Shown here piece after piece: positions 1 to 64,000 of a stretch of 64,000 bases of DNA. The stretch is from Methylotenera sp. (GTDB lineage Bacteria; Pseudomonadota; Gammaproteobacteria; Burkholderiales; Methylophilaceae): NCBI GenBank assembly GCA_030652995.1, contig JAUSAG010000032.1, positions 1 to 64,000 on the forward strand, read 5' to 3'. Each line of letters opens with the position of its first letter. The first letter of the stretch is position 1. The notes beneath the pieces are model-generated. The model had not been told where the DNA came from, did no database searches, and worked only from the letters and a program-made list of their open reading frames with translations. The position numbers and the translations under genes were made by a program.

Positions 1-364
1 TTATCTTGAAATTTACTTATAAATTACTTTGACCGGCTGGCTTATCCCACTTTTCGGTAGTTTAACCATCATTGTTAAATAACTCAAATGTGCTGATAGC
101 ACTCATTGACGTTGCGAATCTGTGTGGCTGGTTTGTCCCCCTTTTCTGACTGACAGATGAAATTTATGGGTTGCTGAACTGCGTTGATGATTACGCTAAT
201 CCAGCGTCCGCTATATGGCGGTCTAATCTCTGAGTTAATTTGTCAAATCAATCGTACAATTTTTTTTTGCTTCTCAGTGACAAAAACCAAAATCAATCAC
301 AGAATACGGATACCTGTTTTTTGTAAGAAATTTATGTTAACCGCTAATTTTAAATAAGCATATC
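1..364. other. Non-coding region before the first gene
   Basis: No convincing gene is seen in this AT-rich stretch. Two imperfect direct copies of a 21-nt motif beginning GGCTGG lie at 35-55 and 126-146 (18 of 21 positions match). A short inverted repeat, CCGC with GCGG around TATATG, lies near 209-222. The promoter of the 383-aa gene that follows is presumably here, but no clear -35/-10 pair stands out. Confidence 0.4.
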
Positions 365-1516
365 ATGAGTCAATCTACAGACAGCCCAGTTAAAAAAGAA
401 CATCTAAACCTCGATGAGGAAAGCGTAGAAAAACTGCGACAGTTGCGTGAAGTCATGTTGCAGCGCTTCAATGATCATACTGCAGGTAAAATGGCGCTAC
501 CTCCAGAACAGTCATTGTCATTACGCTCCAACATCTCCAAAATCACTGAGATGATAGAACCAGGCACTCAAGCAATGTGGCCTGAATGCTCTTCAGCCGA
601 GAGCGCTTATTTAGCAGAGCAAAGCACCATTCACAAACGTGATGCCAACAATCTCGGTATTGCTTTACTTGGGCCGATGGCTAGCCCTGCAATATTGGCA
701 AAAGAGTTAGGCGCACCAACTGAAACTGTCAACGACCTGTTGCAGATAGGCTTCAACATCGCGGGTGCTAAAAGCCTGAGCGGCGCTGGGCGCACTAGCA
801 ATGCACGCGGTGTGATTGAACCAAAAGTTGAGCCGGAAATAATACCTGCGAAAGGTCAGGTTCATCAAGAACCGCATGCCAATCTGGTTGAAAGTACTCC
901 GTATAGCCCACAAACTGCCACTGACAATATAATGAAAAATGTCAGGCAGGCTATCCCAAACGCACATGAGGTTAGACCTATTCTAGATTGGTATCAGGCC
1001 GGCAAAGAGAGTTCCGTTGGCAAATATGATACAGGCAGACTTGCGATGCTAATGGAACAGTATAGCGGCAAGGATGCTAAAATTATTGCCGAACTTGGCA
1101 GCAGCAAATCAATTGACACGCTGACAAAAGAGTTCAAGCAACCAGAGAAAATGTTCGAAGCCTTTGAGCATCAACATCAAGTGACTATGGATTTTGTAGA
1201 TTCCATTTCAACCCAAGGTAGCCTCGACCCAGCTAAATTAGCAGAAACACTTAGCGCAATCAAACACGGTAACTTTTTAACTGCAACTGATTTTGCGGCG
1301 TTGGAGCTTGCCCGGGGGAAATATCATGAACATTACGTCAATAGCAGCGCTGGTCAAATTGTAGTCACAGCAAGAATATCGGGGATAACAGACCAAGCAG
1401 TGTTAGACGGCATTGAGGCGCAAGCTAAAACTGTCGCCGAAAAAAATAGTCCGTATCAGCTACCTAAATCCTCTGATCATGACTTACCTCCTCCGAATAA
1501 AGGGCTCGAACCTTAG
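365..1516 (+). CDS. Hypothetical protein, 383 aa, no recognised family
   Basis: I do not recognise this protein. It has no signal peptide or membrane segment and looks soluble. Residues 1-60 are charged and probably helical. A small hydrophobic Gly/Ala/Pro-rich patch (LGIALLGPMASPA) lies near residues 97-109, followed by a Pro/Glu-rich linker at about 150-190 and a helical C-terminal half. The Ala/Gly patch faintly recalls segments of large polymorphic toxins or adhesins, but that is only an impression. It stands alone: the next gene on this strand starts more than 500 bp downstream. The reading frame is long and intact, so it is probably a real gene, possibly lineage-specific. Confidence 0.7.
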   Translation: MSQSTDSPVKKEHLNLDEESVEKLRQLREVMLQRFNDHTAGKMALPPEQSLSLRSNISKITEMIEPGTQAMWPECSSAESAYLAEQSTIHKRDANNLGIALLGPMASPAILAKELGAPTETVNDLLQIGFNIAGAKSLSGAGRTSNARGVIEPKVEPEIIPAKGQVHQEPHANLVESTPYSPQTATDNIMKNVRQAIPNAHEVRPILDWYQAGKESSVGKYDTGRLAMLMEQYSGKDAKIIAELGSSKSIDTLTKEFKQPEKMFEAFEHQHQVTMDFVDSISTQGSLDPAKLAETLSAIKHGNFLTATDFAALELARGKYHEHYVNSSAGQIVVTARISGITDQAVLDGIEAQAKTVAEKNSPYQLPKSSDHDLPPPNKGLEP

Positions 1517-1579
1517 CCTCTGCCTTTAGTATTTAAGTAGTCAGTTAATACCGGCAAAATAAATAGTTAAATGACAAAC

Positions 1580-1813
1580 CTACTTTTGCGCACTTTCTGC
1601 TGCTGGTGAATCTAAACTCTCAACTGCTTTTAACCGCTCTTCAGCAATTGCTGACGCTGCGTTAATGTCACTGGTAGCCTTATCAAGGATTTGTTGAGGC
1701 ACCGCGCCAACTTCGGCGGATGCTTGTTTTTGTTTCTCGCAAGCGCTTAATGAAAGCAAGCATAGCGCACAAAATAACCAGAACTTAGACAATATCTTCT
1801 CCTCAGTTTTCAA
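1580..1813 (-). CDS. Small predicted lipoprotein, 77 aa
   Basis: The N-terminus is a lipoprotein signal: a short charged start, a hydrophobic stretch (FWLFCALCLLSLSAC) and a lipobox LSAC with the acylated Cys at about residue 25. The mature part is only about 52 residues, Ala/Glu-rich and probably helical, with no recognised domain. It would be anchored in the inner or outer membrane. The gene is divergent from trpG and convergent with the 383-aa gene. The lipobox supports it being real; the function is unknown. Confidence 0.6.
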   Translation of the reverse strand: MKTEEKILSKFWLFCALCLLSLSACEKQKQASAEVGAVPQQILDKATSDINAASAIAEERLKAVESLDSPAAESAQK

Positions 1814-2051
1814 ATGCCACTAACTGACTAATCACCTTAGCCACGTTTTTATGATTCTACACGCAGAACCACCATATTAACCAAGCTACAAAACCGCTCA
1901 CTTTTTCTCACCATTTTTGCGCATTTACCTGTACGTAGTTTTTAAGCGTTGGTAAAATAGCCTGATATGCAGTAGTTTTAACGTTTAAGATTAGTCTGCA
2001 AATTAGCTATTAAATGTTTGGTTTAATAATTTCGATACATTAGGATGCCGC

Positions 2052-2615
2052 ATGCTATTAATGATAGATAACTATGACTCGTTCACCTACAACTTGGTCC
2101 AGTATTTGGGTGAGCTTGGTGCAGATGTGCTGGTGTATCGCAATGATGAAATTGATTTAGCCAAAGTCGCTGAGCTCAAACCTGACCATATCGTTATTTC
2201 ACCAGGTCCTTGTACGCCCAATGAGGCGGGCATCAGCGTACCGCTGATTAAAGCGTTTGCGGGGAAGATTCCATTGCTGGGCGTATGTTTAGGTCATCAA
2301 AGTATCGGTCAGGCATTTGGCGGCAATATCGTTCATGCCAAACAATTGATGCATGGTAAAACTTCATTGATACACCATAAAAACATCGGCGTGTTCAAAG
2401 GCTTGCCCAACCCATACACGGCAACGCGCTATCACTCATTAGTCATAGAAAAAGAAACCTTGCCTGACTGTTTAGAAATCACCGCCTGGACAGATGACGG
2501 CGAGATTATGGGCGTGCGCCATAAAACATTAGCGGTTGAAGGCGTGCAGTTTCACCCAGAGTCTATCCTCACTGAACACGGCCATGCGCTTTTGAATAAC
2601 TTTTTGAAAGCCTGA
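2052..2615 (+). CDS. trpG: Anthranilate synthase glutamine amidotransferase component (TrpG/PabA)
   Basis: This is a class I glutamine amidotransferase that supplies ammonia from glutamine to chorismate-using synthases, for tryptophan (TrpG) or folate (PabA). At 187 aa it has the usual length. It opens with the typical [12 protein letters not shown] motif, has the oxyanion segment SPGPCTP near 50-56, nucleophile Cys79 in GVCLGHQ, and the His168/Glu170 pair in FHPES. It starts a run with trpD (4-nt gap) and trpC, which favours a tryptophan role, but no trpE lies beside it. In many bacteria one such protein serves both pathways. Confidence 0.93.
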
Positions 2616-2619
2616 AGCT

Positions 2620-3636
2620 GTGAACTATTCACAAACCCTTAATCATGTCATCAACGGTCAAGATTTAAGCTTTGATGCAATGCAAAACCTGATGCATCAG
2701 GTGATGGCAGGCGAGCTAACCTCGGTGCAAATCGCCGGCATACTGGTGGCGCTTCGCATTAAAGGTGAAACTGTAGATGAAATCGCCGCTGCGGCAAGCG
2801 TGATGCGAGAACTCTCAGCCAAGGTGAGCATTCAGGACTCAAGCCATTTAATTGACACCTGCGGTACGGGTGGTGACGGCATACAAACTTTCAATGTCTC
2901 TACCGTAAGCGCCTTTGTCGCTGCTGCCGCCGGCGCAAAAGTCGCCAAGCATGGCGGTCGCTCCGTATCATCTACCTGCGGTAGCGCCGACGTGCTGGAA
3001 GTTTTAGGGGTCAATGTCAACCAAACGCCTGAGCAAGTAGCGAATTGCGTCAATGAAATCGGCTTAGGGTTCATGTTTGCGCCGAACCATCATAGCGCCA
3101 TGAAGCACGCAGCCCCGGTTCGGCGTGAACTCGGCGTGCGCACTCTGTTCAATTTATTGGGCCCACTCACCAACCCTGCCAATGCTAAACGCCAAGTCAT
3201 GGGTGTGTTTTCTGCTGCATTGACTGGCAAATTAGCCCATGTGTTAAAGCAACTTGGCAACGAGCATGTACTGGTGGTTTGTGGCGCCGATGGTATGGAT
3301 GAAATTTCATTTACCGGCGACACCTATGTGGCAGAACTTAAAGATGGGAAGGTAAGTGAATACACACTTAATCCAAACCAATTTGGGTTAGGCTTGCACG
3401 AATTAGCCAGCATTAAGGTCAGTGATGCCCATGCATCGAAAGCCATGATCTTAGACGTACTGTCTGGCAAAACAGGTGCCGCACGCGAGATCGTATTGCT
3501 CAATTCAGGTGCAGCTATTTATGTTTCCGGCATTGCATCCAGCCTGCAAGCTGGCATCGCAATCGCTGCCGATATGCTCGATAACGGCAAAGCCATGCAA
3601 AAGTTGCAGCAGCTCATCGCAAAAACAAACGCATGA
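2620..3636 (+). CDS. trpD: Anthranilate phosphoribosyltransferase
   Basis: TrpD transfers phosphoribose from PRPP to anthranilate, the second step of tryptophan synthesis. At 338 aa it matches the family. The signature DTCGTGGDG (about residues 79-87) binds PRPP, followed by FNVST and KHGGRSVSS. GPLTNPA near 180 is also typical. The start is GTG at 2620, four nucleotides after the trpG stop, with sequence collinear with the family from residue 1. Its stop overlaps the next gene's ATG by 4 nt, indicating translational coupling. Confidence 0.95.
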   Translation: MNYSQTLNHVINGQDLSFDAMQNLMHQVMAGELTSVQIAGILVALRIKGETVDEIAAAASVMRELSAKVSIQDSSHLIDTCGTGGDGIQTFNVSTVSAFVAAAAGAKVAKHGGRSVSSTCGSADVLEVLGVNVNQTPEQVANCVNEIGLGFMFAPNHHSAMKHAAPVRRELGVRTLFNLLGPLTNPANAKRQVMGVFSAALTGKLAHVLKQLGNEHVLVVCGADGMDEISFTGDTYVAELKDGKVSEYTLNPNQFGLGLHELASIKVSDAHASKAMILDVLSGKTGAAREIVLLNSGAAIYVSGIASSLQAGIAIAADMLDNGKAMQKLQQLIAKTNA

Positions 3637-4088
3637 GTGTGTTCTCGCGACTTTTATTTGCCCTGTTTTTAGCCCTAGCGTTAATCGCTTGCACACAACC
3701 TGACACAGACAACACGCAACAGCTTGAAATTACCGGCACAGTAGCCAGTGCCGACACGATTAACTCAGCGATTGAGCAAGCTTTTGCCGCAAAGCGTAGC
3801 GATGTACAAGTCAGTGGCAAGGGTAAGGTGATCAAGCTTTTGGCAGACGATAACAAAGATTCACGGCACCAAAAGTTTTTGGTAAAGATCAACACCCAAC
3901 AAACCCTTTTATTCGCGCATAATATTGACTTGGCGCCGAGAGTACCGCTGCAAATCGGCGATGAAGTTTCTTTCAATGGCGAGTATGTATACAACCCAAA
4001 AGGTGGCATTATCCATTGGACCCACCATGCCCCGCAAGGTGACCATGAAGCTGGGTGGGTCATGCTGAATGGCCGAAAATATCAATAA
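3633..4088 (+). CDS. DUF3465 family lipoprotein inserted in the trp cluster
   Basis: A 151-aa protein with a lipoprotein signal (hydrophobic LLFALFLALALIAC, Cys near residue 20). The mature part looks like the DUF3465 family: a compact beta-rich domain with KFLVKI, GDEVSFNGEY and the C-terminal HWTHHAP...GWV segment rich in His and Trp. The role is unknown; the fold resembles small nucleic-acid-binding or OB-like domains. It overlaps trpD by 4 nt and precedes trpC by 27 nt, so it is co-transcribed with tryptophan genes although nothing in it suggests a tryptophan function. Confidence 0.75.
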   Translation: MSVFSRLLFALFLALALIACTQPDTDNTQQLEITGTVASADTINSAIEQAFAAKRSDVQVSGKGKVIKLLADDNKDSRHQKFLVKINTQQTLLFAHNIDLAPRVPLQIGDEVSFNGEYVYNPKGGIIHWTHHAPQGDHEAGWVMLNGRKYQ

Positions 4089-4115
4089 GTTATAAATTAA
4101 AGTAGCGAAACCAAT

Positions 4116-5962
<1,847 letters not shown>

Positions 5963-6011
5963 ACAAAGCCTATGATGCAGTAATGAAAAAAAATAAAGTA
6001 TTGGAAATATC

Positions 6012-7478
6012 GTGGATGAAAATCTAGCCAAGCGCTTTCGCTTTTGCACGACATTACCTAGCATTCCTGCGGTTGCGATCAAAGTCATGGAACTCGCCAA
6101 TGACCCACATACGGATATGATTCAGATTTGCAATCAAATCGCCTATGATCCTGCACTCTCCATTAAAATAATTAAAGCAGCCAACTCACCTTTATATAAA
6201 TCACGCCGCGCGCCAGATAACGTTCGCCAGGCCGTGAGCATGTTAGGCACACATGCGGCTATTATGATTGCGTTATCATTTTCATTAACAAACTCGTTGA
6301 TGAAACATGCTGGCAATAACGGTGCCAATAGCAATGCTTTTTGGCGCCGCACTATTTTATCTGCGCTCGCCAGCCGCGCACTTGGTGAGAAACTGGGCTA
6401 CAAAACACCTGATGATTTATTTTTAGCCGCGTTATTGCAGGATATTGGCATTCTTGCTTTTGACGCTATGATGCCGGAAGAGTATGCCCCTGTTTTTACT
6501 GCCGCCACTAGCCATGATGCACTACTGCAAGCAGAGAGAGCCACTATTGGCGCCGGACATGATGAAGTAGGTTATGCGCTACTTAAGCGCTGGGGTCTGC
6601 CGGATTATATTGCAGTCTCATGCCTTGCCAGTCATGGTAAACCAGGTCCCAACGATACTGAATCCATCATCACCGGCTGTGTTGCTGCATCTGGCTATAT
6701 TGCTGACTGTTTTTTAAACCCCAAAGCTGAAGGTGCTGTTGCCGCTGCGGCTAATGCGGCTGAAAATTGGCTGGGGCTAGACAGTGCCGCATTAACAGAA
6801 ATTATCGAGATTATAAAAATAGGTCTACACCCGGTAGAAGAGCTATTTGACATCAGCATCATTCATCCTTCTGAGCTCAATGGCATTATCGCTGAGGCCA
6901 AAGAGTTACTAGAGATGCATACGTTTATCAAGATGCGTGACCTCGAAGAGGAATCTCAACGTGATGCGCTCACCGGCGCATACAATCGCGGTTATTTTGA
7001 TAACGCCATGCAACGCGAGTTTGATTTATCAAACAGGCAGGGGCTGCCGTTTACGGTAGCGATGATTGATATTGACCACTTCAAGCAAGTCAATGATAAA
7101 TATGGTCACCCGGCTGGAGATGCCATTTTGGTTTCCGTAGTGCGCGCGATTTTCGGGCAAATTCGCCAAGATGACATCTTGGCACGTTATGGTGGTGAAG
7201 AGTTTGCCGTTATTTTACCGGGGACATCGCTACTGTCTTCAGCCAAACTATTAGTGCGGCTTAAAGACAGCATCGCTAACATTGATCACGAACATGAAGA
7301 TGGCAGCATTATCAAAGTCACAGTATCGATCGGCGTAGTTTCTAATATGGATGGCGGCCAACGCTTTGAGCATCAAGCTGATTTGACTCGTGCGGCCGAC
7401 CAAGCGTTGTACGCGGCCAAATATGCGGGTAGAAACCAAATTGTGGTGTGGAATAAATCGCTACCCTCGGTTTATTAG
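6012..7478 (+). CDS. HDOD domain plus GGDEF diguanylate cyclase
   Basis: A 488-aa cytoplasmic signalling protein with no membrane segments. Residues about 10-210 match the HDOD domain (FCTTLPSIPAVAIKVMELAND, then AVSMLG...A). Residues about 320-480 form a GGDEF domain with the intact active-site motif RYGGEEF, so it should make cyclic di-GMP. An allosteric I-site RxxD (RQDD) lies exactly five residues before GGEEF, predicting product inhibition. The only in-frame start matching the domain is GTG at 6012. Its 3' end overlaps the convergent gene downstream by 4 nt. Confidence 0.9.
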   Translation: MDENLAKRFRFCTTLPSIPAVAIKVMELANDPHTDMIQICNQIAYDPALSIKIIKAANSPLYKSRRAPDNVRQAVSMLGTHAAIMIALSFSLTNSLMKHAGNNGANSNAFWRRTILSALASRALGEKLGYKTPDDLFLAALLQDIGILAFDAMMPEEYAPVFTAATSHDALLQAERATIGAGHDEVGYALLKRWGLPDYIAVSCLASHGKPGPNDTESIITGCVAASGYIADCFLNPKAEGAVAAAANAAENWLGLDSAALTEIIEIIKIGLHPVEELFDISIIHPSELNGIIAEAKELLEMHTFIKMRDLEEESQRDALTGAYNRGYFDNAMQREFDLSNRQGLPFTVAMIDIDHFKQVNDKYGHPAGDAILVSVVRAIFGQIRQDDILARYGGEEFAVILPGTSLLSSAKLLVRLKDSIANIDHEHEDGSIIKVTVSIGVVSNMDGGQRFEHQADLTRAADQALYAAKYAGRNQIVVWNKSLPSVY

Positions 7479-8110
7479 CCCGACTTAGCTTCTGCAAGCA
7501 ATGATTTTACGCCTTCGGTATTGAGCCGCTCGGCATTACTTCCATCCGCAGAGCGTTTGGTTGCAACCCTAATATCATCAACTTCAAACACGCTCAGTTT
7601 AATTAAACCGGCAACGGTCTCCAGTGTAAAAACAGGCACTGTTTTTCGAAAATCACCTTTTTTATCGCGCTTGCCATCATTTAAAACGCGATAAGATTTT
7701 TCATTCACATCAAACGGAATTTTCTGATTAAGCAAAAACATTTCCACGTCTTTGATGCTATCTGCAAATAGATGAATATGCGTCTCGGAAAGTAGCCCCG
7801 CAGTGCCATCTAACACCGATCCAGTTAAATGTGGATTAAACTTGTCTAGCAACTGCATGGTAAACAGCGCATTTTCACGTAATTCACGTAAATTTTCCGG
7901 TTGCTCGTCACTTAAAAAAAGCGAACTGTACAGTTTGAGCTCGTGTTCAATCTCTGCATTTGATGGCAATACGCTGTTATCAATGGCACCAAGTTGGCGC
8001 CCAGCTTTCTTTTTAGCGTAGCCAAAGTCAGAAATGCCGTCTTCAGCCATCATGCGGGCGGCTTGTTGTGCGACCAGTTGCCGCAATTGCTGTAAGTTTT
8101 CTTTTGACAT
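7475..8110 (-). CDS. Conserved hypothetical protein, possibly nucleotidyltransferase-like
   Basis: A 211-aa soluble protein without signal peptide. The N-terminal 60 residues look helical (QQLRQLVAQQAARMMAEDG). The middle part, HLTGSVLDGTAGLLSETHIHLFADSIKDVE (shown with about residues 95-124), resembles the G-S...h.lh.hh.D arrangement of nucleotidyltransferase-fold proteins, but the catalytic Asp pair is not clear, so a function should not be assumed. It stands alone, convergent with the GGDEF gene (4-nt overlap) and followed by the ntrX-like gene. Confidence 0.7.
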   Translation of the reverse strand: MSKENLQQLRQLVAQQAARMMAEDGISDFGYAKKKAGRQLGAIDNSVLPSNAEIEHELKLYSSLFLSDEQPENLRELRENALFTMQLLDKFNPHLTGSVLDGTAGLLSETHIHLFADSIKDVEMFLLNQKIPFDVNEKSYRVLNDGKRDKKGDFRKTVPVFTLETVAGLIKLSVFEVDDIRVATKRSADGSNAERLNTEGVKSLLAEAKSG

Positions 8111-8204
8111 TTTTTTGTGATTTAAAAAATATGGTAACGAAGTGCCTTATGCCCACCATCCGAGACAAATGCACAACATTAGAAAATTAAACGCGCGATT
8201 AAAG

Positions 8205-9530
8205 CTAACCCTTAATTTTAATATCTAACTGTTTTAATTTTCGATATAAATGAGTGCGCTCCAAGCCGGCTATTTCAGCTAACTTACTCATATTGCCCGT
8301 TACATTTTTAATGTGATGAGCAAAATAACGTCGCTCAAAATCGTCACGCGCCTCTCGTAACGGCTGATTATAATGAGTAAGCCCTTCCGCATTCGTGTCC
8401 GTCGAACTTAAAATTTCAACGCTTTTCACCTTAGCGTCCACCTGCGTTGCATCGTCAAACTGATGCAACACTCTCTTGACGTCGTCTAATGTGATTTTTT
8501 CACCCAAGCTAGTTTGAATTAAATTGCGGACTACCGCATCCAACTGCGCTAAATCTCCAGGCCAGCTTGCATTGCGCAATGCATTTAATGCCGCAATATC
8601 AAACTCACGATAAGGGATATCTGCCAGCTCAAATTGCAAGCTGGCGATGGCCATGGCCATCTCTGGAATGTCTTCTTTATGCTCTTCCAGCGCTGGTATG
8701 CGTAATGAAACCGCCGACAAAATTTGTAATAGATTATGGTCAAATAAGCCTTCAGCCTGTAATTTAGGTAGGTTTTGGCTAGTACCGCACACTACGCGCA
8801 CATTGTATTTATCTGCCTTTGTAATCAATAACAGTAAGCCTTTTTGCTCGGTCTTATTGAGCTCAGCTATTTCTGCAATATAGACCACACCCTCTCGACC
8901 CTGCTCTAGAATATCCAAAGGTGCGTTAACTAATTCACCTAACTCAGTGAGTTGTCGCCATGGTGTATCAACGTTTTGCAAAAAGCGTGCGCATAGCTCA
9001 GCACCACCGCCTTTGGGGCCTATAAACAATACCGGACTGGGGCTATCGTTTGCACTGGTGGCTATTTTATCTAATCGCTCTTTTAACAATAATATGATTG
9101 GGCTTTTGCCCAAGTTAGCCAAGCTCATTTCAGATTTCGGTAGCTGTTCACTATGCTTTAATGCAGCGGCCACCGTTTTTAATAGTTTTTGCAATGCGAT
9201 TGGTTTTTCTAAAAAATCAAAGGCGCCAATACGCGTTGCCTCAACCGCAGTATCAATCGTGCCATGGCCCGACATCATCACTACAGGCATGGTAAGTAGG
9301 CCGGCATTAGCCCACTCTTTAAGTAAGCTGATGCCATCACAATCTGGCATCCAGATATCGAGCAACACCACGTCTGGGCGCTCCTGCAAACGTAATGCGC
9401 GGGCAGTGGCAGCATTTTCAGCTAAATCAACACGATAGCCTTCATCATGCAAAATATCGCTTAATAATTCGCGTATGCCTATTTCATCGTCAACGACTAA
9501 TATATGTTTTGATGCCATGCTATTTTTCAA
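8205..9530 (-). CDS. ntrX: NtrX-like response regulator with a degenerate AAA+ domain
   Basis: A 441-aa regulator in three parts. Residues 8-123 are a receiver domain with acidic DDE, phospho-acceptor Asp58 (LLDIWMPD) and Lys109. Residues about 140-370 align with a sigma-54 activator AAA+ domain, but Walker A reads GPKGGGAE with Ala177 in place of Lys, Walker B reads VYIAEI with Ala219 in place of Asp, and the GAFTGA loop is missing because the two motifs are only about 44 residues apart. A Fis-type helix-turn-helix (LAEIAGLERTHLYRKLKQL) ends the protein. It follows ntrY by 29 nt. It probably binds DNA and receives phosphate but cannot drive sigma-54 open-complex formation. Confidence 0.88.
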   Translation of the reverse strand: MKNSMASKHILVVDDEIGIRELLSDILHDEGYRVDLAENAATARALRLQERPDVVLLDIWMPDCDGISLLKEWANAGLLTMPVVMMSGHGTIDTAVEATRIGAFDFLEKPIALQKLLKTVAAALKHSEQLPKSEMSLANLGKSPIILLLKERLDKIATSANDSPSPVLFIGPKGGGAELCARFLQNVDTPWRQLTELGELVNAPLDILEQGREGVVYIAEIAELNKTEQKGLLLLITKADKYNVRVVCGTSQNLPKLQAEGLFDHNLLQILSAVSLRIPALEEHKEDIPEMAMAIASLQFELADIPYREFDIAALNALRNASWPGDLAQLDAVVRNLIQTSLGEKITLDDVKRVLHQFDDATQVDAKVKSVEILSSTDTNAEGLTHYNQPLREARDDFERRYFAHHIKNVTGNMSKLAEIAGLERTHLYRKLKQLDIKIKG

Positions 9531-9559
9531 TCTATCAATTTAGTCTTGGAAGCTTTAGT

Positions 9560-11698
9560 TTAACTTAACAGTGGAATACTAATGGTCACAATTGCACCGG
9601 TTTCATTTGCATCAGAATGTGATGCATTTTCAATTTTAATACTGCCTTTATGTTCTTCAATAATTTTTTTTACAATCGCCAAGCCTAGCCCAGTGCCATG
9701 AGGTTTCGTGGTCATGTAGGGTTCAAAAATATGCGGCATCATGTCGGCAGAAAAACCAGCGCCATTATCTTGCACGGTTAGCACCAATAAGTGATCCACT
9801 AGTGCAGTTTTTACAATAATCACGGGAGATAATGCTGTTGCAAGCGCATCTTGTGCATTTTGCAGCAAGTTATGCAGTACTTGGCGCAACATGGTGCTAT
9901 CGCCTCTAATCGTACAAGTTTGCGTTGCCAGTGACAATTCTATTTTAATTTTTGGTAAATCGTAAAGTGACACCACGTCTCGAATCAATGCGTTTAAATC
10001 CAGTTTATCTAAATGCGGTGCTGGCGAACGCGCATACTCACTAAATTCGTTCACCATTTTCTTTAAGGCATCAACTTGATTCACAATAGTGGTCGTTGAG
10101 CGTTTTAACATTTCGGCATCGGCCACATCTAATTTACTAAGCAATTTATGCGCCATGCGCTCTGCCGATAATTGTATCGGTGTGAGCGGGTTTTTGATTT
10201 CATGCGCCAAACGCCTTGCCACCTCACCCCACGCGGCATCACGCTGCGCCTGTACCATGGCAGTCGCATCGTCAAATACGGCGACATAACCACCATCCGG
10301 CAAGCGGGTGCCACGCAATGTAATAATTTGCTTACCTTGCGCAGTCGCTAGCTCAACTTGCGTCTGCGCATCGTCTTTTTGCCCATTGCGACTACTTGCG
10401 TCTTGTTGGCTATTAATGGCAATCGCTTCAAAAAAATTAGCCAACTGCGCCTGTTTAGCGATAATTTTATCCGGCGTAAAACCCACGTACCCTTCTAACG
10501 AAACGCCCAGTATATTCACTGTGGCCTCATTAAAGGTACGCAACTCCCCGCGCTCGTTTAATGCCAATACACCGGAAGACAAATGCGCCAAGATAGTTTC
10601 TAAATAACCACGTGCCGCCTCAACCCGCGCACGGTTTCTATCTGCAGCTTTAGTCGCATCACCTAATTGCTGCGTCATGCTATTAAAAGACTGCACCAAC
10701 ACGCCTAGCTCATCTTTACCATGTGCCGGCAACATGGTGCTGTAATCACCACTGGCAATCGCTTTAGTACCTTCGGCCAGCACCGTTAGCGGCGCAGATA
10801 GCCTGCGACTTAACACAAAAGCAATCGCCACCGCCGTGAGCATAGCCAACATCATCACTAGAGTTAGCGTGAGCGCGAACACCTCCCTTAAGGCAGTACG
10901 ACTGTACGATAACTGCTGGTACTCTTGATACACATCTTGCACCGCCTCTGCGGTAGTTGCCAAAGACTTAGGCACTGGTTGCAATAACTGTAAGATTCGC
11001 GTTTCGCCTGCAATAGCTTGGACACTGATAGGCGCTAATACGCGCAAATACAGACCCTTGCCGGCAATTGGCTCAATGTTACCGTAAATGCGCAATCGCG
11101 CTTGCCTTAACTGCGTTACGCTGGGTAGCTCTGGCAAAAAGCTCGAAGAATCACTGCTAGAAACAGCTAAAATTCTACCTTGTGGCGTCAGCAAGGTTAC
11201 GTCTTGAATACCGCTTTTTTCACGTAAATCATTCAACATGGAAAAGTGCGTATCAGCCGGCTGAAAAGCGAGGCTAGTGGCCATGCTCTCGCCTTTTTCT
11301 TTCACATCGGCCAGCATAATATCTAAAGCAGTTCGCCCTAGATTTAAACCACCCTCAAGCGCCGACTCCACTTTGACGTTAAACCATGACTCAATTGAGC
11401 GCGTTAAGAAATTTACCGAGACCATGTAAACGATTAAACCCGGAATAAACGCCATCAGCGCGAATGAGCCTAACAAGCGTAGCGTAAAACGGCTACCCAT
11501 GACACGCTCGCGGATATTGCGATATAAATTAAAAAGCTGAACCGCAATCAGCGTAATAAGCAACACCGCTAATGTGATGTTTAATGCGACTAACAGCGTG
11601 TAATACTCACCTGATGCCGCAGTACTTGCGCTCGCATTTGATAGCAAATACAGCAACAACGTGCCTAGCACTGCACTGGCGAGTACAATGTATTTCAT
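9560..11698 (-). CDS. ntrY: NtrY-like transmembrane sensor histidine kinase
   Basis: A 712-aa sensor kinase paired with the downstream regulator. The N-terminus has membrane helices at about 2-22, 32-55 and 75-95, then a periplasmic region and a further helix near 280-300, followed by HAMP (about 300-350), PAS (about 370-480), a HisKA box ARRLAHEIKNPLTPIQLSAE with phospho-acceptor His499, and an ATPase domain with N box (LLQNAQDAL), DNGAGF and GTGLGLAIV. NtrYX systems are linked to nitrogen, redox or envelope regulation in proteobacteria. Its start overlaps the end of the DUF4390 gene by 4 nt. Confidence 0.93.
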   Translation of the reverse strand: MKYIVLASAVLGTLLLYLLSNASASTAASGEYYTLLVALNITLAVLLITLIAVQLFNLYRNIRERVMGSRFTLRLLGSFALMAFIPGLIVYMVSVNFLTRSIESWFNVKVESALEGGLNLGRTALDIMLADVKEKGESMATSLAFQPADTHFSMLNDLREKSGIQDVTLLTPQGRILAVSSSDSSSFLPELPSVTQLRQARLRIYGNIEPIAGKGLYLRVLAPISVQAIAGETRILQLLQPVPKSLATTAEAVQDVYQEYQQLSYSRTALREVFALTLTLVMMLAMLTAVAIAFVLSRRLSAPLTVLAEGTKAIASGDYSTMLPAHGKDELGVLVQSFNSMTQQLGDATKAADRNRARVEAARGYLETILAHLSSGVLALNERGELRTFNEATVNILGVSLEGYVGFTPDKIIAKQAQLANFFEAIAINSQQDASSRNGQKDDAQTQVELATAQGKQIITLRGTRLPDGGYVAVFDDATAMVQAQRDAAWGEVARRLAHEIKNPLTPIQLSAERMAHKLLSKLDVADAEMLKRSTTTIVNQVDALKKMVNEFSEYARSPAPHLDKLDLNALIRDVVSLYDLPKIKIELSLATQTCTIRGDSTMLRQVLHNLLQNAQDALATALSPVIIVKTALVDHLLVLTVQDNGAGFSADMMPHIFEPYMTTKPHGTGLGLAIVKKIIEEHKGSIKIENASHSDANETGAIVTISIPLLS

Positions 11699-12264
11699 TT
11701 AAACAAGTTGGGTGACCATGCAAAACGCTGCGAAGTCATTTTCCAATCCTCAGCACCCATCGCTTCTGTCTGCAAAGCTTTGGGTAGTTTTTTATGGTCT
11801 AGGCGCATCAACAATAGCGCCTGGTAGCGTTCGCCCTTATCGACGTGTGCTTTTTGAAACACTTTTAAATCTTGGATTACTGATAAATCCTCGATGGCCT
11901 CATCCAGGCTCGCGTAACTTCTTTGTTGCTCATTGCGAGCAATAATATATTGTCGCGTCAGCGCATGATAACTCAAGCTCACCTCCTGCGCTGTGGTGAC
12001 AATCTCATCATCAAACCAGTACTGGCGAGGCGAGCGCAATTGAAACTCTATCAAAAAATTAAAAGTAAATCCTTTAAGAATCGCTTTTTCCATCTCTGAG
12101 CTAAAATTAATTTCAGCGTCCGCATTCAACAAATAGTCATCTTCATACACAATTAAATTGGCGCTTCTAATATGCAGACTATTGCCAGCCGCAAATGATA
12201 AATGCGCAAATAACACCAGACCTATAACGCTAAATAACTGTTTAATTCTTTTGCAATAGCGCAT
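11695..12264 (-). CDS. DUF4390 family exported protein
   Basis: A 189-aa protein with a signal peptide (RIKQLFSVIGLVLFAHLSFAAG) and a beta-rich mature part starting LHIRSANLIVYEDDYLLNADAEI, typical of DUF4390, a family usually encoded between rsmB and ntrY in betaproteobacteria. I place the start at the ATG at 12264: the longer frame to 12369 has 35 extra residues that only read antisense-like sequence inside rsmB, while 12264 puts the signal peptide at the N-terminus. It overlaps rsmB by 23 nt. It is probably periplasmic and linked to NtrY, but the role is unknown. Confidence 0.85.
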   Translation of the reverse strand: MRYCKRIKQLFSVIGLVLFAHLSFAAGNSLHIRSANLIVYEDDYLLNADAEINFSSEMEKAILKGFTFNFLIEFQLRSPRQYWFDDEIVTTAQEVSLSYHALTRQYIIARNEQQRSYASLDEAIEDLSVIQDLKVFQKAHVDKGERYQALLLMRLDHKKLPKALQTEAMGAEDWKMTSQRFAWSPNLFK

Positions 12265-13570
12265 AAAAAAAGCCGTCATGTGCATTCGAGGGAATAAGCT
12301 GGCCATTGATATGCGTGATATTTGCCTGTGGATTGTTAAGTGCGGCATCCAAAGGCAACTGGCTAGCATCTGTATGATTTCTTAAAAACTGATCAATCTG
12401 CCTTTGGTTTTCTTCATCAAAAACAGAACACGTCACATAAAGCAATTGCCCACCTTTTGCCAACATCTGCCATAAATTTGGTAAGATTTTAGCCTGCTGT
12501 GCGACAAAAGATGCCACATCCGACTCTCGGCGCAACCATTTAATATCTACATGGCGCCGCACAATACCAGATGCAGTACACGGCACATCAGCCAAAATTT
12601 TATCGAAGGGTTTGCCATCATACCAGTCAGTGGATGCGGCATCTCCCACCAACAACGAGGCTTTTAAATTCAATCGATCGAGATTGCTCTGCACCCGTTG
12701 CAAACGCGTTTCATCGCTATCCAAGGCGGTCATTTGCACCTCGGCCAACTCCAGAATATGCCCCGTTTTACCACCGGGCGCACAACAAGCGTCCAATACG
12801 CGCATATTAGCTTGCACATCTAACAACTGCGCTGCCAACTGCGCACCATAATCTTGCACAGAAGCCACACCATCAGTAAAGCCTGGAATTTTATCAACGC
12901 CAATCGGTTTTTTAAGCTCCACAGCTTGCGCACCAATGTGGTTCGCCTCAATTTCTTGACGCGCTAATAATTGCAGATAGTCTTGTGCACTGATTTTATG
13001 GGTATTTACACGTAGCGTCATCGGCGGGTGCTGGTTACCAACCGCCAAGATATTTTGCCAATGCTCAGAATATTGGGTTTTGAGTTTGTTTATCCACCAC
13101 TGCGGATAAGAGTAAATCGCCACTTCATTGGTTTGAGATTGCGCATTAAGTGCATCTTTTTGCCGTAAAAAATTACGCAATATTGCATTCACCAAGCCCT
13201 TGGCCCAACTTTTTGCCATTGGCCTTTTAAGCTGACTAACCGCGTGCACCGCCTGATTGACCACGGTAAATGCATCCGCTTTATCATGTAGCAACTGATA
13301 AATCGCCACCAATAACACCGCGTGAAGACGCTCATCGGTGAGCGGTTTTTCTAGCAACTGTTTTAAATAGGTATCAATCTCGCCATAAAAGCGCAAAGTG
13401 CCATAGCTCAAATCTGCGGCAGCACCTTTTTGTTGTGGCGTAGCAGCTGGAAATAACGACAATGCAGCAGGTAAAGCTAAGGTAAGGTTGCGACCTGAAA
13501 ACACTTGATGCACAGCATCAGCGGCAATAAGTTGAGAAATATACAAATAAAACTTTCTTAATTTAAACAT
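12242..13570 (-). CDS. rsmB: 16S rRNA m5C967 methyltransferase
   Basis: RsmB methylates C5 of C967 in 16S rRNA using SAM. The 442-aa protein has an N-terminal NusB-like helical domain (to about 140) and a C-terminal Rossmann methyltransferase domain with the SAM site VLDACCAPGGKTGHILEL, motif IV ADVPCTASGIVRRH and motif VI LLYVTCSVFDEEN; the two cysteines of motifs IV and VI are the catalytic pair of the m5C family. It heads the rsmB-DUF4390-ntrY-ntrX run and lies downstream of fmt and htpX on the same strand. Confidence 0.95.
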   Translation of the reverse strand: MFKLRKFYLYISQLIAADAVHQVFSGRNLTLALPAALSLFPAATPQQKGAAADLSYGTLRFYGEIDTYLKQLLEKPLTDERLHAVLLVAIYQLLHDKADAFTVVNQAVHAVSQLKRPMAKSWAKGLVNAILRNFLRQKDALNAQSQTNEVAIYSYPQWWINKLKTQYSEHWQNILAVGNQHPPMTLRVNTHKISAQDYLQLLARQEIEANHIGAQAVELKKPIGVDKIPGFTDGVASVQDYGAQLAAQLLDVQANMRVLDACCAPGGKTGHILELAEVQMTALDSDETRLQRVQSNLDRLNLKASLLVGDAASTDWYDGKPFDKILADVPCTASGIVRRHVDIKWLRRESDVASFVAQQAKILPNLWQMLAKGGQLLYVTCSVFDEENQRQIDQFLRNHTDASQLPLDAALNNPQANITHINGQLIPSNAHDGFFYALLQKN

Positions 13571-13778
13571 ATTGATTAAGCCTTGATTTTACTTGATAAA
13601 CGCCGCGTCGGGTGCTTATTACGTCAGTGAAACTTCGCGCTTATACGATCGCCGGCTACCGTGCCAGAGATGGTTCGTAAATTTAAGTTATATGAGGGTA
13701 GGCGATCTGAACGTCTATGCCAGTTTGAATCCGACCATTTGATTAAGTTGAAGGCGGTCGCTTAATTTTCACCCGAGT

Positions 13779-14636
13779 CTAAACGACCATCGCCCTCAAC
13801 CGCGCCACCCGTTCCGCAGTCTTAGGATGCGTACTAAACAAGCTATCGAACGAAACGCCTGACAACGGATTGATAATCATCATTTGTCCCGTTTCCGGAT
13901 GTGCTTCTGCAGTTTGATTGGTAATCTGATGCGCATAATGATGGATTTTCTCCAGCGCGCTCGCTAAGGCATTCGGGTCACGGCTAATTTCAGCGCCGGC
14001 TTTATCTGCCTCAAACTCACGCGCCCGTGAAATAGCCATTTGAATTAGCGCCGCAGCTAATGGGGCTAGAAACATGAGCAATATGCCAATAATTGGATTC
14101 ACGTTACGCTCGCCGCTACCATTACGGCCGCCGCCAAACAGCATGCCAAATTGGGCAATTGACGCAATAGCACCCGCCATCGTTGCTGAAATCGTTGAAA
14201 TTAAAGTGTCACGGTTTTTTACATGGGCTAACTCATGCGCCATGACCCCGCGCAATTCGCGCTCACTTAAAAGCCGCATAATACCTACCGTAGCTGCTAC
14301 CGCGGCGTGTTCCGGGTTACGCCCCGTTGCAAATGCATTCGGTTGGCTTTCGTTAATCACATACACTTTAGGCATCGGCAGTTGCGCATTTTCAGCCAGT
14401 TGTTTAACCGTTTGGTAGTAACTACGAAATTGACTATTGTCAGCGCTAACCTCCTGCGCACCGTACATTTTCAGTACCGCTTTATCCGAGAACCAGTAAG
14501 CATAGGTGTTCATTGCAGCAGCAAAAATTAGCGCAATCATCATGCCGCCTGCACCACCCAACGCTGCGCCTACCGCACCAAATAAAGCAACAATCGCCGC
14601 CATTAAAATGGTTGTTTTTAACCAGTTACCTAACAT
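13779..14636 (-). CDS. htpX: HtpX family membrane zinc metalloprotease
   Basis: HtpX is an inner-membrane M48 protease that degrades misfolded membrane proteins under stress. The 285-aa protein has N-terminal membrane helices (about 7-22 and 29-48), the zinc motif HELAH with His134, Glu135 and His138, further hydrophobic segments near 150-165 and 180-200, and the third-ligand region [14 protein letters not shown]. It lies between fmt and rsmB on the same strand with gaps of about 55 and 208 nt. Confidence 0.94.
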
Positions 14637-14690
14637 GTTTCATCCTTCGCAATCAATCAACGAGTTTAAATGGTGATAACCTACAAAAAA

Positions 14691-15647
14691 TCAATCCGAT
14701 GTAGCCGTTGCAGTGAACGCTTCACCTGCCTGTAAGTGATGCCCCTGTATAAAAGCAGGTGCACTTAAACGCTTACCTCCCGGCGCTTGCAGTTCGGTAA
14801 TATGCAACACGCCATCACCGCACGCCACACGCACACCATCATGCACACTTAGAATCTCACCCACTTTAGCATGGCCTGAAATGGTTGGCGCTACATCAGC
14901 GGTTGCCATCCAAATACGGCACGCCTCGCCACGCAAATAGCTTTGCGCCACTGGAAACGGATTGAAAGCCCGTATTTGCCGCGATATTTCCTGCGCACTT
15001 TTTTGCCAATCAATGGCAGCTTCAGCTTTTTCAAGCTTATGTGCGTACGTCACCAAGCCTTCATCTTGTGGCGTGGCCGGCAGCGTAGCGTTTGTTTCTA
15101 AAGTTGCCATCGCTGCGACCATTAGTTCTGCGCCCATTTTACTAAGGACATCATGTAAAGTTTGTGTAGTATCAGCATCTGTAATTGGCACCACACCTTT
15201 ACAAACCATCGCGCCCGCATCTAAGGCCGGAACAACCTCCATAATAGTCACGCCGGTTTCTGCGTCACCCGCCAATATTGAGCGATGAATCGGTGCCGCG
15301 CCGCGCCAGCGCGGCAGCAACGAGGCATGAATATTGTAACAGCCAAAGCGCGGCATATTTAAAATAACAGTCGGAATAATCAAGCCATAAGCAGCAACAA
15401 TCATCACATCGGCATTCACTTGTGCAATTTGTGCCTGCACCGCTACATCTTTTAAAGTTTCTGGCTGAAACACAGGCAATTCATGTTGTTTTGCTAGCAC
15501 TTTAACTGGACTCGCCTTTAACTTCATACCACGTCCTGCGGGACGGTCCGGCTGGGTAAGCACCATTACAATTTGATGACCCGCATCAATAAGCGCGGCT
15601 AAAGCAGGGACAGCAAATTCAGGGGTACCCGCAAAAATAATGTTCAA
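14691..15647 (-). CDS. fmt: Methionyl-tRNA formyltransferase
   Basis: Fmt formylates initiator Met-tRNA with 10-formyltetrahydrofolate. The 318-aa protein begins with FAGTPEFAVPAL, carries LTQPDRPAGRG, the catalytic region NIHASLLPRWRGAAPIHRSI (Asn, His) and GVTIMEVVPALDAGAM, with Asp of ALDAG as catalytic acid, followed by the C-terminal tRNA-binding beta-barrel. It is directly downstream of def, the enzyme that later removes the formyl group. Confidence 0.96.
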   Translation of the reverse strand: MNIIFAGTPEFAVPALAALIDAGHQIVMVLTQPDRPAGRGMKLKASPVKVLAKQHELPVFQPETLKDVAVQAQIAQVNADVMIVAAYGLIIPTVILNMPRFGCYNIHASLLPRWRGAAPIHRSILAGDAETGVTIMEVVPALDAGAMVCKGVVPITDADTTQTLHDVLSKMGAELMVAAMATLETNATLPATPQDEGLVTYAHKLEKAEAAIDWQKSAQEISRQIRAFNPFPVAQSYLRGEACRIWMATADVAPTISGHAKVGEILSVHDGVRVACGDGVLHITELQAPGGKRLSAPAFIQGHHLQAGEAFTATATSD

Positions 15648-15697
15648 TGTTGTGACCTTTATACAAATGACGTGGCTGTAAATTACATAGCGATAAA

Positions 15698-16198
15698 TTA
15701 GATAGCGCGGTGATGCTTCAGCATTTTATTTTTAATACGGCTACGCTTAAGCGGAGACAAATACTCAACAAAAACCTTGCCTAATAAGTGGTCAATTTCA
15801 TGCTGAATACAAACGCTCAGTAGCCCGTGCGCTTCTAACATGTATAGTTTGCCGTTTTCATCTAAAGCCTCAACCGTAATTTTTTCTGCCCGTGTCACAT
15901 TTTCATATACCCCAGGCACAGACAAACAACCTTCTTCATACTGCTGCTCACCATCTTTTGAAGTGATTTTTGGGTTGATAAACACTTGTAGCTGATTTTT
16001 AGTTTCACTGGTGTCAATAATCAACAGCTGTATGTGCCGATTCACTTGCGTTGCCGCCAACCCTATTCCGGGCGCGGCATACATTGTCTCCGCCATATCA
16101 TCAATCAAACGACGTAATGCGGCATCCACATCTTTCACTGGCTTGGCTACAGTGTGTAAGCGTGGGTCTGGGTAGTTAAGAATATCTAAAATTGCCAT
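15698..16198 (-). CDS. def: Peptide deformylase
   Basis: Def removes the N-formyl group from nascent proteins. At 166 aa it has all three family motifs: GIGLAATQV (45-53), EEGCLSVPG with metal ligand Cys91, and QHEIDHLLG with ligands His133 and His137 and catalytic Glu134. It heads the def-fmt run on the minus strand, divergent from the LysM gene with about 194 nt between them. Confidence 0.97.
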
Positions 16199-16392
16199 AA
16201 AAACTCATTATATTTATCTATTATCTATCGTAAAAATTTAAATTCATTATAAATCCACGGCTTTTTCCATAAAAGCTTGATTGTTGAATGAATTACGTGC
16301 TAAATTTAACGTAAATTCACGGTATGCGCGCGTGTTTTATTTGCTTTAATCGCATATCCTCTCAATGCATTTTTGACTGAGGTCATCAATCT

Positions 16393-17559
16393 ATGTTCCG
16401 CAATATTATAACGCTGCTGATGTTTTGTTGCTTAAGCTTCCATCTCAATGCGCAAGAAGTTGCTCTTAAACCTAACCATCCCGATCGTCATGTTGTCGTT
16501 AAAGGTGATACTTTATGGGGTATTTCAGGCAAGTTTCTAAAAGACCCATGGTTATGGCCAAAAGTTTGGCAGTTGAATCGCGCCCAAATTAAAAACCCAC
16601 ACTTAATTTATCCCGGCGATGTCGTTTTTCTAGATATGAGTAGTGGCAAGCCAGAATTAAAACTGCTACGCGAAACCATTACATTACAACCGGGTACAGT
16701 GATAGAGCCTTTAGATAAAACAGCCATTTCGACCATACCGCTCAACGTCATTGCACCATTTTTGAGTCAGCCACTGGTTATTGAAAAAGACCAATTAGCC
16801 GAGTCACCAAGAATCATTGCTGGGCAAGATAATCGTGTTGTTTTAAGCCCAGGCACACGTGTTTATATCAATAAAATTGAAGAAGGCGACGGACTCAATT
16901 GGTTTGTTTATCGGCCAGGCAATGACTTGATAGACCCTGACAGCAAAGAAGTTTTAGGCGTTGAAGCCACTTACTTGGGTGATGCTAGTGTCACAAAATA
17001 TGGTGAGCCAGCAAGTGCTAATATCACAAAAGCGAAAGAAGAAATTTTCACTAAAGATAGATTAGTCCCTAGCGGCGATGAAGTCATCACTAACTTTGTG
17101 CCCCGCGCCCCTGACTCAGAAATTACTGGCCGCATTATTAAAATTTATGGCGGCGTAGCAGAGGCGGGGCCGCAAAGTATTGTGTCTATCAGTCGCGGCA
17201 GCGCAGATGGCATTGAAGTGGGACATGTGTTGGCAATCAGCCGTTATGGCCGCGTAATTAAAGACCCCGAGCCACAAAGAGAATCAGATGAACAAAAACA
17301 AGCAAAGGCTAATACTAAGCCAAAACTCAAAGAGTTAAACTTTGAAGTGTCACGTGATGCAGACGGTAAGCCTGTCGTTAATTTTGAGAAAAAACCTGAA
17401 AATACAGATGAATTAGCACTTGAACCCGGCATGATTAAATTGCCAGATGAGCGTGTAGGCTTACTCATGGTGTTCCGCGTATTTGACCGCGTATCTTACG
17501 GCTTAATTATGCAGGCGTCTGAGCCGGTCAACACCTTAGATTCCGTAAAAACACCGTAA
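16393..17559 (+). CDS. LysM domain-containing exported protein
   Basis: A 388-aa protein with a cleavable signal peptide (IITLLMFCCLSFHLNAQ) followed by a LysM domain at about residues 33-80 (VVVKGDTLWGISGKFL...LIYPGDVV) that binds peptidoglycan. The remaining 300 residues are mostly beta-structured, with a short Lys/Glu-rich linker near 290-320 and no recognised catalytic motif. This gene commonly precedes dprA in betaproteobacteria, and dprA follows after 7 nt. It is probably a periplasmic or outer-membrane-associated cell-wall protein of unknown exact role. Confidence 0.88.
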   Translation: MFRNIITLLMFCCLSFHLNAQEVALKPNHPDRHVVVKGDTLWGISGKFLKDPWLWPKVWQLNRAQIKNPHLIYPGDVVFLDMSSGKPELKLLRETITLQPGTVIEPLDKTAISTIPLNVIAPFLSQPLVIEKDQLAESPRIIAGQDNRVVLSPGTRVYINKIEEGDGLNWFVYRPGNDLIDPDSKEVLGVEATYLGDASVTKYGEPASANITKAKEEIFTKDRLVPSGDEVITNFVPRAPDSEITGRIIKIYGGVAEAGPQSIVSISRGSADGIEVGHVLAISRYGRVIKDPEPQRESDEQKQAKANTKPKLKELNFEVSRDADGKPVVNFEKKPENTDELALEPGMIKLPDERVGLLMVFRVFDRVSYGLIMQASEPVNTLDSVKTP

Positions 17560-17566
17560 TTTTTTA

Positions 17567-18706
17567 ATGGCTAACGGTAGCGAAGTTCACTACGATCAGA
17601 CGCTCATAGAAAAGTCGCTGTGGATTAGCCTAGGCAATATTCGTGGCATAGGCCCACATACGTTTTGTCAGCTACTTAACATTTTTGGTAGCCCCAGCCA
17701 TATTTATGCGGCAAGCCTTAAACAATTAAAAGAAGTCGTTTCAGATCAAATTGCTAGCGAAATTAATCAAGGTGTCAACCATGACGCCTTGGCTGACGCT
17801 TTACACTGGCTTTCTCTTGCCAACAATCACCTCGTCACACTTGCGGATGCCGAGTATCCAAAAGCGTTACTTGAAATTGCCGATCCACCGCCTTTTCTAT
17901 ATGCAAAAGGCAATCTCGCACTACTCAATCAACCTAGTATCGCCATCGTTGGTAGTCGCAATGCTTCTGTGCAGGGTGAAAAAAATGCTGAGGCTTTCGC
18001 CCATGATTTATGTGGTTATGGCTTATGCATAGTAAGTGGTCTAGCGCTAGGCATTGATGGTGCAGCACACCGTGGTGCGCTCAAGGCAGGCGGCGCTACC
18101 ATTGCCGTTGTGGGCACTGGGCTTGATATTGTTTACCCGGCTCGACATCGTGATTTGGCGCACCAGATTGTAAAGCGTGGGCTTGTGGTTTCTGAGTTCG
18201 CATTAGGCACGCCATCAAAACCGCAAAACTTTCCTAAACGTAATCGTATTATCAGCGGGCTTAGTTTAGGCTGTTTAGTAGTAGAAGCTAATTTACAAAG
18301 TGGCTCACAAATAACAGCACGCATGGCCGCTGAACAAGGTCGTGAAATTTTTGCTATTCCAGGTTCAATTCACTCACCCATGTCTAAAGGATGTCATCAG
18401 CTGATTAAGCAAGGCGCTAAATTAGTAGATTGCTTGCAAGACATCGTTGAAGAGCTCAAACTCAATGCTAGAACAGGTCATTTAACTAAAGAAGCCGACA
18501 CTATAGACAGTACGGTGAACCTCGACTATCAAATAGAAAATGACAATAGCATTCTTAATATGATGGGCTTTGAACCCATGGCTTTAGAGCAAATTGTGAC
18601 AATAAGCGGCTTGACGGTAGGTGAAGTTTCATCCATGCTTATGCTGCTGGAACTTGAAGGAAAACTAACCAAGTTGGCAGGAGGCCAATATCAAAAATTT
18701 GTGTAA
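17567..18706 (+). CDS. dprA: DNA-processing protein DprA
   Basis: DprA binds incoming single-stranded DNA in transformation and loads RecA. The 379-aa protein has an N-terminal helical (SAM/HhH-like) region with GNIRGIGP, the Rossmann-like DprA core with the hallmark VGSRNAS and SGLALGIDGAAHRGAL, and GREIFAIPGSIHSPMSKGCHQLI, then a C-terminal winged-helix domain (about 315-379). The start is an ATG 7 nt after the LysM gene. It is the only DNA-uptake-related gene in the window. Confidence 0.95.
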   Translation: MANGSEVHYDQTLIEKSLWISLGNIRGIGPHTFCQLLNIFGSPSHIYAASLKQLKEVVSDQIASEINQGVNHDALADALHWLSLANNHLVTLADAEYPKALLEIADPPPFLYAKGNLALLNQPSIAIVGSRNASVQGEKNAEAFAHDLCGYGLCIVSGLALGIDGAAHRGALKAGGATIAVVGTGLDIVYPARHRDLAHQIVKRGLVVSEFALGTPSKPQNFPKRNRIISGLSLGCLVVEANLQSGSQITARMAAEQGREIFAIPGSIHSPMSKGCHQLIKQGAKLVDCLQDIVEELKLNARTGHLTKEADTIDSTVNLDYQIENDNSILNMMGFEPMALEQIVTISGLTVGEVSSMLMLLELEGKLTKLAGGQYQKFV

Positions 18707-18773
18707 TTTGTAATTTTAGAAGTTTGCATAAACCATCTCACTTAAGTTAAAAATAATTTAAAGGACAAAAATC

Positions 18774-19247
18774 ATGTTTGAAGTATTGGTTTATATGTTT
18801 GAAAACTACATTGATACGCAATTTAGACCTGACGAAAACACCTTATCTAAAGAGCTGTTTGCCGCAGGTTTTGATGAAGAAGACATTAACGGTGCATTTG
18901 ATTGGTTTAATCAACTTGAACTGATGACCGACAAGCCAGAATTGTTTGAAGCCGCTCATCACGCCAATACCCGCATTTTCACCGAGGCTGAGCTTAAAAA
19001 GATCTCTGGCGAGAGCATCGGTTTTATTCTGTTTTTAGTACAAGCCAACATACTCAATACCGCACAACGCGAGCTCGTATTAGAGCTGGCTATGAATTTA
19101 CCGCAACTGGAAATCAGCATCGAAGAAATGCGCTGGATCGTACTCATGACCACATGGGGGGCGAGTAAATCCGGCCCGGATAAAACCAAAGAATATTTAT
19201 TTATTGAAGATGTATTGCTTAATAAACAAAAACCTACCCTACATTAA
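18774..19247 (+). CDS. smg: Smg family protein (DUF494)
   Basis: A 157-aa acidic helical protein. The opening MFEVLVYMFENY and the EDINGAFDWFNQL and EMRWIVLMTTWG segments are typical of Smg/DUF494, usually found after dprA and before topA. The molecular role is unknown. The dprA-smg order is conserved in proteobacteria; topA does not follow here. A hairpin terminator overlaps its stop codon. Confidence 0.92.
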   Translation: MFEVLVYMFENYIDTQFRPDENTLSKELFAAGFDEEDINGAFDWFNQLELMTDKPELFEAAHHANTRIFTEAELKKISGESIGFILFLVQANILNTAQRELVLELAMNLPQLEISIEEMRWIVLMTTWGASKSGPDKTKEYLFIEDVLLNKQKPTLH

Positions 19248-19262
19248 GTAGGTGGGTAGGTT
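19231..19262. terminator. Terminator hairpin between convergent smg and metF
   Basis: AACCTACCC (19231-19239) pairs with GGGTAGGTT (19254-19262), with a further CTAC/GTAG pairing inside. T residues follow on the plus strand and A residues precede, so it could serve both convergent genes. It includes the smg stop codon. Confidence 0.7.
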
Positions 19263-19281
19263 TGTTGATGAACAAACGTTA

Positions 19282-20145
19282 TCACTCACTGATATTGTGA
19301 ATAATATTACTAATGGTGCCTGCTTGGTTCAAGGTATAAAAGTGCAGGCTTGGTGCACCCCAAGCTAACAATGTGTCACACAACTCACTTACCACATCAA
19401 CACCAAAAGCGCGTAATGACGCCATGTCATCACCGTACTCTTCAAGGCGCATTTTTAGCCAGCGCGGAATTTCCGCACCGCAAATACTAGAAAAACGTGC
19501 CAATTGGGTAATGTTATAAATCGGCATAATGCCTGGTACGATAGGAATCGCAATGCCTAATGCATCACACTGCTCAACAAATCTAAAATATGCATCCGCA
19601 TTATAAAAATACTGGGTAATGGCTGAGTTAGCTCCCGCATCCACTTTACGTTTTAAATTCTGTAAATCTGCTGCTGGCGTTCTGGCTTCAGGATGAAACT
19701 CCGGGTACGCCGCCACTTCAATATGGAAATGACTACCTGTCTCAGCGCGGATAAACTGCACCAACTCAGAAGCATAGCGAAAATCACCCGCGCTTACCTC
19801 ACCTGACGGGATATCGCCACGTAAAGCCACCAAACGGTTGATGCCTTGCGCTTGGTAGGCAAGTAACAAATCGCGTATTTCGTCTCTACTGGATGATATA
19901 CAAGAAATATGCGGTGCGGCCTGAAAGCCCTCACGCTGTATTTCCAGCACGGTGTCCATGGTTCTATCACGGGTTGAACCACCCGCGCCAAACGTCACGG
20001 AATAAAATTCAGGGTTGAACTTGGCTAATTGCGTCCGTGTTTCACGCAGTTTATCCATACCTTCTGCCGTTTTAGGCGGAAAAAACTCAAAGCTCAGCCC
20101 AAATTTATTAGGCGGCGTTTCCATTTGTAATTCTTTTTCTGTCAT
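19282..20145 (-). CDS. metF: 5,10-methylenetetrahydrofolate reductase
   Basis: MetF reduces 5,10-methylene-THF to 5-methyl-THF with FAD, the methyl donor for methionine synthesis. The 287-aa barrel shows FEFFPPKTAEG (catalytic Glu), YSVTFGAGGSTRDRT, and RGDIPSG followed by the FAD-site region. It lies downstream of ahcY and metK on the same strand, so three steps of the methyl cycle are clustered. Confidence 0.95.
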   Translation of the reverse strand: MTEKELQMETPPNKFGLSFEFFPPKTAEGMDKLRETRTQLAKFNPEFYSVTFGAGGSTRDRTMDTVLEIQREGFQAAPHISCISSSRDEIRDLLLAYQAQGINRLVALRGDIPSGEVSAGDFRYASELVQFIRAETGSHFHIEVAAYPEFHPEARTPAADLQNLKRKVDAGANSAITQYFYNADAYFRFVEQCDALGIAIPIVPGIMPIYNITQLARFSSICGAEIPRWLKMRLEEYGDDMASLRAFGVDVVSELCDTLLAWGAPSLHFYTLNQAGTISNIIHNISE

Positions 20146-20148
20146 GGT

Positions 20149-20493
20149 CTATTTATCTTCAATAAAAATTGCGGTTAACAGCCAAGAAAACACGCTATAA
20201 ACTATTGCACCAATAATCCCTGCCATCAGCGTTCTAACCTCAAAACCTTGTAGCCAATGGCCAACCGTATAAAACAATACGCCGTTAATCACCAAAATAA
20301 AAAGCCCCAACGTTAATATCGTTATCGGCAAGGTTAATATGACAAGGATCGGCCTAATCAGCATATTGACTAACCCGATAACCAATGCGGCTACCAATGC
20401 TGCAGTAAAACCGGCCACATGAATATTTGGCACAAAGTACGCCACTGCCAACAGCGCTAGCGCGTTTAATAACCAAACCAGCAATAATTTCAT
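20149..20493 (-). CDS. Phage holin family 4 superfamily small membrane protein
   Basis: A 114-aa integral membrane protein with about four hydrophobic helices (residues 1-20, 27-50, 56-78 and 88-110). NMLIRPILVILTLPITILTLGLF is typical (about 43-65) of the small family annotated as Phage_holin_4_2 / DUF360-like. Such genes are ordinary chromosomal genes and do not indicate a prophage. It sits between ahcY and metF, 3 nt from metF and 28 nt from ahcY, so it is probably in the same transcript. Confidence 0.85.
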   Translation of the reverse strand: MKLLLVWLLNALALLAVAYFVPNIHVAGFTAALVAALVIGLVNMLIRPILVILTLPITILTLGLFILVINGVLFYTVGHWLQGFEVRTLMAGIIGAIVYSVFSWLLTAIFIEDK

Positions 20494-20521
20494 GTGGCCT
20501 CTTCTACTTATTTAAAATAAA

Positions 20522-21946
20522 CTAGTACCGATAAGTATCTGGCTTATAAGGGCCTTGCTTTGATACGCCAATATAGGCTGCTTGCTCATCGGTAAGCGTC
20601 GATAATTGCGCATTGAGTTTTTTCAATTGCAACACAGCCACTTTTTCATCCAAATGTTTAGGTAAAGTATAAACGCCCACTGGATAGTTTGCAGTTTGCG
20701 TAAACAACTCGATTTGCGCAATAGTTTGATTGGCAAACGATGAACTCATTACATAACTTGGGTGACCTGTGCCACAGCCTAAATTCACTAAACGGCCTTT
20801 TGCCAGCAAGATAATCTTTTTGCCATTAGGGAAAATCACGTGATCTACTTGTGGTTTAATTTCATCCCACTCATACTTTTCTAGTGATGCAACGTCAATC
20901 TCATTATCAAAATGGCCAATATTACATACAATCGCCTGATCTTTCATTTTAGCCATGTGGTCATGCGTAATCACGTGATAATTACCGGTACAAGTCACAA
21001 AAATATCGCCATATTCTGCCGCATAGTCCATAGTCACGACACGGTAGCCTTCCATCGCAGCTTGCAATGCACAGATCGGGTCAATTTCAGTCACCCAAAC
21101 CTGAGCAGAGAGTGCGCGCAAAGCTTGTGCAGAGCCTTTACCTACATCGCCATAACCTGCAACGACGGCCACTTTACCAGCTATCATGACATCAGTAGCG
21201 CGTTTAATCGCATCCACCAAACTCTCACGGCAACCATATAAATTATCAAATTTAGACTTAGTGACAGAATCATTCACGTTAATTGCCGGGAAAGCCAATT
21301 TACCTTCTTTATGCATTTGATACAAACGATGCACGCCAGTGGTGGTTTCCTCCGTCACGCCGATAATTTGCGCTAAACGTACTGAGTACCAAGTAGGGTC
21401 AGTTTTTAATTTGGCTTTAATGGCGTCGAATAAACAGATTTCTTCTTCTGATGTTGGGTTTGCAATCACAGATAAATCTTTTTCTGCGCGTGTACCTAGG
21501 TGTAATAACAAGGTTGCATCGCCACCATCATCCAAAATCATATTGGTGAATACGGGTTGCCCAGCTTGATCATTCGCCCATTCAAAAATACGGTGCGTAT
21601 AATCCCAGTACTCAGTCAGCGTTTCACCTTTAATAGCAAAAACTGGCGTACCGCCAGCGGCAATAGCGGCGGCGGCATGGTCTTGAGTTGAGTAGATATT
21701 GCATGATGCCCAACGTACATCTGCGCCTAAATCTTTAAGCGTTTCAATCAATACCGCAGTTTGAATCGTCATATGCAGACTGCCAGTAATGCGTGCGCCT
21801 TTGAGTGGTTGTGCTTTGGAAAACTCTTCACGAATAGCCATCAAACCCGGCATTTCTGTTTCAGCAATAGCAATTTCTTTGCGGCCAAAGGTCGCTAAAT
21901 TAATATCAGCAATTAGATAATCTTTAAAATCAGTCACAATATTCAT
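20522..21946 (-). CDS. ahcY: S-adenosylhomocysteine hydrolase
   Basis: AhcY splits S-adenosylhomocysteine into adenosine and homocysteine, removing the product that inhibits methyltransferases. The 474-aa protein shows [19 protein letters not shown], the NAD site [27 protein letters not shown] and the C-terminal [12 protein letters not shown]. The ATG at 21946 directly abuts the AGGA of the ribosome-binding site; the in-frame GTG at codon 4 (21937) has better spacing and may be the true start. Expression is under an SAH riboswitch in the leader. Confidence 0.96.
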
Positions 21947-22039
21947 TCCTCGAATGTGTGTGACCGGAAGGGAAGGGGTGTTAATACTAAGAGACCTAAC
22001 GCTTATCTCACCCTTATCCCGTGCCCGGCACGGTTAATA

Positions 22040-22116
22040 TAGGTGAGCGTCGTTTGTTGCATTGTTCTGAGCCTAGGAGGCTGTATGAAACCAGCAGCTC
22101 TCGCAACGCTCCTCAG
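22040..22116 (-). promoter_or_regulatory. SAH riboswitch in the ahcY leader
   Basis: Read on the minus strand, the element opens with CTGAGGAGCGTTGCGAG, later has CCTAGGCTCAG, which closes the first stem, and ends with ACGACGCTCACC. These match the conserved blocks of the SAH riboswitch family (GAGGAGCGYUGC, AGGCUCGG, ACGGCGCUC), which sits upstream of ahcY and metH in proteobacteria and turns expression on when S-adenosylhomocysteine accumulates. A strong CCGTGCCGGGCACGG hairpin (22019-22033) lies just downstream and may belong to the expression platform. Confidence 0.92.
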
Positions 22117-22126
22117 AATGGTCCAG

Positions 22127-22154
22127 ATTATACGCGATATTTTTTTAAGCACAA
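22127..22154 (-). promoter_or_regulatory. Predicted sigma-70 promoter for ahcY
   Basis: On the minus strand, TTGTGC (22154-22149) is followed 16 nt later by a perfect TATAAT (22132-22127). Transcription would start near 22120, immediately ahead of the SAH riboswitch at 22116. Confidence 0.75.
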
Positions 22155-22206
22155 ATATCACTATAGTAAAGTTAGAGGAAATCTAGATAAATTATTGGGG
22201 TAACAA

Positions 22207-23454
22207 TTATTGCGCCCATAATTTATCAACGTCAGTGATACCCCAAAGCGCCGGACTTTCATGTCCAACAATTGAATCTTGCGCGCTTGGGCTAGATAAA
22301 TCCAACACCTCTACCTGCAGGCGCGTTTTAGACTTTGTTGAGAAAAACACTTTTAGAATAGGCGTTAATAAAGATTTTGGGCTTTGGTCAACCACCACCG
22401 CCAAACGACCAGACTTTAACTTCACCATAGAACCTATTGGATAAATACCGACACTTTTCACAAAAGCTTTAAATACACGATCATCAAAATGGTCTGCCCA
22501 TTGCGCCATACGCTGCAGAGATACTCCAGGCTCCCAGCCTGCTTTATAGGGTCGGTTAGAAGTAATGGCATCATAAACATCGCAAACTGCACCCATTTTT
22601 GCAAACAAGCTAATTTCATCCGCTTTTAATTGGTGCGGATAGCCCATGCCGCTGACTTTCTCGTGGTGATGCAAACATACATCAAGCACTACTTCATCTA
22701 TGATATTCGCCTGAATTAACAGCGCATGACCACGTTCAGGATGTAGCTTCACTAACGCAAATTCATCATCTGTGAGCGCACCGGGCTTATTAAGCACGTC
22801 CATAGAAATGGCGGCTTTGCCTATGTCGTGCAACAACCCCGCTAAGCCAGCCTGCTTGGTTTCCGCTTCAGACAAACCCAGTTCGTTAGAGAGCGCCACC
22901 ATCAAAGCACAGACTGCAACCGAGTGCATGTAGGTGTAGTCGTCTTTATTTTTAAGCCGAACCAAACTAAGCAAAGCCCCTTCATTGCGAGAAACAGATG
23001 ATGCAATATCATCCACAAGCTGCATGGCTGCTTCGGCTTTAATCGCCTTACCCATACGCGCATCACTGAACATTGAGGTTACTGCTTGTTTAGAGGCATT
23101 AATAATTTGCTTGGCGCGCGCACGCTCTTCATTTGCTGTAACGCGCTTTGGTTTAGGGCTTGGGGCTGGCTTTGGCAAAGGTGTAGATTCGGCTATAGCA
23201 ACCACGGCCGGCACTTCAGTCTTAGGCATGGAGGTCGCTTCTACAACCGCCTCAGCCTCAGCCTCAGCAACATCCAAACCCTTACAAATATCAATCACAA
23301 CTTCTTTAATGACGCTTTTTTGTAGCTTGGTTAAATCAGCAGCATCTTCCAACTTAAATGCTTTTTTCCAAAACGGGTGGTCTATCCAAGCGCCTTTAAG
23401 CTCTTGAATGAACATTCCTAAACGCACTTGTTTTGTTGAGACCGTTTTTAACAT
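22207..23454 (-). CDS. HD-GYP domain cyclic di-GMP phosphodiesterase with DUF3391
   Basis: A 415-aa cytoplasmic protein. The N-terminus (KQVRLGMFIQELKGAWIDHPFW) is the DUF3391 domain often fused to HD-GYP. A low-complexity Pro/Ala/Lys linker covers about 75-105. The HD-GYP domain (about 150-345) has LLHDIGKAAI, HPERGH, and HHHEKVSGMGYP, where Ser replaces the usual Asp/Asn before GxGYP. It should hydrolyse cyclic di-GMP. It lies between metK and ahcY on the same strand, 68 nt downstream of metK. Confidence 0.9.
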   Translation of the reverse strand: MLKTVSTKQVRLGMFIQELKGAWIDHPFWKKAFKLEDAADLTKLQKSVIKEVVIDICKGLDVAEAEAEAVVEATSMPKTEVPAVVAIAESTPLPKPAPSPKPKRVTANEERARAKQIINASKQAVTSMFSDARMGKAIKAEAAMQLVDDIASSVSRNEGALLSLVRLKNKDDYTYMHSVAVCALMVALSNELGLSEAETKQAGLAGLLHDIGKAAISMDVLNKPGALTDDEFALVKLHPERGHALLIQANIIDEVVLDVCLHHHEKVSGMGYPHQLKADEISLFAKMGAVCDVYDAITSNRPYKAGWEPGVSLQRMAQWADHFDDRVFKAFVKSVGIYPIGSMVKLKSGRLAVVVDQSPKSLLTPILKVFFSTKSKTRLQVEVLDLSSPSAQDSIVGHESPALWGITDVDKLWAQ

Positions 23455-23522
23455 TTAATGCACCTGTGTGTATCAAAAAAATGGCCACAATAGTCGCCAT
23501 GTATGGCGGCTATTGCAGATAA

Positions 23523-24686
23523 TTACAAGCCTGCTACCGCGCGTAGTGTTGCAGCTTTATCAGTCGCTTCCCACGTAAACTCTGGCTCATCACGGCCAAA
23601 ATGGCCATAAGCAGCAGTTTTGGCATAAATCGGACGCAGTAAATCCAACATTTTGACAATGCCTTTAGGTCGCAAATCAAAATGGTCTAGTACCAATTGC
23701 GTTAATATTTCGTTTGATACTTTACCTGTACCATAGGTTTCTACCATCACGGATGTTGGGCGAGCTACACCAATGGCATAACTTACTTGCACCAAACAAC
23801 GCGAGGCTAAACCGGCTGCCACAATATTTTTAGCCACATAACGCGCAGCATAAGCCGCACTACGGTCAACTTTTGAAGGGTCTTTACCTGAAAATGCGCC
23901 GCCACCGTGAGGGGCTGCACCACCATAAGTATCCACAATAATTTTGCGTCCAGTTAAGCCGCAATCACCTTGCGGCCCGCCAATGACAAAGCGTCCTGTA
24001 GGATTTACCAAGTATTTGATGTCACCTTTGATGAGCTCTTTAGGCAACATTGGTTTAATAATTTCTTCAATCGTTGCTTCACGAATCGCCTCTAGGCTCA
24101 TCTCTGGCGCGTGTTGTGTAGAAAGTACCACCGTATCGATTTTATAAGGCTTGCCATCTACATATTGCACTGTCACTTGTGATTTAGCGTCTGGGCGCAA
24201 CCATGGCAAACGGCCATCTTTACGCAACTGCGCCTGGCGCTCCATTAAACGGTGGCTCAGCCAAATCGGCAATGGCATCAATTGCGGCGTTTCATCTACC
24301 GCATAGCCAAACATCAAGCCTTGGTCGCCCGCGCCTTGGTCAAGCGGGTCATCATGTGCGCCATCCACACCTTGCGCGATGTCTGGAGATTGCTTGTCAT
24401 ACGCCACTAAAACAGCGCAACCTTTGTAATCAATGCCGTATTCTGTGTTGTCGTAACCAATGCGCTTGATCGCATCGCGCGCCACTTTAATGTAATCAAC
24501 ATTGGCGGTTGTGGTGATTTCACCCGCCAATACAATCAGACCTGTGTTGGCTAAAGTTTCAGCGGCTACACGTGCGGTAGGGTCTTGGGTTAAAATAGCA
24601 TCTAAAATGCTGTCTGACACTTGGTCTGCGAGCTTGTCTGGATGACCTTCAGAAACGGATTCTGAGGTAAATAAATATGAGTTCAT
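23523..24686 (-). CDS. metK: S-adenosylmethionine synthetase
   Basis: MetK makes SAM from methionine and ATP. The 387-aa protein has the expected [26 protein letters not shown] and the P-loop-like [19 protein letters not shown] motifs. With ahcY and metF on the same strand it completes much of the activated-methyl cycle. I see no SAM riboswitch in the 217 nt upstream, which are shared with divergent dapF. Confidence 0.97.
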
Positions 24687-24903
24687 GGCCTGCCTTGGAA
24701 GAGGTTAAAGTTTAAAAAAATACTGACTAAAGGCTGAAGCCAGCATTAAAGAATATAAATTATACCCGAAATAGCGCTCTCAAAAGAAGTAAACCACACG
24801 CCCAAAACTTAACTTGCTAAAATAGCATTCAAATCAATTCACCATTCATTATGCATATCTAAATTCACCCTTAAAATCATCGCCACTCTCATACAATAAT
24901 CAC

Positions 24904-25737
24904 ATGACACACTCCATACGCTTTACCAAAATGCAGGGCGCTGGCAATGACTTCATGGTCATTGACGGCATCAACCAATCTATCAACCTATCTGCAGAGC
25001 AAATCAAACAACTCGCGCATCGTCAGTTTGGCATTGGCTTTGACCAGCTATTACTGGTTGAAACTTCTAGCATTGCTGATTTTAAATATCGTATTTTTAA
25101 CGCAGATGGCAGTGAAGTGGCGCAATGCGGCAACGGCGCGCGTTGCTTTGTACGTTTTGTGGTTGACCAGCAACTCACCCAAAAACGTGAAATCAGCGTT
25201 GAAACTGCCAGTGGCATTATCACACCGAAATTAGAAGGCGATGGCTTAGTGACCGTGAATATGGGCCCACCTAGATTTGCACTGAGCGAAATTCCATTTA
25301 CTGCAGAAGCAATCGCCCCAACCTACAAACTTGATGTAAACGGTCAACCCGTTGAAGTTGCTGTGCTTTCTATGGGCAACCCGCATGCAGTGCACATTGT
25401 TGATAATATTGAAACCGCGCCGGTATTGGGACTTGGCAGCAAAATCGAAGTCCATCCGCGCTTCCCTCAGCGTGTCAACGCCGGATTTATGCAAATTGTA
25501 GATGCGCACCACATTAAACTCAGAGTGTTCGAGCGCGGTAGCGGCGAAACACTTGCTTGCGGCACGGGCGCATGCGCAGCCGTAGTTGCGGGCATTCAAC
25601 TAGGGCGATTACAATCGCCTGTTCACGTTTCAGCGCGCGGCGGTGAACTGCATATCGCATGGCAAGGCGACAATAGCGCCGTCATGATGACTGGCCCAGC
25701 CGTCACTGTATTTACAGGTGAAGTAGAATTAACGTAA
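24904..25737 (+). CDS. dapF: Diaminopimelate epimerase
   Basis: DapF interconverts LL- and meso-diaminopimelate for lysine and peptidoglycan synthesis. The 277-aa protein has both catalytic cysteines: [13 protein letters not shown] near residue 77 and [14 protein letters not shown] near residue 219, plus the N-terminal [13 protein letters not shown]. It is followed by the DUF484 gene after 28 nt and then xerC, an order widely conserved in proteobacteria. Confidence 0.97.
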
Positions 25738-25765
25738 GCTTTAGCCCCCATAGGAAAACTAACAA

Positions 25766-26449
25766 ATGCACAATAACGAAACTTCGGCCGATCAAGTTAA
25801 AAGTTTTTTACGTACTCACCCCAGCTTCTTTGAAGAAAATGCAAACCTACTCGCAGAGATTTCACTGCCAAGCCCGCACGGTAGCGGCGTTATCTCGCTG
25901 GCAGAACGCCAGCAATTGGCCCAACGCGATAAAATTCGCGTATTAGAAGCCATGATGGCGCAGATGATTAAGCATGCTGAAGAAAATGACGCCACCAGTG
26001 AAAAAGTGCATCAATTTAGCCTCAATTTACTCAATGGGCAAAGTTTTAGCGCCCTGCAACATCTGATTGCAGAAACCTTACAATTGGATTTTGCTGTAAC
26101 GCAATCACTCATCCGCATTTGGATTAAACCAAGCAATAACACCATTGCGCAAGACGCAGTTTTCACCCCGGTATCTGAGGCCCTCAGTGACTGGGTCATG
26201 ACACTAAACCTTGCCCACTGTGGCGCAAAACCTGATGTTACAGACCACTTATTAGATGACAACCTACAATCATTCGCGTTTATTCCACTCAGCAAAAAAG
26301 CACTTAATCAACGTCCATTTGGCATGTTAATTTTAGGTGCAGAAGATCAGCAACGCTTCAAAGCTGACATGGGCACACTTTACTTGGAGCGCATTGGTGA
26401 GCTAGTAAGCGCGGCGCTGCTGAATCACTTATTCGCACTGCATCTCTAA
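25766..26449 (+). CDS. DUF484 family protein, GAF-like
   Basis: A 227-aa protein with the DUF484 N-terminus (FLRTHPSFFEENANLL...SLPSPHGSGVISLAERQ), a helical linker (about 55-90) and a GAF-like C-terminal domain. The biochemical role is unknown. The dapF-DUF484-xerC arrangement, seen here with gaps of 28 and about 25 nt, is typical. Confidence 0.92.
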   Translation: MHNNETSADQVKSFLRTHPSFFEENANLLAEISLPSPHGSGVISLAERQQLAQRDKIRVLEAMMAQMIKHAEENDATSEKVHQFSLNLLNGQSFSALQHLIAETLQLDFAVTQSLIRIWIKPSNNTIAQDAVFTPVSEALSDWVMTLNLAHCGAKPDVTDHLLDDNLQSFAFIPLSKKALNQRPFGMLILGAEDQQRFKADMGTLYLERIGELVSAALLNHLFALHL

Positions 26450-26474
26450 GACTTGAGCATTGGCAAGGGTGAGC

Positions 26475-27356
26475 ATGCTGTATCTAAATGATTATCTGCA
26501 GCACCTCACCTTTGAGCGCGGACTCAGCACACTCACTTGCAAACACTACACACGAGATATTGAGCTGTTAGCAAACTTGGCTGGAAGCGCGACGCTAGAA
26601 GAAATCAAAAATCCTCAGGTTCGACGCTTTATTACCACACTGCATGGCCGCGGCTTAAGCAGCAAAAGTATCGCGCGCGCCATCTCTGCCTGGCGTGGAT
26701 TTTATGATTATTTAATTGGGCATAAAGGCTTTACCCACAACCCTGTCAGCGGATTACGCGCACCAAAATCAGCAAAAACACTGCCGCAAGCACTTTCGGT
26801 CGATCAGGCGGTTAATTTTGTCGATATTAAAGGTGATAGTGTGTTGGAACTCCGCGATCACGCCATATTCGAACTATTTTATTCATCCGGTTTGCGTTTG
26901 GCAGAACTCGTAAACTTGGACATTGATCGTCTGGATTTTACTGAAGGCACGGTGACCGTGACCGGTAAAGGCAATAAAACCCGCATTGTGCCGCTAGGTA
27001 GCCATGCAGCAAAAGCCATCCAAACCTGGATGCAGCAACGTGTACAAATTAAAATTGATGATAAAAACCCAAAAGCGTTATTTATTACGCAACAAGGACG
27101 AAGAATCACACCACGTGCCGTGCAATACCGCATGAAAACGTGGGCGATCAAGCAAGGTGCCAATAGCAATATGCACCCGCATTTATTACGCCACAGCTTT
27201 GCAACCCATGTATTACAATCAAGCGGAGATTTACGTGCTGTGCAAGAAATGCTGGGTCACGCCAACATCAGCACCACGCAGGTTTATACACATCTAGACT
27301 TCCAGCATTTAGCCAAAATTTATGACTTGGCACACCCGAGAGCTAAGAAAAAATAA
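26475..27356 (+). CDS. xerC: Tyrosine recombinase XerC
   Basis: XerC acts with XerD at dif to resolve chromosome dimers. The protein has the N-terminal SAM-like domain and a C-terminal catalytic domain with SSGLRLAELVNLD (Arg), GKGNKTR (Lys), HLLRHSFATH (His, Arg), GHANISTTQVYTH (His and nucleophile Tyr). I choose the ATG at 26475 (293 aa) because AAGGG at 26465-26469 is well placed; TTG at 26460 and GTG at 26469 are in frame but would lose that site. The dapF-DUF484-xerC context marks it as the housekeeping Xer enzyme, not an island integrase. Confidence 0.93.
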   Translation: MLYLNDYLQHLTFERGLSTLTCKHYTRDIELLANLAGSATLEEIKNPQVRRFITTLHGRGLSSKSIARAISAWRGFYDYLIGHKGFTHNPVSGLRAPKSAKTLPQALSVDQAVNFVDIKGDSVLELRDHAIFELFYSSGLRLAELVNLDIDRLDFTEGTVTVTGKGNKTRIVPLGSHAAKAIQTWMQQRVQIKIDDKNPKALFITQQGRRITPRAVQYRMKTWAIKQGANSNMHPHLLRHSFATHVLQSSGDLRAVQEMLGHANISTTQVYTHLDFQHLAKIYDLAHPRAKKK

Positions 27357-27439
27357 AAAATTGCAATAATACCCTACTAAATTACCCTGTTATTATGGCA
27401 AAATAAGGGTTCAGACTTTTTCACGAATAAAGGACTATC

Positions 27440-28021
27440 ATGGAACATCAACTACCTGCTCTACCTTATGCGAAAAACGCACTTGCACCACATATTTCTG
27501 AAGAAACATTAGACTTTCACTACGGTAAGCATCACCAAACTTACGTCACCAACTTAAACAACCTCATCAAAGGCACTGAGTTTGAGAACGCAAGCTTAGA
27601 AGATATCATCAAAAAATCTTCTGCTGGTATTTACAATAACGCTGCACAAGTTTGGAACCACACCTTCTTTTGGAACAGCATGAAGCCAAATGGCGGCGGT
27701 GCGCCTACAAGCGCACTAGCAGATGCCATCAATGCAAAATGGGGCTCATTTGACGAGTTTAAAAAAGCATTTCAAGCATCAGCAGTCGGCAACTTCGGTT
27801 CTGGCTGGACATGGCTGGTTAAAAAAGCTGACGGCTCTGTGGATATTGTTAACATGGGCGCTGCTGGCACGCCGCTAACAACCGGTGACAAAGCCTTGCT
27901 TACCGTTGATGTTTGGGAGCATGCGTACTACATTGATTACCGCAATGCGCGCGCAAAATATGTTGAAGTATTTTTAGCTTCTCTAGCTAACTGGGATTTT
28001 GCTTCAGCTAATTTTGCTTAA
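27440..28021 (+). CDS. sodB: Superoxide dismutase, Fe type
   Basis: SodB converts superoxide to oxygen and hydrogen peroxide in the cytoplasm. The 193-aa protein has the metal ligands in [11 protein letters not shown] (His27), [12 protein letters not shown] (His near 74) and [14 protein letters not shown] (Asp and His near 157 and 161). The overall sequence is close to iron-type enzymes. An AAGGA ribosome-binding site precedes the ATG and a strong hairpin terminator follows. Confidence 0.96.
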
Positions 28022-28053
28022 ATGTTAGCTTTGCTTGCCAGCTAGCATTGACG

Positions 28054-28079
28054 AAAATGGCCGCATACGTGGCCATTTT
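28054..28079 (+). terminator. sodB terminator
   Basis: AAAATGGCC (28054-28062) pairs perfectly with GGCCATTTT (28071-28079) around GCATACGT, followed by T residues. It also shows that the longer reading frame beginning at 28035 is not the real start of the next gene. Confidence 0.85.
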
Positions 28080-28127
28080 TATTTAAACTCAAAAATCACA
28101 CCATCAAAATCTGTTAAAATCAAACCC

Positions 28128-28457
28128 ATGCTGCAACGTTTAACCATTCATATCGCCTTAGTTATTTTATTTGCTTTCACGCAAATGGGTGTTGCTACGC
28201 ATGAAATCAGCCATTTAACCAATAGTGCCAAACATGGTCAGCAAGACCAAAATACGCAATCCAAGCACACGCCTGCTGAACAATGCGAACAATGTGTCAG
28301 CTATGCCAAAGTAGCAAGCGGACTACAATTATCTGCTTTTGTGGTGCCTGCCATCACTGCAGGTTCAACACAAATAACCAATGACTACTATAGCGTTCAA
28401 TCTTACCTCGTCACCGCCTACGCAGCTCGTGGCCCACCTCAAAAACTAAGTATTTAA
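28128..28457 (+). CDS. DUF2946-like small exported protein
   Basis: A 109-aa protein starting MLQRLTIHIALVILFAFTQM, a signal peptide or membrane anchor, followed by a His/Cys-containing segment (HEISHLTNSAKHG, then CEQCVSYA near residue 55) and ending in AARGPPQ, the hallmark end of DUF2946-type proteins. Such proteins are often encoded next to TonB-dependent metal receptors. I choose the ATG at 28128 because upstream sequence contains the sodB terminator. It is followed at 70 nt by the ZnuD-like receptor; a metal-related role is likely but inferred. Confidence 0.75.
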   Translation: MLQRLTIHIALVILFAFTQMGVATHEISHLTNSAKHGQQDQNTQSKHTPAEQCEQCVSYAKVASGLQLSAFVVPAITAGSTQITNDYYSVQSYLVTAYAARGPPQKLSI

Positions 28458-28467
28458 TCTCTCGATT

Positions 28468-28495
28468 CCAGCAACTTTTGTAAAAGTTTTGCTGG
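28468..28495 (+). terminator. Hairpin between the DUF2946 gene and the receptor gene
   Basis: CCAGCAA (28468-28474) pairs with TTGCTGG (28489-28495), with an inner ACTTTT/AAAAGT pairing, followed by TTATTT. It could be a terminator or attenuator between the two genes. Confidence 0.55.
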
Positions 28496-28526
28496 TTATT
28501 TGCTTTTATTTTTTGAGGTCACTCCC

Positions 28527-30569
28527 ATGAATTACGCCCAAAATCCGCAAATGCTTAAAGCGTTTGCGCTTAAACCTATGTTAATCATTTTGGCAACATC
28601 GTTTGCCAATCACGCACTTGCCCAAGAACCCAATACAGCGATAGATTTACCTTCCGTGGCTGTTACTGGCAACCCGCTTGGGGTTAGCTCCGATGAACTT
28701 GTCGTGCCTGTGTCTGTATTGAGTGGTCGAGAGCTTAGCTTGCGCCGTGAAGGCACCCTCGGTGAAACACTCAATGGTATTCCTGGTGTTACGGCTACCC
28801 AGTTCGGCCCCAATGCTTCACGCCCAGTGATACGCGGTCTGGATGGAGAACGCGTTCGCATCATGCAAAATGGCGTAGGTATTTTAGATGCCTCCAGTTT
28901 AAGCTTTGACCATGCAGTAGGCATAGACCCACTGATTATTGAACAAATTGACGTGGTACGTGGACCTGCCGCCTTGCTTTATGGCGGTAGCGCAATGGGT
29001 GGCGTAGTTAATGCGATTGACCACCGCATACCCAAAGAACAATTGAATGGCGTAACTGGCCGTGCAGAAGCACGCTTTGGTGGCCCTGACAACACACGCA
29101 ATGGCGCCGCAGTGATTGATGTTGGCAATGGTAAATTTGCCATTCACGCTGATGCTTACACGCGTGAAACCAGTGACTTGGATATCAAAGGTTTTGCAGT
29201 ATCTAGCCGGAAAAATCGAGCAGATCCCACCGCCATCCGTGAAAATCGTGGCAAGTTAGCCAATAGTGCATCCGATGGTGATGGTGGCGCATTAGGGGCA
29301 TCACTCACCTTTGATAACGGCTATATTGGCGCTTCATTTTCAACACTCAATAACAACTATGGCGTAGTGGCAGAAGAAGACGTCACCATCGACATGAAAA
29401 GTGACCGTTGGGATTTTGCTACCGAATTTACCGATTTAGGGCCCATCATTAATCGTGTAAAGTTTCGCATGGCACATACTGATTATGAACACAGTGAATT
29501 AGAAGGTAGCGAAGTAGGCACAACTTTTACAAACCGCGGATTAGAGGGCAGCTTTGAAGCAGGTCATGCCAAATTAGGCAACCTAAGTGGCGTGGTTGGT
29601 TACCAATTTAGCAATACCAATTTTGAAGCGACTGGTGAAGAAGCCTTTGTGCCTAGCGTCAATACGCAGAATCATGCACTTTATCTCTATGAAGAGTTAG
29701 CGATTAACGAACATAAAATTACTTTTGGCGGCAGATTAGGCCATAGCCAAGTAGATTCGAAAGACAGTGCAGAGCCTAGATTTGGTATTGGTCAAAAAAA
29801 CAGCTTTAACCCGAATAGCTTTGCTTTAGGCGGCTTGTACAAGCTCAACGGCAACTGGTCAGTCACCAGCAATCTATCACACAATGAACGTGCCCCAAGC
29901 TACTTCGAGTTGTATGCCAACGGCTCTCATGTAGCCACAGGGCAATATGAAGTGGGCAATGCCAATTTTGATAAAGAACGCTCTAATGGTATTGATGCGC
30001 AATTACGTTGGAAAGATGCGAAAAATAGTTTTAGCCTAGGTGCATATTACACACGCTTTAGTAATTTTATCGGACTATTCAACACGGGTGTAGATATTGA
30101 AGTTGAGCCAGGAGAATTTCTGCCAGAAGCTCAATTTACTGCAGTTCCAGCCACATTTAAAGGCTTAGAAGCAGAAGGTAAATTCTACCTCACCGACAAC
30201 CTAGACCTCACGGTACGTGGCGATTATGTGCACGCTAAAGATAAACGTAACAATGATTATTTACCACGCATATCACCGTTAAGGCTGGGTGCTGGCTTGC
30301 AATATCGCCTCGATAGCTTCAGTGCACGCCTAGACGTATTGCGCGCATTTAAGCAAAATAATACGGCTGATAACGAACTGGATACCGATGGTTACACCAA
30401 CGTGACTGCCATGCTGGCATATAAACTGCCTACGAAGGTCAATCTAGAGCTATTTGCGAAAGCCAACAACTTGCTGAATGATGAGATACGCGAGCATGCT
30501 TCATTCCTGAAAGACATTTCACCCGCAGGTCAGCGCGCACTGCTGATTGGCGCACGCGCTGACTTCTAA
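28527..30569 (+). CDS. TonB-dependent outer-membrane receptor, ZnuD-like
   Basis: A 680-aa outer-membrane receptor. It has a signal peptide ending near ANHALA, a TonB box region (IDLPSVAVTG), and a plug domain with TLGETLNGIPGV, GPNASRPVIRGLDGERVRIMQNG and ALLYGGSAMGGVVNAID, closely resembling the zinc receptor ZnuD, then a 22-strand-type barrel ending in Phe. The His-rich loop typical of Neisseria ZnuD is not obvious. The start is ATG 28527 with GAGG at 28515; the in-frame TTG at 28500 lacks a site. Zinc or another divalent metal is the likely substrate, by inference from similarity and the adjacent DUF2946 gene. Confidence 0.88.
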   Translation: MNYAQNPQMLKAFALKPMLIILATSFANHALAQEPNTAIDLPSVAVTGNPLGVSSDELVVPVSVLSGRELSLRREGTLGETLNGIPGVTATQFGPNASRPVIRGLDGERVRIMQNGVGILDASSLSFDHAVGIDPLIIEQIDVVRGPAALLYGGSAMGGVVNAIDHRIPKEQLNGVTGRAEARFGGPDNTRNGAAVIDVGNGKFAIHADAYTRETSDLDIKGFAVSSRKNRADPTAIRENRGKLANSASDGDGGALGASLTFDNGYIGASFSTLNNNYGVVAEEDVTIDMKSDRWDFATEFTDLGPIINRVKFRMAHTDYEHSELEGSEVGTTFTNRGLEGSFEAGHAKLGNLSGVVGYQFSNTNFEATGEEAFVPSVNTQNHALYLYEELAINEHKITFGGRLGHSQVDSKDSAEPRFGIGQKNSFNPNSFALGGLYKLNGNWSVTSNLSHNERAPSYFELYANGSHVATGQYEVGNANFDKERSNGIDAQLRWKDAKNSFSLGAYYTRFSNFIGLFNTGVDIEVEPGEFLPEAQFTAVPATFKGLEAEGKFYLTDNLDLTVRGDYVHAKDKRNNDYLPRISPLRLGAGLQYRLDSFSARLDVLRAFKQNNTADNELDTDGYTNVTAMLAYKLPTKVNLELFAKANNLLNDEIREHASFLKDISPAGQRALLIGARADF

Positions 30570-30590
30570 ACTTTAATCGTCCCTAGGGGC

Positions 30591-30615
30591 TAGGGGCATC
30601 TTCAAGATGCCCCTA
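30591..30615. terminator. Bidirectional terminator
   Basis: A perfect inverted repeat, TAGGGGCATCTT (30591-30602) and AAGATGCCCCTA (30604-30615), with one nucleotide between, separates the convergent receptor gene and dgkA. Confidence 0.8.
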
Positions 30616-30621
30616 ATTTAT

Positions 30622-31056
30622 CTAGCCTAATAAAATCAACCCCCAGACAGCCGCTAATATCAGTAAAGCAATAAATACCGCAGCACTGCCAATATCTTTA
30701 GCTTGCTTGGCTAACGCATGATGCTCAGTAGAGGTATGGTCAACTGCAGCTTCAATTGCAGAATTCAATAATTCCACAATCAACACCAGTAGCACACTGG
30801 CAATCATCAACGCTTGCTCAATGGGGCTATTGCCTAAATAAATCGCAAGTGGAATCAGCACCACGGCCAAAAACACCTCTTGTCGAAAAGCATCCTCATG
30901 TACAAACGCCGCTTTAAAGCCTTCGATTGAGTAACCGAAAGCGTTAATTAAACGACGGATACCAGTTTTACCCTTAAAGGGGCTCGTCCCAGTATGCTTT
31001 GAGGCAGGTGGAGATTGAGAACTGTTTGGTGATTCATTTTGAGAACTTTGCATCAC
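30622..31056 (-). CDS. dgkA: Diacylglycerol kinase
   Basis: DgkA phosphorylates diacylglycerol in the inner membrane, recycling lipid from envelope synthesis. The 144-aa protein has an unusually long Ser/Pro-rich N-terminal tail (about 35 residues), then GIRRLINAFGYSIEGFKAAFVHEDAFRQE with the amphipathic helix and three membrane helices. VELLNSAIEAAVDH carries the catalytic Glu and Asn. The family is usually about 120 aa; the tail accounts for the excess. Confidence 0.93.
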   Translation of the reverse strand: MMQSSQNESPNSSQSPPASKHTGTSPFKGKTGIRRLINAFGYSIEGFKAAFVHEDAFRQEVFLAVVLIPLAIYLGNSPIEQALMIASVLLVLIVELLNSAIEAAVDHTSTEHHALAKQAKDIGSAAVFIALLILAAVWGLILLG

Positions 31057-31200
31057 TGTCTTTCTAAATAATGAGTAGTGCCGAATTAAATTTTTAGATT
31101 AAATTTCCAAGTTTAATTCCTAGGTTTATCTTTTAAATTTTAACATGCGTTATCATAACGTTTTAGCGTAAAAACTCGCAGATTAAATTAAAGGTTAACC

Positions 31201-31473
31201 ATGGCACGTACAGTCAATTGTATTAAATTAGGCAAAGATGCCGACGGTTTGGACTTTCCTCCATACCCAGGCGAGCTTGGCAAACGCATTTATTCAAATG
31301 TTTCAAAAGAGGCTTGGGCAACCTGGCTTAAGCAGCAAACCATGCTGGTTAATGAAAATCGCCTGAGCCTAGCCGACCCCTCGGCGCGTAAATATTTGAG
31401 TGAGCAAACTGAAAAATACTTTTTTGGTGATGGCGCTGATACTGCAAGTGGATACGTGCCGCCAAAGGGTTAA
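31201..31473 (+). CDS. yggX: Fe(2+)-trafficking / oxidative damage protection protein
   Basis: A 90-aa protein of the YggX family, linked to iron handling and protection of Fe-S clusters. It has the typical [27 protein letters not shown] start with the conserved Cys7, [22 protein letters not shown] and a C-terminal [16 protein letters not shown] strong bidirectional terminator separates it from convergent phoU. Confidence 0.96.
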
Positions 31474-31487
31474 CTAATCCAACCATG

Positions 31488-31515
31488 AAAAAAGCGCCGG
31501 TATCGGCGCTTTTTT
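31488..31515. terminator. Bidirectional terminator between yggX and phoU
   Basis: AAAAAAGCGCCG (31488-31499) pairs perfectly with CGGCGCTTTTTT (31504-31515) around GTAT, giving a GC stem with a T-tract on both strands. Confidence 0.9.
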
Positions 31516-31537
31516 CATATCACATAACCAATAAAAA

Positions 31538-32239
31538 CTACATCGTCTCGCGTTCCATCTCTTGCAATGAAATATGGCGTACATCCTTACCTTTAACCAT
31601 ATACACCACGTACTCCGCGATGTTTTTGGCATGGTCACCAATGCGCTCAATGGCTTTTGCTACAAACAATACTTCGAGCGACATTGAAATAGTGCGTGGG
31701 TCTTCTAACATAAATGTAATGAGCTGACGCATTGCGGCGCGAAATTGCTCATCCACCTGCTCATCCTGCCTCGCAACTTCAACCGTTTTACTGATATCTA
31801 AACGTGCAAAGCCGTCTAAAGCTGTGCGTAACATTTCACGCACCAACGCCACCATGGCTTTAATTTCATTAAAACGTGGTTTATACATGCGATCTTCATC
31901 AAAGATTTTTTGTGCAGTACGCGCAATTTTAGTGGCTTCATCACCGATACGCTCTAGATCTGTAATGGTTTTCACCATCATCATCACCATGCGCAGATCG
32001 CCAGCTGCGGGCTGGCGGCGCGCAATAATATGACTGCAATCTTCATCGATTTGCACTTCCAGCGCATTCACGCGATGATCATTTGCCATGACTTCTTTGG
32101 CTAGATTGATATCTAGCTTCACCAGCGCCTCTAATGCTTGCACAATTTGCTGCTCAACTAAGCCGCCCATTTCAAGCACTTTTCCACGTACCGCTTCTAA
32201 CTCAGCATCATATTGCTTAAAGGTATGTTCAGATTGCAT
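31538..32239 (-). CDS. phoU: Phosphate transport system regulator PhoU
   Basis: PhoU is a peripheral protein linking the Pst transporter to PhoR and dampening the phosphate response. The 233-aa protein is two three-helix bundles with the repeated metal-binding motif pairs (DERIG..A / ERIGDHAKNIAEYV). I choose ATG 32239 with GGGA upstream in place of the in-frame TTG at 32251. No pst, phoB or phoR genes lie in the window, so it stands alone, which is less usual. Confidence 0.93.
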   Translation of the reverse strand: MQSEHTFKQYDAELEAVRGKVLEMGGLVEQQIVQALEALVKLDINLAKEVMANDHRVNALEVQIDEDCSHIIARRQPAAGDLRMVMMMVKTITDLERIGDEATKIARTAQKIFDEDRMYKPRFNEIKAMVALVREMLRTALDGFARLDISKTVEVARQDEQVDEQFRAAMRQLITFMLEDPRTISMSLEVLFVAKAIERIGDHAKNIAEYVVYMVKGKDVRHISLQEMERETM

Positions 32240-32315
32240 ATCGATTCCCAATTTTATACAACAATTATATTAGCCACACAATATGACAAAATTATTACAA
32301 TAAACGGTTAAGTCA

Positions 32316-32990
32316 TTATTTTTTATAAGTCTTTACACCATCGGCTGTCGCCAACAACAGCACATTAGCCGGACGGTCAGCAAACAAACCGTTAGTCACC
32401 ACGCCGACTATTTGGTTGATTTTAGCTTCCATGGCTACGGGGTCGCTAATTGTCAAACCATGTACGTCTAAAATCAAGTTGCCGTTATCGGTCGTAAAAT
32501 CGCGCAGTTGTGGTTGACCACCTAATTTCACCAACTCACGCGCCACGTAGCTTTTTGCCATCGGTAACACTTCAACCGGCAGTGGAAACTTACCAAGTAC
32601 TGGCACGTATTTAGTCTCATCACAAATACAGATAAACTGTTTGGCAACTGCCGCCACGATCTTTTCGCGAGTTAACGCACCGCCGCCACCCTTAAGCATG
32701 TGCAGATGCTCGGTAATTTCATCTGCGCCATCCACATAAATATCTAGGCTATCCACACTGTTAAGGTCAAACACCTCAATACCATGGCCACGCAATCGTT
32801 GAGCTGTCGCTTCTGAGCTGGCTACCGCGCCGTCAATTTTATGCTTTACTTTGGCTAACTCTTCAATAAAAAAATTGGCCGTTGACCCAGTACCTACGCC
32901 AATGATGCCGCTTTTAACATATTCAACGGCCGCTTTTGCAACTTGTTGCTTTAATTCGTCTTGCGATAACTTATTTTCGTTTTCTGCCAT
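32316..32990 (-). CDS. rpiA: Ribose-5-phosphate isomerase A
   Basis: RpiA interconverts ribose 5-phosphate and ribulose 5-phosphate, feeding nucleotide synthesis and, in methylotrophs, the ribulose monophosphate cycle. The 224-aa protein has [12 protein letters not shown] (phosphate site), [19 protein letters not shown] with catalytic Glu, and a C-terminal region of normal length. It is divergent from ilvA with about 80 nt between. Confidence 0.96.
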
Positions 32991-33070
32991 TTTCGTAAAT
33001 CCTTAATAAATTCTTTATAATACAAACAATTCAACATAATACACTGCACAGGCATTTTTAAAAATAACGC

Positions 33071-34594
33071 ATGACTACAAACTCAACTATAAATTATCGC
33101 GGCAAAATAGAGCGTTCGCATGTTTACGATGTTGCTAAAAAAACACCGCTAGAATTTCAATCTAACTTATCCGCCCGCATCAATAACCGCGTACTACTTA
33201 AACGTGAGGATATGCAGCCTGTGTTCTCATTTAAGCTGCGTGGGGCGTATAACAAAATGGCAAGTTTACCTACCGAAACACTGAAACGTGGCGTAATTAC
33301 AGCTAGCGCGGGGAATCATGCGCAAGGCGTAGCCATGAGCGCTAAAAAGTTAGGCTGCAGAGCTGTCATTGTCATGCCGACGACCACGCCACTGATTAAA
33401 ATAAATGCAGTCAAAGCCCGCGGGGCAGAGGTGGTGTTGTTTGGTGACAGCTACTCAGATGCTTACGTAAAAGCGCTTGAACTAGAAAAATCTGAGCAAC
33501 TCACTTTTGTACACCCTTATGACGATCCAGACGTCATCGCGGGGCAAGGCACAATTGCCATGGAAATACTGGACAAACATCCCGGACCAATTCACGCTAT
33601 ATTCTGTTGCGTTGGCGGTGGCGGCTTAATCGCCGGCATTGCAGCGTACGTTAAAGCATTGCGCCCTGAAATAAAAATCATCGGTGTTGAAGCAAAAGAT
33701 GCTGAAGCCATGACTGAATCCCTAAAAAAAGGAGAGCGCGTCACGCTTGATCAAGTGGGTTTGTTTGCCGACGGTGCTGCGGTTAAACAAGTAGGTGAGC
33801 ATACCTTCGCACTGTGCCAGCAATATGTTGATGAAATGATTGTGGTGGATAATGATGCTATATGCGCCGCCATTAAAGATGTATTTGAAGATACACGTAG
33901 CATTTTAGAGCCTGCTGGTGCGCTAGCTGTTGCAGGGCTTAAAGCTTACGCCGAACGCGAAAATCTACATAATGAAACGCTGATTGGGATTGCCTCTGGT
34001 GCCAACATGAATTTTGACCGCTTGCGCTTTATTGCCGAGCGCGCTGAAATTGGCGAAAAGCGTGAGGCGGTATTAGCCGTCACTATTCCTGAAAAACCAG
34101 GGGCGTTTAAAGCTTTTTGTCGTCTATTAGGCGACCGCAACATTACCGAATTTAATTATCGATATTCTGACCCCAAAAATGCACATATTTTTGTCGGCGT
34201 TGCCATTGCTGACCCTGCAGAATCTGCAAAACTGGTAGAGACCTTGCAACAACAAGGTTTGCCAACGCTAGATTTAACCGATAATGAAGTTGCCAAGTTG
34301 CATCTACGCCACCTAGTGGGCGGCCATGCGCCGCAAGCTGAAAATGAAAAGGTGTTCAGATTTGAGTTCCCTGAAAAGCCAGGCGCACTAATGAAGTTTT
34401 TAGAGACGATGGGGCACGACTGGAACATCAGCTTATTTCATTACCGCAATCATGGCGCAGATTTTGGACGTGTGTTAGTAGGGATGCAAGTTCCGCCAAA
34501 TGAACTATCTGCGTTTTCTGACTTCTTAAATAATTTGGGCTATCCGTATTGGGATGAAACTCAAAACCCAGCCTACAAATTATTTTTGGGCTAA
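33071..34594 (+). CDS. ilvA: Threonine dehydratase, biosynthetic
   Basis: IlvA deaminates threonine to 2-oxobutanoate, the first step of isoleucine synthesis. The 507-aa protein has a PLP domain (1-320) with the Schiff-base lysine in FSFKLRGAYNK, SAGNHAQGVA and the phosphate loop GGGGLIAG, and two C-terminal ACT-like regulatory domains (about 325-400 and 420-500), the length of the isoleucine-sensitive biosynthetic enzyme. A large double inverted repeat follows the stop. Confidence 0.96.
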   Translation: MTTNSTINYRGKIERSHVYDVAKKTPLEFQSNLSARINNRVLLKREDMQPVFSFKLRGAYNKMASLPTETLKRGVITASAGNHAQGVAMSAKKLGCRAVIVMPTTTPLIKINAVKARGAEVVLFGDSYSDAYVKALELEKSEQLTFVHPYDDPDVIAGQGTIAMEILDKHPGPIHAIFCCVGGGGLIAGIAAYVKALRPEIKIIGVEAKDAEAMTESLKKGERVTLDQVGLFADGAAVKQVGEHTFALCQQYVDEMIVVDNDAICAAIKDVFEDTRSILEPAGALAVAGLKAYAERENLHNETLIGIASGANMNFDRLRFIAERAEIGEKREAVLAVTIPEKPGAFKAFCRLLGDRNITEFNYRYSDPKNAHIFVGVAIADPAESAKLVETLQQQGLPTLDLTDNEVAKLHLRHLVGGHAPQAENEKVFRFEFPEKPGALMKFLETMGHDWNISLFHYRNHGADFGRVLVGMQVPPNELSAFSDFLNNLGYPYWDETQNPAYKLFLG

Positions 34595-34599
34595 TTTTC

Positions 34600-34668
34600 G
34601 GTTGCTTTTAACCATCACGGTTGCTTTCAGCCACCTTAATTGGTTAAAAGCAACCGTGATGGTTAAAA
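34600..34668 (+). terminator. Overlapping inverted repeats after ilvA
   Basis: Two perfect pairings compete. 34606-34627 (22 nt) pairs with 34647-34668, and 34600-34614 (15 nt, GGTTGCTTTTAACCA) pairs with 34641-34655. Both arise because a unit containing GGTTGCTTT and TTAACCA is partly duplicated. The structure is much longer than an ordinary terminator. No long T-tract follows. Confidence 0.6.
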
Positions 34669-34824
34669 TATATTACTAACCAGCTGTTCTATTAAGATAA
34701 AAGTAGATGTCATTGCTGAGTATGATTCTTGCATAAGCAATTGCACTTCGGTGCATCGTATCAATATGATGTAAACCGACTATAAAATGTACCTATAACT
34801 AGATCACTATGGAGATTATGAACA

Positions 34825-35961
34825 ATGAAATTCACACCTAATTTTAATAAAGTACGTATCAGCTTGGTATTATTAGCACTAATCACAAGCATTGGCGGTT
34901 GCAGTAAAGAAAAGTCTGAAGATATCTCAGCCGCAACAGGCGCAAATGCAACAACAAGCGGATTTGCCTATGTCACCAGCCAAGGTGCCGGCGTGAGTGT
35001 CATCGACCTTGCCACCATGGAAGTGGTCAAACAATTTAATGTCAAAGCTGAAGGTCCTCGTGGCCTAGGAATAACTGATGATGGCAAAAAACTCATTGTC
35101 GCCACACGTGAAAACGAAAGTATCTCAGTAATAGACACAGCAACTGGAGAAGTATTGCAGCAAATTCCAGTAGGCAAAAATCCTGAGTTTGTTCGCATTA
35201 GCGGCAATTACGCTTTTATTTCTTCTGAGCCTAGCGCTAAAGGCGGTCCTCCACCAAGACCAGGAGATAAAGTAAAAGAAGAAGAAGAAGAAGAAGATGA
35301 TGACGATGCAGAACCAGCACGTATTGCCGTGGTAGACTTGACGAAAGGCGAAAAAGTACGTGAAATTATTGGCGGCCCAGAAACTGAAGGCATTGAATTC
35401 TCGGCTGACGGTAAAAACCTTGTGATTACCAACGAGGCTGACAATACTGTTACCGTACACAATATAGAAAATGGTAACCTAGTAAAAACAATCCATACCC
35501 ACGAATATGGCGATCGCCCACGTGGCATAAAAGTTTCACCTGACGGTAATACCTACCTTGCCACGCTCGAATACGGCAATAAATTTATGGTGTTAGACAA
35601 AGATTTTAACTTTGTACGCACCGTTGAAACAGGCGAAACACCTTATGGGATTGCTTATGACCACACGGGTAAACATATCTTTGTTGCAGCCAATAAAGCA
35701 AAAGCCCTGCAAGTTTTTGATGCTAAAACTTACGAAAAAGTGAAAGACATCCCTACCGGTAATCGTTGCTGGCACTTCAGTTTTACACCTGATGACAAAC
35801 AAATTCTGTTAGCTTGCGGAAAATCAGATGCGGTATTTGTAATTGATGCCGAAAAACTCGAAGTTACAAAACAAATTGAGGTGAAAAATATGCCTTGGGG
35901 CTTGGTCACCTACCCTAAATCTATGGGTAGTCTAGACGCCAAAAAGCAACCTATTCAATAA
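34825..35961 (+). CDS. YVTN-type beta-propeller lipoprotein
   Basis: A 378-aa exported protein with a lipobox (SIGGC, Cys near residue 26). The rest consists of repeated 40-residue blades (VSVIDLATMEVVKQ, ISVIDTATGEVLQQIPVGKNP, ALQVFDAKTYEKVKDIPTGN and others), a seven-bladed YVTN propeller. Blade three carries an unusual insertion, a Pro/Gly-rich stretch then a run of Glu and Asp (about 151-163). Similar propellers accompany PQQ-dependent oxidation in methylotrophs and pseudomonads, but no such genes lie here. GGAG at 34811 and ATG 34825 define the start; a terminator follows. Confidence 0.88.
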   Translation: MKFTPNFNKVRISLVLLALITSIGGCSKEKSEDISAATGANATTSGFAYVTSQGAGVSVIDLATMEVVKQFNVKAEGPRGLGITDDGKKLIVATRENESISVIDTATGEVLQQIPVGKNPEFVRISGNYAFISSEPSAKGGPPPRPGDKVKEEEEEEDDDDAEPARIAVVDLTKGEKVREIIGGPETEGIEFSADGKNLVITNEADNTVTVHNIENGNLVKTIHTHEYGDRPRGIKVSPDGNTYLATLEYGNKFMVLDKDFNFVRTVETGETPYGIAYDHTGKHIFVAANKAKALQVFDAKTYEKVKDIPTGNRCWHFSFTPDDKQILLACGKSDAVFVIDAEKLEVTKQIEVKNMPWGLVTYPKSMGSLDAKKQPIQ

Positions 35962-35977
35962 AGAAGCTGTTTTATTA

Positions 35978-35997
35978 AGCCCCGCAACTGCGGGGCT
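35978..35997 (+). terminator. Terminator after the beta-propeller gene
   Basis: AGCCCCGC (35978-35985) pairs with GCGGGGCT (35990-35997) around AACT, followed by a T-tract. This is a textbook intrinsic terminator. Confidence 0.9.
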
Positions 35998-36006
35998 TTT
36001 TTATTG

Positions 36007-36465
36007 TTATTTTAATTTATCTAAAATAATCTGCCAGTCCTTGGGGTCAACTGGAGTAATAGATAATCGGTTGCCGCGTTGCAATATACGCATATTTTCC
36101 AACTCAGGCGTTTCACGCAACTCCTTCAAACTTAGCAAACGCGTTTTACGCACCAGTTTTACATCGACATTCAGCCAGCGTGGATTTTCAGGAGTTGATT
36201 TAGGGTCGAAGTACTTGTGATCTTTTATAAACTGCAGTCGATCCGGATAAGCTGGCGTACTCACCTCGGCAATGCCAACGATGCCAGGCACCGCGCAATT
36301 AGAATGATAAAACAACACGCCATCACCTACCTGCATTTGGTCGCGCATAAAGTTTCTTGCCTGATAATTGCGTATGCCGTACCAATCAACCGTTTGATTT
36401 ACAAAACATGCTAAATCATCAATAGAAACATCTGTCGGCTCAGATTTCATTAGCCAGTAACGCAT
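36007..36465 (-). CDS. EVE domain-containing protein
   Basis: A 152-aa protein of the EVE/PUA-like family. It opens YWLMKSEP, has the typical WYGIRNYQARNFMR and GDGVLFYHSNC, GIVGIAEV and PRWLNVDVK segments. EVE domains bind modified bases in DNA or RNA. In many bacteria this is a stand-alone housekeeping gene of unknown target. Confidence 0.92.
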   Translation of the reverse strand: MRYWLMKSEPTDVSIDDLACFVNQTVDWYGIRNYQARNFMRDQMQVGDGVLFYHSNCAVPGIVGIAEVSTPAYPDRLQFIKDHKYFDPKSTPENPRWLNVDVKLVRKTRLLSLKELRETPELENMRILQRGNRLSITPVDPKDWQIILDKLK

Positions 36466-36544
36466 AGGTTTACCCTGTTAAAAATGATTGCTTATGATAA
36501 TCTATAAACAAATGATCAATACTGAATTTTAACAAAGAGGCATC

Positions 36545-36916
36545 ATGGCAAAACTACAAGAAAAAAATGTACTGGGCACAGCATTACAAATTTGCAGCCT
36601 AGATCCCATCACCGGCTTTACCCGAACGGGTTGTTGCGAAACTGGCTTGGAAGACAAAGCCAGCCATACGGTTTGTGCGCAGATGACTGAAGAGTTTTTA
36701 GCTTTTTCAATTTCGCGTGGGAACGACTTAAGTACGCCCCGCTTGGAGTTTGGTTTTGAAGGCTTACAAGCGGGAGACCGCTGGTGCCTATGTGCAAGTC
36801 GCTGGCTAGAGGCTTCAGAAGCCGGTTTCGCCCCACCGGTTATTTTAGAAGCATGCCATGAAAGGTGCTTGGCTATTGTAAGTTTGGCTGATTTGAAATA
36901 TCACGAATTAAGATGA
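36545..36916 (+). CDS. DUF2237 family protein
   Basis: A 123-aa protein with the conserved DUF2237 features: NVLGTALQICSLDPITGF, GCCETG, HTVCAQMTEEFL, SRGNDLSTP and DRWCLCASRW. Conserved cysteines and acidic residues suggest metal binding or a catalytic role, but the function is unknown. An AAAGAGG sequence just before the ATG is a good ribosome-binding site. Confidence 0.92.
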   Translation: MAKLQEKNVLGTALQICSLDPITGFTRTGCCETGLEDKASHTVCAQMTEEFLAFSISRGNDLSTPRLEFGFEGLQAGDRWCLCASRWLEASEAGFAPPVILEACHERCLAIVSLADLKYHELR

Positions 36917-37017
36917 TTTTTCTGAGCTCGTACTTAGCTTTCACGTATGAACAACCCGCTTAAGCAGATTATTTAATATTTTACTTGCCAGTTTGTTGGC
37001 GAAGTCAAAATGGGGAG

Positions 37018-37217
37018 TTCTCTACGGATAAAGCCTAAGCCAGCATCCTGAACCAAAAAGGCTCAAGTGGTAATAGCCTAGAGCGCATTAGGTACACCCG
37101 CCAAGAGGTTCTTAAAAGAACGCTCAATTTAGGGCGCGCACACAACAACTCGAATGACCAAAACCGATGCTATAAACTAGTTCAAGGAATTATTAGCCTA
37201 AACCGCACCGCAGAGAA
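37018..37217 (-). ncRNA. ssrS: 6S RNA
   Basis: Directly downstream of zapA on the same strand, as is usual for ssrS. The minus-strand RNA begins TTCTCTGCGG (37217-37208) and ends CCGTAGAGAA (37027-37018); these pair to close a long irregular hairpin of about 200 nt. The upper part shows the expected imperfect stem, with CTTGAGCC and GGTTCAGG in the 3' half. 6S RNA mimics an open promoter and binds sigma-70 RNA polymerase. Exact ends are estimates. Confidence 0.8.
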
Positions 37218-37235
37218 CAAACTTTAAAACTTGAC

Positions 37236-37256
37236 GTTTTATCATTACGATAAAAC
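37236..37256. repeat. Small inverted repeat between zapA and 6S RNA
   Basis: GTTTTATC (37236-37243) pairs perfectly with GATAAAAC (37249-37256) around ATTAC. It may be a weak terminator for zapA or a processing site before 6S RNA. Confidence 0.4.
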
Positions 37257-37309
37257 CATTGAAATAATTCTACGCTATCTTACTCATACTTGTTGTGATG
37301 CTTAAATAT

Positions 37310-37603
37310 TTATTTTTCAGCACAGGCTTGATCAATTTGATCTTGCATCAAAGTGAGCCTACGTTTGATGTCACCGACATCAACATTGCCGCTTTTACTA
37401 TTGAGTAGCTCGTGCGATAAATTAAGCGCTGTCATAATTGCAATACGTTCAACGCCGATGACTTTGCCGCTATCACGAATATCACGCATTTTTTTATCTA
37501 AAAAATTAACCGCGTTTATTAAGCCTGGGCGTTCTTCATCTGTGCATGAAACAGTGAAGTCACGCCCCATGATATTGACATCTACGCCTTTAATTTCACT
37601 CAT
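37310..37603 (-). CDS. zapA: Cell division protein ZapA
   Basis: ZapA bundles FtsZ filaments at midcell. The 97-aa protein has the VDVNIMGRDFTVSC...DEERPGLINAVNFLDKKM N-terminal domain (given in two parts) and a C-terminal coiled coil. It lies 33 nt downstream of the zapB-like gene and just upstream of 6S RNA, the classic zapB/zapA/ssrS arrangement. Confidence 0.93.
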   Translation of the reverse strand: MSEIKGVDVNIMGRDFTVSCTDEERPGLINAVNFLDKKMRDIRDSGKVIGVERIAIMTALNLSHELLNSKSGNVDVGDIKRRLTLMQDQIDQACAEK

Positions 37604-37636
37604 TGTTTTATACTCAAAATTAGATAGGCAACTGCT

Positions 37637-37825
37637 TTATGGCAAGCGCTGCATCAGCGCCTCGATACGCTCACTGGCCTGCGCCATATTGGCTTTTAAT
37701 AAGGCAGTGTCAGATTCCATTGCGCCTAAATTAAGACGCAGTTGCGCGTTTTCATGGCGCAACTCACCACACAGTGAAATTAAGTGTGATAGTTTTCCTT
37801 CAAGCGATTTTAAGTCGTCATCCAT
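37637..37825 (-). CDS. Small coiled-coil protein upstream of zapA (TIGR02449/ZapB-like)
   Basis: A 62-aa protein that is almost wholly coiled coil (LEGKLSHLISLCGELRHEN onward). It matches the small family found immediately upstream of zapA in beta- and gammaproteobacteria. I choose ATG 37825, giving MDDDLKSLEG, with GGTGG upstream; the frame extended to 37861 adds only hydrophobic non-family residues. A divisome role is inferred from position. Confidence 0.8.
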   Translation of the reverse strand: MDDDLKSLEGKLSHLISLCGELRHENAQLRLNLGAMESDTALLKANMAQASERIEALMQRLP

Positions 37826-37964
37826 GCCACCACTATAATTGAAAAAAATGATTATAGTCAATAGTTAACGTGGATTTTTCAAAGTATTACAATACATTAA
37901 AAAGTTAGCACATAAAAAAACAGTTTCTATCGCTAGAAATTTAAACGTTATAATGCGGACTTGT

Positions 37965-38190
37965 TGTTAGGTGCCATGTTTGTTTTCTTTCAAACAAGGT
38001 GAAACTGGGAAATAGGTGCGTTTATGTTTTAATTCAACATAAACAAACCCTATGCTGCCCCCGCAACGGTAAGTGAGTGTAGTTTTGCAATAGGTCACTG
38101 AATCAAAGCCTTGAATAAGGCAAGATTTGGGAAGGCGCAAAACATCTCCTCACAAGCCCGGAGACCGGCCTCGCAACAACGCCTTATTTC
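37965..38190 (+). promoter_or_regulatory. Cobalamin riboswitch
   Basis: The leader of btuB contains the conserved B12-riboswitch blocks in order: TTAGGTGCC near 37968, GGTGAAACTGGGAA near 38000, the B12-box-type CTGCCCCCGCAACGGTAA near 38053-38070, and AGCCCGGAGACCGGCC near 38155-38170. It binds adenosylcobalamin or a related corrinoid and normally shuts off downstream translation or transcription. A TATAAT at 37949-37954 may be its -10 box, although the -35 box is weak. Confidence 0.93.
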
Positions 38191-38291
38191 AAGGCATGCT
38201 AGGAAATACCGCGGGGTGACGGTAAACAAAGGCTGCGCTTTTGCGTCGTTAGCTCGACCGCGCTTTCTTTTTTTATTTCAATGCTTCTGTG

Positions 38292-38339
38292 TTCCCTAGC
38301 TCTACAAATCTACATGCGGGGTCGCATGTAATTAGGGAA
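38292..38339 (+). promoter_or_regulatory. Ribosome-binding-site sequestering hairpin before btuB
   Basis: TTCCCTA (38292-38298) is complementary to TAGGGAA (38333-38339), which contains the AGGGA ribosome-binding site of btuB. Inside, TACATGCG (38311-38318) pairs with CGCATGTA (38323-38330) around GGGT. This hairpin could be the expression platform through which the upstream riboswitch controls translation. Confidence 0.6.
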
Positions 38340-38345
38340 AAAACA

Positions 38346-40244
38346 ATGGAAAGATCCACCATTGCCAGCTTAATCAGCCTGGCGTTTACCTCACCTGTTT
38401 TTGCGGCTGAAAATATCAATTTAGATGATATTGTAGTAACGGCCAGCCGTACGCAACAATCGCGCACCAGCGTTGTTGGCGATGTAACAGTCATTAATCG
38501 TGAAGAAATCGAACGCGCAGGTGCCGGCTCTATCACCGACCTATTGCGTACACAGCCTGGTGTGCAAATTAGCACCAACGGGGGTGCAGGTACTGGCAGT
38601 AGCGTATATTTACGTGGCACCAATGCTGATCATGTGGTGGTGTTAGTCGACGGTTTGCGCATCAACTCCGCCACGCTAGGCACAACTTCTTTTGAAAACA
38701 TTCCGCTTGGTCAAATTGAAAGAATTGAAATTCTGCGCGGCCCTGCCTCTAGTCTGTATGGGGCAGATGCCATTGGCGGCGTAATTCAGATTTTTACACG
38801 CAAAGCTGAGGCTGGAAAACCGCTGGTGCATGCTGCCGTAGGCTTAGGTAGCTTCGATACCAAAACCGCTGAAGCGGGCATTAGCGGTAGTGCAAATGCG
38901 CTCAAATACGGCATCAATGTCAGCAGTTTGGATACCGATAGCTTTTCTGCCAAACGCATACGCACGGGGATTGATAAAGACGATGACGGCTATCGCAACT
39001 TAAGTGCGTCGTCTTTTTTAGAACTTGAATTAGCCAAAGGTCATACATGGGGTTTACAGTTTTTTGAAAGCAAAGGGCGTAACAATTTCGATAATGCTTA
39101 TAACAATTATGGTGACCAAACACTACAAAGCTATGCTTTTACCAGCAAAAATCAGTTTACGGATATTTGGCACAGCACCTTCAAACTGGGCATGGGCATA
39201 GATGATTCGGATAGCCATGCTAAACCAAATGCCAACCCAGCCAGTTCAAGCTTTAACCCCCAAGGCATAAGCGAATTCCGCACCGAACAGCTACAACTGA
39301 CTTGGCAAAATGATTTTAAATTGCCATTAGGCACACTTACACTGGCGTACGATCGGCTTGAGCAAGATGTCGATAGTCGTAGCAACGTAAAAAGCAAATT
39401 TAAAAAAGAACGTAATACCGATAGCTTTTTAGCGGGCTATGTTGCAGATATTGGCAATCACGCGATACAAGCCTCATTACGCGAAGACCACAACACCCAA
39501 TTTGGAAATTACACCACAGGGGGAGCTGGTTATGCTTACCGCATCACGCCAGAATTGCGCGTGTCCGCAAACTATGGCAGCGCATTCAAAGCCCCCACCT
39601 TTAACCAGTTATATTTTCCAAATTTTGGTGACCCTAGTTTAAGCCCGGAGAAGTCAGACAATATAGAAGCCAGTCTTAAATATAGCGGTCATCAATTTAA
39701 TGTGGGCATGACTGTTTTTGAAAACAAAATTAGAAACTTAATTGCATCCATTGGCCCTGCCACTAGTGGATGTACTTTCGCTGGCCTCTGTCCCGTCAAT
39801 GTCGGAAAAGTTGAAATTCAAGGTGCAAGCTTTGATGCCAACTGGAACATCTCCGACTCACTATTGTTAAGCGGTAACTTCACTGTGCAATCGCCTCGTG
39901 ACGATAAAACCGACAATCTGGTACCACGTCGCGGCAATCGTTATGGTGCAATGAATCTATTACACACTTGGGGATATCTGCAATGGGGTGCTGAAGTCAC
40001 GGGGGCATCTACTCGTTACAATGACCTCGCCAATCAATTTAAGATGAGTGGCTATGCCTTGGTGAATTTGACCGCAAATTATCGTATGACACCAGAATGG
40101 AAGCTGGAAATGCGCGCTAACAATGTGCTAGATAAAAACTATGTGCTTAGCACCACCAAAAGTAGCTTTTCACCAAACAACCCTGACTACAACACCGCTG
40201 GCAGTAATCTGTTTGTAGGTTTACGTTATGACATGAAACCATAA
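38346..40244 (+). CDS. btuB: Vitamin B12 TonB-dependent outer-membrane receptor
   Basis: BtuB imports corrinoids across the outer membrane. The 632-aa protein has a signal peptide (ASLISLAFTSPVFAAEN), TonB box DDIVVTASRT, plug with LLRTQPGVQI, YLRGTNADHVVVLVDGLRIN and ILRGPASSLYGADAIGGVIQIFTRK, and a barrel. The start is ATG 38346 with AGGGA at 38334; the in-frame GTG at 38289 is within the regulatory hairpin and would place residues before the signal peptide. It is the first gene under the cobalamin riboswitch. Confidence 0.95.
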   Translation: MERSTIASLISLAFTSPVFAAENINLDDIVVTASRTQQSRTSVVGDVTVINREEIERAGAGSITDLLRTQPGVQISTNGGAGTGSSVYLRGTNADHVVVLVDGLRINSATLGTTSFENIPLGQIERIEILRGPASSLYGADAIGGVIQIFTRKAEAGKPLVHAAVGLGSFDTKTAEAGISGSANALKYGINVSSLDTDSFSAKRIRTGIDKDDDGYRNLSASSFLELELAKGHTWGLQFFESKGRNNFDNAYNNYGDQTLQSYAFTSKNQFTDIWHSTFKLGMGIDDSDSHAKPNANPASSSFNPQGISEFRTEQLQLTWQNDFKLPLGTLTLAYDRLEQDVDSRSNVKSKFKKERNTDSFLAGYVADIGNHAIQASLREDHNTQFGNYTTGGAGYAYRITPELRVSANYGSAFKAPTFNQLYFPNFGDPSLSPEKSDNIEASLKYSGHQFNVGMTVFENKIRNLIASIGPATSGCTFAGLCPVNVGKVEIQGASFDANWNISDSLLLSGNFTVQSPRDDKTDNLVPRRGNRYGAMNLLHTWGYLQWGAEVTGASTRYNDLANQFKMSGYALVNLTANYRMTPEWKLEMRANNVLDKNYVLSTTKSSFSPNNPDYNTAGSNLFVGLRYDMKP

Positions 40245-40258
40245 ATTTACCAATTAGT

Positions 40259-40276
40259 GGCGAGTGAAAACTCGCC
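40259..40276 (+). terminator. Hairpin after btuB
   Basis: GGCGAGT (40259-40265) and ACTCGCC (40270-40276) form a perfect stem with a GAAA tetraloop. The following sequence is A-rich, not T-rich, so termination is uncertain; it may stabilise the btuB mRNA end. Confidence 0.6.
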
Positions 40277-40367
40277 AAAATAAAATACTTAAGCAAAACA
40301 CATTTACGCTAAAATCACACTCAATTATTTTTAACAATTCACGAACCCACTGGAGGCACCACCTACC

Positions 40368-40937
40368 ATGCTAACACTTTCAAAAACACATCAAATCATT
40401 ATAGGTCTCGTACTTGCCGCGCTTGTTATTGTCACGCGCGGCCATCATTTTGCTTCTATCAATCATTTACCAAGCGCATCTTTAGCAGTATTTTTCTTGG
40501 CAGGTTTGTATTTGCGTCCAACATGGATGTTTCCAGCCTTGCTTGCCTTGTGCGCAGGTTTAGACTTTTATTCAATCACTTTTGCTGGTACAAGTAGCTT
40601 TTGCATCACTCCCGCTTACGGATTTTTGTTGCCAGCCTATGGCGTAATGTGGCTGGCAGGCCGCTGGTTTGCTAAACGTTATAGCTTCAGCATCAATGCG
40701 CTTTTACCTCTAATCGGTGGCGTAGCGGTTGCAGCAACTGTTAGCGAATTATTTTCCAGTGGTGGTTTTTATTTCTTTGGTGGCCGTTACCCAGAACCGA
40801 CCTTGGCGGTATTTGGCGAACGCTTGATGAAGTATTTTCCGCACCAATTAGAAAATATTGGCTTCTGGCTAGGTGTTGCACTCATCGTACATGTGGCGTT
40901 TGCATTGGCGAATAGGCAACAGCGCGCTAAAGTTTAA
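40368..40937 (+). CDS. btuM: BtuM, solitary ECF-type vitamin B12 transporter
   Basis: A 189-aa integral membrane protein with about six helices, resembling BtuM of Thiobacillus denitrificans. Family hallmarks are TRGHHFASINHLPSASLAVFFLAGLYLR near residues 23-50 and FCITPAYGFLLPAYG with Cys79, matching the cysteine shown in BtuM to ligate cobalt and support decyanation. BtuM carries cobalamin over the inner membrane without the usual ECF module. It has a GGAGG site at 40352, and no ABC transporter genes (btuCD) accompany the locus, in keeping with that mechanism. Confidence 0.88.
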   Translation: MLTLSKTHQIIIGLVLAALVIVTRGHHFASINHLPSASLAVFFLAGLYLRPTWMFPALLALCAGLDFYSITFAGTSSFCITPAYGFLLPAYGVMWLAGRWFAKRYSFSINALLPLIGGVAVAATVSELFSSGGFYFFGGRYPEPTLAVFGERLMKYFPHQLENIGFWLGVALIVHVAFALANRQQRAKV

Positions 40938-40939
40938 TT

Positions 40940-41545
40940 TTGAGCGATAGCGACAAAGTCACCCGCCACAATGCGCGCATGCAGCGTAAAAAGGCGGTGG
41001 TTGATGCCAAGATAGAATCTGCCAGCATTGCCAAAGGCTTGCTGTTAATCCACACCGGTAACGGCAAAGGTAAATCAACCGCCGCTTTTGGCCTACTCGC
41101 CCGCGCGCTAGGCCACGGCATGAAGGCCGCTGTGGTGCAGTTTATCAAAGGCCGCTCTGATACGGGTGAAGAAGCCTTTTTTCGCGGCAACGCGAACCTT
41201 ACCTGGCATGTCATGGGCGATGGCTTTACTTGGGAAACGCAAGATGCCGCACGTGATTTAGCTTCTGCGCGCAAAGCGTGGGAACTGGTGTGCGGCTATT
41301 TGCAGGATAAAACCATTAACGTAGTGATTTTGGATGAATTTACCTACACTCTCAAATATGGCTGGCTAACAATAGCAGAAGTATGTGCTGCATTACAAGC
41401 CCGCCCGCCTATGCAACACGTGGTGATTACCGGGCGTGGTGCACCTGAAGGCTTAATTGAAATTGCCGACACTGTGAGTGAGATCAATTTGGTTAAACAT
41501 GCGTTTAAAGATGGCGTACAAGCCATGCCAGGTATTGAGTGGTAA
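40940..41545 (+). CDS. cobO: Cob(I)yrinic acid a,c-diamide adenosyltransferase
   Basis: CobO (BtuR family) transfers the 5'-deoxyadenosyl group of ATP to cobalt. The 201-aa protein has HNARMQRKKAVVDAKI, P-loop HTGNGKGKSTAAFG, VVQFIKGR and NVVILDEFTY. The start appears to be TTG at 40940, two nt after the btuM stop, so it would depend on translational coupling; ATG at 40979 is in frame but would remove conserved N-terminal residues. Confidence 0.93.
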   Translation: MSDSDKVTRHNARMQRKKAVVDAKIESASIAKGLLLIHTGNGKGKSTAAFGLLARALGHGMKAAVVQFIKGRSDTGEEAFFRGNANLTWHVMGDGFTWETQDAARDLASARKAWELVCGYLQDKTINVVILDEFTYTLKYGWLTIAEVCAALQARPPMQHVVITGRGAPEGLIEIADTVSEINLVKHAFKDGVQAMPGIEW

Positions 41546-41587
41546 CACCTGAATAAACATTTTATCAGCAATAATGAAACGCCAATC

Positions 41588-42859
41588 ATGACCCCAATCA
41601 CCTGCCCTGCTGTATTAGTTTCTGCCCCCGCTTCTGGGCAAGGAAAAACCTTATCGACCGCCGCCTTAGCCAGGGCTTGGAAAAACCGTGGTTTAAACGT
41701 TCGCGCCTTCAAATGCGGACCAGACTTTCTTGACCCCATGGTGTTAGAAAAGGCCACTGGACAACCCGTTTACAACTTAGATCTAGGCATGTGTGGCCAG
41801 CAAGATGGTTTGGCGCGTTTATACAGCGCGGCACAAACTGCCGATGTGATTATCGTTGAAGGTGTAATGGGGTTATATGACGGCACGCCTTCTAGCGCAG
41901 ATATTGCAGTGCGCTTTGGTTTACCTGTCATCGTCACCATTGATGCCAGTGGTATGGCGCAGACTTTTGGCGCGATCGCTTCAGGGCTGCTAGCCTATCA
42001 GCCAAAGCTAACGCCGGCAGGCGTGTTAGCCAATAAAGTCGGTAGCATTGGCCATGCCAACATGTTGCGTGAAAGTTTGCCAGCCCATTTAAGCTGGTTT
42101 GGGGCACTGCAAAGAGATGAAGCAATGGCATTGCCAGAGCGTCACTTAGGTTTATTTCGCGCGAATGAAATTGATGACTTGGAAGCCAGAATCGAAGCTG
42201 CCGCGATTGCGTTAGCCAACTCTGGTGAGCTGCCTTTGCCGCCACAGGTAACATTCAATGCGCCATTAGCTTCAACCACACCAGCGTTATTAGCAGGCAA
42301 AACCATTGCCATTGCGCGTGATGAAGCCTTTTGTTTTATTTACCCGGCCAATTTAGATTGTTTGAGTGCGCTAGGTGCAACCGTTAAGTTTTTCTCACCG
42401 CTACACGATGAAACCCTGCCCGAAGCTGATGCTTACTGGCTACCTGGTGGTTACCCTGAATTACATCTCAAACAAATCAATGAAAACAGTACAATTCGCG
42501 TAGCGCTGCACGAGGCTTTTAATGCAAACAAACCTATTCTTGCCGAGTGTGGTGGCATGATGGCGTTATCGGAATCTATCAACGGCGCATCTACTTTTGG
42601 CTTGCTGACAGGCAATTGTCAAATTGAAGCGCGTTTTCAGGGGTTGGGCACGCAGCATGTGTCGTTACCAAAAGGCGAAATTAGCGCGCATACTTTTCAT
42701 TATGGCTCTTTCACCACAGCGCTTGCGGTAGCTTTTCAAGCAGAAGCCAAACGAGGTAAAGGCGAAGCCGTTTACCAACACGGCAGTATCACCGCAAGCT
42801 TTTTACACTTTTACTTTGCCTCTAACCCGCAAGCTACGGCAAGCTTATTTTTGCCATGA
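41588..42859 (+). CDS. cbiA: Cobyrinic acid a,c-diamide synthase
   Basis: CbiA/CobB amidates the a and c side chains of cobyrinic acid with glutamine and ATP. The 423-aa protein has an N-terminal dethiobiotin-synthetase-like domain (SAPASGQGKTLSTAALARA P-loop) and a C-terminal glutamine amidotransferase domain with YWLPGGYPEL and nucleophile Cys in ECGGMMAL. It overlaps bluB by 4 nt. Confidence 0.95.
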   Translation: MTPITCPAVLVSAPASGQGKTLSTAALARAWKNRGLNVRAFKCGPDFLDPMVLEKATGQPVYNLDLGMCGQQDGLARLYSAAQTADVIIVEGVMGLYDGTPSSADIAVRFGLPVIVTIDASGMAQTFGAIASGLLAYQPKLTPAGVLANKVGSIGHANMLRESLPAHLSWFGALQRDEAMALPERHLGLFRANEIDDLEARIEAAAIALANSGELPLPPQVTFNAPLASTTPALLAGKTIAIARDEAFCFIYPANLDCLSALGATVKFFSPLHDETLPEADAYWLPGGYPELHLKQINENSTIRVALHEAFNANKPILAECGGMMALSESINGASTFGLLTGNCQIEARFQGLGTQHVSLPKGEISAHTFHYGSFTTALAVAFQAEAKRGKGEAVYQHGSITASFLHFYFASNPQATASLFLP

Positions 42860-43533
42860 ATGACACGTTACGCCCGCACCGCTATTCGGACGCTGAAATA
42901 GCCGCAGTATATCGCGTGATTGCCGAACGCCGCGACATGCGGCACTTTGTGCCAACACCTATTGCACCTGAATTACTGACTAAAATTTTACACGCAGCGC
43001 ATCAAGCACCTAGCGTGGGCTTAATGCAGCCTTGGCGCTTTATTAGAATCACCGATACCAATACGCGTAAAAATATATACCAGTTGGTGGATGCCGAGCG
43101 TGCTAAAACTGCACAAGCGATTGGTGAAGTTGAAAATACCGCGCGCATGGCAGAATTTCTAAAGCTTAAAGTAGAAGGTATTTTAGACTGCGGTGAGTTA
43201 TTAATCGCAGCATTGTGTAATGACCGCGAGCGCCACGTTTTTGGGCGCAGAACCTTACCAGAAATGGACTTAGCCTCTGTCAGTTGTGCCATTCAAAATA
43301 TGTGGCTGGCAGCACGGGCTGAAGGCTTGGGCATGGGTTGGGTTTCAATTTTCGACCCTGTTGCATTAGGGCAATTACTCAATATGCCAAGTGATGCCAA
43401 GCCCATCGCCGTATTGTGTTTAGGACATGTCAATAGCTTTTACAAAGAACCCATGTTGGTAGAATCTGGCTGGAAAACAGCAAGGCCATTGGCCGATATG
43501 GTGATGGAAAATAGCTGGGAAACTTTTAAATGA
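42856..43533 (+). CDS. bluB: 5,6-dimethylbenzimidazole synthase
   Basis: BluB cleaves reduced FMN with oxygen to make 5,6-dimethylbenzimidazole, the lower ligand of B12. The 225-aa nitroreductase-fold protein has ERRDMRHFVPTPI, LHAAHQAPSVGLMQPWRFI and LAARAEGLGMGWVSIFDP. Its presence means the organism can make the aerobic lower ligand. It overlaps both neighbours by 4 nt. Confidence 0.94.
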   Translation: MNDTLRPHRYSDAEIAAVYRVIAERRDMRHFVPTPIAPELLTKILHAAHQAPSVGLMQPWRFIRITDTNTRKNIYQLVDAERAKTAQAIGEVENTARMAEFLKLKVEGILDCGELLIAALCNDRERHVFGRRTLPEMDLASVSCAIQNMWLAARAEGLGMGWVSIFDPVALGQLLNMPSDAKPIAVLCLGHVNSFYKEPMLVESGWKTARPLADMVMENSWETFK

Positions 43534-44345
43534 GATATCCCCAACGCATTGTCTGCCTAACCACAGAACCGACAGAAGTACTTTACCTGCTTGGCGAGCA
43601 AGCACGTATTGTGGGCATTTCAGGGTTTACCACACGTCCTGCCATCGCCCGCCGCGAGAAACCAAAAGTGGCCGCTTTTACCAGCGCAAAAATTGATAAA
43701 ATTCTAGAATTAAAGCCGGACTTAGTCATTGGCTTCTCAAATTTACAGGCCGATATAGCAGCAGCGCTCATTCGGGCCGGAGTTGAAGTGCACATCTTTA
43801 ATCAACGATCTATCGCACAAGTGTTAAACATGATTGCCACAATGGGTAGCCTGGTAGGCGCATCAGATAAGGCTGCCAAGCTGATTGCCGAATTGGAGAC
43901 TACCATGAGCCAAGCGCATGAAATGGCGCGCCATTTAACTACAAAACCAAAAATATATTTTGAAGAGTGGAATGAGCCCATCATTTGTAGCATCCGCTGG
44001 GCAATGGAGCTCATTGAAATTGCAGGCGGTGTAGATTGCTTTCCTGAACTTAGCCATTTTCACAGCGCAAAAGATCGCGTCATACAAGCCAATCAAGTCA
44101 TCGCGCGACAACCAGACATCATTATCGGCTCGTGGTGCGGCAAAAAATTTCAACCTGACCAAGTGATGGCGCGTGAAGGTTGGGCAGACATCCCTGCGGT
44201 TAAAAATGGTTTTGTACGTGAAATAAAATCGGCTGATATTTTGCAACCCGGGCCATCACTTATTACACATGGCTTAAAGCAAGTGCAAGCGATTATTCAG
44301 GAGTGGGGCTCGACACAAACACATAGAAAAATGGGAGTAATATAA
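43530..44345 (+). CDS. BtuF-like cobalamin-binding protein without signal peptide
   Basis: A 271-aa protein of the BtuF/FhuD substrate-binding fold (RIVCLTTEPTEVLYLLGEQARIVGIS near residues 6-31, then LELKPDLVIGFS, and RQPDIIIGSWCGKKF). It begins MRYPQRIVCLTT, straight at the fold with no signal peptide or lipobox, so it would stay in the cytoplasm as annotated. It overlaps bluB by 4 nt and is followed by cobU after 4 nt, firmly inside the cob operon. No BtuC or BtuD is encoded nearby. It may hold or shuttle corrinoids in the cytoplasm. Confidence 0.85.
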   Translation: MRYPQRIVCLTTEPTEVLYLLGEQARIVGISGFTTRPAIARREKPKVAAFTSAKIDKILELKPDLVIGFSNLQADIAAALIRAGVEVHIFNQRSIAQVLNMIATMGSLVGASDKAAKLIAELETTMSQAHEMARHLTTKPKIYFEEWNEPIICSIRWAMELIEIAGGVDCFPELSHFHSAKDRVIQANQVIARQPDIIIGSWCGKKFQPDQVMAREGWADIPAVKNGFVREIKSADILQPGPSLITHGLKQVQAIIQEWGSTQTHRKMGVI

Positions 44346-44349
44346 ACAA

Positions 44350-44877
44350 ATGGCTACACATTTAATTTTAGGTGGTGCGCGCTCTGGAAAAAGTGCATTT
44401 GCGGAGAAACTAGCCATAGATAGTCACTTAAACGTTACCTACATTGCGACTGCACAAATTTATGATGCAGAATTTAGTAAACGTGTAGCGCATCACAAAG
44501 TGCGTCGCCCTGAACACTGGCAAACCATCGAACAACCATTTAACTTGGCTGAAACATTGCAAACTTATGCCAAAGCTGACAAATGTGTGATTGTAGATTG
44601 CCTCACACTTTGGCTAGCACAGTGCATTTGCCCCGATTGCGCCCCGCCAGAAGGCGTGGATTGGGGGCAAGAACGCGCTGCTTTGTTAGAAACATTGCCG
44701 ACATTAGCGGGCACCATTTTACTAGTCAGCAATGAAGTTGGCATGGGCATTGTGCCGCTGGGTGAAATCAACCGCCAGTTTCAAGATGAACAAGGCAGAT
44801 TAAACCAAGTCATCGCGCAATTGGCAGACAGCGTAAGCTTTATTGCAGCTGGGCTACCACTAACATTAAAAGGATAA
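44350..44877 (+). CDS. cobU: Adenosylcobinamide kinase / GMP transferase
   Basis: CobU (CobP) phosphorylates adenosylcobinamide and then converts it to adenosylcobinamide-GDP, a step before lower-ligand attachment. The 175-aa protein begins with the P-loop LILGGARSGKSAFAE, carries the His-containing VAHHKVRRPEHW segment (GMP-accepting His) and VDCLTLWLAQ, SNEVGMGIVP and GEINRQFQDEQGRLNQ. Confidence 0.95.
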   Translation: MATHLILGGARSGKSAFAEKLAIDSHLNVTYIATAQIYDAEFSKRVAHHKVRRPEHWQTIEQPFNLAETLQTYAKADKCVIVDCLTLWLAQCICPDCAPPEGVDWGQERAALLETLPTLAGTILLVSNEVGMGIVPLGEINRQFQDEQGRLNQVIAQLADSVSFIAAGLPLTLKG

Positions 44878-44879
44878 TC

Positions 44880-45092
44880 ATGGAAACAACGGAATTTAAA
44901 TTAAAAGGCGAATACATTGCGCTTTGCGACCTACTTAAAACAGAAGGTATCGCTGATAGTGGCGGACAAGGGAAAGCGTTTGTGGCTGAAGGGCTCGTCA
45001 CAGTAGATGGCGAAGTGGAGCTACGAAAAACTGCCAAAATACGCTTAGGGCAGGTGGTGGAATGTTTGGGTCAAACAATTAAAGTAGTGTGA
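44880..45092 (+). CDS. S4-domain RNA-binding protein, YbcJ-like
   Basis: A 70-aa protein that is a single S4 RNA-binding domain (LCDLLKTEGIADSGGQGKAF, VTVDGEVELRKTAKI, GQVVE), the YbcJ type. It starts 2 nt after cobU and so is expressed with the cob operon although its role is probably in RNA or ribosome binding. Confidence 0.88.
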   Translation: METTEFKLKGEYIALCDLLKTEGIADSGGQGKAFVAEGLVTVDGEVELRKTAKIRLGQVVECLGQTIKVV

Positions 45093-45103
45093 CTACTTGC
45101 GCC

Positions 45104-45128
45104 GTTCCCTGAGCCTGTCAAAGGGAAC
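45104..45128. repeat. REP-like palindrome
   Basis: GTTCCCT (45104-45110) and AGGGAAC (45122-45128) enclose GAGCCTGTCAA. The CCCTGAGCCTGTC-AAGGG core matches a short palindrome widely scattered between genes in many proteobacteria. It lies between convergent ybcJ-like and cobQ genes. Confidence 0.6.
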
Positions 45129-45166
45129 GCCGCCTAATATGGAAAATCTGGGTTTATGCAATAAAG

Positions 45167-46627
45167 CTACAAATATTGGGCTAATTTTACCCAATCTAAA
45201 TGCAGCTCCGCACAATCTGCCAGTCTGTTCAGCTCATCGTTGCGTAATTTTTCATAATCAAAATGCTGTGCTGTTTGTAACCCCGCCCATTTTAGCCAGG
45301 CTGAACAGGCATCCGGTGAGTCAAATAAGCCATGCACATAAGTGCCGGCAACTTGATTGTCCTGCGAAATTGCGCCCTCGCCCTTGCCGTTTATTATTAA
45401 CGCGGGCTTAATTAACGCTACACCAGTGCTAACGCCCATATGAATTTCATAGCCAGTAACTACGGCTTCTGCAAATGCCAATTGCCCTGTTACCTGCTTC
45501 AGCTGCTTCACCTGTTCTAAGGTCGTCTCCATCTCTAGCCAACCAAATCCAGCGCTCGAACCAGCTTCACCCTCAGTTGCATAGGGGTCGTGTATCGCAC
45601 ACCCCAGCATTTGAAAACCACCGCAGACACCTAATACTTTTCCGCCATAACGCAGGTGTTTAGTAAGCGCTTGCTCCCAGCCGTTGTTACGCAAATACTC
45701 AAGGTCGCCTCTTACGTTTTTACTACCTGGCAAAATAATTAAATCTGCAGAAGGGATGGTTTCGCCCATTTTAACAAATTGAAAATCCACTTGTGGATGC
45801 AAGCGCAATGCATCAAAGTCAGTGTGATTGGATATGTGCGGCAACACGGGAACAATAATTTTCAGCCTATCACTCCCCTCAGTCTCCCTGGCAAATGTGG
45901 AATTTAAAGGCACCGCATCTTCAGCCTCAATGTGCAGATCATGCAAATAAGGCAATACCCCCAACACGGGTTTACCTGTTTCTTGTTCTAGCCAATCTAA
46001 ACCCGATTGCAACAAGGCAATATCACCACGAAAACGGTTAATGACGAAACCGATGATGCGCGCCCTTTCACTTTCAGAAAGTAACGCCAGCGTACCCACA
46101 ATATGTGCAAACACGCCACCTTTATCAATGTCAGCGATTAAAATCACGGGGCAATCTACCGCTTCGGCAAAGCCCATATTGGCAATATCGTTGTCACGCA
46201 AATTGATTTCTGCGGGGCTACCTGCGCCTTCTACAATTACGCAGTCATATTGCATTGTTAAACGCTGCCAAGAATCCAACACCGCGCGCATCGCAGTTGG
46301 TTTGTAGGCATGGTAACCAGTAGCCTCCAAATTACAGACTGCCTTGCCGTGAATAATGACCTGGCATCCAGTATCTGAATTGGGCTTGAGTAATACAGGG
46401 TTCATATCAGTATGCGGCAGCAAACCACTCGCTTGTGCCTGCACCGCCTGCGCACGACCGATTTCACCGCCATCGACCGTCACAGCAGAATTTAACGCCA
46501 TATTTTGTGGCTTAAACGGGGCAACACGCACGCCTCTGCGATACAATACACGGCACAACGCCGCAACTAGGGTGCTTTTGCCCGCATCAGACGTCGTACC
46601 CTGAACCATAAGTGATGTAAATGCCAT
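45167..46627 (-). CDS. cobQ: Cobyric acid synthase
   Basis: CobQ amidates side chains b, d, e and g of adenosylcobyrinic acid a,c-diamide. The 486-aa protein has the N-terminal nucleotide-binding domain ([43 protein letters not shown]) and the C-terminal amidotransferase with [10 protein letters not shown] and [10 protein letters not shown] choose ATG 46627, which gives [14 protein letters not shown]; the frame to 46675 has 16 non-family residues. It is divergent from cbiB with overlapping start regions. Confidence 0.95.
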
Positions 46628-47598
46628 TTGATTATTATCCCATCTTAAGCACTTGTAGCACAGCCTTGAGCGCATACAGTACAGCTTTAACGATCATTGC
46701 CGCAGTGTTACTAGATGGACTACTTGGTGAACCAAAACGCTGGCACCCCTTAGTAGGCTTTGGCTGGCTGGCAAATTGGATAGAGCACAGGTTAAATCGG
46801 CACACGCAACCACTTACCGCACGTATGATTGGGCTACTGTCCTGGTTGTTATTGTTAGCGCCTTTTGTTGCAATCAGCTATTTTGCAACGCAAGGTATTT
46901 TAGGCTGGTTAGCCGATGTATTTCTACTCTATTTTGCCATCGGCGCGCGCAGCCTGATGCAACATGCGCAGCAAATTTACGTACCATTATCACAGCACAA
47001 TCTTGAAGAGGCTCGCCATGCGATTAGCATGATAGTCAGCCGCGACACTTCGCAACTCAATGAAACTGAAATTGCTACGGCTACGGTTGAATCAGTGCTT
47101 GAGAACGGCAATGATGCCATTTTTGGGGCGATATTCTGGTTTATGCTACTAGGTGGCACTGGCGCATTACTATTTAGATTAGCCAACACTTTAGATGCAA
47201 TGTGGGGTTACCGCACACCACGCTTTAACTACTTTGGTTGGGCAGCGGCACGCTTGGACGATTCACTCAATTTAATTCCCGCACGATTAACCGCGTTAAG
47301 TTATGCGCTCTGTGGCAACACACGCAGCGCCATAAAATGCTGGGCGACACAAGCCCGCACATGGTATAGCCCTAATGCCGGACCTGTGATGGCAGCTGGC
47401 GCAGGAGCGCTGCAAGTAAAACTAGGTGGTACTGCTATTTATCACGGCACAACAAAACAGCGCCCTACGCTAGGCATGGGTAAACTTGCCAATGCCAGCC
47501 ACATTTTGAGTGTAATAAGCTTAGTAAAACGCAGCATACTGTTATGGTGTGCGGTGATTACCGTCGCAACAATTTTAAGGAGCACAACCTTTGCTTGA
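46621..47598 (+). CDS. cbiB: Adenosylcobinamide-phosphate synthase CbiB/CobD
   Basis: CbiB is an inner-membrane protein that joins aminopropanol phosphate (or aminopropanol) to adenosylcobyric acid. It has [45 protein letters not shown] near 137-162, and [28 protein letters not shown] near 188-215. The ATG at 46621 overlaps the cobQ start by 7 nt and gives about 20 residues ahead of the first family-conserved position, so TTG 46666 is an alternative start. It overlaps the following cobD by 8 nt. Confidence 0.93.
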
Positions 47599-48565
47599 AC
47601 ACGGCGGAAACTTAAGCTTAGCGGTGGCGCAATACGGCATTCCGCTTGAAGACTGGCTGGATTTATCTACCGGTATCAATCCAAACAATTATCCTATTGC
47701 AGAAATCCCGGCCGATGTATGGCAAAAGCTGCCTAGTGATAGCGATGGCCTGATTGAGGCTGCGTGTGCTTACTATGGTTGCCAGCTTGCACTCCCAACG
47801 GCAGGTTCACAGGCTGCATTGCAAGTTTTGCCTAAATTGCGGCCATCCTGCAAAGTAGTGATGCTAGACCTCATGTATAAAGAGCATGCCAATGCTTGGC
47901 TAAGGCACGGTCATCAAGTGAATACTTTTACTAACCTAGAAGATGAGGAGGCAATCAACGCTGCTGACGTAGTGCTACTTTGCAATCCGAACAATCCGAC
48001 TGCGACACAATTTTTACCGCAAGCTCTACTGAACTTACACGCAAAACTCGCAAGCCGTGGTGGTTGGTTAATAGTAGATGAAGCCTTTATGGATGCAACA
48101 CCAGAACACAGCATCGCACAACATGCGCATTTAGATGGGCTATTTGTACTGCGCTCTTTGGGCAAGTTTTTTGGTTTAGCTGGTGCAAGAGTGGGCTTTT
48201 TACTTAGCCAGCAAACACAGTTTAACAAAATACAAGAGGAACTTGGGCCTTGGACAATCACGGGGGCAAGTCGCCTTATTGCAAAACAAGCTTTAAACGA
48301 CACAACATGGCAACAAAATACCCGCAATCAGCTCGTAGAAAATAGTCAGCGCCTAGCGAGCTTGCTGGATCACTACGGTTTAACACCGCAAGCAGGCACA
48401 GTATTATTTCAATATGCGCCAACAAATATGGCTGAGGCTTGGCAACGGCATTTAGCCAAACAAGGCATTTGGGTAAGACTGTTTACTGAAACACCAGCGT
48501 TAAGATTTGGCTTGCCCACTAAAGATGGTTGGGGCAAGTTAGAAAATGTACTTAAATTATTTTAG
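47591..48565 (+). CDS. cobD: L-threonine-O-3-phosphate decarboxylase
   Basis: This PLP enzyme (CobD, or CobC in Pseudomonas naming) makes aminopropanol phosphate for the nucleotide loop. The 324-aa protein has [46 protein letters not shown] and the Schiff-base region RSLGKFFGLAGARVGF. The start is TTG at 47591: AAGGAG at 47577-47582 is 8 nt upstream and the conserved MLEHGG follows immediately. It overlaps the cbiB end. Confidence 0.94.
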   Translation: MLEHGGNLSLAVAQYGIPLEDWLDLSTGINPNNYPIAEIPADVWQKLPSDSDGLIEAACAYYGCQLALPTAGSQAALQVLPKLRPSCKVVMLDLMYKEHANAWLRHGHQVNTFTNLEDEEAINAADVVLLCNPNNPTATQFLPQALLNLHAKLASRGGWLIVDEAFMDATPEHSIAQHAHLDGLFVLRSLGKFFGLAGARVGFLLSQQTQFNKIQEELGPWTITGASRLIAKQALNDTTWQQNTRNQLVENSQRLASLLDHYGLTPQAGTVLFQYAPTNMAEAWQRHLAKQGIWVRLFTETPALRFGLPTKDGWGKLENVLKLF

Positions 48566-48612
48566 TACAGAAAACTTAAGTCAATCACGTAATTTTAACT
48601 TTATTAATGAAA

Positions 48613-49179
48613 TCACCGATTCACATAGTGTACTCTAGGTACTGCATCATTAAACGAAATCTGCGTCACACTCGCATGATCAATCACTATTCTAAATAAA
48701 CCTTTGAGTGGCATATTCAGCACCTCTGCCAGCATGGCGCGAATAACGCCACCATGCGTGACTACGGCAATGTTTTTTCCATGTGAGTGCTTACTTACCT
48801 CTGCCACAAACGCTTTAGTACGCTCATACAACTGTGAAAAGCTTTCACCATTGGGTGGCGATAAATTAGCATAATCATTTGCCCAAATATCAAATACATC
48901 GCGCGGAATGCTATCCCACGCTTGCATTTCCCAATCGCCAAAATGTAGCTCTTTAAGCCGTTCATCGACCTGTGTTTTGCCCAAGTTAAGTGCGTGTGCT
49001 AATTTGGTACAACGCTGTAGCGGGCTCGCATACACAGCATCGAATTGAGTAAGCGCCAGTTTTTTTGCCAAGACATTACTCTCGATATCAAAGTCCAATG
49101 AAACATCCACATCGCTTTGCCCGTAGCAAACACCTGATGGAATATTCAATGAAGTGTGGCGAATCAGATGTAAGTTCAT
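48613..49179 (-). CDS. cobC: Alpha-ribazole phosphatase
   Basis: CobC is a histidine phosphatase that removes phosphate from alpha-ribazole phosphate or adenosylcobalamin phosphate. The 188-aa protein has LIRHTSL (catalytic His, RHG-type with Thr), YASPLQRCTKLA and VVTHGGVIRAML. I start it at ATG 49179, which overlaps the cobS stop by 4 nt; the frame to 49275 only adds antisense-like residues from cobS. Confidence 0.93.
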   Translation of the reverse strand: MNLHLIRHTSLNIPSGVCYGQSDVDVSLDFDIESNVLAKKLALTQFDAVYASPLQRCTKLAHALNLGKTQVDERLKELHFGDWEMQAWDSIPRDVFDIWANDYANLSPPNGESFSQLYERTKAFVAEVSKHSHGKNIAVVTHGGVIRAMLAEVLNMPLKGLFRIVIDHASVTQISFNDAVPRVHYVNR

Positions 49180-49982
49180 AGTTGCTGATACCATGCCAGC
49201 AAGCCAAAATAAAATGCCAGCTCTGTGATTTGCTGCATAGCGCCTAAACAGTCTCCTGTATAGCCGCCTAACCAATGTTTGATTTTATTGCGCCACCAAA
49301 TCCAAACGATGGCAACAGGAAGCAAGCAATATACGCCTAACCATAACCAATCATTCGCATTCAAGATAAATGGTGAAAAATTCCAGTATAGAAATGGGAT
49401 GGGTGAAAGGCCAAATAAAGTTGCGACCGTTAAATCTGTTGCATCAACCTTTGTCGCTAACGGTTTAGCTTTACCGCTCACTTTCACATAGCTTAAATCT
49501 GCCATCACATACAGTGCGCACAAGCGGCTAAATGCGTGGCCAACGATTAAGATAAAGGGTAAAAAATAAATGGGGAGTGCATTCAATACTTGAAACTTTG
49601 CAAACAACATCAAAAATAATGCAACAGCACCATAAGTGCCAAGTCGTGAATCCTGCATAATAGTGAGTATTCGCTCTCTATCAGAACCTCCACCCAAGCC
49701 ATCTGCACTGTCAGCCAAGCCATCTTCATGGAATGCACCCGTGATGTAAATAGTGGCTGCCATACTGACTAATATCGCAATACTACTTGGTAACACCTTG
49801 GCAGCAAGTGTAAAAGCACCTGCCCCCACCATGCCAACAATAACCCCTACAAGCGGAAAATATTTGGCAGAATAATTAAGCTCATCTTCATAGAAGTTAT
49901 TAAAATTCGGTACAGGCAACCGCGTAAAAAAGCCTACGGCTAACAAAAAATAGCGCTGCTCACGGCGCAGGCAATTCAACAT
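49176..49982 (-). CDS. cobS: Cobalamin (adenosylcobinamide-GDP ribazoletransferase) synthase
   Basis: CobS (CobV) is an inner-membrane enzyme that joins adenosylcobinamide-GDP to alpha-ribazole. The 268-aa polytopic protein has FTRLPVP, the metal-binding [16 protein letters not shown] (key Asp cluster near 82-97), [19 protein letters not shown] and a C-terminal [10 protein letters not shown]. Its start overlaps the end of cobT by 7 nt. Confidence 0.95.
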
Positions 49983-51040
49983 GCTGTATCTGCCCTAGCG
50001 CTCACACCAGCACTTTCAAACGAGGCCATGTCGTTTAAAAAATTAACCGCAGCCAGCACCAAGGGGTAGGCTAAAACTGCACCAGTGCCTTCACCCAAGC
50101 GCAATCCAATATCCAGCAAGGGACTTACCCCTAAGTAAGCCAATAACTGACGATGCCCCGCTTCGCCAGAGCAATGGGTAAAAACGCAGTATTGCAATAT
50201 ATTAGGCTGCAATTTGTAAGCCACCAACAAAGCTGCAGTCGCGATAAACCCATCAATCAACAATACGGACTTTTGTTCTGCCGCACCGAGCATTGCACCC
50301 ACCATCATCGCAATTTCAAAACCGCCAAATGTGGTCAGCACTTGTAATGCATCCTCTCTATTTACTTGATGAAAATTGAGTGCCTGCATTAAAACAGCCA
50401 TTTTTTGAGCTAGGCCTGCATCATCCAAACCAGTGCCGCGTCCAACACATTGTTCGATTGGCAGACAACACAACACGCTCATTAAGCAACTGGCAGAAGA
50501 CGTATTGCCAATGCCCATCTCACCAAAACCAAATACGTTAGCGCCCGCATTAGTTTCTTTGCAACTCATTGCAGCACCGGCAACAAGTGCTTGCTCGCAT
50601 TGAGCTAACGACATTGCAGGTTCGGTCAAAAAGTTACGTGTACCCAACGCTACTTTGGCATGCGTTAAGTCTGGATGCGCTTCAAAATGATAATTTACGC
50701 CCGCATCCACCACACGTAGCTGCATATTGTTTTGACGTGCGAATACGTTAATGGCCGCACCACCTTGCAGAAAATTGTGCACCATCTGCGCGGTCACCGC
50801 CTGCGGATAAGGACTCACGCCCGCCTCTACAATACCGTGGTCCCCTGCAAACACGAGCATGGTCGGCTGACTTAAACGCGGGCTTAGCGTTTGCTGTATC
50901 AGGCCAATCTGTAATGCGATCGCTTCCAACCCGCCCAAAGAACCTAACGGTTTAGTTTTGGTGTCAATTTTATTAAGCAACGCACTTTTAAGTGAGAAAT
51001 CATCTGGAGCGGAGTTTGGCTGAGAGATATTAAATTTCAT
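49976..51040 (-). CDS. cobT: Nicotinate-nucleotide:dimethylbenzimidazole phosphoribosyltransferase
   Basis: CobT activates the lower-ligand base to alpha-ribazole phosphate. The 354-aa protein has [69 protein letters not shown] and the C-terminal [13 protein letters not shown] with the catalytic Glu. It heads cobT-cobS-cobC on the minus strand. I see no riboswitch in the roughly 160 nt between it and tRNA-Phe. Confidence 0.96.
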
Positions 51041-51126
51041 GTCACAGATTTTACATCAGAGCGGCTTACTTAACACTGATGCCTGCTACATACTTCATCT
51101 GCATTAGTTAAAATATGAGAAATATT

Positions 51127-51156
51127 TTGTCAGATTGTGATGAAGTTTGCTATAAT
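51127..51156 (+). promoter_or_regulatory. Predicted promoter of tRNA-Phe
   Basis: TTGTCA (51127-51132) and a perfect TATAAT (51151-51156) with an 18-nt spacer, followed by a GC-rich discriminator (GCGCGGC), typical of stable-RNA promoters under stringent control. Transcription would start about 40 nt before the tRNA. Confidence 0.8.
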
Positions 51157-51203
51157 GCGCGGCTTGCAAACATTTACCGACGTTTGCACAAGTTTGATTT
51201 AAT

Positions 51204-51279
51204 GGCCGAGTAGCTCAGTCGGTAGAGCAGCGGATTGAAAATCCGCGTGTCACTGGTTCGATTCCAGTCTCGGCCACCA
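51204..51279 (+). tRNA. tRNA-Phe (GAA)
   Basis: A complete cloverleaf with CCA encoded: acceptor GGCCGAG with CTCGGCC, D arm GCTC...GAGC, anticodon arm GCGGA-TTGAAAA-TCCGC with anticodon GAA, T arm ACTGG-TTCGATT-CCAGT. Its 3' half is the attachment site of the downstream island. Confidence 0.97.
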
Positions 51280-51314
51280 TATAAAATAAGGCTCACAGCG
51301 ATGTGGGCTTTTTT
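51235..51314 (+). repeat. Left attachment-type repeat (att), overlapping tRNA-Phe
   Basis: Positions from the anticodon loop of tRNA-Phe through its 3' end and downstream terminator recur at 56361-56440. About 73 of 80 positions match. This copy keeps the tRNA intact, as expected when a mobile element integrates at a tRNA 3' end. Confidence 0.8.
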
Positions 51315-51316
51315 GT
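51289..51316 (+). terminator. tRNA-Phe terminator
   Basis: GGCTCACA pairs with TGTGGGCT (two G-T wobbles) around GCGA, followed by TTTTTG. The structure lies inside the att repeat and is repeated at the right end of the island. Confidence 0.75.
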
Positions 51317-51373
51317 TGCCCTTCCTTCATGTGGGCTTTGTAACCAGTTTGTAACCACGCTTAATCAATACGC

Positions 51374-51400
51374 ATAAAAAAACCCACTTCTTAGGTGGGC
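51374..51400 (-). terminator. Terminator for the small island gene
   Basis: On the minus strand, GCCCACC and GTGGG pair around TAAGAA and are followed by seven T residues. It lies just downstream of the stop of the 53-aa gene at 51418. Confidence 0.7.
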
Positions 51401-51417
51401 TTCTATTCAAATCTGAT

Positions 51418-51579
51418 TTAACTATCATCTCGCATAATCATAACTACATTCTGACCTTCTTTTTCTGCTTCGGCAATTTCTAACTTTTGGCTTTCTGTAA
51501 GTTCATCAACAACAATGATTATTAGCGGCATGAAGTGCTTCACCAACTTAACCGCCTCCAGTGCTTTCAATCGTTCCAT
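51418..51579 (-). CDS. Small hypothetical protein, 53 aa
   Basis: A short gene beginning MERLKALEAVKLVKHF and ending VVMIMRDDS, with a hydrophobic strand (PLIIIVV) followed by a helix (LTESQKLEIAEAEKEG). It is followed by a good terminator on the same strand. Its composition looks like real protein, similar in style to small phage or plasmid accessory proteins. It is the first gene inside the island; its start lies 6 nt from the truncated chemotaxis fragment, marking a junction there. No function is assigned. Confidence 0.5.
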   Translation of the reverse strand: MERLKALEAVKLVKHFMPLIIIVVDELTESQKLEIAEAEKEGQNVVMIMRDDS

Positions 51580-51585
51580 TAGTCT

Positions 51586-52152
51586 ATCCTAGCATTGAAT
51601 GCTGCCGTTGAAGCCGCACGTGCAGACGAACAAGGCCGAGGTTTTGCACTGGTAGAAGGAGAAGTACGTAATCTTGCCCAGCGCTCAGCAACAGCGGCTA
51701 AAGAGATTAAAGAACTCATTTCTGACTCAGTTAACAAGACTTCTGAAGGTACAGCACAAGTTGAACAAGCAGGTAAAACCATGCAGGAGATTGTGTCATC
51801 AGTCCAGCGTGTGACCGACATCATGGGTGAAATCACCGCTGCTTCAGTAGAACAAAGTTCAGGCATTGATCAGGTTAACCAGGCCGTCACGAGCATGGAC
51901 GAAGTTACACAACAAAATGCCGCTTTAGCGGAACAAGCTGCCGCCGCTGCAGAGTCATTAGTTGAACAAGCAGAAAGTTTAATTGATGTAGTGAGTGCCT
52001 TTAAGTTGAGTAAAAACTCATCATTACCTACAACCAAATCTGCAAATTTAAGCCCAGTCCGACTACTTTCATCCAAGCCAACAGCTAAACCTGCTTTAAA
52101 TAAGATTTCTGCCCGTTCAGGGAAAGCTGATGGTGATTGGACTGAGTTTTAA
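51586..52152 (+). pseudogene. Methyl-accepting chemotaxis protein, C-terminal fragment
   Basis: Homology to chemoreceptors begins abruptly at [20 protein letters not shown], which is the cytoplasmic signalling-tip region, and continues through [19 protein letters not shown] and [20 protein letters not shown] to a normal C-terminal tail. The sensor, membrane helices, HAMP and half of the signalling domain are missing. No start codon or ribosome-binding site suits it. Only the last 185 or so residues remain, so this is a decayed gene cut at about 51585 by rearrangement. Confidence 0.85.
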
Positions 52153-52357
52153 TCTGAACATCTTCTTGGAGGGGTTATTTTTATATGAACGTTCGTTACT
52201 TCAAAGTTGATTAATTTAATCTTACATATTTAAAGATAGATGCCATGTTGAAAATAGCCTCTGTAAAGGCATGTTTATTCTGCTAGTTATTCTTTTGACG
52301 TGTAATAATGTCAATCTGTATCTTAGGTAAAAGCAATAAAATTTTAAGGGAAAACCG
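52153..52357. other. Intergenic region before the HD-GYP gene
   Basis: About 205 AT-rich nt with no gene. It presumably carries the promoter for the HD-GYP gene; AAGGGAA at 52348-52354 is its ribosome-binding site. Confidence 0.4.
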
Positions 52358-53497
52358 ATGAACTCTGTGATTAATCATCAATATTTTGTACCTAATGATG
52401 TCGAAAGAGATAATACTCTAACGGACAGAATTCATCATTTGCATGAGCGTATTATAACGGCCATCCCTGATATTGATCGTATTGCATGTGCGACTTATGA
52501 TGCTAAGGAAGATCAGCTAAGAACTTTTATTAATAGTACCCTCAATGGGAAAATACTCTCTGATTACAGTTTTAAGCTATCTGACAGTCAATCGCTTAGT
52601 CGTATTGCTGAAACTGGTGAATCTAGAGTTATTGATGATATCCAGAATTCTATACAACCAATATCACTCCATTCGAGCTGGTTGCTATCAGAAGGATATC
52701 ATTCCTCTTTTACTATTCCTATGTACGATAATGATAACTTTATCGGACTAATATTTTTTGATTCATATCAGTCTAATACATTCACCACCAAAGTTCAGCG
52801 AGATATTCGACTTTACGCCAATTTAATCACGATGAGTATTAGTAGCGAACTTTCCGCGCTCCGTAACATTAACGCGTCAGTTCGGGTAGCAAGGCAATTT
52901 ACACAGTTACGTGATTTTGAAACGGGAGAACATCTTGAGCGCATGGCCCGATATGCAAGGATTATCGCCAAGGGACTTGCTCCACATTACAATCTAAGCG
53001 ACGAATTTATTGAGCATGTATTTCTTTTTGCGCCATTGCATGATATTGGAAAAATAGGTATTCCAGACAGCCTCTTATTAAAACCAGGAAAGTTCACTGC
53101 TGAAGAACGCCAAATCATGGAATCCCATGTTTTAAAAGGTGTGGAATTGATTCAGAAAATCTTAGGTGAATACTCACTTGAGCACCTGCCAGACTCAACT
53201 GTTTTGATGAATATTGTATCTTGCCATCATGAGTTTCTTGATGGCTCTGGATATCCCAAAGCGCTTAAAGCGACAGACATTGCTATTGAGGCGCGAATTA
53301 TAACTGCCGCTGATATCTTTGATGCACTCACTTCCCATCGCCCGTATAAAACAGAATGGTCTGTTGAAGATGCATGCATTGAACTTCAACGGATGGTTGA
53401 AATGGGAAAGGTTGATGCGGATTGTGTAAATGCAATTATTAGCAGCATTGATGAAATAAAGAAAATTCATAATCACTTTAAAGATGTCGATGATTAG
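52358..53497 (+). CDS. GAF plus HD-GYP phosphodiesterase
   Basis: A 379-aa soluble signalling protein. Residues about 25-170 form a GAF-like sensor domain (DIDRIACATYDAKEDQL, LSRIAETGESRVIDDI, GYHSSFTIPMYDND). Residues about 180-370 form an HD-GYP domain with LRDFETGEHLERMARYARI, LHDIGKIGIPDSLLLKPGKF, SCHHEFLDGSGYP and TAADIFDALTSHRPYK, all catalytic motifs intact, so it should hydrolyse cyclic di-GMP. It lies within the tRNA-Phe island beside the receptor fragment, and its AT-richer codon use suggests acquisition from outside. Confidence 0.9.
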   Translation: MNSVINHQYFVPNDVERDNTLTDRIHHLHERIITAIPDIDRIACATYDAKEDQLRTFINSTLNGKILSDYSFKLSDSQSLSRIAETGESRVIDDIQNSIQPISLHSSWLLSEGYHSSFTIPMYDNDNFIGLIFFDSYQSNTFTTKVQRDIRLYANLITMSISSELSALRNINASVRVARQFTQLRDFETGEHLERMARYARIIAKGLAPHYNLSDEFIEHVFLFAPLHDIGKIGIPDSLLLKPGKFTAEERQIMESHVLKGVELIQKILGEYSLEHLPDSTVLMNIVSCHHEFLDGSGYPKALKATDIAIEARIITAADIFDALTSHRPYKTEWSVEDACIELQRMVEMGKVDADCVNAIISSIDEIKKIHNHFKDVDD

Positions 53498-53916
53498 ATA
53501 TTAAAAAACATCTCAAGATTGATCTTATTAAATCACCTAAGAATGAATTGCCTTTAAATTTCCAATAGCCACTTGTATTAGGTTTTTGGTTGTATAGGAT
53601 ATGGTTTATTTATTATGTTCATATTCAGAGCATTATTGCACTTCATATAACTTCAACACTCAAATACATCCAGTATTCATGTGGCTTCCGAACCATTTAC
53701 ATATAAAAAATAGGCTTAATGTAAAAATATTTACATTATTCTGCTTAATTTTAGCGCTGTCATTCAGAATGATCTTCTTATTGCCTGTTTTGTAGCGATC
53801 CAATGTAGTGGTATGAGCAGAAAGAAGGTGCGTTAGGCTTGCTTCATTTAACCAACAAGCCAACCAGTATTTAAACTGGCTGGCTTTAGCTCTATAGGTA
53901 AATCTAAAGACACTGA
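53498..53916. other. Gene-free stretch inside the island
   Basis: No credible gene is seen. A 64-codon frame at 53601-53795 has no ribosome-binding site and implausible composition. The right end carries the terminator hairpin of the antitoxin gene. Confidence 0.5.
53857..53886 (-). terminator. Terminator of the toxin-antitoxin operon
   Basis: AAGCCAACCAGT (53857-53868) pairs with ACTGGCTGGCTT (53875-53886) with one mismatch, around ATTTAA. It lies downstream of the antitoxin stop. Confidence 0.6.
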
Positions 53917-54204
53917 TTAAGCGTGAACGCTAATCTTTAAGCCTAGCGCATTAATAACTTTTGATATGGTCTCAAAACGAGGTTGCGATCCAACGGTTAA
54001 TGCTTTATATAGACTTTCACGGCCTAAGCCAGATTCTTTAGCAACTGAAGCCATTCCTTTAGCCTTAGCAATATGACTAAGAGAGCGGATAAGTTCATCA
54101 TTGTCACCATCACGTAAAACTTGTGACAAATATTCCGCAATTGCCTCTTCACTATCTAGATGGCGGGTGATATCAAATGCTTTTAATTTTTGAATTTTTT
54201 TCAT
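53917..54204 (-). CDS. Antitoxin, HigA-like (TIGR02684 addiction module antidote)
   Basis: A 95-aa protein beginning with FDITRHLDSEEAIAEYLSQVL, followed by a helix-turn-helix (GMASVAKESGLGRESLYKAL, then FETISKVINALGLKI). This is the antidote family encoded downstream of a RelE-like toxin, as here: the toxin stop is 3 nt upstream of this start. It would bind the toxin and repress its own operon. The gene is intact, whereas its toxin is interrupted. Confidence 0.88.
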   Translation of the reverse strand: MKKIQKLKAFDITRHLDSEEAIAEYLSQVLRDGDNDELIRSLSHIAKAKGMASVAKESGLGRESLYKALTVGSQPRFETISKVINALGLKISVHA

Positions 54205-54207
54205 GAT

Positions 54208-54507
54208 TTAGAACTCCTTGGCTAATTGAACGGCTTTCTTAATATCCGATTGCTGAGAGCTTTTAGCGCCACCAGCCAACAAAATCACCATGATTTTTTC
54301 ACGCATGGCGCAATAAACTCGATAGCCCGCTCCAATATCAACTCACATCTCTGATACACCATCGCCGATGGACTTTACATCTCCTAAATTGCCATTTTCA
54401 GAACGCTCTATGCGTCTCGCAATGGCAATCTTTGCACGTAGATCTTTGATGGATTCGTGCCATTCTTCAAATGACTCGGTTTGCTGAATGAAGTAGACCA
54501 TTCGCAT
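54208..54507 (-). pseudogene. RelE/HigB-like toxin interrupted by an in-frame TGA
   Basis: The reading frame MRMVYFIQQTESFEEWHESI, through IARRIERSENGNLGDVKSIG to GVSEM, meets TGA at 54345-54343 and then continues in the same frame as VDIGAGYRVYCAMREKIMVI and on to LAGGAKSSQQSDIKKAV before a final TAA. This is the RelE-like HI1419-type toxin; family members have an Arg codon at the TGA position, so a CGA-to-TGA change is likely. The C-terminal half holding the catalytic residues is lost unless the stop is read through. ATG 54507 is the likely start; ATG 54528 is also in frame. Confidence 0.88.
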
Positions 54508-54650
54508 ATTGTATCCAAATGAATACATATGTCAATCTGTTTAAAGTTGTGAATTAATATCAGTATAATCAGGTGTTCTTTATGGCCACCGTCACCTATG
54601 GGTCGACTCCGGAAGAAGAGCCTTCACATTCGAAGGCCTCCTTAGGGGAC

Positions 54651-54819
54651 AGGCTGTGTAAAAACGCAAAACAATCAGACTTCCATTAAAATATTTCCCC
54701 ACCAGAAGTAATTAAATTAATTTAATTTGCCATTAAAAAAACATAAATATGATTAATTTATATTGTATTTTGATGCCCCATCCCACTTGTGAAATTTTAA
54801 AAACGTTTTTACACAGGCT
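54651..54819. mobile_element. MITE-like element bounded by 16-bp inverted repeats
   Basis: AGGCTGTGTAAAAACG (54651-54666) and CGTTTTTACACAGGCT (54804-54819) are inverted repeats with 15 of 16 positions matching. The 137 bp between are very AT-rich with no gene. This is consistent with a short non-autonomous transposable element between the toxin and the DUF2189 gene. A separate small hairpin, GCCTTC/GAAGGC, lies just left at 54620-54637. Confidence 0.55.
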
Positions 54820-54842
54820 GGGGATGTTGCTGTCAGTCACCT

Positions 54843-55640
54843 CTAATTGCTAAGTAGCACATTAGCTTCAACCACGTCTCGATAAGCGTGCCAAGTTGCA
54901 TGCCCAACCACTGGCATAGTAATTATCAAGCCAAGGAAACTTGTCGCAAAACCAAAGCCTACAAGCACTACAATACAAAAACCCCAAAATAGCATTGTTA
55001 AAGGATTACGCAAACATGCAAAAATACTTGCAATAGCCGCAGTAATTGCATCAGTTTTACGATCAGCCATCAAAGGCACGGCCACCACACTGATCGCAAA
55101 CACAATGGCTGCAAATAATCCACCCACAAAAAAATACATGATGGTGAAAGTCGGTTGTTTAAAGGTGATTACACTTAGCATAACGTCATTAAATGTAGGT
55201 AGGCCGCCTTCAAAAAAGAGTGCAAAAATCACGAGTGAAGCACGCGCCCAAATAAGCAGAATAACAACCAATACCCCGGAAAAAATGCCGACATTAAGAA
55301 TATTTGGACGCCAAGCAATCAGGCTAGGGATAAGCCTTGGTTGTTCACCTAGCTCCATCTGTCGACTAAGATCATAAAGCCCCATCGCGAGGAATGGGCC
55401 CAATAGGAGAAACCCTGTGGTCAAGCCTGCAAAAAGCCCATAGGCCTCAGAAAATACGAAATGCATTAGCCACCCTGCCGCCGCAAAAAAAGCACCATAA
55501 AACAGGCTAGAAAATCCAGCGCGACGAGTATCTGCTAAGCCTAAATGTAACCAGTTGATAATTGCACTCGGTTTAACATCACGTATTACTGGGAATGCAC
55601 TGGAAGCACTTTCGGTACTTTCTAATTCATTATCGCTCAT
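54843..55640 (-). CDS. DUF2189 family membrane protein
   Basis: A 265-aa integral membrane protein with about six hydrophobic helices and a short polar N-terminal tail. SAIINWLHLGLADTRRAG and the internal YDLSRQMELGEQP are typical of the DUF2189 family of unknown role. It lies inside the tRNA-Phe island. Composition is not clearly foreign, so it may be an older resident or cargo. Confidence 0.85.
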   Translation of the reverse strand: MSDNELESTESASSAFPVIRDVKPSAIINWLHLGLADTRRAGFSSLFYGAFFAAAGWLMHFVFSEAYGLFAGLTTGFLLLGPFLAMGLYDLSRQMELGEQPRLIPSLIAWRPNILNVGIFSGVLVVILLIWARASLVIFALFFEGGLPTFNDVMLSVITFKQPTFTIMYFFVGGLFAAIVFAISVVAVPLMADRKTDAITAAIASIFACLRNPLTMLFWGFCIVVLVGFGFATSFLGLIITMPVVGHATWHAYRDVVEANVLLSN

Positions 55641-55865
55641 GGATTAATCTTTCTAAATTTCGATTTAAATAATCTTTGCGAGACGCATGCATTGATTGCA
55701 CTATTACCCGCAACATTCTGAGTGAAATCTAATCGTAAAAAAACACACCACAATCATTATGACGTATAGTTGTTTTATAAAGGGCGGTTTAAAGGTTGAA
55801 GTGCAAAAATTGCAGCATAATGCTGCTTAAAATCAAATGCGTGGACTTCACCCGCTGTTGCGGAT
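55641..55865. other. Intergenic region upstream of the DUF2189 gene
   Basis: No gene is seen. A short perfect palindrome, GCAGCAT-A-ATGCTGC, lies at about 55813-55827. The remainder probably contains the DUF2189 promoter and the edge of the IS3-type remnant. Confidence 0.4.
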
Positions 55866-56153
55866 TCATTCCTTCTTTAAACCACTAAAAAATGATTCCG
55901 CCACTGCGTTGTCATAACAATTACCGCTCCGACTCATGCGGGTCTGCAACTGGTGCTGTTCACAGAATCGCTTCCATTCATCGCCGCTGTATTGCGACCC
56001 CTGATCCGAACGACTTGATGCCCGAACCGATTTGTAAAGACTTTACGCAGATGCATCTAATCGTTTAGCAACATCTGCAACTGTATAACCACGTTCAATC
56101 AATTGCCTTACTGCTTCAGCTTTAAATTCCTCAGCAAATAGCTCCCTTGCCAT
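55866..56153 (-). mobile_element. IS3-family insertion sequence remnant
   Basis: Two pieces of one IS, joined by a deletion. 56043-56153 encodes the start of the OrfA transposase protein (MARELFAEEFKAEAVRQLIE, then GYTVADVAKRLDASA, stop). 55866-56006 encodes the C-terminal integrase end of OrfB: DQGSQYSGDEWKRFCEQHQ, then RMSRSGNCYDNAVAESFFS and GLKKE, including the catalytic Glu of the DDE triad. Most of the element is gone, so it cannot move by itself. Confidence 0.85.
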
Positions 56154-56360
56154 AACTACCTCCGTTTAGTTTAATTAAACTACATGCCTATGAACTATTT
56201 TCAGGTTGGCCTAATGTGAACAATTCTAATTATCACTGACCGCTCCAACAGGTGAATTAAATGGGCAATTACTGAGAATTGTTAATAGGCATGTTAATCT
56301 ATAATGGTGGCTAACAGCTTGTGGGAAGTCCAGTCCAAATAAAACCAACAATAGTTAAAG
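56154..56360. repeat. Nested inverted repeats at the right side of the island
   Basis: No gene. TAGTTTAATTAAACTA (56167-56182) is a perfect palindrome. ACATGCCTAT (56182-56191) pairs with ATAGGCATGT (56285-56294), and AACAATTCT (56219-56227) pairs with AGAATTGTT (56275-56283), forming nested arms of about 113 bp total. It may be another small mobile remnant or IS end. Confidence 0.4.
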
Positions 56361-56440
56361 TTGAAAATCCGTGTGTCACTGGTTCGATTCCAGTCTCGGC
56401 CACCAACTAGAATAAGGCTCACAATGATGTGGGCTGTTTT
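56361..56440 (+). repeat. Right attachment-type repeat: partial tRNA-Phe copy
   Basis: Begins TTGAAAATCCGTGTGTCACT, identical to the 3' half of tRNA-Phe except one base, and runs through CCACCA and the terminator-like AATAAGGCTCACA...GATGTGGGCT. There is no 5' half, so it is not a functional tRNA. Together with 51235-51314 it delimits the island of about 5.2 kb. Confidence 0.85.
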
Positions 56441-56731
56441 ATGTCTATTGATTTCTACTACATGTAAGCGATATGTAAGTAAATTTCATCTATTCTGGAT
56501 CATTATCTTCTTAATTAAAATATTCAGATGAGGTAACAAAAATGCACGCCTTATTAAGGCACTCACAGGCCTATTGGTGGTAAATATCCCGCGCCCAGCA
56601 TCGTGATCAATACGCAAACAATTAAATTTCGCGACATCCCCTTGATAGCCCTGCAATTCTTTATACTTCAAGTAGTGCAGTATGCCTACATAATTGCTAT
56701 TATTTGCATTGGTTAATTTAGGTTTATTTTA
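56441..56731. other. Region between the island and the rhodanese gene
   Basis: A minus-strand frame at about 56486-56700 (LKYKELQGYQGDVAKFNCLR, then IDHDAGRGIF) is open but has only a TTG start and no ribosome-binding site or recognised family. It may be a gene remnant. The rhodanese promoter presumably lies at the right end. Confidence 0.3.
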
Positions 56732-57046
56732 ATGAGTACTTATAGTGAAATTCAAGCGCATGACTTATTCGCCATGATGGCTTCACGCCCATTGTTGTTA
56801 GTGGATGTTCGCAATGATGATGAAGTGGCGCGTGGCGTTATTCAGGGCGCTGTACACATCCCGCTGGCCATGCTACCTGTGCAGTATGATTCGCTGACTA
56901 AAGCTGAAAATGTTGTGTTTTATTGCCATAGCGGTATGCGCTCTGCGCATGCGGCTGCTTTTGCGGCCAACAAAGGCTGTAAAAACGTTTATAACCTAGC
57001 TGGCGGCGTTTTGGCTTGGAATAAAGCAGGGTTTTCTTTTGTGTAG
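56732..57046 (+). CDS. Rhodanese-like domain protein
   Basis: A 104-aa single-domain sulfurtransferase. It has LLVDVRNDDEVARGVIQGAVHIP and the active-site loop YCHSGMRSAHAA with Cys65, then NLAGGVLAWNKAG. It precedes the TusA-like gene by 39 nt, suggesting both handle protein-bound persulfide sulfur. Confidence 0.93.
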   Translation: MSTYSEIQAHDLFAMMASRPLLLVDVRNDDEVARGVIQGAVHIPLAMLPVQYDSLTKAENVVFYCHSGMRSAHAAAFAANKGCKNVYNLAGGVLAWNKAGFSFV

Positions 57047-57085
57047 CCTAGCCACACGCAAAAAAATGAAGGGTAACTAAAAATA

Positions 57086-57319
57086 ATGGAATTTGATAAA
57101 GAAGTTGATGCCACGGGCCTGAATTGCCCTTTGCCTATTTTGCGCTGTAAAAAAGGCTTAAGCGATATGGCGCTGGCGCAAGTGTTAAAAATCATCTCTA
57201 CCGACCCTGGCTCAGTGAAGGACTTTAACGCTTTTTGTGTGCAAACGGGCCATACACTTTTACAATTGGATGAAGATGACACGTCTTTCACGTTTTATAT
57301 TAAAAAACGTGCCAGCTAA
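57086..57319 (+). CDS. TusA-family sulfur carrier protein
   Basis: A 77-aa protein with the hallmark DATGLNCPLPILRCKKGL, where Cys14 in CPLP carries persulfide sulfur, then VLKIISTDPGSVKDF. TusA-family proteins pass sulfur for tRNA thiolation or molybdenum cofactor. A neighbouring rhodanese is a plausible donor. A strong terminator lies downstream. Confidence 0.93.
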   Translation: MEFDKEVDATGLNCPLPILRCKKGLSDMALAQVLKIISTDPGSVKDFNAFCVQTGHTLLQLDEDDTSFTFYIKKRAS

Positions 57320-57352
57320 TGTAAAGGTATTTTACATAAGTGATGAACCGTA

Positions 57353-57380
57353 GAAAAGGTGCTTAAAAGCACCTTTTCTA
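57353..57380. terminator. Terminator between tusA-like gene and valS
   Basis: AGAAAAGGTGCTT (57353-57365) pairs perfectly with AAGCACCTTTTCT (57368-57380), two nt apart. It lies between the convergent genes. Confidence 0.8.
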
Positions 57381-57439
57381 CTGATAGACACCGTCTCACG
57401 ACATAACGGATGCTTGACTTTACAGGCTTAAAGCTTTAT

Positions 57440-60295
57440 TTACTTTAACTTAGCCAACTGACTTTGCAACTTTCCTAAGCTGCAACTAAATTCCGCCACG
57501 CGTGCTTTTTCTTGCTCCACAACTGTTGCCGGTGCGCGCGCTACAAAGCTTTCATTATTGAGTTTTGCATTGGCTTTGTTAATTTCATTTTCTAAGCGTG
57601 TTATTTCTTTACCTAAACGCTCTTTTTCAGCCGCAACGTCAATTTCAACTTTTAACATGAGCTTAAAGTCATCCACTAACATCACCGGCGCATCAGCTTC
57701 TGGCAGCTCAGCCACAATCGCAACATCTTCTAACTTAGCCAAAGCTTTCAAGTACGGCGCATAAAGCGCTAACTTTTCCGCGTCACCCGCAGCGATTAAA
57801 GGTACGCGTGCGGCTGGTGAAATACTCATTTCACCACGCAGGCTACGGCAGGTATCTACCATTTGCTTTAATTGTGCCACCCAGACTTCAGCAGCTTCAT
57901 CAATTTTATCAGGCTGAGCACTTGGGTACGCTTCCAGCATGATGCTGGCACCATGTTTCTCGGTCATCGGCGCAATGGTTTGCCAAATTTCTTCGGTAAT
58001 AAATGGCATGATTGGGTGCGCTAAGCGTAAGATTGTTTCCAAAACCCTCAGCAAAGTACGGCGAGTCGCGCGCTTCTCTGCATCGCTTCCGTTCTGAATT
58101 TGTACCTTGGCTAACTCTAAATACCAGTCGCAGTATTCATCCCACACAAACTCATAAATTGCTTTTGCCACCAAATCAAAACGGTAGTCCGCAAACGCAC
58201 GCTCCACGTCAGCTTCTGTACGTTGCAGTTTACTAACAATCCAACGATCCGCTTGTGAGAATTTACGCCCGCCTTCACCGCAACTAACTGCATCAAAACC
58301 GTTGTCTTGGCCTTCGGTGTTCATCAGCACAAAGCGCGTCGCATTCCATAATTTATTGCAAAAATTGCGGTAGCCATCGCAGCGCTGCAAATCAAATTTA
58401 ATATCACGCCCAGGTGAAGCTAGTGCAGCAAAAGTAAATCTAAGCGCGTCGGTTCCATAAGCATTAATGCCTTCTGGAAACTCTTTACGCGTATGCTTCT
58501 CGATTTTTGGCGCATCTTTTGGGTTCATTAAGCCAGTAGTGCGTTTTTTAATTAAGTCATCAAGCGAAATCCCGTCAATCAAATCAATCGGATCAAGCAC
58601 GTTACCTTTAGATTTACTCATCTTTTGGCCTTCGGCATCGCGAATCAAGCCGTGTACATACACATGTTTAAACGGAATTTTGCCGGTGATGTGCGTGGTC
58701 ATCATCACCATGCGCGCCACCCAGAAGAAAATAATATCGAAACCTGTTACCAGCACAGAAGACGGCAGATATTGCTGCAAGGCTTGGTTTTGCGCGTCAA
58801 TCGCTTCATCACCAGTCCAATCCAAAGTAGAGAACGGCCAAAGCGCAGATGAATACCATGTATCCAACACGTCATTATCACGGGTTAACTCTCCTGAATA
58901 TCCATCTTTTTCTGCAAGTGCTTTTGCCTCAGCTTCATCATGTGCAACGTAAACTTTAACATGCCCATTTTCATCTTGACCATACCAGGCCGGGATTTGA
59001 TGCCCCCACCATAACTGGCGTGAAATGCACCAATCCTGAATGTTATTTAGCCACTGGTTATAAGTGTTGACCCAATTTTCAGGGTAGAACTTGATTTCAC
59101 CGCTCGCAACAACATCTAACGCTTTTTGCGTAATGCTTTTGCCATCAGCGGCTGGCTTGCTCATGGCAACAAACCATTGATCAGTCAGCATAGGCTCAAT
59201 CACCACACCGGTACGATCACCGCGAGGCACTTTAAGTTTGTGTTTATCGGCTTTTACTAAATAGCCTTGGGCATCTAAGTCAGCCACTACTTGCTTACGT
59301 GCTGCAAAGCGCTCTAAACCTTGATATTGCAGCGGTGCGGCGTCATTCAAAAAACCTTGTAAATTTAAGATGCCTATCATCGGCAGTTGATGTCGTTGAC
59401 CAACCGCATAGTCGTTAAAATCATGTGCGGGCGTCACTTTTACCACACCCGTGCCGAATTCTTTATCGACATAATCATCGGCAATAATCGGAATTTCACG
59501 GTCACATAACGGCAACTTTACGTGTTGACCAATCAAATGTGCATAACGCTCATCTTCAGGATGCACCATTACCGCCACGTCACCCAGCATGGTTTCTGGA
59601 CGCGTTGTAGCAACGGTTAATAAGCCATCACCGCTAGCAAGCGGATAGTTGATGTGCCACATAAAGCCATCTTCTTCCTCCTGCACTACTTCTAAATCTG
59701 AAACCGCTGTGCCTAATTTCACATCCCAATTTACCAAGCGCTTACCGCGATAAATCAAACCTTCGTTATACAAACGGACAAAAGTCTCAGTCACGGTTTT
59801 ATTTAAGCCGGCATCCATGGTAAAGCGCTCACGCGACCAATCAGGTGATGTGCCCAACCGGCGCATTTGGCGGGTGATTGTAGAGCCGGAATGTTCTTTC
59901 CACTCCCACACTTTTTCCAAGAACTTCTCGCGACCTAAGTCATGGCGTGATACCCCTTGCGCATCCAGCTGGCGTTCCACCACGATTTGTGTAGCGATAC
60001 CCGCATGGTCTGTCCCTGGTTGCCATAAAGTGTTGTCGCCACGCATACGGTGATAGCGCGTTAGCGAATCCATCAGGGTTTGGTTAAAACCATGCCCCAT
60101 ATGCAAAGTGCCTGTAACGTTAGGAGGCGGTAACAAAATGCAGAAGTTTTCCTGCTTAGATTGATCAAACCCGGCAGCGTAAAAACCTTTGCCCTCCCAA
60201 AATTCATACCATTTACTTTCAATGGCTTTAGGATCAAAGGATTTAGCGAGTTCTTGAGTTGGTGTGCTTGTGTTTTCAGTATTCATAATTTGCAT
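57440..60295 (-). CDS. valS: Valyl-tRNA synthetase
   Basis: ValS charges tRNA-Val. The 951-aa class I enzyme has the HIGH-type motif [15 protein letters not shown] near residue 55, editing domain (about 200-350, [17 protein letters not shown]), the tRNA-anticodon [10 protein letters not shown] region and the KMSKSKGN loop near residue 563, followed by the anticodon-binding domain and a C-terminal coiled coil. ATG 60295 and ATG 60286 are both possible starts; the difference is three residues. Confidence 0.97.
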
Positions 60296-60357
60296 TTTAT
60301 CATAGCCGAATGCGTTACCTAAATCACTCTCACAGATTAAAAGCTGAGACTAAGACA

Positions 60358-61290
60358 TTAGTAAAATTTGATAAGGGCAAGTAGCGATGCGATAAGCATC
60401 AAAAGATGTACGATTGCCCAATGACGATAACCGGCAACCAGCTCTTGAGGTGATTTTGCCGAAATTAAAAACAAGTGCGCATCTGCAGGTTTTGCCAAAG
60501 TGAAGCTACCTGTATGCGCTTTCGTTGCGTGCTTTGCATGAATGTGTTTTGAAACATCTTGGCGCGCAACCTCCCACTCATCCATATCAATCTGGCCGTT
60601 GCGGTTATGATCATAACGATTCAGCAGTTTTTGCGGGCTTAGCTTCAAATCGGCCAAGCTGGCACGTATGTCTTGATTAATGATATTTTTATCAAAATGA
60701 TCATGCCGCGTATCAAGCTGTCCCAGCACATAAATTGATCTACCGGCTGGCAAGTATTCTTCTACATAACGGTGCTCGTTTTTAAAAAAAGTACGTTGCT
60801 CGGCAAATATAATTTCCGCGCCCTTAGGGTCAACCATGCAAACACCTGTTTCGTCTCTCAACTGAAATAGATGATCACTTTCTACATATTCCAGCAGACG
60901 TCTATCAATAGGCTGTTTTGAGAAAGCGCTATCAGCACGGCTGGCGTATGCCCATGCGCGATACCAGACACAGGGGATACCATGATAAGGCGTCTTGAGG
61001 GGGGACGGAGTGGATGAAATGCCGTGTAACTCAATATAACCCTGCGCGGCAGCTGCAATAGTGGAGATCGGCGCCTCTGTGATTTTAAGTAATCGTGAAT
61101 AATTAAAAAACGCAGCTAAAGCACTCGCAAAAAAAGCCACGCCAAGCAAGAGTATCCATGTTCCTTTTTCTGCAAGATTGAGATGCAGCAGATAAGCTGC
61201 GTATAACATCCCCAATGGAACAGCCACACCGAGGAGATTCACGAGATACGTGTTGAAGTTTTTAAGCACTATGATGCAACTCACATACAA
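60358..61290 (-). CDS. GIDE-like membrane protein with an EF-hand, next to lemA
   Basis: A 310-aa protein with two N-terminal membrane helices (about 18-38 and 44-64), a middle domain resembling the GIDE (E3 ligase-like) family that often accompanies LemA (AAAAQGYIELHG, then HGIPCVWYRAWA), and a helix at the C-terminus (about 290-308). Residues 227-238 form a canonical EF-hand calcium loop: Asp227, Asn229, Asn231, Gly232, Gln233, Ile234 and Glu238 (DHNRNGQIDMDE). It lies 78 nt downstream of lemA on the same strand, so the two probably act together. Confidence 0.8.
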   Translation of the reverse strand: MYVSCIIVLKNFNTYLVNLLGVAVPLGMLYAAYLLHLNLAEKGTWILLLGVAFFASALAAFFNYSRLLKITEAPISTIAAAAQGYIELHGISSTPSPLKTPYHGIPCVWYRAWAYASRADSAFSKQPIDRRLLEYVESDHLFQLRDETGVCMVDPKGAEIIFAEQRTFFKNEHRYVEEYLPAGRSIYVLGQLDTRHDHFDKNIINQDIRASLADLKLSPQKLLNRYDHNRNGQIDMDEWEVARQDVSKHIHAKHATKAHTGSFTLAKPADAHLFLISAKSPQELVAGYRHWAIVHLLMLIASLLALIKFY

Positions 61291-61368
61291 AATGAGTTTG
61301 CATACAGTGACACAATCGGCAAACGCCGTTTCTACATTGCTTAAACATCAAAATAAAACTGGCTGAAT

Positions 61369-61929
61369 TTAGCTATTAAAGCGACTACCCACATCGACAT
61401 CTTTGAGCTGTTCAGATGCAAACTTCAACAATTCTGCTCGCTGAAAACTGAACAACAATGCCACAATCACATCAGGAAACTGCTTGATTCTGACATTATT
61501 GTTAGTCGCAGAGTCGTTATAGAACTCGCGTCGATCTGCAATTTGATTTTCTAACCCCGTGATACGCTGTTGCAGATTTAAAAAAGTTTGATCTGCCTTC
61601 AAATCAGGGTAATTCTCTGCCACAGCAAATAAGCCACCAAGACTGCTAGTAAGCGCCGACTCAGCAACGCTCAAAGCAGCTACATCGTGCATCTGGCGGG
61701 CTGAATCTACCCCCATACGCGCCTGAATCACTTTCTCTAAAGTTTGCGCCTCATGTGTCATGTATGCCTTACAAGTATCAATCAGCTTTGGCAGCTCATC
61801 ATTACGCTGCTTCAGCAATACGTCGATATTCGCCCATGCTTTTTCTACATTATGTTTAATGTTCACCAAGCTGTTGTATGTCACTATTAAATATAGCACG
61901 ACGATGATTAGAATTACCCAAACTAACAT
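61369..61929 (-). CDS. lemA: LemA family protein
   Basis: A 186-aa protein with an N-terminal membrane helix (VWVILIIVVLYLIVTYNSLV) followed by the LemA motif NIKHNVEKAWANIDVLLKQRNDELPKLI and a long helical cytoplasmic or periplasmic part with ADQTFLNLQQRITGLENQIADRREFYNDSATNNN. LemA proteins are helical-bundle membrane-tethered proteins of unclear function. The following gene is GIDE-like, a frequent LemA partner. Confidence 0.92.
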   Translation of the reverse strand: MLVWVILIIVVLYLIVTYNSLVNIKHNVEKAWANIDVLLKQRNDELPKLIDTCKAYMTHEAQTLEKVIQARMGVDSARQMHDVAALSVAESALTSSLGGLFAVAENYPDLKADQTFLNLQQRITGLENQIADRREFYNDSATNNNVRIKQFPDVIVALLFSFQRAELLKFASEQLKDVDVGSRFNS

Positions 61930-61973
61930 AACATTGCCCCCGAATTTATTGTCTTAAATTATAGCTGGTGTTA

Positions 61974-63197
61974 TTAACGAGCACCTAGCAATATTGGCCC
62001 AACTTTTTCCCAATATCTAGAAAAACGTTTTAAGCGTTTATCGCTGATAGCTAAGCCTACCAATTTCACTTCTGGCTGCCATTTAGGCGCAAACGGTTCC
62101 AGCAATGCTTTGATCTTTTTATTGGGTGTATCTTGCGTGATCACTTGTCCCACGCCTCTATCCATCAACACCTCATAGGTATCACCCAGCCACACCTCTA
62201 CCCCATTCATTTCGCTTAAACAATCTGCTACAAACTGCAATCGATTAAGCGACCAATCTCCATAGAGCTGCGGGTCAAACACAAACATCTTGGGAAACGG
62301 CCTTTTCAACAAATCATGTGCGCCGGATAACATTTCATCATGCACATAAACAGCGATAGTTTTAAAGCTTGAGGGCACCGTCATCGGTAAAAGTTTTATT
62401 GGGTATTGTTTTGCAGTGGGTGTGAGTGTTTGATTAAACAAGCGCTCATTTAAAACTTCATAACTGTCATCAAACGGGCATGTTGCCTTGCAGTTTGCAC
62501 AATACCTTTCACCGGTATAGCGGCTTATATTCTCTTTGTTAAAGTAATAAGGTTTGGAGCTGAAGGTTGACGCCACCCACTGCCAAGACAGATGATTACT
62601 GGCAATATCACCATCCAATAAATGTTGCTCAAACCAATCGGCAGCAGCGCGCCAATCCATTTTTAAATGATGCACAATATAACTGGCAAGCCACATTCGC
62701 GCATGGTTATGCACATAGCCGGTAGCAAGCAAATCATTAATAAAAGCATCCATGCAAGGCAAACCTGTTTTGCCCTGCACAATGGCATCACTTAATGGCG
62801 CATAACCAATAGCAACTTTTGGCGGCTCGATCTCACTATAAATAGCATCGCCTTTTTCATACCAAACTTGCCGCCAATAGTCTCGCCAGGCAAGCTCGGT
62901 TAAGAGCTTTTGGGCCTCTAAACCAAAGCGATTTTTAATTGAAAAGAATGCTTCATTTAAGGTAACGCAGCCATGGCGTAAATACGGAGACAGGTGTGTA
63001 ACAGCACCATTAAGGAAATTTCGGTTTTTTGCGTAGGCAACAACATCAATGCTATTGAGTTTTTTTTGCGCACTCAAGCGCCCACCCACCCACTCCGGCT
63101 CCAAGCCAGCGCCTTGAGCGTTAACAAATATTCGCTTAATATAATGCAGTCGTTCAACACGATCACAAGGAATATGTAATCTTTGTGCAGGGCTCAT
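61974..63197 (-). CDS. Photolyase/cryptochrome-related flavoprotein with permuted domains
   Basis: A 407-aa protein. Residues about 1-255 match the FAD-binding helical domain of DNA photolyases: LSPYLRHGCVTLNEAF (69-84), ELAWRDYWRQVW (101-112), TGYVHNHARMWLASYI (159-174), LLDGDIASNHLSWQWVASTF (193-212) and PYYFNKENI. The usual N-terminal antenna Rossmann domain is absent; instead residues about 277-382 look like it (IAVYVHDEML, FPKMFVFDPQL, NRLQFVADCLSEM, EVWLGDTYEVL), placed after the catalytic domain. Cys233, Cys236 and Cys240 form a CxxCxxxC cluster between the two. It presumably binds FAD; the activity is unproven. Confidence 0.85.
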   Translation of the reverse strand: MSPAQRLHIPCDRVERLHYIKRIFVNAQGAGLEPEWVGGRLSAQKKLNSIDVVAYAKNRNFLNGAVTHLSPYLRHGCVTLNEAFFSIKNRFGLEAQKLLTELAWRDYWRQVWYEKGDAIYSEIEPPKVAIGYAPLSDAIVQGKTGLPCMDAFINDLLATGYVHNHARMWLASYIVHHLKMDWRAAADWFEQHLLDGDIASNHLSWQWVASTFSSKPYYFNKENISRYTGERYCANCKATCPFDDSYEVLNERLFNQTLTPTAKQYPIKLLPMTVPSSFKTIAVYVHDEMLSGAHDLLKRPFPKMFVFDPQLYGDWSLNRLQFVADCLSEMNGVEVWLGDTYEVLMDRGVGQVITQDTPNKKIKALLEPFAPKWQPEVKLVGLAISDKRLKRFSRYWEKVGPILLGAR

Positions 63198-63319
63198 AAG
63201 TAAATTTTCCTACATTTTTCAGTTAGTGTACTATTTTTTAACCATGGCGGACGGGATATTTACTCATCGCATTTTTATCAAAAAAACATCAAAAAAACGT
63301 GCCATAATAAGCACTCAAA
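63198..63319. other. Short intergenic region left of the palindromic element
   Basis: About 120 AT-rich nt between the photolyase-like gene and the inverted-repeat element. It presumably contains the photolyase promoter; no clear sites are seen. Confidence 0.35.
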
Positions 63320-63635
63320 TTAAGGGCACCTCTATTAATTCAAGTTACTAACCGTAAGTCAGTATTTGGCTTGTCCGTGGAATATACCCGCTAAAGCGGG
63401 TTATTCACACGCCAAAGGTCATCACCACCAATCTAAGTTGCTAAAGCGACAAGATTGGTGCGATAAGCTAGACAAGGCGCGAATAAAAAATTGTGTCGCA
63501 GCATATTGTTGATATGTAAGGAATAATTTTTTATGCGCAACGCAGTATCGCGACATACGACTTTTCAAGCACTTTAGTGCTTAGAAAATCGGAGTGCCTG
63601 TGGTACGGAAATTGAATTAATAGAGGTACCCTTAA
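63320..63635. mobile_element. Palindromic MITE-like element flanked by TTAA
   Basis: Terminal inverted repeats 63320-63343 (TTAAGGGCACCTCTATTAAT and on) and 63612-63635 match at 23 of 24 positions. TTAA lies at both outer ends and fits the YTAR target-site rule of IS5-type elements. Inside are further hairpins (ACCCGCTAAAGCGGGT near 63387; CACCAATCT with AGATTGGTG-type arms near 63425-63460; AGCACTTTAGTGCT near 63568). No gene is present. A non-autonomous mobile element is likely. Confidence 0.65.
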
Positions 63636-63672
63636 GCGTTGAATTCAAACTAAGTGTTGGTAAAGGGATATC

Positions 63673-64000
63673 ATGATAGAACCTATGTGGACTTGGGGCG
63701 CGCTCGGTCTAATACTGCTTGCCATTGAAATGACCACTGCTACTTTTTATGCCATGTGGTTTGGTATTGCTGCTTTTTGTGTGGCTATTGTCATGTGGAT
63801 ATGGCCTAATACGGCGGTTGGCATCCAGTTTGCATTATTTGCCATCATGTCTTTAAGTACCTTGGCAATTTGGCGATTTAACTACAAAAAAACAGAAACA
63901 CACTCGCGCGTTGGCCAAGCACAGGGTGAAGAGATTGGCAGAACCGGCATCGTGATTGAAGCAACCAGCCCAGCACAAAACGGTGTCATTCACTTTACAC
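63673..64000 (+). CDS. NfeD-like membrane protein, cut by the window end
   Basis: The first 109 residues of a protein starting at ATG 63673 with AAAGGGA as ribosome-binding site. It has two or three membrane helices (WTWGALGLILLAIEM, YAMWFGIAAFCVAIVMW, FALFAIMSLSTLAIW) and then the start of an OB-fold (GEEIGRTGIVIEATS). This is the short NfeD (NfeD1b-type) protein, usually encoded next to a stomatin/SPFH gene, which should follow beyond the window. Confidence 0.85.
   Translation, partial: MIEPMWTWGALGLILLAIEMTTATFYAMWFGIAAFCVAIVMWIWPNTAVGIQFALFAIMSLSTLAIWRFNYKKTETHSRVGQAQGEEIGRTGIVIEATSPAQNGVIHFT

Follow-up and report, generated by a model that had tools for sequence, protein, structure and literature searches.

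A stretch of Methylotenera DNA (the window, 64,000 nucleotides in full) contains a gene for a photolyase-like protein whose FAD-binding domain comes first and whose second half resembles the domain that usually stands at the N terminus of photolyases. This arrangement raises three questions: whether the gene is genuine, whether the order is new and what the protein does. By sequence comparison, the 407-residue product is a FAD-first photolyase, real and conserved, and a Phr6-like member of this group in the Methylophilaceae. The features discussed below are as follows.

61974..63197, minus strand: gene for a FAD-first photolyase-like protein of 407 aa, from its ATG through the stop codon, with orthologues in the same genus
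62424..63092, minus strand: FAD-binding photolyase domain, about residues 36–258 (PF03441 at 99–220; family FAD profile; whole-model Foldseek)
61986..62363, minus strand: C-terminal alpha/beta domain, about residues 279–404, a homologue of the domain that usually opens photolyases (profile and AlphaFold2 support; Pfam and domain-alone Foldseek weak or negative)
62754..62756, minus strand: Cys148 codon, proposed cluster ligand, invariant in 50/50 fused sequences
62499..62501, minus strand: Cys233 codon, proposed cluster ligand, invariant in 50/50 fused sequences
62490..62492, minus strand: Cys236 codon, proposed cluster ligand, invariant in 50/50 fused sequences
62478..62480, minus strand: Cys240 codon, proposed cluster ligand, invariant in 50/50 fused sequences

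The gene and its domain order

An earlier note on this DNA had placed the open reading frame correctly at 61974–63197 and gave no strand; the frame lies on the minus strand, and the plus strand is rich in stops there. Full-length orthologues were present in 19 of 25 genomes of the same genus, its own included, with the other 18 at 49–90% identity, so this is not a chance reading frame. A frameshift or annotation artefact is similarly disfavoured by the single open frame found at full length in these 19 genomes. In one genome (G020) the orthologue is reduced to short pieces with stops, and the remaining five (71–94% complete) had at most a distant photolyase and no orthologue. A wider search gave at least 595 candidate stretches, 559 of them confirmed; the best 80 of the 559, representing 79 distinct loci, were used here, and the best named relatives among them were from Methylotenera and other Methylophilaceae. 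One scan of viral contigs returned zero confirmed relatives, and we set aside a virus-borne origin.

In the window, LemA, a GIDE-domain protein and ValRS are encoded on the same strand as the photolyase gene; a further neighbour is a divergent partial ORF that is presumably NfeD-like and had no Pfam match. Among the 79 best loci, some of which are cut by contig ends, the partial ORF recurred at 50, valS at 44, LemA at 33 and GIDE at 31. The GIDE-domain membrane protein (window 60358–61290, with LemA and the photolyase gene upstream) contains the stretch DHNRNGQIDMDEW, which we take to be an EF-hand-like motif. Between the photolyase gene and the divergent ORF, at 63320–63635, we observed a 316-base stretch with 34-nt inverted repeats (85% complementary) and TTAA ends that looks like a small, MITE-like mobile element; the closest relative (L002, L031) has one of its arm motifs in the same position.

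The FAD domain does come first, as the earlier note had said. Pfam FAD_binding_7 matched residues 99–220 (E 7.5e-30), and the fold matched photolyases: with the whole model, Foldseek returned Thermus thermophilus 2j07 (E 1.2e-9, 251 columns) and PhrB 5lfa (E 2.2e-7, 288 columns, TMq 0.50, about 18% identity). At E ≤ 10, Pfam reported just this model and a sub-threshold Zn_ribbon_11, with no DPRP domain (PF04244). Class-model and sequence matches indicated a FAD domain of the class I/DASH-like kind, with both class models failing their cut-offs (PRK10674, 82.6 bits against 506; DASH, 101.6 against 317), and the alpha/beta domain that precedes the FAD domain in class I CPD photolyases is absent from this position.

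The same note had seen a segment resembling the usual N-terminal Rossmann domain in last place, and both profile matches and AlphaFold2 bore this out for residues 279–404, approximately. The model of the whole protein (50-row alignment) had a pLDDT of 95.0 and a pTM of 0.93, with strands and helices alternating over residues 280–404; the C-terminal domain modelled alone (33 rows) had values of 91.7 and 0.80. With hhalign, the 33-row C-terminal profile matched six conventional photolyase N-terminal domains (probability 96.8, E 2.8e-10), and the ValRS and rhodanese controls gave no match (0.3 and 0.2). A search of PDB sequences with the profile gave ten matches at E ≤ 1, every one to a photolyase or cryptochrome; the best had an E of 0.0029, and for eight of them E exceeded 0.05. 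Nine fell within residues 1–114, and the last was in a fusion construct. At E ≤ 0.001 the profile also reached the N-terminal part in 8 of 19 conventional photolyase rows, E. coli Phr not being among the eight.

One possible explanation for these matches is mere likeness, the C-terminal half being an unrelated alpha/beta domain of the nucleotide-binding type. Such a reading draws on Foldseek, which found zero matches at E ≤ 0.001 for the domain alone and ranked three class II photolyases at the top (E 0.041–0.060), followed by a mixture with phosphopantetheine adenylyltransferases. It also draws on Pfam, in which no model matched the C-terminal half of the window protein alone and PF00875 reached 12 of 33 family members (best E 0.0055), the window protein not among them. 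Despite this weak Foldseek result, we consider an unrelated fold highly improbable, as the profile matches point to photolyase N-terminal domains and the two controls were negative; homology of the C-terminal domain to the usual photolyase N-terminal domain is well supported by the profile comparisons. The profile aligned in the usual order within the alpha/beta domain, and we therefore prefer to describe the architecture as a domain-order swap instead of the circular permutation proposed earlier.

Cysteines, phylogeny and split relatives

Of the cysteine cluster first described at 233, 236 and 240, all three residues are present, but the conserved set numbers four and adds Cys148. All four were invariant in 50 of 50 fused sequences (the window protein and 49 of the 61 full-length fused loci). 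The metal binding that the earlier note had thought possible thus gains support from four conserved cysteines as a likely metal site, and a [4Fe-4S] cluster on them is likely. Across 84 FAD-domain rows (82 different), the set was complete in 43 and incomplete in 41. It was incomplete in every conventional (19/19), NewPHL-like (10/10) and 'other' (5/5) row, and among split rows in 2/2 gammaproteobacterial, 1/10 betaproteobacterial and 4/20 cyanobacterial ones. Because the FAD proteins of some split pairs (L111, L112, L178, L095, L096, L103 and L106) have no four-cysteine set, cluster and gene splitting are separable traits.

A tree of these 84 rows, 19 conventional and 65 FAD-first or split, divided the former from all of the latter with support of 100/100, its bootstrap unsettled and a long-branch warning attached to the 'other' and conventional rows. 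The window protein and Synechococcus Phr4 both fell inside the 65-row FAD-first clade (100/100), the base of which lacks resolution. Within it, the fused rows from Methylophilaceae (78/99) and from planctomycetes (96/100) grouped together, each on their own, and the ten NewPHL-like rows formed a separate clade (99/100) with the window protein outside; the named NewPHLs are not in the tree. Over the 65 rows, the fused or split state requires at least four changes and the cysteine set at least two. Five further FAD-first loci (L022, L023, L151, L168 and L169; frames of 399–478 aa) have no four-cysteine set and a different C-terminal part, and group at 100/98 on long branches.

The two domains were encoded in one ORF at 63 of the 79 best loci (two cut at a contig end) and in two ORFs at 14, with two loci too short to tell. 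The 14 split loci comprise three from Ferrovum, three from other betaproteobacteria/Burkholderiales, one from Bryobacteraceae and seven from cyanobacteria, including Synechococcus WH7803. We found that among 117 cyanobacterial genomes, strong FAD matches (E ≤ 6.3e-86, frames of 267–352 aa) and strong alpha/beta matches (E ≤ 1.8e-32, frames of 138–177 aa) occurred in the identical 22 genomes and nowhere else (Fisher p 2.9e-24, which ignores relatedness and is therefore overstated). The profile used for this search itself includes cyanobacterial rows. Strong and weak matches were widely separated in both searches; we left out, on the alpha/beta side, 11 weaker rows (E 2e-5 to 6e-4) whose frames of 482–574 aa have the length of conventional photolyases, and on the FAD side G255 (E 2.7e-52, NewPHL-like) and rows weaker than 1e-21. 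G271, among the 22, has a FAD row with a stop close to the end.

In 12 of these 22 pairs the distance from the FAD stop to the alpha/beta start is -47 to 133 bases, and in three it is 827, 1623 and 1831 bases. The genes are unlinked in the other seven, lying at least 477 kb apart on one contig in four (G320, G280, G293 and G318) and on different contigs in three (G277, G301 and G330), at least tens of kilobases apart by position. Haney 2022 considered a heterodimer possible, and likewise a +1 frameshift (PMC9426592). As some pairs are unlinked, we favour the heterodimer, and frameshifting is disfavoured as a general explanation of the split halves. The junctions differ in frame and length, several having 4-base overlaps, as would suit separate translation of two proteins. 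In WH7803 an in-frame GTG comes directly after the TGA that ends the first ORF.

Outside the cyanobacteria, 7 of 250 Burkholderiales genomes had a strong alpha/beta match (E < 1e-25), and all seven had the FAD partner, fused in two and adjacent in five. Another 28 FAD rows, from 27 genomes (E 2.7e-67 to 4.4e-52), look NewPHL-like by the length of their frames, 348–1156 aa; nine of these 27 genomes entered the tree. In G527, outside these nine, the FAD frame is 348 aa long, and a different contig holds a weak alpha/beta row (E 3e-5) in a frame of 136 aa. The pair occurred together in 3/3 cases among 185 genomes of the host's class, a sample that shares the window's own genome and G147 with the order sample, and in 1/1 among 149 genomes of the planctomycete phylum.

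Such co-occurrence points to the halves being partners even as separate genes, in a two-subunit enzyme, and with the unlinked pairs it argues against 'short photolyase-like' proteins that simply lack the alpha/beta domain. On balance, we favour the view that FAD-first iron-sulphur photolyases are obligate two-part enzymes, in which the alpha/beta half is either fused C-terminally (Methylophilaceae and Planctomycetota) or encoded by a separate, sometimes unlinked, gene. If so, the 'short photolyases' of this group would each be one subunit of a split enzyme and not surviving one-domain ancestors, and if separate halves always act together, the proposed origin of photolyases and cryptochromes from an ancestor without the alpha/beta domain would lose the support of these proteins. 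We found no earlier report of the co-occurrence of the halves or of unlinked pairs in the open-licence literature, which is weak evidence of novelty.

Probable function

The most likely function is light-driven repair of UV photoproducts, probably cyclobutane pyrimidine dimers (CPDs), and we think it probable that the window protein is an inverted DNA photolyase of the following kind. We infer a mechanism in which the N-terminal domain binds FAD, and reduced FAD under blue or UV-A light would donate an electron to the UV photoproduct, most likely a CPD, in damaged DNA. A [4Fe-4S] cluster on Cys148, 233, 236 and 240 would stabilise the end of the FAD domain. The alpha/beta domain, presumably the usual photolyase N-terminal domain moved behind the FAD domain, would pack against the latter and either cover the flavin or hold an antenna pigment; in relatives it would be a separate subunit.

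Aligned to E. coli Phr, the window protein has kept W104, N164, M168, N201, W182 and W205, at positions that we take to bind CPD or FAD in the E. coli enzyme, and because these contact residues are kept we lean towards CPD repair. Other positions speak against it: E101, in the place of the CPD-contacting Glu, is E, Q or A among relatives, H165 stands where E. coli Phr has an Arg, and this alignment shows no counterpart of the third Trp in the electron chain. We counted towards the CPD reading the description of FAD-first relatives as ssDNA CPD photolyases (PMC13274461) and of SPLs as CPD enzymes. A biochemical assay of any enzyme in the four-cysteine FAD-first group was not found in the literature. 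A host-made 8-HDF antenna was set aside on finding no CofH match in the window's own genome, a search that used the CofH model alone; this model also gives matches below its cut-off in 8 of 14 controls. Besides the gene studied here, the window's own genome contains another photolyase-type ORF, 478 aa long.

Two other functions have to be weighed against CPD repair. Haney 2022 interpreted the cysteines as pointing to (6-4) repair (PMC9426592), and the window protein could, like Phr4/5/6 on that reading, be a (6-4) photolyase that uses an iron-sulphur cluster in the manner of FeS-BCP enzymes. The four-cysteine pattern is the same, and loss of phr4/phr5 in Synechococcus was harmful after UV-C and not after UV-B (PMC9426592). 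Moreover, the window's own genome may lack an FeS-BCP enzyme, since its sole match to the DPRP domain of these enzymes (L217, G000:C4:10861-11013) covers 51 residues of a 138-aa ORF and is apparently a decayed remnant. Against this stand the class I/DASH-like FAD domain without a DPRP domain, and N164 and M168, at positions that carry His in eukaryotic (6-4) enzymes. In addition, a Ferrovum cluster (L089, 389–5178) has four photolyase-type ORFs in a row, a conventional one, a DPRP gene, a FAD-first FAD gene and an alpha/beta gene, and so has a DPRP gene beside the FAD-first pair. We therefore regard (6-4) repair as unlikely.

The protein might instead have left repair altogether, to act as a cryptochrome-like light sensor or as a FAD/Fe-S protein with another role on nucleic acids. 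The phr4-phr5 region improved the survival of E. coli after UV-C to the same extent with and without light, and brought no gain after UV-B (PMC9426592). This result tells against a simple CPD reading; its independence of light, like the variable E101 and the missing third Trp, would suit such a role. Several DNA- and FAD-contact residues are nevertheless kept, and the split relatives adjoin other photolyase genes at some loci, which makes the loss of a repair function seem distinctly unlikely to us. Light-driven CPD repair remains the reading that we prefer.

Comparison with known systems

Contrary to what the earlier note had supposed, the architecture is not new, because Haney 2022 already describes a family with FAD-first order (PMC9426592), as does Emmerich 2020 (as cited in PMC13274461 and PMC9426592); the note itself had named such a precedent as a refutation. 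Class I CPD photolyases (E. coli Phr and T. thermophilus 2j07) resemble the window protein in the sequence and fold of the FAD domain and differ in their N-terminal alpha/beta domain and in having no cysteine cluster. The FeS-BCP (6-4) photolyase of A. tumefaciens (PhrB, 5lfa) shares the four-cysteine cluster and gave the longest alignment with the best query TM among the Foldseek matches listed (0.50 over 288 columns), but has the conventional order, a DPRP-type N-terminal domain and about 18% identity. SPLs (Xu 2021, as cited in PMC9178010, PMC9498864 and PMC9649867) likewise have a FAD domain and no N-terminal alpha/beta domain; they are described as lacking the alpha/beta domain, as CPD enzymes and, in one of these accounts, as Fe-S bearing, whereas here the alpha/beta domain is fused behind the FAD domain or separately encoded.

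NewPHL (Emmerich 2020) also has an inverted topology. The C-terminal domain of one NewPHL-like protein matched that of the window family (hhalign 95.3, E 2.1e-8), and our C-terminal profile recognised it in six NewPHL-like rows out of ten (E 5e-9 to 2e-5), so that Haney's 'Z-domain' and the window C-terminal domain look like one family. By contrast, these ten rows, among which there are no named NewPHL sequences, form a separate clade without the four-cysteine set.

The closest likeness is to two forms from Cyanobium and marine Synechococcus, the fused Phr6 and the split Phr4/Phr5 (Haney 2022, PMC9426592), which have the FAD domain first, the alpha/beta domain last and four cysteines. In RS9916 Phr4 these are C169, C254, C257 and C263 (PMC9426592), nearly the spacing of the window protein, in which the cysteine loop is shorter. 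The WH7803 locus (L102) was among the relatives that we recovered, and the window protein is 37% identical to the WH7803 pair. The differences lie in the gene neighbours and in the phyla: a reversed-order photolyase reported as a picocyanobacterial novelty (PMC9426592) now extends to methylotrophic betaproteobacteria, Planctomycetota and one acidobacterium.
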